A stretch of DNA of 32,611 nt from Pseudomonadota bacterium. Lineage in GTDB: Bacteria > Pseudomonadota > Gammaproteobacteria > Burkholderiales > Ferrovaceae. The notes below the pieces were generated by a model. It ran no database searches, was not told where the DNA came from, and saw nothing but the letters and a program-made list of their open reading frames with translations. Shown piece after piece: positions 1 through 32,611 of the stretch. How positions within the stretch are numbered: the stretch's first letter is position 1; the number at the start of each line of letters is the position of its first letter. Location: assembly GCA_021808815.1 (NCBI GenBank), contig JAKBAT010000005.1:1-32611 (forward strand). Reading direction: 5' to 3'. Position numbers and translations under genes: made by a program.

Positions 1-1
1 G

Positions 2-184
2 CGCATTGTGTCGAAAGAGCAATTGATCCAGGGGTTGACCAGCTTGGGCCAGGAGCTGAGCGAAAATGCGATTGAGGCCTATGTGCACCGGGTGCGGGCC
101 AAGATCGAGGGATCCGGGACCCTGATCCGCACAGTGCGCGGGCTGGGTTACATGCTGGAGAAAACCGGTGAAACGGCGCCCTAG
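2..184 (+). CDS. OmpR-family response regulator, C-terminal winged-helix DNA-binding domain (5' truncated by window)
   Basis: Frame 2 reads ...SKEQLIQGLTSLGQELSENAIEAYVHRVRAKIEGSGTLIRTVRGLGYMLEKTGETAP*, typical of the OmpR/QseB C-terminal domain; overlaps the following kinase start. Confidence 0.9.
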   Translation, partial: RIVSKEQLIQGLTSLGQELSENAIEAYVHRVRAKIEGSGTLIRTVRGLGYMLEKTGETAP

Positions 185-1535
185 CCTGTACCAGCTGTTG
201 CTCAAGTGGCTTCTGGCGCCCTTGGTGGTCATCCTGCTGGCGGGTTCGGTGCTGGCGTATCTGTTTTCCCTGCATGCCGCGATGAATGTCTATGATCTGG
301 GCCTTCTGGACAATGCTCTGGATCTTTCCAAGCAGGTCGTGACCCTCAGGGATGCCTTGCACCTGGATCTTCCCCCTGCGGCCCAGCAGATGCTGCAGGA
401 AAACAACGATGACCGGGTCACCTATGCCGCCTGGGACGAACAGGGGCACCTGTTCTCCGGAAACCCGGGTTTGCGGTTGCCCGACACCCTGCCTGCGGCA
501 GGAGGTCATCAGTTCCAGGACATCATGCTCGATGGTCAGGATCACCGCGCCATTTTCCTGCGCGGCAGTTCCGGCAACACGTCTTTTACCATTGGGGTGG
601 CGCAAACGCTCCATGGACGGGACCGTTTGCGGGACGGCATTTTTGCCAGCATCCTGCTGCCCGAAGCATTGCTGGCGCTGGTGTCCATTGCCGTAGTCCT
701 GTTCGGTGTGCGTTTTGCGTTGTCACCCGTCAAGCAGTTGCGCCAGGAGATCGTCAGCCGTTCCTCCACTGACCTCCGGGCAGTCGACGAGGCGGGGATA
801 CCCGTCGAGCTGTTTCCGGTCGTGCATGGCATCAATGAGCTGCTGGCAAACCTGGCGGCATCCTTCGCCAGCCATCGTCGCTTCATTGCGGATGCGGCAC
901 ACCAGCTGCGTACACCATTGGCTTCCCTGAGCAGCCAGATCGAAGTGGCCCTGGAAGACCCGCCGGGGGATGTGCGTCAATGCCTCCAGGAGTTGCTGGG
1001 GACGACGCGGCGCACGACCCACCTCGCCAACCAGTTGTTGTCCCTGGCGCGCCTGGAGCACACCGAACGCAGCATGCTGGAGCTTGCCACGGTGCCCCTG
1101 GAACAGGTGTGCCGGGAGGTGTCCGCCGGTTTTGTGACCCGGGCGGCGCGCAAGGAGGTGGATCTGGTGTTTGATCTGCAGTCGGTGCGCGTTCTGGGGA
1201 GCCCCTGGATGTTGCGTGAATTGCTGGCGAACCTCCTGGACAACGCCGTGCGTCATACCCCGGAAGGAGGACAGGTGCTGGTTCGTCTGCGCCGGGAAGA
1301 AGAGCGGGTGCTGCTCAGCGTCGAGGACAGCGGCCCTGGTGTGACGCCCTCGGAATGGGGCAACCTGGGCATCCCGTTTCACCGGCTGGCGCCCCATCCC
1401 ACGGAAGGATGTGGCCTGGGGCTGGCCATCGTGCGGGAGATCACCCGCCTGCACGCTGCCACGGTAGTGTTTGGCGCCGGCCAGGTGGGGAAAGGGTTAA
1501 AGGTGAGTATTTACTTTCAAATTCAGGCTGTTTGA
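168..1535 (+). CDS. Two-component sensor histidine kinase (QseC-like)
   Basis: GTG start; N-terminal TM segment, H-box HRRFIADAAHQLRTPLASL, N-box LLANLLDNAVRHTP, G-box DSGPGV / GCGLGLAIV. Confidence 0.93.
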   Translation: MKRRPSLYQLLLKWLLAPLVVILLAGSVLAYLFSLHAAMNVYDLGLLDNALDLSKQVVTLRDALHLDLPPAAQQMLQENNDDRVTYAAWDEQGHLFSGNPGLRLPDTLPAAGGHQFQDIMLDGQDHRAIFLRGSSGNTSFTIGVAQTLHGRDRLRDGIFASILLPEALLALVSIAVVLFGVRFALSPVKQLRQEIVSRSSTDLRAVDEAGIPVELFPVVHGINELLANLAASFASHRRFIADAAHQLRTPLASLSSQIEVALEDPPGDVRQCLQELLGTTRRTTHLANQLLSLARLEHTERSMLELATVPLEQVCREVSAGFVTRAARKEVDLVFDLQSVRVLGSPWMLRELLANLLDNAVRHTPEGGQVLVRLRREEERVLLSVEDSGPGVTPSEWGNLGIPFHRLAPHPTEGCGLGLAIVREITRLHAATVVFGAGQVGKGLKVSIYFQIQAV

Positions 1536-1765
1536 TCGGGGTTCTGCTCCAGGCTGGCCACCTTCTTTTCCAGCATCTCCAGTTTTTCCCGGGTGCGGGC
1601 CAATACGTTTTTCTGTACGTCGAATTCCTCGCGCGTCACGAGATTGGCCTTGGCGAACAGGCTGGTGAGCAGTGCCCGGGCATTTTTTTCAAAATCGGCT
1701 GCAGGGGTATGGGCCAGCATATCGCCCAGGCGTTTGACGACGTCATCAATGAAAGTCGTGTTCAT
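1523..1765 (-). CDS. ubiK: Ubiquinone biosynthesis accessory factor UbiK (BMFP/DUF526 family)
   Basis: 80 aa, C-terminal coiled coil (VTREEFDVQKNVLARTREKLEMLEKKVASLE) typical of YqiC/UbiK; convergent 13-bp overlap with the kinase. Confidence 0.85.
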   Translation of the reverse strand: MNTTFIDDVVKRLGDMLAHTPAADFEKNARALLTSLFAKANLVTREEFDVQKNVLARTREKLEMLEKKVASLEQNPDQTA

Positions 1766-1796
1766 GGATCACCATATGTGAAAAAGTGTATCAATC

Positions 1797-1813
1797 TGCA
1801 CTATCGGTAGCCA
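1797..1813 (+). promoter_or_regulatory. Possible second, weaker NtrC binding site upstream of porin-glnK-amtB
   Basis: TGCACTATCGGTAGCCA; good left half-site, imperfect right half; centred 32 bp (about 3 helical turns) upstream of the stronger site. Confidence 0.4.
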
Positions 1814-1828
1814 TTTTCCAGGTTGTAA

Positions 1829-1845
1829 TGCACTATTATGGTGCA
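1829..1845 (+). promoter_or_regulatory. NtrC binding site (UAS)
   Basis: TGCACTATTATGGTGCA matches the NtrC consensus TGCACCAAAATGGTGCA at 14/17 (GCAC-N7-GTGC); centred about 109 bp upstream of the predicted sigma54 TSS. Confidence 0.8.
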
Positions 1846-1919
1846 ATTCAGCCGATCCAGCCTTCAAGTTTGTCAAAAAACTGCCATACCAGGCACGCTC
1901 TCCCAGGGTTTTGTCCGGT

Positions 1920-1935
1920 TGGCACGACTTCTGCT
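1920..1935 (+). promoter_or_regulatory. Sigma54 (RpoN) -24/-12 promoter for porin-glnK-amtB
   Basis: TGGCACgacttCTGCT vs consensus TGGCAC-N5-TTGCW; GG-N10-GC spacing preserved. Confidence 0.82.
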
Positions 1936-2017
1936 AAGGAGCGGGTGAGTGCCGTTTAGCCTCCGTATCGGAAGAAGAATGACGCATCGTATTTAACCAA
2001 GCAAGGGAGAATAGTAA

Positions 2018-3238
2018 ATGAAACGCCAACATCGTAGTGCCATCGCAGTTGCAGTGACGTTGTCCGTGCTGGCGACATCCGCTGTCCGGGCCGAAGAAAC
2101 GGCACCGGCTGCAGGGTCGGCGGCTTCACCCGCCCCTGCCGAAAGCAAGCCCAAGGGGCCAACGCTTGCGGACATCCTCGCGAACTCCGCCATCGACGTC
2201 AAAGGCTACCTGGACGCCAGTTACATCGGCCACTCCCAGACGCCGAACAGCAGCGTGCAGGTCTTCGATACGGCCAAGAATTCCTTTGGACTGCACCAGG
2301 CCGGCATCACCATTTCCAGTACCCCCAAGGAGGGATTTGGTGGCGTGCTGAACCTGACGGCGGGCAGCGATGCGGGGATTTTCTGTTCCTATGGTGCCTG
2401 CGCCAGTTCCGGTCTGACCGCGGGCAGTGGCGGCAATTTTGACATAACCCAGGGTTATGCCCAGTATGCCTCCGGCAACCTGACGCTGATCGGCGGGAAA
2501 TTCACCACCCTCGCGGGAGCCGAAGTGATCGACAGTTCGGCGGACACCAACATCACCCGCTCCATCCTGTTTGGCAAGATTCCCTTCACCCACACCGGGG
2601 TGCGTGCCTCGGCCGCCCTCAACGATGCCACCAACCTGATTATGGGAGTGAACAACGGGTGGGACCAGGTGACGGACATGAACAGCGGTAAAACCGTGGA
2701 ACTGGGCCTGACGGAAGCCTTCACCAAGGACACGTCGCTGGCCGTCAGCCTCTACAGCGGCAATGAATCCATGTCGGCCACGACCTATTCCATGGTACCC
2801 ACGGCGGCGCCCGGTGCCATCAGCGGCATGCGTACGCTGCTGGACGTGGTGTTCACCACCAACCTGACCGATACCACCACCTTCATCCTCAACGGGGACC
2901 ATGTCTCGCAGGACAACGTGTTTGGCGTGGGCACGGAAAAATACTGGGGGGTGGCCGCCTACCTGAATTATCAGTTCACCGAAAAGACCCGCATGTCGTT
3001 GCGTACCGAAGAGCTCAAGGATAACTCGGGGGTTGCGGTTGCCGCGGCGACGACGCCACCAGGCGCCAACACGCTCAAGGAAGTGACCTTCACGCTCGGA
3101 TACGCTCCTGCCAAGAACTTCGAACTGCGTGGCGAATTGCGTGCCGACCATGCGGACAAGGGCGTCTTCCTGGATTCCGCCAGCATTCCCCAAACGTCCA
3201 TGACGACCGTGGGTGTGCAGGGCATTTTCAAGTTCTAA
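2018..3238 (+). CDS. Outer-membrane beta-barrel porin (OmpL-like / BBP2-type)
   Basis: Signal peptide (MKRQHRSAIAVAVTLSVLATSAVRAEE), repeated amphipathic strands, C-terminal ...TTVGVQGIFKF ending in aromatic F; family assignment from ...GYLDASYIGHSQTPNS...FDTAKNSFGLHQAGI pattern. Confidence 0.8.
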   Translation: MKRQHRSAIAVAVTLSVLATSAVRAEETAPAAGSAASPAPAESKPKGPTLADILANSAIDVKGYLDASYIGHSQTPNSSVQVFDTAKNSFGLHQAGITISSTPKEGFGGVLNLTAGSDAGIFCSYGACASSGLTAGSGGNFDITQGYAQYASGNLTLIGGKFTTLAGAEVIDSSADTNITRSILFGKIPFTHTGVRASAALNDATNLIMGVNNGWDQVTDMNSGKTVELGLTEAFTKDTSLAVSLYSGNESMSATTYSMVPTAAPGAISGMRTLLDVVFTTNLTDTTTFILNGDHVSQDNVFGVGTEKYWGVAAYLNYQFTEKTRMSLRTEELKDNSGVAVAAATTPPGANTLKEVTFTLGYAPAKNFELRGELRADHADKGVFLDSASIPQTSMTTVGVQGIFKF

Positions 3239-3254
3239 GACACGTGATCACTGA

Positions 3255-3605
<351 letters not shown>

Positions 3606-3615
3606 GGGGATCACC

Positions 3616-5016
3616 ATGAAAACATTGCTGAACACATTGAAGGCCGCACTCCTGGTGTTGGCCCTGTCGATCGGGTCGGGCCACGTCATGGCCGACGACA
3701 AGGCCGATGCGGCAGCCGCACCCGCGGCGGCCGTACCTGCCGCTCCGGCTGCGGCACCCGCAGCAGATGCGGCGCCCACCAAGCCTTTTCTGGTGGGGAC
3801 CGATAAAATCAACTCGGGTGATACCGCCTGGATGTTGAGTTCCACCGCGCTCGTGCTGCTCATGACGATTCCCGGTCTGGCACTGTTCTACGGAGGCATG
3901 GTCCGGAAAAAGAACGTGCTGGCGACGCTCATGCAAAGCTTTGCCGTCTGTTCCCTGGTGACGGTGCTCTGGATCGTGCTCGGATACAGCCTGGCCTTCA
4001 TGCCCGGCTCGGAATGGCTGGGGGGGCTGAGCCGATTCATGCTGAACGGCATGCTCTACCAGAATGAGGCCAAGAAGGTGATGGTGCACCATGCTGCCAC
4101 CACGATTCCCGAGTCCGTTTACATGATGTTCCAGATGACCTTTGCCATCATTACGCCTGCCCTGATTGCCGGTGCCTTTGCCGAGCGCATGAAGTTCTCG
4201 GCCATGCTCTGGTTCATGGGCATCTGGTCCCTCGTGGTCTATTCCCCGATTGCCCACTGGGTATGGGAGCCGGGGGGCTGGCTGGCCGGAAAGGGCGTGC
4301 TGGACTTTGCCGGCGGTACCGTGGTGCACATCAATGCCGGGATTGCGGGTCTTGCCGCTGCATTGGTGATGGGCAAGCGGGTCGGCTACGGCAAGGAGCC
4401 CATGGCGCCGCATAACCTGGCACTGACCCTGATCGGCGCTTCGCTGCTGTGGGTGGGCTGGTTCGGCTTCAACGCCGGGTCGGCAGTGGCTGCGGATGGT
4501 CGTGCGGGCATGGCCATGACAGTGACCCAGATCGCCACTGCCGTGGCAGCGCTGGCATGGATGTTTGCCGAATGGATGAGCAAGGGCAAGCCCAGCGTGC
4601 TGGGGATCGCTTCCGGTGCCGTGGCCGGACTGGTGGCCATCACCCCGGCATCGGGCTTCGTGGGAGCGACTGGCGCTCTTGTGATTGGCATTGCGGCAGG
4701 CGTGATCTGCTTCTGGGCCGCCACCAGCCTCAAGCACATGCTGGGGTATGACGATTCCCTGGATGCCTTCGGTGTGCACTGCATCGGTGGCGTGGTGGGG
4801 GCTCTGCTCACGGGCGTGTTCAACGTCAAGGAAATCAGCGGCGTCGACGGCAGCCTGATGACCCAGGCGCTGGGGGTGTCGGTGACCCTGGTGTATGGCT
4901 TCGTGATGTCCTTCATCATCCTGAAAGTGGTGGACATGGTGATCGGACTGCGCGTGACCGAAGAAGAAGAGCGCGAGGGCCTGGATCTGGCCCTGCACGG
5001 GGAACGCGTGGAATAA
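3616..5016 (+). CDS. amtB: Ammonium transporter AmtB
   Basis: Signal peptide MKTLLNTLKAALLVLALSIGSGHVMA then Amt core (DTAWMLSSTALVLLMTIPGLALFYGGMVRKKN...). ORF track starts at 3547 inside glnK; ATG at 3616 preferred. Confidence 0.96.
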   Translation: MKTLLNTLKAALLVLALSIGSGHVMADDKADAAAAPAAAVPAAPAAAPAADAAPTKPFLVGTDKINSGDTAWMLSSTALVLLMTIPGLALFYGGMVRKKNVLATLMQSFAVCSLVTVLWIVLGYSLAFMPGSEWLGGLSRFMLNGMLYQNEAKKVMVHHAATTIPESVYMMFQMTFAIITPALIAGAFAERMKFSAMLWFMGIWSLVVYSPIAHWVWEPGGWLAGKGVLDFAGGTVVHINAGIAGLAAALVMGKRVGYGKEPMAPHNLALTLIGASLLWVGWFGFNAGSAVAADGRAGMAMTVTQIATAVAALAWMFAEWMSKGKPSVLGIASGAVAGLVAITPASGFVGATGALVIGIAAGVICFWAATSLKHMLGYDDSLDAFGVHCIGGVVGALLTGVFNVKEISGVDGSLMTQALGVSVTLVYGFVMSFIILKVVDMVIGLRVTEEEEREGLDLALHGERVE

Positions 5017-5039
5017 CTCTTCCTGTCTGTCAAGGACTT

Positions 5040-5066
5040 GGGGCGTCGTGGACGCCCCATTTTTTT
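5040..5066 (+). terminator. Rho-independent terminator after amtB
   Basis: GGGGCGTC-GTG-GACGCCCC followed by ATTTTTTT. Confidence 0.92.
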
Positions 5067-5094
5067 GGCGGCTCCGTGGTAGCATAGCGGGCCT

Positions 5095-8000
5095 ATGTCG
5101 GATATCACGCCCTTACTTCATGCGTTGTTGCAGGAACGCATCCTGATGCTGGACGGTGCCATGGGCACCATGATCCAGAGCTACAAGCTCAGCGAAGCGG
5201 ATTACCGCGGCGAACGCTTCCGGGATTTTCCCCACGATCTCAAGGGGAACAACGACCTGCTGGTGCTGACCCAGCCCCGGATCATTCGCTCGATCCACCA
5301 GGCCTACCTGGAGGCCGGTGCCGATATCATCGAAACCAACACCTTCAATGCCAATGCGGTCTCCATGGCCGACTACCACATGGCAGACCTCGTGCATGAA
5401 ATCAATCATGCGGCAGCGGTGCTGGCACGGGAAGTGGCCGATGAGGCCACGCGGCGCACGCCGCACCAACCCCGGTTCGTGGCCGGGGTATTGGGCCCGA
5501 CCACGCGTACCGCCTCCATTTCACCGGATGTCAACGACCCCGCTTTCCGCAATATCGATTTCGATACGCTGGTCAGGGTGTATCGCGAAGCCATCGAGGG
5601 TCTGGTGGCCGGAGGGGCGCAGATTCTTCTGGTGGAAACGGTGTTCGACACGTTGAATGCGAAAGCGGCCCTGTTTGCCATTGACGCCTATTTCGAAGCA
5701 CGGGGTGAACGCCTGCCGGTCATGATATCGGGCACCATCACGGACCAGAGTGGCCGGACATTGACGGGGCAGACGACGGAAGCCTTCTGGAATTCCCTGC
5801 GGCATATCCGCCCCCTGTCGATCGGGCTCAATTGTGCCCTGGGTGCGGCGCTCATGCGCCCCTATGTCGAAGAGCTGTCCCGGATCGCCGATACTTTCGT
5901 GAGCGCCCATCCCAATGCCGGTTTGCCCAATCCCCTGGCCGAGTCGGGCTATGACGAAGGGCCCGGGGAAACCGCTGCACTGTTGCAGGAATTCGCCCAG
6001 TCGGGATTCATCAACATCGTGGGTGGGTGTTGCGGCACCACGCCGGCCCACATCCGTGCGATTGCGGATGCCGTGCGCCACCTGCCGCCACGGGCAGTGC
6101 CTGCCATTGCCCCAGCAACGCGCCTGTCCGGGCTCGAGCCGCTCACCATCAATGAGGACTCCCTCTTCGTCAATGTGGGGGAACGTACCAATGTGACGGG
6201 TTCAAAAGCCTTTGCCCGCATGATCCTGGCGGGGAATTACAGCGAAGCCCTGACGGTGGCCCGCAACCAGGTGGAAAGCGGTGCCCAGATCATCGATATC
6301 AACATGGATGAAGCCATGCTGGATTCAAAGGCAGCCATGGCCCGTTTCCTCAACCTGATTGCTTCCGAACCGGATATTTCACGCGTGCCGGTCATGATCG
6401 ATTCGTCCGACTGGAATGTGCTGGAAGCCGGGCTGAAGTGCGTGCAGGGAAAGTCCATCGTCAATTCCATCAGCCTCAAGGAGGGCGAGGCCGAATTTCT
6501 TGAACGTGCCCGCCTGGTCCGACGCTATGGCGCTGCAGTCATCGTCATGGCATTCGACGAAAAGGGGCAGGCCGATACCCTGGCGCGCAAGACGGAAATC
6601 TGCGCCCGCTCCTACCGCCTGCTCACGGAACAGGTGGGGTATCCGGCAGAAGACATCATTTTCGACCCGAACATTTTTGCCATTGCCACCGGCATTGAAG
6701 AGCACAGCCGCTATGCCCTCGACTTCATCGAGGCCACGCGGCTGATTCGCGAAACCCTGCCCTATGCCAAGGTGAGCGGGGGCGTGTCCAACGTCAGTTT
6801 CTCCTTCCGCGGCAATGATGCCGTGCGCGAAGCCATTCATACGGCTTTCCTGTACCACGCCATTCGTGCCGGCATGACCATGGGCATCGTCAATGCAGGG
6901 CAGCTGGGTGTCTATGCCGAGATCCCGCCTGATCTGCTGGAACACGTGGAAGACATCCTTCTGGATCGGCGTCCGGATGCGGCGGAACGCATGGTGGCGT
7001 TTGCCAGCCAGGTCAAGGGAGGGCCGCGCCAGCAGGCCGAGGATCTGTCCTGGCGCCAGGTCCCGGTGCAGGAGCGCCTTGCCCATGCACTGGTGAAAGG
7101 CGTCTCCACCCATATCATCGAGGATACGGAGGAGGCCCGCCTGCAATGCGAGCATCCGATCCAGGTGATCGAGGGCCCCCTGATGGAAGGCATGAATGTG
7201 GTGGGGGACCTGTTTGGAGCGGGCAAGATGTTCTTGCCGCAGGTGGTGAAATCGGCACGGGTGATGAAGCAGGCCGTGGCCCACCTGATACCGTACATCG
7301 AGGCCGAAAAGGGAAAAAGCGGCGCATCCCGTTCCAAGGGGAAGATCGTCCTGGCGACGGTCAAGGGGGATGTGCACGATATCGGCAAGAACATCGTGGC
7401 CGTCGTGCTGCAGTGCAATAACTTCGAAGTGGTGAATCTGGGGGTCATGGTGTCCTGCGAGAAAATCCTGCAGGTGGCCCGCGACGAAGACGCCGACATC
7501 ATCGGCCTGTCGGGGCTGATCACGCCTTCCCTCGAGGAAATGGCCCATGTGGCCCGGGAAATGCAGCGGGAAGGTTTTTCCCTGCCGCTGCTGATCGGGG
7601 GAGCCACCACCTCGAGGGTCCATACGGCCGTGAAAATCGCACCCTGCTACCAGGGGTCGACCGTGTATGTTCCGGATGCCTCCCGGGCCGTGGGGGTATG
7701 CACCCAACTGCTGAGCCCGCAGCTGCGGCCAGACTATGTGCGGGCACTGAAGGCCGACATGGAAAAAGTCAGGGCGCAGCACGAAAGCAAGAAGGGACAG
7801 GGAGCGCTGCTGGAACTGGCCCGGGTTCGCCAGCGCGGGCTCAAAACCGACTGGGTGGCCTATACCCCGCCCCGCCCGGTTTTTCTCGGTGTACATCCCT
7901 TGCCGGACGTGCCGCTCGAAGCCCTGGTGCCTTTCATCGACTGGACTCCCTTTTTCCAGACCTGGGAACTGATCGGCCGCTACCCGGCCATCCTGCAGGA

Positions 8001-8808
8001 TGACAAGGTGGGAGAGGCGGCCCGCAGCGTGTTCGCAGATGGGCAGGCGATGTTGCAACGCATCATGCAGGAGCACTGGCTCACCGCGCGTGCCGTGGTG
8101 GGGCTTTTCCCTGCCGCCACGACGGACAATGGTGACGACGTGATGGTGTTTACGGACGACACACGATCCACGGTGGGGAAGGTCGTGCATTTCCTGCGCC
8201 AGCAGAATGAAAAACCCCAGGATCGGCACAATCTCTGTCTGGCCGATTTCGTGGCACCGGAGGGTTCCGGCGTGTCGGACTACATCGGGGCCTTTGCCGT
8301 CACGGCCGGCATTGGCATTGAAGAGCGGCTGGCAGTATTTGAAGCACAGCATGACGATTACAGTGCCATCCTGCTCAAGGCGCTGGCCGATCGTCTCGCG
8401 GAAGCCTGTGCGGAGTGGCTGCATGCCCGTGTCCGGCGGGAATACTGGGGTTATGCCGCCAACGAAATGCTGGACAACGAAGCCCTGATTGCCGAACGCT
8501 ATCGTGGCATCCGGCCGGCTCCCGGTTATCCCGCCTGCCCGGATCATACTGAAAAACGTACCTTGTTCGACCTGTTGCAGGCCGAGCACCACACGGGCAT
8601 CCATCTCACGGAAAGCTATGCCATGTGGCCCGCAGCGGCGGTGAGTGGCTTCTATTTCTCCCATCCGGACAGCACTTATTTTGCCGTGGGGAAAGTGGAT
8701 CGCGACCAGGTGGAAGACTACGCCCGGCGCAAGGGCATGACCCTGGTGGAGGCCGAACGCTGGCTGGCTCCGGTACTGGGTTACCTGCCGCCAACCGGGA
8801 CGGCGTGA
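5095..8808 (+). CDS. metH: Cobalamin-dependent methionine synthase
   Basis: 1237 aa; Hcy-binding domain ([10 protein letters not shown]..., [14 protein letters not shown]), pterin-binding ([14 protein letters not shown]), B12-binding ([12 protein letters not shown]), activation domain ([19 protein letters not shown]). Confidence 0.98.
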
Positions 8809-8826
8809 GCCGGCAGGAAGGGGTCC

Positions 8827-10215
8827 GTGCATATCCATATCCTGGGCATTTGCGGTACCTTCATGGGGGGCGTGGCCGTGCTCGCCCAGGCGGCAGGCCA
8901 TCGGGTCACCGGCTGCGATGCACAGGTCTACCCCCCCATGAGTACGCAGCTCGAAAGCCAGGGCATTACCCTGATCGAAGGTTTTGACGCCGCCCAGTTG
9001 CACCTGGAGCCTGACCTGTTCGTGGTGGGGAACGTGATTTCCCGTGGCAACCCCCTCATGGAGGCGATTCTCGACCGCGGCCTGGCTTACGTGTCGGGAC
9101 CCCAGTGGCTTGCCGACAACATCCTGCGTCACTGTCGCGTGCTGGCAGTGGCCGGAACCCACGGGAAGACCACCACCAGCGCCCTGGTGGCCTGGATACT
9201 GGAGGTTGCCGGCGCGGCCCCGGGGTTCCTGATCGGGGGGGTGCCGGGCAACTTTGCGGCCTCTGCCCGCCTGCCGGAAGGCTGGAATCCGCGCCTTCAG
9301 GAGCACGATGCACGACCCTGGTTCGTGATCGAAGCGGATGAATACGACACGGCATTTTTCGACAAGCGTTCCAAGTTTGTGCATTACCGGCCCCAGGTGG
9401 CCGTTCTCAATAACCTGGAGTTCGACCATGCCGACATTTTTCCGGATCTGTCGGCCATCATGGTGCAGTTCCACCACCTGGTGCGTACGGTGCCCCGTGC
9501 GGGCTGCCTGGTGGTGAACGGCCGGGACGACCGGTTGCAACAGGTGTTGCGCATGGGATGCTGGTCAACCGTGGAAACCTTTGGTTCTGCGGAGGGCTGG
9601 GACACGGAACAGGATGCTGCAGCGGGAATCCTGGCGTTGCGTCACCGTGGCGAACCGGCCGGTGTCCTGGAGCACTGGCCCCTGCTGGGGGAACATAACC
9701 GCCAGAATGCGCTGGCCGCAGTGCTGGCGGCGCGTTGTACCGGCGTTCCCGTCCCGGCGGCGCTGGCCTCCCTGGCGGGTTTCAAGGGTGTCCGGCGGCG
9801 TATGGAAATACGCGGAACGGTCCGGGGCGTGACCGTTTACGACGATTTTGCCCACCACCCCACGGCCATCCGGACCACGCTGGAAGGATTGCGCCGGACG
9901 CTGGGCCCCGGCGAACGGATTCTGGCGGTCCTCGAACCCCGTTCCAACACCATGAAAATGGGCGTGTGGGCGGACGCATTGGCCAACAGTCTCGTGCAGG
10001 CCGACCTGGTGTTCTGTCATGGGGCCCAGGCCGGATGGGATGTGGCATCTGCCCTGGCCCCCCTGGGCGACCGGGCGGTCGTGGAAGAAACCCTGGAGGG
10101 GTTGGTGCAGGCCATCGTGCAGGCGGCGAAGGCGGGCGACCATGTCCTGGTGATGAGCAATGGGGGATTTGGTGGCATCCATGACAGATTACTGAAACAA
10201 CTGGCGGGGACATGA
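8827..10215 (+). CDS. mpl: UDP-N-acetylmuramate:L-alanyl-gamma-D-glutamyl-meso-diaminopimelate ligase
   Basis: GTG start; MHIHILGICGTFMGGVAVLAQAAGH, AGTHGKTTTSALVAWILE, DDFAHHPTAIRTTLEGLR typical of Mpl. Confidence 0.95.
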   Translation: MHIHILGICGTFMGGVAVLAQAAGHRVTGCDAQVYPPMSTQLESQGITLIEGFDAAQLHLEPDLFVVGNVISRGNPLMEAILDRGLAYVSGPQWLADNILRHCRVLAVAGTHGKTTTSALVAWILEVAGAAPGFLIGGVPGNFAASARLPEGWNPRLQEHDARPWFVIEADEYDTAFFDKRSKFVHYRPQVAVLNNLEFDHADIFPDLSAIMVQFHHLVRTVPRAGCLVVNGRDDRLQQVLRMGCWSTVETFGSAEGWDTEQDAAAGILALRHRGEPAGVLEHWPLLGEHNRQNALAAVLAARCTGVPVPAALASLAGFKGVRRRMEIRGTVRGVTVYDDFAHHPTAIRTTLEGLRRTLGPGERILAVLEPRSNTMKMGVWADALANSLVQADLVFCHGAQAGWDVASALAPLGDRAVVEETLEGLVQAIVQAAKAGDHVLVMSNGGFGGIHDRLLKQLAGT

Positions 10216-10222
10216 GGGTGCC

Positions 10223-12085
10223 ATGAACGTGTTTTATGAAGAGGAGGGAAGCCTGAAAGCCGCCAGTGTCATGGCGGAGTCCGCCCAAAGCCTGCAAGTG
10301 GAAACTCCCCACGGCAAGCGCAGCAAAATCAGGTCCAGTGCCGTATTGTTCCGTTTTGAGCGTCCTGCGGCCGGCGAATTGATGCAGGCAGCCCAGAAGC
10401 TGGCGGACGGGTTGGACGTGGAGCTGCTGTGGTCGGCCTGCACCCCCGAGCAGGAAGTGGGATTCGAATCCCTCGCGGAGACGTACGTGGGCCATCGCCC
10501 CAGCCCTGAAGAGCTGGCGGCAGTGCTGCTGCGCCTGCAGGCGGCCCCCGTCTATTTTTATCGCAAGGGGCGCGGGCGTTTCCGTCCGGCTCCCGAGGCG
10601 AATGTCCAGGCCGCCCTGGCGGGCCTGGAAAAAAAACGGCAGCTGGAGGTCCGGAAACAGGAGGCCCTTGCCGCAATCCGCAGCGGGCAACTGCCCGAGT
10701 GGATCGTCGAAGGGCTGCCTGCCCTGCTCTACCATCCCGACAAGAATACCTGGGCCTACAAAACGCTGGAGGCCGCCAGCGCCGACCAGCACCAGACCAT
10801 TCCGCAGCTGCTGGTACGTTGTGGTGCATTGCGGGACAGCCGGGCCTGGCACGAAGGCCGGTTCCAGTTTGAATATTTTGGCCCTCTCCCCGCCGGCCTG
10901 CGCCATGACCTGAGGGAGGATTTTTCCACCCTGCCCCTCTCGCCCGTCCGAGCCTTCAGCATCGACGATGCTTTCACCACCGAAATCGACGACGCGTTCA
11001 GCGTGACCGAACGGGATGAAGCGCACTGGGAAGTGGGCATTCACATTGCCGCTCCCGGCCTCGGGTTCGCACCGGGGTCACCGCTGCAGGCAGTGGCCGA
11101 CGCCCGCTTGTCCACGGTCTACATGCCGGGCAGCAAAATTGCCATGCTCCCGGACCAGGTGATTGCGGCCCATACGCTGCAGGAAGGGCGGGCCAATCCG
11201 GTGCTGTCGCTGTTGCTGACGGTGCGGAAGCAAGACCTTGCCGTGGTGGCCCGGGATTCCCGCATGGAACGGGTGGTGGTGGCGCAAAACCTGCGCTTGC
11301 ATGTGCTGGAAACCTGTTTCGACCCGGAACAGGAGGCCGGGCCGCATGAATTTCATGCCCCCCTGCGCCTGCTCTGGCAACTGGCGCAACAGCTCGCCCG
11401 ACTGCGCGGAGTGGGGGAACGTCCGCCCCAACGCTTCAGGGATTTCACCTTTGTGGTGGAAAACGACCATGTGACCATTACGGAACGGGCGCGGGGAGCG
11501 CCACTGGACATGCTGGTGGCGGAACTCATGATCGAGGTCAATGCCTCCTGGGCCAGGATGCTGGCCGCGGCCGGAGTGCCCGCCCTGTACCGTACCCAGG
11601 TGAATGGCAAAACGCGTCTGTCGGTCGATCCCGCTCCGCACGAGGGGCTGGGAGTGGCGCAATATGTCTGGTCCAGCTCGCCGTTGCGGCGCTATGTGGA
11701 CCTGGTCAACCAGTGGCAGATGATCAGTCTGCTCACGGGGCAACCGGCCCCGTTCTCGGACCAGAAAGGTGAACTGACGGCACTGGCCCTGCGCTTCGAA
11801 ACGGCCTACGATGCCTATGCAGAGTTCCAGCGCAACATGGAGCGTTACTGGAGCCTGCGCTGGTTGCAACAGGAACGGCCCGGGACCTGCGATGCCGTGA
11901 TGTTGCGCGATGGCGTGGCCCGTTTTGACTGCTTGCCCCTGACTGCCAAGGTACAGGGGGCCGCGCAATTGTTGCCAGGCACCCGGATTCGGGTGCAACT
12001 GGATCGTCTCGACGAGTGGGACATGACCGTGGTCTGTCACTTGATAGAAATTCTGGAGCCGCTGGCGGGCGTTTCGGAACCATGA
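10223..12085 (+). CDS. RNB-domain exoribonuclease (RNase II/VacB family)
   Basis: RNB motif AFSIDDAFTTEIDDAFSVTE, YMPGSKIAMLPDQV, SPLRRYVDLVNQWQ. Confidence 0.9.
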   Translation: MNVFYEEEGSLKAASVMAESAQSLQVETPHGKRSKIRSSAVLFRFERPAAGELMQAAQKLADGLDVELLWSACTPEQEVGFESLAETYVGHRPSPEELAAVLLRLQAAPVYFYRKGRGRFRPAPEANVQAALAGLEKKRQLEVRKQEALAAIRSGQLPEWIVEGLPALLYHPDKNTWAYKTLEAASADQHQTIPQLLVRCGALRDSRAWHEGRFQFEYFGPLPAGLRHDLREDFSTLPLSPVRAFSIDDAFTTEIDDAFSVTERDEAHWEVGIHIAAPGLGFAPGSPLQAVADARLSTVYMPGSKIAMLPDQVIAAHTLQEGRANPVLSLLLTVRKQDLAVVARDSRMERVVVAQNLRLHVLETCFDPEQEAGPHEFHAPLRLLWQLAQQLARLRGVGERPPQRFRDFTFVVENDHVTITERARGAPLDMLVAELMIEVNASWARMLAAAGVPALYRTQVNGKTRLSVDPAPHEGLGVAQYVWSSSPLRRYVDLVNQWQMISLLTGQPAPFSDQKGELTALALRFETAYDAYAEFQRNMERYWSLRWLQQERPGTCDAVMLRDGVARFDCLPLTAKVQGAAQLLPGTRIRVQLDRLDEWDMTVVCHLIEILEPLAGVSEP

Positions 12086-12795
12086 CGCCTGCGCAGCGAC
12101 TGACCCTGGCGGTCGGGGCCTCCCTGATACTGCACGGGTGGGGGCTGTTCCTCCTTCCCGCGCAGCACCGTGTTTCCCACAGGACGGCTGAGGCTGACCC
12201 GCTGCTCCAGATCGAACTCACCCCCGACATCCCGGCACCGGCGTTGCCGCTGGCCCAGGCACCGGATCACCCCGCGCCGCACCACCGGCCGGTGGTCGGG
12301 CACAAAGCGTCGCCTCCGCCGATCGAGCCCCCGAAACATACGGTCCTGGCGGAGCCTGCCCCTGCCGTCCCCGCGGAGGTGCGGGCGCGCAGTCTGCAGA
12401 TGGCACGCAGCGAGTTCGCGGACCCATTTGAGGGGCAGCGGTTGCGCCGTATATCACCGCGGAGCCGGGATGTGGTGTTTGGGCCTTACGAGGAAGCCTA
12501 CCGGCAAAAAGTGGAAGCGGTGGGAACGGTCAATTACCCACCTCCCGTCAACGGTCGCCGCCTGTATGGTACCGTGCGGCTGACGGCCATCCTGCGCCAG
12601 GATGGCAGCCTGGTCCAGGTGGACCTCATGCAGTCTTCCGGAAGTCCGGATCTGGATGATGCGGCATGCCGCATCATCCGCATGGCAGCGCCCTTTCAGC
12701 CGTTCACGCCAGACATGCGCGTCCAGGCCGACCTTGTGAGCATCACCCGTTCCTTCAACTTTGTGCGTGCTGGTGAGGCCATCCACAGTCAGTGA
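12082..12795 (+). CDS. TonB-family C-terminal domain protein
   Basis: N-terminal TM, Pro-rich middle, C-terminal YGTVRLTAILRQDGSLVQVDLMQSSGSPDLDDAACRIIRMAAPFQPF; ATG overlaps the preceding stop (ATGA). Confidence 0.8.
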   Translation: MTPAQRLTLAVGASLILHGWGLFLLPAQHRVSHRTAEADPLLQIELTPDIPAPALPLAQAPDHPAPHHRPVVGHKASPPPIEPPKHTVLAEPAPAVPAEVRARSLQMARSEFADPFEGQRLRRISPRSRDVVFGPYEEAYRQKVEAVGTVNYPPPVNGRRLYGTVRLTAILRQDGSLVQVDLMQSSGSPDLDDAACRIIRMAAPFQPFTPDMRVQADLVSITRSFNFVRAGEAIHSQ

Positions 12796-14834
12796 GCGGT
12801 AGCATGGCCTTCAGTGCCGCTCATGCCGTGATGGCGCAGCAAGGCGTCGAGCTGGGGAGGACGGCCCCGGAATGCCACGAAGGATTCCATGGCGGGGCGG
12901 CTTCCCCCCCGTTCCAGGATTTCGCGACAAAACCGGTTCCCGGTGGAGCGGTCCAGGATGCCGTTTTCCTCGAACAGTCCGTAGGCATCGGCAGACAGCA
13001 CTTCTGCCCACTTGTAGCTGTAATAGCCTGCCGCGTAGCCCCCCGCAAAAATATGGGAAAAGCCGTTGGGAAAGCGGTGCCAGGCCGGGGGATGCACCAC
13101 GGCGACGGACTCCCGGATGCGTTCCAGCAGTTGCAACGGGCCGTCATCCTGGGCCAGGCCCACGTGGAGTTCCATGTCGAACAGGGCGAATTCGATCTGG
13201 CGCACGGTAAACATGCCGCTCTGAAAATGGCGTGCGGCCAGCATGCGGTCAAACAGCGCGCGCGGCAAGGGCGTGCCGTGTTCCACATGGCGGGTCATGC
13301 CGGACAGCACTTCCCATTCCCAGCAAAAGTTTTCCATGAACTGACTGGGGAGTTCCACGGCATCCCACTCCACGCCATTGATGCCGGAAATCGGCAAGTC
13401 TTCCATCCGGGTCAGCAAATGATGGAGTCCGTGCCCGAATTCGTGAAACAGGGTAATGACTTCATCGTGAGTGAAGGTGGCAGGTTTACCGCCGACTGGT
13501 CCGGAAAAGTTGCAGGTGAGGTAGGCCACAGGGGTTTGCACCGCGTTGCCCACCCGGCGACGCGTGATGGCATCGTCCATCCAGGCGCCACCGCGTTTTC
13601 CCGGACGCGCATAGAGGTCCAGGTAAAACTGGCCCACGAGGTCCCCCTGCGGGTTGAGCAAGTCGTAAAACCGGGTATCGGCATGCCAGGTGGGGGCGGG
13701 CGCAGGATGCACGGTCAGGCCGTACAGGCGGTTGATGACGGCAAACAGCCCTTCCAGAACCTGTTCTTCGGGAAAATACTGTTTCACCTCCAGGTCGGAA
13801 AACGCATAGCGCTTCTGGCGCAGCTTTTCCGATACGAAGGCCACGTCCCACGCGGCCACCTGGTCCATGCCGAGCTCCTGACGGGCGAATGCGGTCAGTT
13901 CTTCCCAGTCGCGCAGGGCATAGGGCCTGGCACGGGAGGCCAGGTCCTTCAGGAAGTGCAGCACGGCCTCGGGGGATTCCGCCATCTTGGCTTCGAGGGA
14001 AAGTTCCGCAAAATTGCAGAACCCCAGCACGGCAGCCTCTTCGGCGCGCAGTGCCAGCAGGTTCCGGATCAGGGGGGTATTGTCCCATTCTCCGGGCCCG
14101 AATTCCGATGCGCGGGTTGCGTAGGCACGGTACATGCGCTCGCGCAGTGGCCGAGCCTCGGCATATTGCATGACGGGCAGGTAGCAGGGGGCGTGCAGTG
14201 TCAGCTTCCAGCCGGACAGGCCGTCTTTCATCGCGGTTTCACGGGCGGCCTCCACCACGTCGTCCGGCAGTCCGGCCAGCTCGGCGGGGTCGCTCACCAG
14301 GTGCCCGAAAGCGTTGGTGGCATCCAGAATGTTTTGTTCGAAGCGTGCGCCTTGCGCTGCCATGGTTTCCTGGATTTCCAGAAAGCGTGACTTCTCCGCG
14401 GGGGGGAGTTCGGCACCGCCCAGCCGGAAATCGCGCAGGGCATTTTCCACAATGCGCTGCCGGGCAGGAGACAGCTGTTCGAACAGGGTGCTGTGGTGCA
14501 GGGCGGAATACCCGGCAAACAGGCCGTCGTGCTGGGCCAGTCCGGCCCAGTACTGGGTGATGTGGGGAAGGTGGGCGTTATAGGCATCCCGCAATGCCGG
14601 TGTATTGACGACCGCATTGAGATGGGACACCTGGCTCCAGGCGCGGGACAGGCGTTCGTTGGCATTTTCCAGGGGCAGCACGAAGGTTTCCCAGGTGGGG
14701 TTGCCGGCATGGGCCAGCACCTGTTCCAGGACCTGGTGATTTTCAGCCACGAGGGCTTCCACGGCAGGACCCACATGTTCGGGGAGAATGTCGGCAAAGC
14801 GGGGCAGGCCCGAAAAATCGAGTAAGGGATTCAT
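12789..14834 (-). CDS. prlC: Oligopeptidase A (M3 metallopeptidase)
   Basis: 681 aa; zinc motif TLFHEFGHGLHHLLTR, ...ISGINGVEWDAVELPSQFMENFCWE. Confidence 0.95.
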   Translation of the reverse strand: MNPLLDFSGLPRFADILPEHVGPAVEALVAENHQVLEQVLAHAGNPTWETFVLPLENANERLSRAWSQVSHLNAVVNTPALRDAYNAHLPHITQYWAGLAQHDGLFAGYSALHHSTLFEQLSPARQRIVENALRDFRLGGAELPPAEKSRFLEIQETMAAQGARFEQNILDATNAFGHLVSDPAELAGLPDDVVEAARETAMKDGLSGWKLTLHAPCYLPVMQYAEARPLRERMYRAYATRASEFGPGEWDNTPLIRNLLALRAEEAAVLGFCNFAELSLEAKMAESPEAVLHFLKDLASRARPYALRDWEELTAFARQELGMDQVAAWDVAFVSEKLRQKRYAFSDLEVKQYFPEEQVLEGLFAVINRLYGLTVHPAPAPTWHADTRFYDLLNPQGDLVGQFYLDLYARPGKRGGAWMDDAITRRRVGNAVQTPVAYLTCNFSGPVGGKPATFTHDEVITLFHEFGHGLHHLLTRMEDLPISGINGVEWDAVELPSQFMENFCWEWEVLSGMTRHVEHGTPLPRALFDRMLAARHFQSGMFTVRQIEFALFDMELHVGLAQDDGPLQLLERIRESVAVVHPPAWHRFPNGFSHIFAGGYAAGYYSYKWAEVLSADAYGLFEENGILDRSTGNRFCREILERGGSRPAMESFVAFRGRPPQLDALLRHHGMSGTEGHATAH

Positions 14835-14844
14835 GCAGGGGACC

Positions 14845-16128
14845 TCAGGCGCGGGCGTCTTCGTAGATCAGGAAACCGCCCACAATGGTATGGGAAACTT
14901 TGCCTTGCAGGGGCAGGTTGAGGAACGGCGTGTTCTTCCCTTGGCTTTTCAGGGACTGGGGAGTGACCACCCACTCCTGCGCGGGATTGAAAATGCACAC
15001 GTCGGCCGGGCTGCCCAGGGTAATCTGCCCGGCAGGAATGCCGAGGATCCGCGCGGGATCTGCCGTGATCCGGGAGAGCGCCTGGGGCAACGCAATGCCC
15101 GATTCCCGCGCCCATTGCAGGGCGAGCGGCAGCAGCAGCTCGAGTCCGGTGGCCCCGGGTTCCGCGGCTTCGAAGGGAACCTGCTTCGTTTCCGCATTCA
15201 CCGGGGAATGGTCGGAAACCAGGGCATCCACGATGCCCTCCGCCAGCCCCGCACGGAGCGCGTCGCGATCCCGCAGGCTGCGCAGGGGAGGAATGAGGTG
15301 GCAGTGGGGATTGAAAAATCCGATGTCGTGTTCGGTCAGGTGCAGCTGGTTGATGGAGATGTCGCAGGTCACCGGCAACCCCTCCTGCTTGGCGGCGCGC
15401 ACCAGCTCGAGGCCGGCAGCACTGGACAGCCGGCACAGGTGGACGTGGGCCTGGGTGTGTCGCACCAGGTGCAGTATGGTGGAGAGCGCAATTGTTTCCG
15501 CGCAGGCGGGGATGGGGGGCAGTCCCAGCCGGGTGGCCACTTCCCCATCGTGTGCCACGCCTCCCCGTGCCAGGTGGGGATCCAGGGGTTGCAGCCAGAC
15601 TGCGAATCCGAACGTGGCGGCATAATCCAGGGCGCGTGACAGAACCTGGGTGTCCATGAGCGGGGCATTGGCCTGGGAGAAGGCAACGCACCCCGCTTCG
15701 CGCAGTTCCCCCATTTCCGTCAGGCGGGTGCCCTGCAACTGCTGGGTCAAGGCGCCAAGGGGGTACACATTGGTCTGGTTGCGGCCTTTGGCACGGTGTT
15801 TCAGCATTTCCACCAGCCCCGGTTCGTCCAGGGGGGGATCCGTATCCGGTGGGCAGGAGAGGCTGGTAACTCCTCCGACGGTGGCGGCAAACATTTCGCT
15901 TTCCAGCTTGGCCAGGTACTCATAGCCGGGTTCACGCAAACGGGCGGCCAGATCCACCAGTCCCGGCATGACAATCTTGTGGCGTGCGTCGATGATCCGG
16001 TTGGGGGTAAACCCGGCAGGCTGGAGGCCCAGTCCGACGATTTTCCCGGCAGCAATGAAAACGTCCTGGACGGCATCGTCGCCGGTGGCGGGATTGATGA
16101 CCCGCCCATGGGAGATCTGGATTTTCAT
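14845..16128 (-). CDS. pyrC': Dihydroorotase-like protein, probably catalytically inactive PyrC'
   Basis: Dihydroorotase family ([18 protein letters not shown]...), but the HxH metal motif is AAR; directly downstream of pyrB. Confidence 0.9.
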
Positions 16129-17093
16129 GAGGTTGCGCTGCTCCGCTCACCGGCCAGGATGGCCATGACCGCCATGCGCACGGCAATGCCGAAGGTCACC
16201 TGTTTCAGAATGACGGATTGCATGCCATCGGCCACTTCGGAATCGATTTCCACCCCCCGGTTCATGGGGCCGGGGTGCATGACGATGGCATCCGGTTTGG
16301 CGCGGGCCAGCTTGGCCGGCGTCAGTCCATAATACTTGAAATACTCGTCGCGGCTGGGCAGCAGGGCGCCATTCATGCGTTCGTTCTGCAGGCGCAGCAT
16401 GATGACCACATCCACGTCCCGCAGGCCCTGGGCCATGTCGTGAAAAACCTGGACTCCCAGCTGTTCCACATCCCGCGGGATCAGGGTCTTGGGGCCGATG
16501 ACCCGGACTTCCGGCACGTGCAGGGTGGTCAGGGCATGAATCTGGGAGCGGGCGACACGGGAATGCTGGACATCGCCCACGATGGCCACCTTGAGCGATT
16601 CGAAGCTCTTCTTGAAGTGCCGGATGGTATACATGTCCAGCAAGGCCTGCGTGGGGTGGGCATGGCGGCCGTCGCCGGCGTTGATCACGTGGATGCCAGG
16701 CGCCACGTGATTGGCAATCAGGTGGGCGGCACCACTTTCGGCATGTCGTACGACGAACATGTCGGCCTGCATGGCCGACAGGTTGTCCACCGTATCGAGC
16801 AGGGTTTCCCCCTTGCTCTGGCTGGAAGCGTTGACGTTGAGGTTGATGACGTCGGCGGAGAGGCGTTTGGCCGCAATTTCAAAGGTCGTGCGCGTCCGCG
16901 TGGACGACTCGAAAAACAGGTTGAAGACAGACTTTCCCTGCAACAGCGGGACTTTTTTGATCTCCTGCTGCGCCACGTGCTCGAAACTGGCAGCGGTGTC
17001 CAGGATGTGGAGCAGCACCCCACGGGGCAAGCCTTCGATGGTCAGCAGGTGCTGCAGTTGTCCTTCGGCGGTGAGTTGCGGGTTGCCTTTCAT
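16125..17093 (-). CDS. pyrB: Aspartate carbamoyltransferase catalytic subunit
   Basis: [50 protein letters not shown]; start [11 protein letters not shown] at 17093 rather than the longer ORF start. Confidence 0.96.
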
Positions 17094-17518
17094 GGGTGCC
17101 CCGCCGACAGATAACTTTTCAGGATCAATGCGGCGGCCTCGGCATGTTCCGCTTCGGCCCGTTGCTGGCGGGAGTAACCCCTTTCGCGCAGCAGGGCATC
17201 GGCCTCCAGGGAGGTGAAACGTTCGTCCACCAGGGTGGTGGGCAGGCCGTAGCGGGTGGTCAATTCGGCAGCGAAGTTCCGGCACTGGCGGGTCGAGACC
17301 TGTTCCGAGCCGGAAGCATCCAGGGGGAGCCCCACCACCAGCCGGACGGGGGCCCATTCCTTCAGCAACCGTTCCACCGCCTGCCAGCGGGCAGCCCGCG
17401 TGGTGCAGCGGATCGTTTCCAGGGGGCGGCATATCCCGTTCCCGGCAACGCCCACGGCCACCCCGGTGTATTTGAGTCCGAAATCGAAGGCCAGCACGGC
17501 GCCTGGTGTCTCAGGCAT
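17090..17518 (-). CDS. ruvX: Putative pre-16S rRNA nuclease (Holliday junction resolvase-like, YqgF)
   Basis: [43 protein letters not shown]; upstream in-frame GTG at 17530 is an alternative start. Confidence 0.93.
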
Positions 17519-18071
17519 GACCTGCTTCACCGGAAAGATAGGCCGGGTCCACTCCCAGGATGCTGAGCGCGGCAGACAGCCGGGATTCGGCAGGCAGCGC
17601 GAAGACCACTTCCATACGGGCTTCCACCGTCAGCCAGCTGTTCAGCTTGATTTCATGTTCCAGCTGCCCCGCCTCCCACCCGGCATAGCCCAGTGAAATC
17701 AGGGTGGAGAGCGGTCGCTGGCCGCGCCCCATTTCTTCCAGGATATCCCGGGAGGTGGTGAGTCCCACTTCCTCGCTGACGCGCAATGTGGAACGCCAGT
17801 GACCCAACGGGGAGTGCAGGACGAAGCCACGGTCGGTTTGTACCGGCCCCCCGAAGTAGACGGGTTGTTCTGACAGGGCGTCTTCGCTCAAGGGGATGTC
17901 GATCTGGTTGAACAGGGTCCCCAGGGTCATGTTCATGGGGCGGTTGACGACCAGACCCATGGCGCCGTGATCGTCATGGCGGCAAATGTAGGTCAGGGTT
18001 CCGGAAAAATTGGAGTCCTGCAGCGCCGGCATGGCGATCAGGAAATGGTTCGTGAGATTGACGGTCCCCAT
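17511..18071 (-). CDS. algH: YqgE/AlgH family protein
   Basis: [46 protein letters not shown]...; overlaps ruvX start. Confidence 0.93.
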
Positions 18072-18128
18072 GGAGACAATTATCGCATATTCCGGATTCC
18101 GGGCCATGGAATGACATACCATGTGCGC

Positions 18129-19565
18129 ATGCAAGCAACGGATGCGGCACTTTTCTGGTTTCGTCGTGATTTGCGCGACGAGGATAATGCAGGCTTGTCC
18201 CGTGCGCTTTCTGCCCATTCCAGGGTGTTTTGCGTGTTCGTGTTCGATACGGCGATTCTGGAGGGTTTGGCCGAGCGGGCCGACCGGCGCGTGGAATTCA
18301 TCTGGCACAGCGTCGGGATGCTCAGGGCCTCGCTGGAGGCGCGTGGAGGCGGGCTGATCGTCCTGCACGGTCCGGCGCGCCAATGCATTCCGGAATTGGC
18401 CCATGCGCTGGGCGTGGTGGCGGTATATGCCAACGGGGACTACGAGCCGGCGGCACTGGCGCGTGACCAGGCCGTGGCCGATGCCCTGTCGGCCCGGGGA
18501 ATGACGTTTCATGCGGGTAAGGACCAGGTGATTTTCGAGAAACGGGAACTCCTGACCGGGGCTGGCCGACCTTATACCGTGTTTACGCCGTACCGCAATG
18601 CCTGGCGGCAGGCGCTGGTGCCCGAAATGACGGCGCCCTGGCCCATGCATTTTGCAGCACTGGCGCCAGCACCTCCTGGAATGGAACGGCCCCTGCCGAC
18701 GCTGGAAAGCCTGGGGTTCACGCCCACCAACCTGCTGTCACTGGGCATCTGTCCCGGAATGGCGGGCGCACAGCAACTGCTGGAAGACTTCCTGCCCCGC
18801 CTGTCCCAGTATGCACTGGCCCGGGATTACCCGGGACGACGGGGGGTATCGTACCTGTCCGTACATCTGCGCTTTGGCACGGTGTCCATTCGGCACCTGG
18901 TCCGGCTCGCCTTGAGCCAACCGGACGACGGGGGGCAGGTCTGGCTCAATGAACTGGTCTGGCGGGACTTTTATTTTGCGATTCTGGCCAATTTCCCCTA
19001 CGTGGCCACCCAGGCTTTCCGGCGGGAATACAGCCGGCTGGCATTTGACAACTCCCCAACCCACTTCAGGGCCTGGCAACAGGGACTGACGGGATATCCC
19101 ATCGTGGATGCCGGCATGCGCCAGCTCAACCAGACCGGGTACATGCATAATCGGTTGCGCATGTTGACAGCGTCGTTTCTGGTCAAGGATCTGGGCGTGG
19201 ACTGGCGCTGGGGAGAACGCTATTTTGCCGACCGGCTCAACGATTTCGACCTGGCGGCCAACAACGGCGGCTGGCAATGGTGTGCCTCCACCGGATGTGA
19301 TGCGCAGCCCTGGTTCAGGATGTTCAACCCGGTCACGCAGGGACGGCGCGTTGATCCCGACGGGCAATTCGTGCGCCGCTACGTGCCGGAACTGGCCCAT
19401 GTCCCGACGGCAGCGTTGCATGCGCCCTGGGAGTTGTCGCACCAGGCGCAGGCGGCGGCGGGATGCGTGATTGGGCGTGACTATCCGGCGCCACTGGTGG
19501 ATCATGCGCAGGCGCGTTCCAAAACGCTCAGGCGTTATCAACGGGAGGACAGGCAACCCTCATGA
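18129..19565 (+). CDS. phrB: Deoxyribodipyrimidine photolyase (cryptochrome/photolyase family)
   Basis: [87 protein letters not shown]. Confidence 0.96.
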
Positions 19566-20347
19566 AAGTGGCGACCTGGAATGTGAATTCCATCCACGTC
19601 CGACTGGAACAGGTCCTGGACTGGCTGCACCAGCACCAGCCGGATGTGTTGTGCCTGCAGGAACTCAAATGTGAGACCGGGCGTTTCCCCCTTGCCGCCG
19701 TGGCGTCGGCAGGGTACCAGGCCCTGGTGGCTGGGCAGAAAACCTACAACGGGGTTGCCCTGCTGTCCCGTACCGTTGCGGGCGATCCGCTGGCGGGAAT
19801 GCCGGGGTTCGAGGACGTGCAACAGCGGGTGGTGGCGGGCACCTGCGCCGGGGTTCGCGTGGTGTCGGTCTACTGTCCCAATGGCGAATCGCTCACGTCG
19901 GACAAGTATGCCTACAAGCTGCGCTGGTTTTCTGCATTGCGCAATTACCTGGAAGAAACGTTGCAGCGTTACCCGAAAGTGCTGGTGGCCGGCGATTTCA
20001 ACGTGGCGCCGGAGGACCGGGATGTCTACGATCCAACGGCCTGGAAAGGGGAGGTCCTCTGCAGCGATGCCGAACGCGCGGCTTTTGGCACACTCCTCTC
20101 CACCGGGCTGCACGATGCCTTCCGCCTGTTCGACCAGCCCCCGGCCAGTTACAGCTGGTGGCATTACCGCGTGAACGCTTTCAAGCGGGGGATGGGGTTG
20201 CGGATAGACCATGTTCTCGTGAGCACGGCGCTGCGGGAGCACTGCACCTCCTGCGGCATCGACAAGACCATGCGGGCCCGGGAAAGGCCTTCTGATCACG
20301 CTCCGGTATGGGTGGAGTTTTCCGGAGGATCCAGTCCCAGCTCCTGA
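19562..20347 (+). CDS. xthA: Exodeoxyribonuclease III
   Basis: [68 protein letters not shown] overlap with phrB. Confidence 0.95.
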   Translation: MKVATWNVNSIHVRLEQVLDWLHQHQPDVLCLQELKCETGRFPLAAVASAGYQALVAGQKTYNGVALLSRTVAGDPLAGMPGFEDVQQRVVAGTCAGVRVVSVYCPNGESLTSDKYAYKLRWFSALRNYLEETLQRYPKVLVAGDFNVAPEDRDVYDPTAWKGEVLCSDAERAAFGTLLSTGLHDAFRLFDQPPASYSWWHYRVNAFKRGMGLRIDHVLVSTALREHCTSCGIDKTMRARERPSDHAPVWVEFSGGSSPSS

Positions 20348-21717
20348 ATCTTGCGGGTCAGGGTGTTGCGCCCCCATCCCAGGAGATGTGCGGCCTCGAT
20401 CCGCCGCCCTCCCGTAAAGGCAAGGGCCTGGGTAATCAGGGCCCGCTCGAAGTCCTGGATCAGGCGGTCCAGGATGCTGCGCTCCCCACGTTGCAATGCC
20501 TGGGTCACTTCCATCTCCAACGCACTTTTCCAGTGCATTGGAGGGCTGGTTTCCACAGTACCCTTCAGTTCAGGGGGCAAGTCGCTGACTTCCACGTTGA
20601 CGCCCGGCGCCATGACCGTCAGCCAGTGACAGACATTCTCCAGTTGCCGGACATTGCCGCGCCATTCCAGCCCCTCCAGGTATCGCACCGCTGCATCGGA
20701 CAGGCGTTTCGGTTCCACCTGCAACTGCTTGGCACTGGTCTGGAGAAAATGTCGCGCCAGCAAGGCAATGTCCTGTCGTCGTTCGTGCAGGGAAGGCAAG
20801 CGGATCCGGATCACATTGAGGCGGTGAAACAGGTCTTCACGGAATAATCCCGCACGCACCCGTGCTTCCAGGTCCTGGTGGGTGGCGGCGATGATGCGTA
20901 CCTTCGAGGCGACGGGAGAATGCCCGCCGACGCGGTAAAACTGGCCGTCGGAGAGAACGCGCAACAGGCGTGTTTGCAGGTCGGCAGGCATGTCGCCGAT
21001 CTCGTCCAGAAACAGGGTGCCCTCTTCTGCCTGTTCAAACCGGCCGCGGCGCAGGGTGTTGGCGCCCGTGAAAGCGCCCCGTTCATGGCCAAACAATTCG
21101 GATTCGAGCAGTTCCTTGGGGATGGCGGCCGTATTGATGGCAATGAAGGGCTTTGCCGCGCGATGGCTGTGCCGGTGCAGGGCGCGCGCCACCAGCTCCT
21201 TCCCCGTACCGGATTCCCCATTGATCAGAACCGTGGCATTGGACTGTGACAGCCGTCCGATGGCGCGAAACACTTCCTGCATGGCAGGCGCCTGCCCCAG
21301 GATTTCGGGAGTGTCGTGATGGTCATCCTGGGCCTCTTCCGACCGCAGGCATTCTTCCATGGCCCGTCGTACCAGCTCGATGGCATGATCCACGTCGAAG
21401 GGCTTCGGCAGGTACTCATAGGCGCCACCCTGGAAGGCGGAGACGGCACTTTCCAGATCCGAGTAGGCGGTCATGATGATGACGGGCAGGTCGGGGTAAC
21501 GTGCTTTCAGGCGATCCAGCAGGTCGAATCCGGACCCGCCGGGCATCCGGATGTCGCTCACCACGACCTGGGGCTGTTCGCTCTCCAGAAGTGCCAGCGC
21601 TTCCTGCGCCGAGGAAAAAGACTTGAACAGGATGTTTTCCCGGGCCAGCGCTTTTTCGAATACCCAGCGAATGGAACGGTCATCATCAACAATCCAGACA
21701 GGTTTCATTGCATGCAA
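20296..21717 (-). CDS. ntrC: Nitrogen regulation response regulator NtrC (sigma54 activator)
   Basis: Receiver WIVDDDRSIRWVFEKAL; AAA+ GESGTGKELVARALH, GAFTGA (sigma54 contact), C-terminal Fis HTH AAHLLGWGRNTLTRKIQELG. Confidence 0.97.
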   Translation of the reverse strand: MHAMKPVWIVDDDRSIRWVFEKALARENILFKSFSSAQEALALLESEQPQVVVSDIRMPGGSGFDLLDRLKARYPDLPVIIMTAYSDLESAVSAFQGGAYEYLPKPFDVDHAIELVRRAMEECLRSEEAQDDHHDTPEILGQAPAMQEVFRAIGRLSQSNATVLINGESGTGKELVARALHRHSHRAAKPFIAINTAAIPKELLESELFGHERGAFTGANTLRRGRFEQAEEGTLFLDEIGDMPADLQTRLLRVLSDGQFYRVGGHSPVASKVRIIAATHQDLEARVRAGLFREDLFHRLNVIRIRLPSLHERRQDIALLARHFLQTSAKQLQVEPKRLSDAAVRYLEGLEWRGNVRQLENVCHWLTVMAPGVNVEVSDLPPELKGTVETSPPMHWKSALEMEVTQALQRGERSILDRLIQDFERALITQALAFTGGRRIEAAHLLGWGRNTLTRKIQELGLDPPENSTHTGA

Positions 21718-21728
21718 CCCCTCGAGTT

Positions 21729-22805
21729 TCAGGTGGTCTCCGTTTCGGACAACGGCAGCGTCAGGCTGAAGCAGGTATGTCCCGGCGCGCTTTCGAATTC
21801 CACCATGCCATGATGCTGGCTAATCAAGTTTTGTGCCAACATGAGTCCCAAACCGCTTCCTCCTTCGCGGCCACTCACCAGTGGCTGGAAAATCCGGTTC
21901 TGCAGTGCCTCGGGAATGCCCGGGCCGTTGTCCACGATCCGGATTTGCAGGCCCAGGCGAAATCTTCTGCGTGCCAGGGTGATCTGGCGCAGTGCGCGGC
22001 TTTGCAGCAGGATCTGCCCCTGCCCCTGCAAGGCCTGGGCGGCATTGCGCACGATGTTGAGTACGGCCTGGATCAGCTGTTCCCGGTCGCCGATGATTTC
22101 GGGAAGGCTGGTGTCGTAATCCCGCTGGATCACGATGCCTTGGGGATATTCGGCAAGGATGACGCTGCGCACCCGTTCCAGCACTTCATGGATGTTGAGG
22201 GGGGCGGACTGTTGCAGCCGGTTGGGACTGAGCATGCGGTCCATCAGCACCTGCAGGCGGTCGGCTTCTGCCCGGATCACCTGGGTATATTCTTTCAGTT
22301 CCAGGCGATCCAGTTCGCGTTCCAGCAGCTGGGCGGCCCCACGGATCCCCCCCAGGGGGTTGCGGATTTCATGGGCCAGATTGCGGATCAGTTCCCGGTT
22401 GAATTTCTGGTCTTCGAGGATTTTCTCTTCCCGGGCGATGCGGATGCGCTGACTGATGGGGCGGATTTCCAGCAGGATTCCGGGTTCGGTCCCCTGGATG
22501 GGCGTGCCCGTGCAGCTGACCAGGAGGGTGGGATGCCCCTTCCGTGCCAGATGCCATTCGTGTTCGATGAACCCCATGTCCTGGGCCAGGGCGGCCCGGG
22601 CGACTTCGCTCAGGGATTCCGCGCCGGACAGCAGGTGTGTCAGGGGCTGGGAGAGCATGGATTTGCTGCTGATTTCCAGCAGGTTCTCAGCGGCAGCATT
22701 GATGAAGCGTACCTGCAGGGATCCATCCAGGATGAGGACCGCGGTGGCCAGGTGATCCAGCCCGCCATAACCGGGATGGGACGGGCGTGAAATGTTGACG
22801 TTCAC
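21729..22805 (-). CDS. ntrB: Nitrogen regulation sensor kinase NtrB
   Basis: PAS domain, H-box LAHEIRNPLGGIRGAAQLLERE, GGSGLGLMLAQNLISQH; GTG at 22805 has a well-placed GGAGG, whereas the ORF-track ATG (22829) abuts the glnA terminator. Confidence 0.95.
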   Translation of the reverse strand: MNVNISRPSHPGYGGLDHLATAVLILDGSLQVRFINAAAENLLEISSKSMLSQPLTHLLSGAESLSEVARAALAQDMGFIEHEWHLARKGHPTLLVSCTGTPIQGTEPGILLEIRPISQRIRIAREEKILEDQKFNRELIRNLAHEIRNPLGGIRGAAQLLERELDRLELKEYTQVIRAEADRLQVLMDRMLSPNRLQQSAPLNIHEVLERVRSVILAEYPQGIVIQRDYDTSLPEIIGDREQLIQAVLNIVRNAAQALQGQGQILLQSRALRQITLARRRFRLGLQIRIVDNGPGIPEALQNRIFQPLVSGREGGSGLGLMLAQNLISQHHGMVEFESAPGHTCFSLTLPLSETETT

Positions 22806-22830
22806 GGGAATCCTCCGGGGTTGGGGCATG

Positions 22831-22864
22831 AAAAAGCCCGCTCACCGGGTTGGGAAAGCGGGCT
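22831..22864 (-). terminator. Rho-independent terminator after glnA (attenuating entry to ntrBC)
   Basis: On minus strand AGCCCGCT-N14-AGCGGGCT followed by TTTTT. Confidence 0.85.
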
Positions 22865-22915
22865 CGAGCGGAAGTTCCAGAAGCCGGGCGTCACATGCTT
22901 CCGGCCAGAAGCCGG

Positions 22916-24325
22916 TTACAGGCTGTAGTACATCTGGAATTCCACGGGGTGGGTGGTCATCCGGAACAACGTGACTTCGTCCATTTTGAGTGCGATATAG
23001 GCGTCGATCATGTCGTTGGAGAACACGCCACCACGGGTCAGGAACTCGCGATCCTTGTCCAGGGCGGCCAGGGCCTCTTCCAGGGATGCGGCCGGTGCCG
23101 GGATTCGGGCATCCTCTTCCGGAGCCAGGTGATACAGGTCCTTGTCGGCGGCTTCACCGGGATGGATCTTGTTCTGCACACCGTCCAGGCCGGCCATCAG
23201 CATGGCGGAAAATGCCAGGTAAGGGTTGGCCAGGGGGTCGGGGAAGCGCACTTCGATGCGGCGGGCCTTGTCGCTCTGGACGAACGGGACGCGAATGGCC
23301 GCGGAGCGGTTGCGTGCCGAGTACGCCAGCTTGACCGGGGCTTCAAAACCGGGCACCAGGCGCTTGTACGAATTGGTGCCGGGATTGGTGATGGCATTCA
23401 GTGCCTTGGCATGCTTGATGATGCCGCCAATGTAGTACAGGGCGAAATCCGACAGTCCGGCATATCCATTGCCCGCAAACAGGTTCTTGCCATTCTTCCA
23501 GACCGATTGGTGCACGTGCATGCCCGAACCGTTGTCGCCCACGATCGGCTTGGGCATGAAAGTGGCGGTTTTACCGTAGGAATGGGCCACGTTGTGGACC
23601 ACATACTTGAGGATCTGCAGCCAGTCCGCCCGTTGTACCAGGGGGGCAAACTTGGTGCCGATCTCGCACTGGCCTGCGGCGGCCACTTCATGGTGATGGA
23701 CTTCGACCGCCACGCCCATGTCTTCCAGCGCAAGGCACATGGCGGAACGGATGTCCTGCAGGGAATCCACGGGAGGCACCGGGAAATAGCCGCCTTTCAC
23801 CGCGGGACGGTGTCCCATGTTTCCGCCTTCGAATTCCTTGGCGGAGGACCACGGGGCTTCCTCGGAGCTCACCTTGACGCCGCATCCGGACATGTCCACG
23901 TTCCAGGTCACCGAGTCGAAAATGAAAAACTCGGGTTCAGGGCCAAAATAGGCCGTATCGCCCAAACCACTGGCCTTGAGGTAGGCTTCGGCGCGACGGG
24001 CGAGCGACCGGGGGTCGCGATCATAGCCTTTGCCATCGGAGGGTTCGATCACGTCGCAGGTCAGCAGCAGGGTGGTTTCGTCGAGGAAGGGATCAATCTG
24101 TGCCGTGCCGGCATCCGGCATCAGCAACATGTCAGAGGCCTGGATGCCTTTCCAGCCGGCAATGGAGGAACCGTCGAAGGCGTGCCCTTCCGTGAACTTT
24201 TCGGGGCCGAAAGCGCTCACGGGCACGGAAACATGCTGTTCCTTGCCGCGGGTATCCGTAAAACGCAGGTCCACGAATTTGACTTCGTGATCCTTGATCA
24301 ATTGCATGACATCAGCTGCTGCCAT
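22916..24325 (-). CDS. glnA: Type I glutamine synthetase
   Basis: 469 aa [35 protein letters not shown]...; adenylylation-site region NLYHL ([11 protein letters not shown]); [18 protein letters not shown]. Confidence 0.98.
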
Positions 24326-24428
24326 CTTTTCTCTCCTGTCGTATCCGCTCACGAAGTTTTCGTGGTGTTCAATGCGCTCGCGGGTGACCCGCTTGCAGTC
24401 CTTAAAATGTAAACGCAACCCGCCTGGT

Positions 24429-24445
24429 AAGCAGGTTATATGCCA
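24429..24445 (-). promoter_or_regulatory. Sigma54 -24/-12 promoter of glnA
   Basis: Minus strand TGGCATataacCTGCTT; GG-N10-GC spacing; about 104 bp upstream of the glnA ATG. Confidence 0.78.
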
Positions 24446-24509
24446 AACCTGATCTCTACGATCCGTCATTGTGCCACAAGGCCATCCCGGTGAATGCAAT
24501 TCCATTCAA

Positions 24510-24526
24510 GGCACCAAATTTGTGCA
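24510..24526 (-). promoter_or_regulatory. NtrC binding site upstream of glnA
   Basis: Plus strand GGCACCAAATTTGTGCA (GCAC-N7-GTGC; near-match to TGCACCAAAATGGTGCA); about 99 bp upstream of the predicted sigma54 TSS. Confidence 0.72.
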
Positions 24527-24579
24527 TTCCGGTGACAAGAGGCATGAAAACAGGGCGCCGCAGGGTCAGGGCAGGAAGT

Positions 24580-24607
24580 TTGTCGGGCCGGGCGTCCAGC
24601 GTACAAT
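24580..24607 (+). promoter_or_regulatory. Candidate sigma70 promoter for the rhodanese gene
   Basis: TTGTCG-N16-TACAAT, about 30 bp upstream of the ATG at 24637. Confidence 0.4.
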
Positions 24608-24636
24608 GGGGCCACGCGACACAGAGCCAGTTCCCC

Positions 24637-25089
24637 ATGACCAAAATTCCCGAACTACTGAAAATCGCCCGACTCCGGGCAGCTGAAGCCGGTTTGCCCT
24701 ATGAGGGGGCCTTGTTGCCCACCGAAGCCTACGGGATTCTGGGGTCAGCAAGCGTGGCCGTACTGGTTGACGTGCGCACGCGCGCCGAACTCGACTGGGT
24801 GGGGTTTGTGCCGGGTGCCGTGCATGTGGAATGGCAGGATTATCCGGCTTGCCAGCGCAACGACGCCTTCATTTCCCAGTTGCGCCAATCGGTTCCCGAG
24901 GATGCGCTGCTGCTGTTTCTGTGCCGTTCGGGGGTCCGTTCCCATCATGCCGCCTGCGCAGCGACGGCGGCGGGTTTTGCCTCCTGTTATAACGTGCTGC
25001 AGGGGTTTGAGGGGGACCGCGATCCCCACGGACATCGCAACCAGCTGAACGGCTGGCGTGCCGCAGGCCTGCCCTGGAAGCAAAACTGA
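24637..25089 (+). CDS. Rhodanese-like domain protein
   Basis: 150 aa; LVDVRTRAELDWVGFVPGAVHVEW and active-site loop LCRSGVRSHHAA. Confidence 0.9.
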   Translation: MTKIPELLKIARLRAAEAGLPYEGALLPTEAYGILGSASVAVLVDVRTRAELDWVGFVPGAVHVEWQDYPACQRNDAFISQLRQSVPEDALLLFLCRSGVRSHHAACAATAAGFASCYNVLQGFEGDRDPHGHRNQLNGWRAAGLPWKQN

Positions 25090-25094
25090 ACGTC

Positions 25095-25937
25095 ATGGAT
25101 CGATATGCCGTCGTGGGCCATCCCATTGGCCATAGCCGTTCCCCCGAAATCCATGCCATGTTTGCCCGGGCCACGGGGCAGGCCATGACTTACGAGCGCC
25201 TCGGACCTGATCCTGAGGGGTTCGAAGAGGCAGTGCTCCGGTTTCGCGAGGAAGGCGGCAAGGGTCTGAATGTCACCTTGCCCTTCAAGGAACGCGCCTT
25301 TGCCCTGGCCCGTTCGTGTTCCAGCCGTGCCGGTGCCGTCGGTGCCGCCAACACGCTGGATTTTCGCGCAGAGGGCATTTTTGCCGACAACACGGATGGT
25401 GCCGGGCTGATACGGGATCTGACCCGCAACCTGGACTTTTCGCTGGCAGGGCAGGATGTGCTGCTGGTGGGGGCAGGAGGCGCTGCACGGGGCGTGCTGC
25501 CCGCCCTGCTGGACGGGTCGGTGTCGCGGATCGTGGTTGCCAACCGCACTCCGGCCAGGGCCCTGGCATTGTTGCAGTATCTTGGCCGTGAGGGAGGCCT
25601 CCCCCAGGAAATCCTGCACCGCTGCGTGGGCTGCGGTTTCGATGCGCTGCCTCCGGGACCTTACGCGCTGGTGATCAATGCCACTTCAGGCAGTCTGGAA
25701 GGGGAAATTCCGGCCCTGCCCGAAGGGGTGTACGGTGAGGCAATGCTGGTTTACGACATGGTCTATGGCAAGGAACCCACGCCTTTCCTGAAAAAGGCCC
25801 AGGCACTGGGTGCCCGGCGCACGGCGGATGGGTTGGGAATGCTGGTGGAACAGGCCGCCGAGTCCTTTTACCTGTGGCGTCAGGTGTATCCCGATACGGG
25901 TTCCGTGCTGCAACAGCTGCGGTCCCGACTGGAGTGA
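25095..25937 (+). CDS. aroE: Shikimate dehydrogenase
   Basis: MDRYAVVGHPIGHSRSPEIHAMFARATGQAMTYERL, NVTLPFKERAFALA, NTDGAGLIRDL, VGAGGAARGVLPALL. Confidence 0.97.
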   Translation: MDRYAVVGHPIGHSRSPEIHAMFARATGQAMTYERLGPDPEGFEEAVLRFREEGGKGLNVTLPFKERAFALARSCSSRAGAVGAANTLDFRAEGIFADNTDGAGLIRDLTRNLDFSLAGQDVLLVGAGGAARGVLPALLDGSVSRIVVANRTPARALALLQYLGREGGLPQEILHRCVGCGFDALPPGPYALVINATSGSLEGEIPALPEGVYGEAMLVYDMVYGKEPTPFLKKAQALGARRTADGLGMLVEQAAESFYLWRQVYPDTGSVLQQLRSRLE

Positions 25938-25959
25938 CCGGTTGCAGCGGCTGTCCAAG

Positions 25960-26640
25960 ATGCTCTGGAAGCTGTTGCGGTGGGGCCTGCTGGCACTGGT
26001 GCTGTGGGAGGTCTGGATATTGGCCCAGGTATTCTGGTGGCGTACCCATAATCCCGAAGAGACTTCGTTCATGCGGCTGCGGGCCGAAGCACGGCATGAG
26101 GCAGGCCTGGGGGGCCTGATGCCGCACCCCTGGGTGTCCTACGAACGGATTCCCGACAGCCTGAAACGGGCGGTCATTGCCGCAGAAGACAGTACATTCA
26201 CTGCCCATCACGGATTCGACTGGGAAGGCATGCGCAAGGCCTTCGACAAGGACCTGCGTCGGGGCCGTGCCGTGGCGGGAGGGTCCACGATTACCCAGCA
26301 GCTGGCCAAGAACCTGTTTCTGTCAGGACAACGTAGCCTGTGGCGCAAGGGACAGGAGGCGGTGATCACGCTCATGCTGGAGGCACTCTGGAGCAAGCGC
26401 CGCATTCTCGAAGTCTATCTCAACGTGATCGAATGGGGAGACGGCGTCTTCGGGTGTGCTGCTGCCACCCGGCATTACTTTCAGGAACCGGTCAATGCGC
26501 TGACCTTTCCCCAGTCTGCCCACCTGGCTTCCATGATTCCCAGTCCGCGCTACTTCGACCGGCATGGAGAAACAGAAAGGCTTCTGGAGAAAAGCGACAT
26601 CATCCAGATGCGGATGCCGCAAGTCGCAGTGCCCCGCTAG
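25960..26640 (+). CDS. mtgA: Monofunctional biosynthetic peptidoglycan transglycosylase
   Basis: N-terminal TM then VIAAEDSTFTAHHGFDWEGM, GGSTITQQLAKNLFLSGQRSLWRKGQEAVITLMLE, RILEVYLNVIEWGDGVFG. Confidence 0.96.
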   Translation: MLWKLLRWGLLALVLWEVWILAQVFWWRTHNPEETSFMRLRAEARHEAGLGGLMPHPWVSYERIPDSLKRAVIAAEDSTFTAHHGFDWEGMRKAFDKDLRRGRAVAGGSTITQQLAKNLFLSGQRSLWRKGQEAVITLMLEALWSKRRILEVYLNVIEWGDGVFGCAAATRHYFQEPVNALTFPQSAHLASMIPSPRYFDRHGETERLLEKSDIIQMRMPQVAVPR

Positions 26641-26658
26641 GTTTGACCCTGTGCCCAG

Positions 26659-26694
26659 CACCGGACAGGTTCCTGGTTGGGAACTTGTCCGGTG
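26659..26694. terminator. Strong inverted repeat between convergent mtgA and histone-like genes; possible bidirectional terminator
   Basis: CACCGGACAgGTTCC-tggttg-GGAACtTGTCCGGTG, 15-bp stem with one imperfect position; no immediate U-tract on either side. Confidence 0.6.
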
Positions 26695-26707
26695 AACCCT
26701 GAAAAAA

Positions 26708-27244
26708 TCAGAACATCGGTTTGATCAGGGGTGTCGGAATGACCGGAGCGGCCATCGGAGCAGGAGCGCTGACAGGCTTGGGTGCAGACGGCTTTTTCGG
26801 TGCGGCAGCCTTCTTCACGGCAGGCTTCTTGGGGGCAGCGGCCTTTTTGGCAGCCGGTTTCTTGGCGGCTGGTTTCTTCGCTACGGCCTTTTTGGCAGCC
26901 GGTTTCTTGGCGGCTGGTTTCTTCGCTACGGCTTTCTTGGCGGCCGGTTTCTTCGCTACGGCTTTCTTGGCGGCCGGTTTCTTCGCTACGGCTTTCTTGG
27001 CAGCTGGCTTCTTCGCGGCGGCTTTCTTGGCGGCCGGTTTCTTCGCTACGGCTTTCTTGGCAGCCGGCTTCTTCGCGGCGGCTTTCTTGGCGGCCGGTTT
27101 CTTCGCGGCAGATTTCTTGGCTACGGCTTTCTTGGCGGCCGGTTTCTTTGCGGCGGCTTTCTTGGGGGCTGCGGCCTTCTTAGGGGCTGCGGCTTTCTTG
27201 GCGGCCGGTTTCTTGCCGGCGGATTTCTTCTTGGCTGCTACCAT
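26708..27244 (-). CDS. Histone H1-like / AlgP-like Lys-Ala-Pro repeat DNA-binding protein
   Basis: 178 aa, tandem [10 protein letters not shown] units, Pro/Ala-rich C-terminus ([25 protein letters not shown]). Confidence 0.88.
26835..27135. repeat. In-frame tandem repeats (about 15/30-bp unit) encoding [10 protein letters not shown]
   Basis: Plus strand unit cttcgctacggctttcttggcggccggttt repeated; plus a roughly 45-bp duplicated block (cctttttggcagccggtttcttggcggctggtttcttcgctacgg) at about 26841-26930. Confidence 0.85.
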
Positions 27245-27462
27245 GTATTGACTCCTTAGTCGTGTTGATCGGTTGTTCCAGATCGTTCGTGCAACGCACT
27301 ACCAAGTGGGACCAATCGATCTTTCATCCGATGACCCACGCAAAGGGCACTTGACAACATCAGTGCATGCCTCTTGGTGAAAGGGATTCTATTTCAGAAA
27401 ACTGCAGATGGGCGTTTTGAAAGCAGGTTATAAGGAAATATTTTGTCTGCTATGTCCGGATT

Positions 27463-27481
27463 TAGTAGCGTGTCGATACTA
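27463..27481. promoter_or_regulatory. Putative third copy of the MarR-type operator, upstream of the histone-like gene
   Basis: TAGTAGCGTGTCGATACTA vs TAGTATCGAnTCGATACTA: 16/18 defined positions. Confidence 0.6.
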
Positions 27482-27512
27482 ATACTTCGATATTGCGAAA
27501 TTTTCGAAGTCG

Positions 27513-28793
27513 CTAGGAGGTGCTGGAGGGAGGATCGAGGGGCCATTCGTTTTCAAACAGCGCCGGGATCGTTTCACGGCGCCGAATGACCCGCGCCGAA
27601 TGGCCGTCCACCAGGATTTCGGTCGGACGTGGGCGGGCATTGTAGTTCGAACCCATGGAGGCACCATAGGCGCCGGCGGAAAGGATGGCCAGCAGGTCGC
27701 CCGCCGAGACGGCGAGTGTCCGGCTGGATCCCAGGATGTCACCGGTTTCGCAGACGGGGCCCACGACGTCCATGGGAAAGGGTGTGCCCTGGCCTTCCTG
27801 CACCGGGACGATTTCATGCCAGGCGTCATACAGTGCCGGGCGGATCAGGTCGTTCATGGCCGCGTCCACAATGGCGAAACGGCGCGCCGGCGAGGATTTC
27901 AGGTACTCGATGCGGGTCAGGAGCAGGCCGCTGTTGCCCACGATGCGCCGCCCCGGTTCCAGCAACAGGCGCAAGCCCGAGCCGCCCATGCGCTCTGCGA
28001 CGGCATGGGCATAGTCTGCCAGCCGGAGGGGGGCTTCCGCGCGATAGCGGATGCCGACGCCGCCTCCCAGGTCCAGGTGGTGCAGCGTGATGCCGGCGCC
28101 GGCAAGGCGCCTTGCCAGGTCGAGCACCTTGTCGAGGGCGGCGACGAAGGGGGAGAGTTCGGTGATCTGGGATCCAATATGACAGTCGATGCCCAGGAGG
28201 CGGATACCGGGCAGTTGCGCGGCATGCCGGTAAAGATCGAAGGCATCCTGGTACGCGATGCCAAATTTGCTTTCCTTCAATCCGGTGGCAATGTAGGGGT
28301 GGGTGCCGGGATCCACGTCCGGATTCACCCGCAATGACACCGGAGCGGTCAGATTCAGCCCGGTGGCCACTTCAGACAGGCGCTGGAGCTCGGCCGGGGA
28401 CTCCACATTGAAGCACAGGACGCCAGCTTGGAGGGCCTGCTGCATTTCGGCGGCAGACTTGCCCACTCCGGAAAACACGACGCGCCCGGGATCTCCGCCC
28501 GCCGCAAGAACACGGCTGAGCTCGCCTCCCGAAACGATGTCGAAACCGGCTCCGAGCCGGGAGAGCAGGTGCAGGATGCTCAGGTTTCCGTTGGCCTTGA
28601 CGGCGTAACAGATGAGGGGATCGAGGCCGGCAAACGCCGTGACGAACTCTTCGTAGGCGGCAACCATGGCGGCCTTCGAGTAAACATAACACGGCGTGCC
28701 ATGGGTTGCTGCGATTTCGGCAAGCGACAGGCCCTCCACATGCAGCACGCCATCGATGCGGGAAAACCCTGGGGGTAGGAAAAAATCGGACAT
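27513..28793 (-). CDS. lysA: Diaminopimelate decarboxylase
   Basis: CYAVKANGNLSILHLLSRLGAGFDIVSGGEL, GIDCHIGSQI, DLGGGVGIRY, EPGRRIVGNSG, CETGDILG. Confidence 0.97.
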   Translation of the reverse strand: MSDFFLPPGFSRIDGVLHVEGLSLAEIAATHGTPCYVYSKAAMVAAYEEFVTAFAGLDPLICYAVKANGNLSILHLLSRLGAGFDIVSGGELSRVLAAGGDPGRVVFSGVGKSAAEMQQALQAGVLCFNVESPAELQRLSEVATGLNLTAPVSLRVNPDVDPGTHPYIATGLKESKFGIAYQDAFDLYRHAAQLPGIRLLGIDCHIGSQITELSPFVAALDKVLDLARRLAGAGITLHHLDLGGGVGIRYRAEAPLRLADYAHAVAERMGGSGLRLLLEPGRRIVGNSGLLLTRIEYLKSSPARRFAIVDAAMNDLIRPALYDAWHEIVPVQEGQGTPFPMDVVGPVCETGDILGSSRTLAVSAGDLLAILSAGAYGASMGSNYNARPRPTEILVDGHSARVIRRRETIPALFENEWPLDPPSSTS

Positions 28794-28966
28794 CAGGAGG
28801 GGGGGGCCGGCGTGGTGGTGGAAGGGGAAGCCGGTGGGGTGCTGACGGGTGTGGTGGGGGTGGCAGGCGGTTTGGGAAGCGTCAGCGCGCCCTTGAGCCC
28901 GCATCCGTGCAACATCAGGGCTGCCACCATCAGGACCGGTTTCATGGAAAATTTCTTCAGATTCAT
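28793..28966 (-). CDS. lptM: LPS translocon maturation chaperone-like small lipoprotein (LptM/YifL)
   Basis: Lipobox MLHGCGLKGALTLPKPP; located directly upstream of and overlapping lysA, the usual context. Confidence 0.83.
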   Translation of the reverse strand: MNLKKFSMKPVLMVAALMLHGCGLKGALTLPKPPATPTTPVSTPPASPSTTTPAPPS

Positions 28967-29174
28967 GGGGAATAAGTCTAACACAGGGCTTTCCGCTGCC
29001 CGGGGTTTCCGATTCTTCCTGAAAAAGTGTGTGCGGTCTTTCGAAACCCGCGCCAATAAAGGCTTTCCAGGGATTTGTGAAATTTGCAACACGGCTCCGA
29101 AAAGGGGCTTGACGCGCTTAAAAAAGGCCTGATCAGGTAAAAAAACCCTGATTTTCATGGGGATACTGGGTTCA

Positions 29175-29193
29175 TAGTATCGAATCGATACAA
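29175..29193. promoter_or_regulatory. Putative MarR-type operator O1
   Basis: TAGTATCGAATCGATACAA; core GTATCGA-A-TCGATAC is a perfect 7-bp-arm palindrome. Confidence 0.75.
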
Positions 29194-29214
29194 AATTTTT
29201 CCATTTTCAGATTT

Positions 29215-29243
29215 TTGACAATTTTGTATTGAGTCGATACTAT
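29215..29243 (+). promoter_or_regulatory. Sigma70 promoter of the MarR-type regulator
   Basis: TTGACA-N17-TACTAT; -10 ends 6 nt before the ATG at 29250. Confidence 0.75.
29224..29242. promoter_or_regulatory. Putative MarR-type operator O2
   Basis: TTGTATTGAGTCGATACTA; core GTATtGA-g-TCGATAC palindrome with one arm mismatch; overlaps the -10 and spacer; centre 49 bp from O1. Confidence 0.72.
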
Positions 29244-29249
29244 CGAAGC

Positions 29250-29843
29250 ATGCTCAAAAACCCGGTCGTGTTGCTGGACCTGATCAGCCGGCTCGCCAAT
29301 CTCATGCGGTCCGAGTTCCGTCGCGTGGGCAGCGATGAAGGCTTGCAGCCCGTGCACGTCCAGGCTTTGCTGTTCCTTGAACAGGTCAATCGCTTCAGCA
29401 ATACGCCCCAGGCGCTGGCGGAATACCTGGGGCTGACCAAGGGAACCGTCTCACAAAGCCTGCTGTTGCTCGATCGGCGTGGATTGATCGAGCGTTACCA
29501 GGATGAAATCGATCGCCGGGTGGTCCGCTTGCGTCTGAGCACCCTGGGGGAGGCTTTCCTGAACGAATCCAACCCGTCGGGACTCTGGCATACGGCGACC
29601 CGGGACATCAGCGCCAACCGTGTGCGCTACAGCGTTTCGGTGCTGCGGGCTGCCCTGTATGAATTGCAGGGTTTCACGGGGGGGCCTGTCTTCGGCGTCT
29701 GCAATACCTGCGTGTACTGTCAGCGCAAAAGCCAGCGCATTCATCATTGCACCTGGTTCGGCGAGCGTTTGTCGGGCCCGGAAACCCGGAAAATTTGCCG
29801 GGACCAGGTGCCCAAGACCGGTTCCCTTAGCGCTGCAGATTGA
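29250..29843 (+). CDS. MarR-family winged-HTH regulator with C-terminal Cys/His-rich cluster
   Basis: wHTH core [54 protein letters not shown]; tail [39 protein letters not shown]. Confidence 0.85.
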
Positions 29844-31236
29844 GTCGGGCTACCTGGATGGCTGCCCGCACCTGATCGGGAGCGGTTCCGCCGGGGATGT
29901 TGCGGCTGGCCAGGGAGCCTTCCAGGGTGAGCACGGCAAACACATCGGCATCGATCAGGGTGGAATGGCTCCGGAGCGTTTGCAGGGACAGGCCCGAAAG
30001 GTCGCACCCCTGCTCCTCAGCCAGCCGTACGGCCCGTGCCACCACTTCGTGGGCATCCCGGAAGGGCATCCCTTTCTTGACCAGGTAGTCGGCCAGGTCC
30101 GTGGCGGTGGAAAACCCCTCCAGGGCCGCGGCACGCAACGCGGGCGCATTGACCGTGATTTGCCGCAGCATTTCGGCCAGGATGGTCAGGGTGGTACCCA
30201 GGGTGTCCACGGTATCGAACAGGGGCTCCTTGTCTTCCTGGTTGTCCTTGTTGTAGGCAAGTGGCTGGCCTTTCATGAGGGTCAGGAGCGCCATCAGGTG
30301 CCCGGTGACCCGCCCGGTTTTCCCCCGGGCCAGTTCCGGGACGTCGGGGTTACGCTTCTGGGGCATGATCGATGAGCCCGTGCAGAAGGCATCCCCGATG
30401 CGGATGAAATTGAATCGTGGACTTGTCCACAGGATGAATTCCTCGGACAGGCGGGAAACATGGGTCATGACCAGGGCTGCCGCCGCGCAGAACTCGATGG
30501 CAAAATCCCGGTCGGAAACCGCGTCCAGGGAATTGGGGCACAGGGCCTCGAAATCCAGGAGCTCGGCGACGCGTTCGCGCCGTATCGGGTAGCTGGTGCC
30601 GGCCAGCGCCGCAGCCCCCAGGGGCAGGCGGTTGACCCGGTGGCGGCAGTCTGCCAGCCGCTCCCGGTCACGTCCGAACATTTCCACATAAGCCATCATG
30701 TGGTGCCCGAAAGTGACCGGTTGGGCCACTTGCAGGTGCGTGAAGCCCGGCATCGGGGTGGCGGCATGCAATTCGGCGAGATCCAGCAGGGCGGCCTGGG
30801 TCGCTGCCAGCAACTCGCGCAGGCGATCGATTTCATGCCGCAGGTACAGGCGGATGTCGGTGGCCACCTGGTCGTTGCGGGAGCGGGCGGTATGCAGGCG
30901 TTTGCCGGCATCCCCCACGAGGTGCGTGAGGCGGCGCTCGATATTGAGGTGGACATCCTCGTCATCGAGGTTCCAGGGAAAGGTACCCTGGCGAATTTCG
31001 TCCAAAATGGTGGACAGGCCGGTCTGAATGGCCAGAAAATCCTCTTGGGAGATCAGCGCGGCTTCTGCCAGCATTTGGGCATGGGCGAGAGAGCCCTGGA
31101 TGTCGAATTCGGCCAGGCGCTGGTCGAAAGTGACCGAGGCCGTGTAGGTCTTGACGGATTCCGCAATGGGGACGGAAAAGCGCCCGGACCATGTTTTGGC
31201 GCTGGGTTCCTGCCCCGGCTTGCCTTCTGGGTTCAT
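29827..31236 (-). CDS. argH: Argininosuccinate lyase
   Basis: [77 protein letters not shown]; alternative start at 31245. Confidence 0.97.
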
Positions 31237-31294
31237 GGGAAGCATCCTGACGGTGAAAGTGGGAAAAGTATAGTCGATCCGGGGCACGTTCCTC

Positions 31295-32611
31295 ATGCCA
31301 AAATCCTTCAATTTCAGCCTGGCCCCCTTTGACGGGCTGAACAGCGAGCAACAGCAATGGGTTCGCGATAGCGTCGATATCGGGTATTACCCTGAAAACG
31401 CACTCCTCCTGTCCCCAGGGACGGCGCCTCCCCATCTTTTCGTGATCATCAAGGGATATGTCCAGCAGGTGGAAGATGGGGAAGTGGTGTGCGTGTACGG
31501 GGCAGGATCGTGCTTTGACGGCCGGAGTCTGTTGTCAGGAAGGGTGACGGGCCTGTTTTCGGCGAGCGAGGAAGTGCTGGCCTACCTGTTACCCAGAGAG
31601 ACCGTGCAACGCCTGATCGCGGCCAATGCCACTTTTGGCGCCTTGCTGTTTTCAGACATGTCCCAAAAAATGCAGGCGTTGAGCGAACGCAGGCCTCAAC
31701 GCGAGATGCATGGGTTGATGATGGCACGCATTGCCCAGGCCTATGTTCGTCCCGCACGCTTCGTGGCAGCCTCGACTGCTCTCTTGACTGTGGCGCAACT
31801 ATTTGAAAAGGAAAAGCTTTCCAGCGTTTTGGTGCGGGATGGCAGCCGTACGGGAATTTTTACCTCCACGGACATCCGCAAGGCCCTGCTGTCGGGAGAT
31901 GATCCCCATGCGCTGCCCGTGGGACAACTGACCACCTGGGATCTGGTGGAGGTCTCCGAAGAGGACGCGGTATTCGAGGCCCTGATCCTGATGATCCGTC
32001 ACGGCGTGCATCGGGTGGTGGTGCATCGTCGCACTGAACCGGTCGGGGTGCTGGAGCAGCTGGATTTGCTGAGCTTCCTCTCCAACCACTCCCATCTGGT
32101 CTGGATCAAGGTGCAGCAGGCCACAACCGTGGCGGAGCTCAAGGGGGCCTGCAGCAGCATGGAGCGCCTGATCCAGTTGCTGAGTGAAAGCGAAGTGAAA
32201 ATCAGCATGCTGGCACGCATGGTGCAGGAGCTCAATGCCAAGGTATTTTCCCGACTCTGGCACATGATCGCTCCCCGGGACCTGGTGGAAAACAGTTGCG
32301 TGATCGTCATGGGCAGCGAAGGCCGGGGCGAACAGATCCTGAAAACGGACCAGGACAACGGCCTGATTCTGCGCAATGGCTTTCATTTCCCGGGGCTGAG
32401 CGGGATGACGGGGGATTTCAACGATGCCCTGTGCGAGCTGGGATACCCGCCCTGCCTGGGAGGGGTCATGATGCGCAACCCGTTATGGTGCCAGTCGCTT
32501 GGGGATTTCGAGCAGACCTTGCGGCAGTGGGTGATGGAACCCACGCCGGAATCCCTGTTGCGCCTGGCCATTTTTTCCGATGCGGCGGCAGTATGCGGAG
32601 ACCGCACCCTG
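31295..32611 (+). CDS. Putative signal-transduction nucleotidyltransferase: cNMP-like domain + CBS pair + DUF294 (GlnD-like) domain (3' truncated)
   Basis: Open to window end (not in the ORF track): [23 protein letters not shown]...; CBS-type [22 protein letters not shown] and [21 protein letters not shown]; NTase motif [24 protein letters not shown]. Confidence 0.85.

Follow-up and report, generated by a model that had tools for sequence, protein, structure and literature searches.

The systems closest to the locus considered here are the regulators of the MarR family, the cysteine-bearing regulator ArnR, and the repeat-rich proteins AlgP and Hc2. Like E. coli MarR, OhrR, and SlyA, the regulator encoded at this locus has a winged-helix domain and palindromic operators, with an operator over its own promoter. 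Unlike these proteins, it carries a C-terminal extension with four invariant cysteines, and its outside target would be a histone H1-like gene, whose operator is located far upstream of the promoter. The proposed system would act in the manner of a self-regulating MarR circuit that has a single conserved target besides its own gene. ArnR from Corynebacterium, whose targets are narK and hmp and in which three cysteines are conserved, is an example of a winged-helix protein that has C-terminal cysteines and is able to carry a [4Fe-4S] cluster (PMC12343034). The likeness to ArnR is one of layout, namely a MarR/ArsR-like winged helix followed by conserved C-terminal cysteines, whereas the present regulator has four cysteines rather than three, with other spacing, and a cluster is here putative. 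On the side of the target, AlgP (AlgR3) of Pseudomonas aeruginosa is a KPAA-repeat protein that binds DNA and spaces polyphosphate granules (PMC9239181). The H1-like protein, which matches Pfam HC2, shares with AlgP and chlamydial Hc2 lysine-alanine-proline repeats resembling the histone H1 tail. However, the 124-aa N-terminal helical domain of AlgP is absent from it, and it differs from both AlgP and Hc2 in having a conserved PLIKPMF-type tail and in lying close to a dedicated regulator.

The regulator and its promoter region are found at the following positions of the window, i.e., the whole stretch of 32,611 nucleotides that was analysed:

29250–29843, plus strand: MarR-type regulator, 197 aa, with a C-terminal Cys4 motif (Pfam MarR_2 and MarR above cut-off)
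29215–29243, plus strand: regulator promoter, TTGACA (29215–29220), 17 bp, TACTAT (29238–29243), the best promoter, with 10 of 12 letters
29175–29193, no strand assigned: operator O1, TAGTATCGAATCGATACAA, upstream of the regulator promoter, 1 mismatch, 48–49 bp from O2 in Ferrovaceae
29224–29242, no strand assigned: operator O2, TTGTATTGAGTCGATACTA, over the regulator −10, 2 mismatches, at the same position in 15 Ferrovaceae loci

The Pfam scores (40 bits for MarR_2, cut-off 27, and 27.7 for MarR, cut-off 24.6) assign a MarR winged-helix domain to the regulator, and among solved structures the profile comparison places ordinary MarR proteins nearest, the match covering the winged-helix part. 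Cys151, Cys154, Cys167, and Cys183 occur without exception in 17 orthologues, the least similar of which has 51% identity. The structure model (mean pLDDT of 51.8, shallow alignment) was too poor for use. As expected for a MarR protein, palindromic operators of about 16–20 bp lie near its own gene, O1 and O2 being conserved in Ferrovaceae. The promoter of the regulator in the 15 Ferrovaceae loci is of the TTGACA-17-TATTAT type with O2 over the −10, and several genomes of family f23 have TTGACT and an operator within the spacer. The end of the −10 is separated from the ATG by 6 bp (window 29215–29250), with the same spacing in relatives, and the regulator mRNA is thus probably leaderless.

The predicted target and the region preceding it contain the following features:

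27513–28793, minus strand: lysA, between the two promoters predicted to be regulated (translated; synteny in relatives)
27463–27481, no strand assigned: predicted operator O3, TAGTAGCGTGTCGATACTA, in front of the H1-like gene, 2 mismatches, conserved in place after lysA in seven families
27439–27445, minus strand: CAAAATA element, at a near-fixed 16–18 bp from the operator end
27386–27391, minus strand: TAGAAT, the probable −10 for the H1-like gene, conserved 5–6 bp before CACCA across families
27375–27379, minus strand: CACCA, where transcription probably starts (start placed from the −10), conserved in every family examined
27242–27380, minus strand: probable H1-like mRNA 5′ leader, containing candidate stem-loops (covariation on a 15-row alignment)
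26708–27244, minus strand: histone H1-like protein, 178 aa, with KPAAK repeats and ending in PLIKPMF (Pfam HC2)

The original prediction was that a third copy of the regulator's operator precedes the H1-like gene and that the regulator may control it. The 19-base palindrome at 27463–27481 indeed matches TAGTATCGANTCGATACTA at 16 of 18 positions, as had been claimed, and lies between the H1-like gene and the reading frame that, from sequence knowledge, we take to be lysA. Its distance to the regulator start (29250) is about 1.78 kb, close to the 1.7 kb given originally.

The H1-like protein scores 75.5 bits against HC2 (PF07382, cut-off 40), a type of score that biased repeats can inflate. Against NF038053 (Histone H1-like DNA-binding protein, Burkholderiales type) it reaches 69.4 bits, below the cut-off of 80, and it is therefore not filed as that equivalog. 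The PLIKPM-type tail (window 26708–26728) is kept in Ferrovaceae and f23 while the repeats vary widely.

The part of the prediction that did not hold concerns the promoter. TATAAC, proposed as the −10 of the H1-like gene, is present in the letters (27432–27427, minus strand), but its columns vary among relatives and it is probably ruled out, the conserved element being TAGAAT. The order upstream of the H1-like gene is the operator, CAAAATA 16–18 bp on, TAGAAT, and CACCAAG. AAAATA is invariant in all 15 Ferrovaceae sequences, with CAAAT-like forms in f23 and g7; as an IHF site or a separate −10, CAAAATA fits poorly by eye. No −35 hexamer is found at 16–18 bp from TAGAAT, the best candidate in the window having 2 of 6 letters; across families the best has 1–3 of 6 in most, and 4 of 6 in two f43 sequences. 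In f23 (L153, L155, L156, L159), a TTGACA stays at exactly 31 bp from the operator; since its distance to the −10 varies, it does not qualify as an ordinary −35.

The centre of O3 lies about 93 bp upstream of the CACCA start region in the window, and 92–94 bp in most clades. In parts of f23 the distance is 72–73 or 83 bp, in f35 it is 84 bp, and in f43 and f50 (the f50 sites being weak) it is 99–101 bp, which is off the helical phase. The distances of 72–73, 83–84, and 92–94 bp are apart by about whole helical turns; with three of the five distance changes near whole turns and two not, helical phasing is suggestive only.

On the basis of these sequence features, we consider it quite likely that O1–O3 are operators of the four-cysteine MarR-type regulator, and that its conserved regulon would consist of the regulator gene itself and the H1-like gene, whose putative DNA-packing product is very probably under its control. 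In the proposed circuit, the regulator would bind O1 and O2 at its own promoter, and self-repression would be expected because O2 lies on the −10 of a strong promoter. It would also bind O3, centred ~93 bp upstream of the CACCAAG start region. The position of the operator thus differs between the two promoters, being over the −10 of the near-consensus regulator promoter in one case and far upstream of the −35-less H1-like promoter in the other. With an operator near −93, the mode would likely shift from blocking of RNA polymerase to upstream action, and in combination with the lack of a −35, upstream help fits better than blocking. The O3-bound regulator would then most likely help RNA polymerase at a promoter whose −10 is good but which lacks a −35. 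Within this reading we lean toward activation of the H1-like gene from O3, although the absent −35 does not prove it. The Cys4 motif probably carries a metal or Fe-S group that would tune DNA binding.

It is possible, although we regard it as rather unlikely, that the regulator at O3 instead represses the H1-like gene, either through a loop over lysA to O1/O2, 1.7 kb off, or by obstructing an activator that acts at CAAAATA. Most MarR proteins act as repressors, and both the distance between O3 and O1/O2, which is kept because lysA lies in between, and the near-fixed distance of CAAAATA from O3 are as such a mechanism would have it. However, O3 overlaps the core promoter in no family seen, and a promoter that has no −35 is what would be expected if help is needed.

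The gene order argH, regulator, lptM-lysA, site, and H1-like gene is shared by the Ferrovaceae loci and recurs in six further betaproteobacterial families (f17, f23, f29, f35, f43, and f50), in which the site sits between lysA and a lysine-alanine-rich gene. Of the 43 stretches between lysA and the H1-like gene, 28 have a best site with no more than 3 mismatches and 37 one with no more than 4, and in none does the best site exceed 5; since the picking of a best site always yields something, the figures at up to 3 mismatches are the meaningful ones. The consensus over the 43 stretches is about TRGTATCGANTCGATACYA. In f50, two weak operator-like sites ~74 bp apart are found between lysA and the H1-like gene (L166, L167), the nearer of which is also present in L163. 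In most genomes O3 is near the stop codon of lysA, which would be in line with O3 serving another target, such as lysA itself or a small RNA that lies unannotated between the two genes. This is nevertheless very improbable: downstream of O3, the conserved −10 and start region indicate the H1-like gene as the target, and O3 is at a near-fixed distance from these elements but 19–148 bp from the lysA end.

The regulator (match at E ≤ 1e-25) is present in 41 of the 399 genomes of the order. The strict pattern occurs in 18 of these 41 and in 7 of the other 358 (Fisher p about 9e-15, a test that treats the genomes as independent, although relatedness among them means that the counts do not reflect separate events). 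In G142, which is among the seven, the sequence close to a contig end is the same as that of G304, a member of its genus, and this exception may be due to an assembly gap. In the Ferrovaceae genus g2, neither a regulator orthologue nor the site was found. Five g2 genomes retain an H1-like gene (28–31% identity) after lysA, one of them ending in PLIKPMT, and these genes are without the operator, CAAAATA, and CACCAAG; that they would be true H1 orthologues rests on position, composition, and tail. The site is also absent near more distant regulator paralogues in other contexts (L175–L181). Palindromes of this type are frequent in MarR and other families, and another transcription factor could in principle be the main binder of a site whose sequence is merely common with those of the regulator. 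We consider this very improbable, given that the presence and absence of the site track this regulator and that the same palindrome occurs at the regulator's own promoter. The data thus support O3 as a predicted conserved operator going with the Cys-cluster regulator, and the link to the H1-like gene stands, in that the site is conserved, tracks the regulator, and precedes this gene in seven families, the TATAAC promoter being the part that fell. The case for the H1-like gene as the target is far stronger than what could be put forward originally.

The claim that such a match rarely occurs by chance is also borne out. At up to 3 mismatches the window contains exactly three matches (27463, 29175, and 29224), compared to none in 100 dinucleotide shuffles of the window. 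The genome-wide search that had been suggested as a check gives only three sites, O3 and the two before the regulator, in the host assembly (1,688,863 bp, about 90% complete; a Ferrovaceae betaproteobacterium), and the reversed control pattern has no match across it. In 15 Ferrovaceae sequences, the O3 columns are 86% identical, compared to 54–58% in the flanks. The probability that O3 is a chance match is negligible, despite the 2 mismatches of the host copy, as about 3.4e-7 matches per position are expected at up to 3 mismatches, the place is conserved in seven families, and the site and the regulator are absent together. A wider regulon was considered and rejected, the other matches inspected in Ferrovaceae being mostly within coding sequence (those of L187 and L193 are intergenic).

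The probable leader preceding the H1-like gene is conserved. On the 15-row alignment, on which the structure was also chosen by eye, 92% of the cells pair; 18 cells are changed on both sides, compared to 0–3 when the partners were slid. Most of these compensatory changes split genus g4 from the rest, and they therefore represent few events. Single-sequence folding energies are not consistently low. Rfam gave no match at the gathering score for five relative loci, and for the window stretch, searched to E 1, only microRNA families at O1/O2, far below their gathering scores. The putative structured leader is thus a lead and not a result.

No published account of this regulator–target pair, nor of a regulator for this group of H1-like proteins, was found in the open-access literature, and little is known about how the amount of histone H1-like proteins is controlled in bacteria. 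A regulator that is dedicated to a single conserved target besides its own gene, and that probably senses through cysteines, makes this question directly testable and would tie the packing of DNA to a redox or metal signal. Only tentatively would we extend the reading to an ancient dedicated two-gene circuit in betaproteobacteria. Its MarR-type sensor, with a metal or Fe-S group at the Cys4 motif, would repress itself and, acting from an upstream site in helical phase, activate the H1-like nucleoid protein; a structured mRNA leader would add a second layer, and DNA packing would be set by a redox or metal signal.
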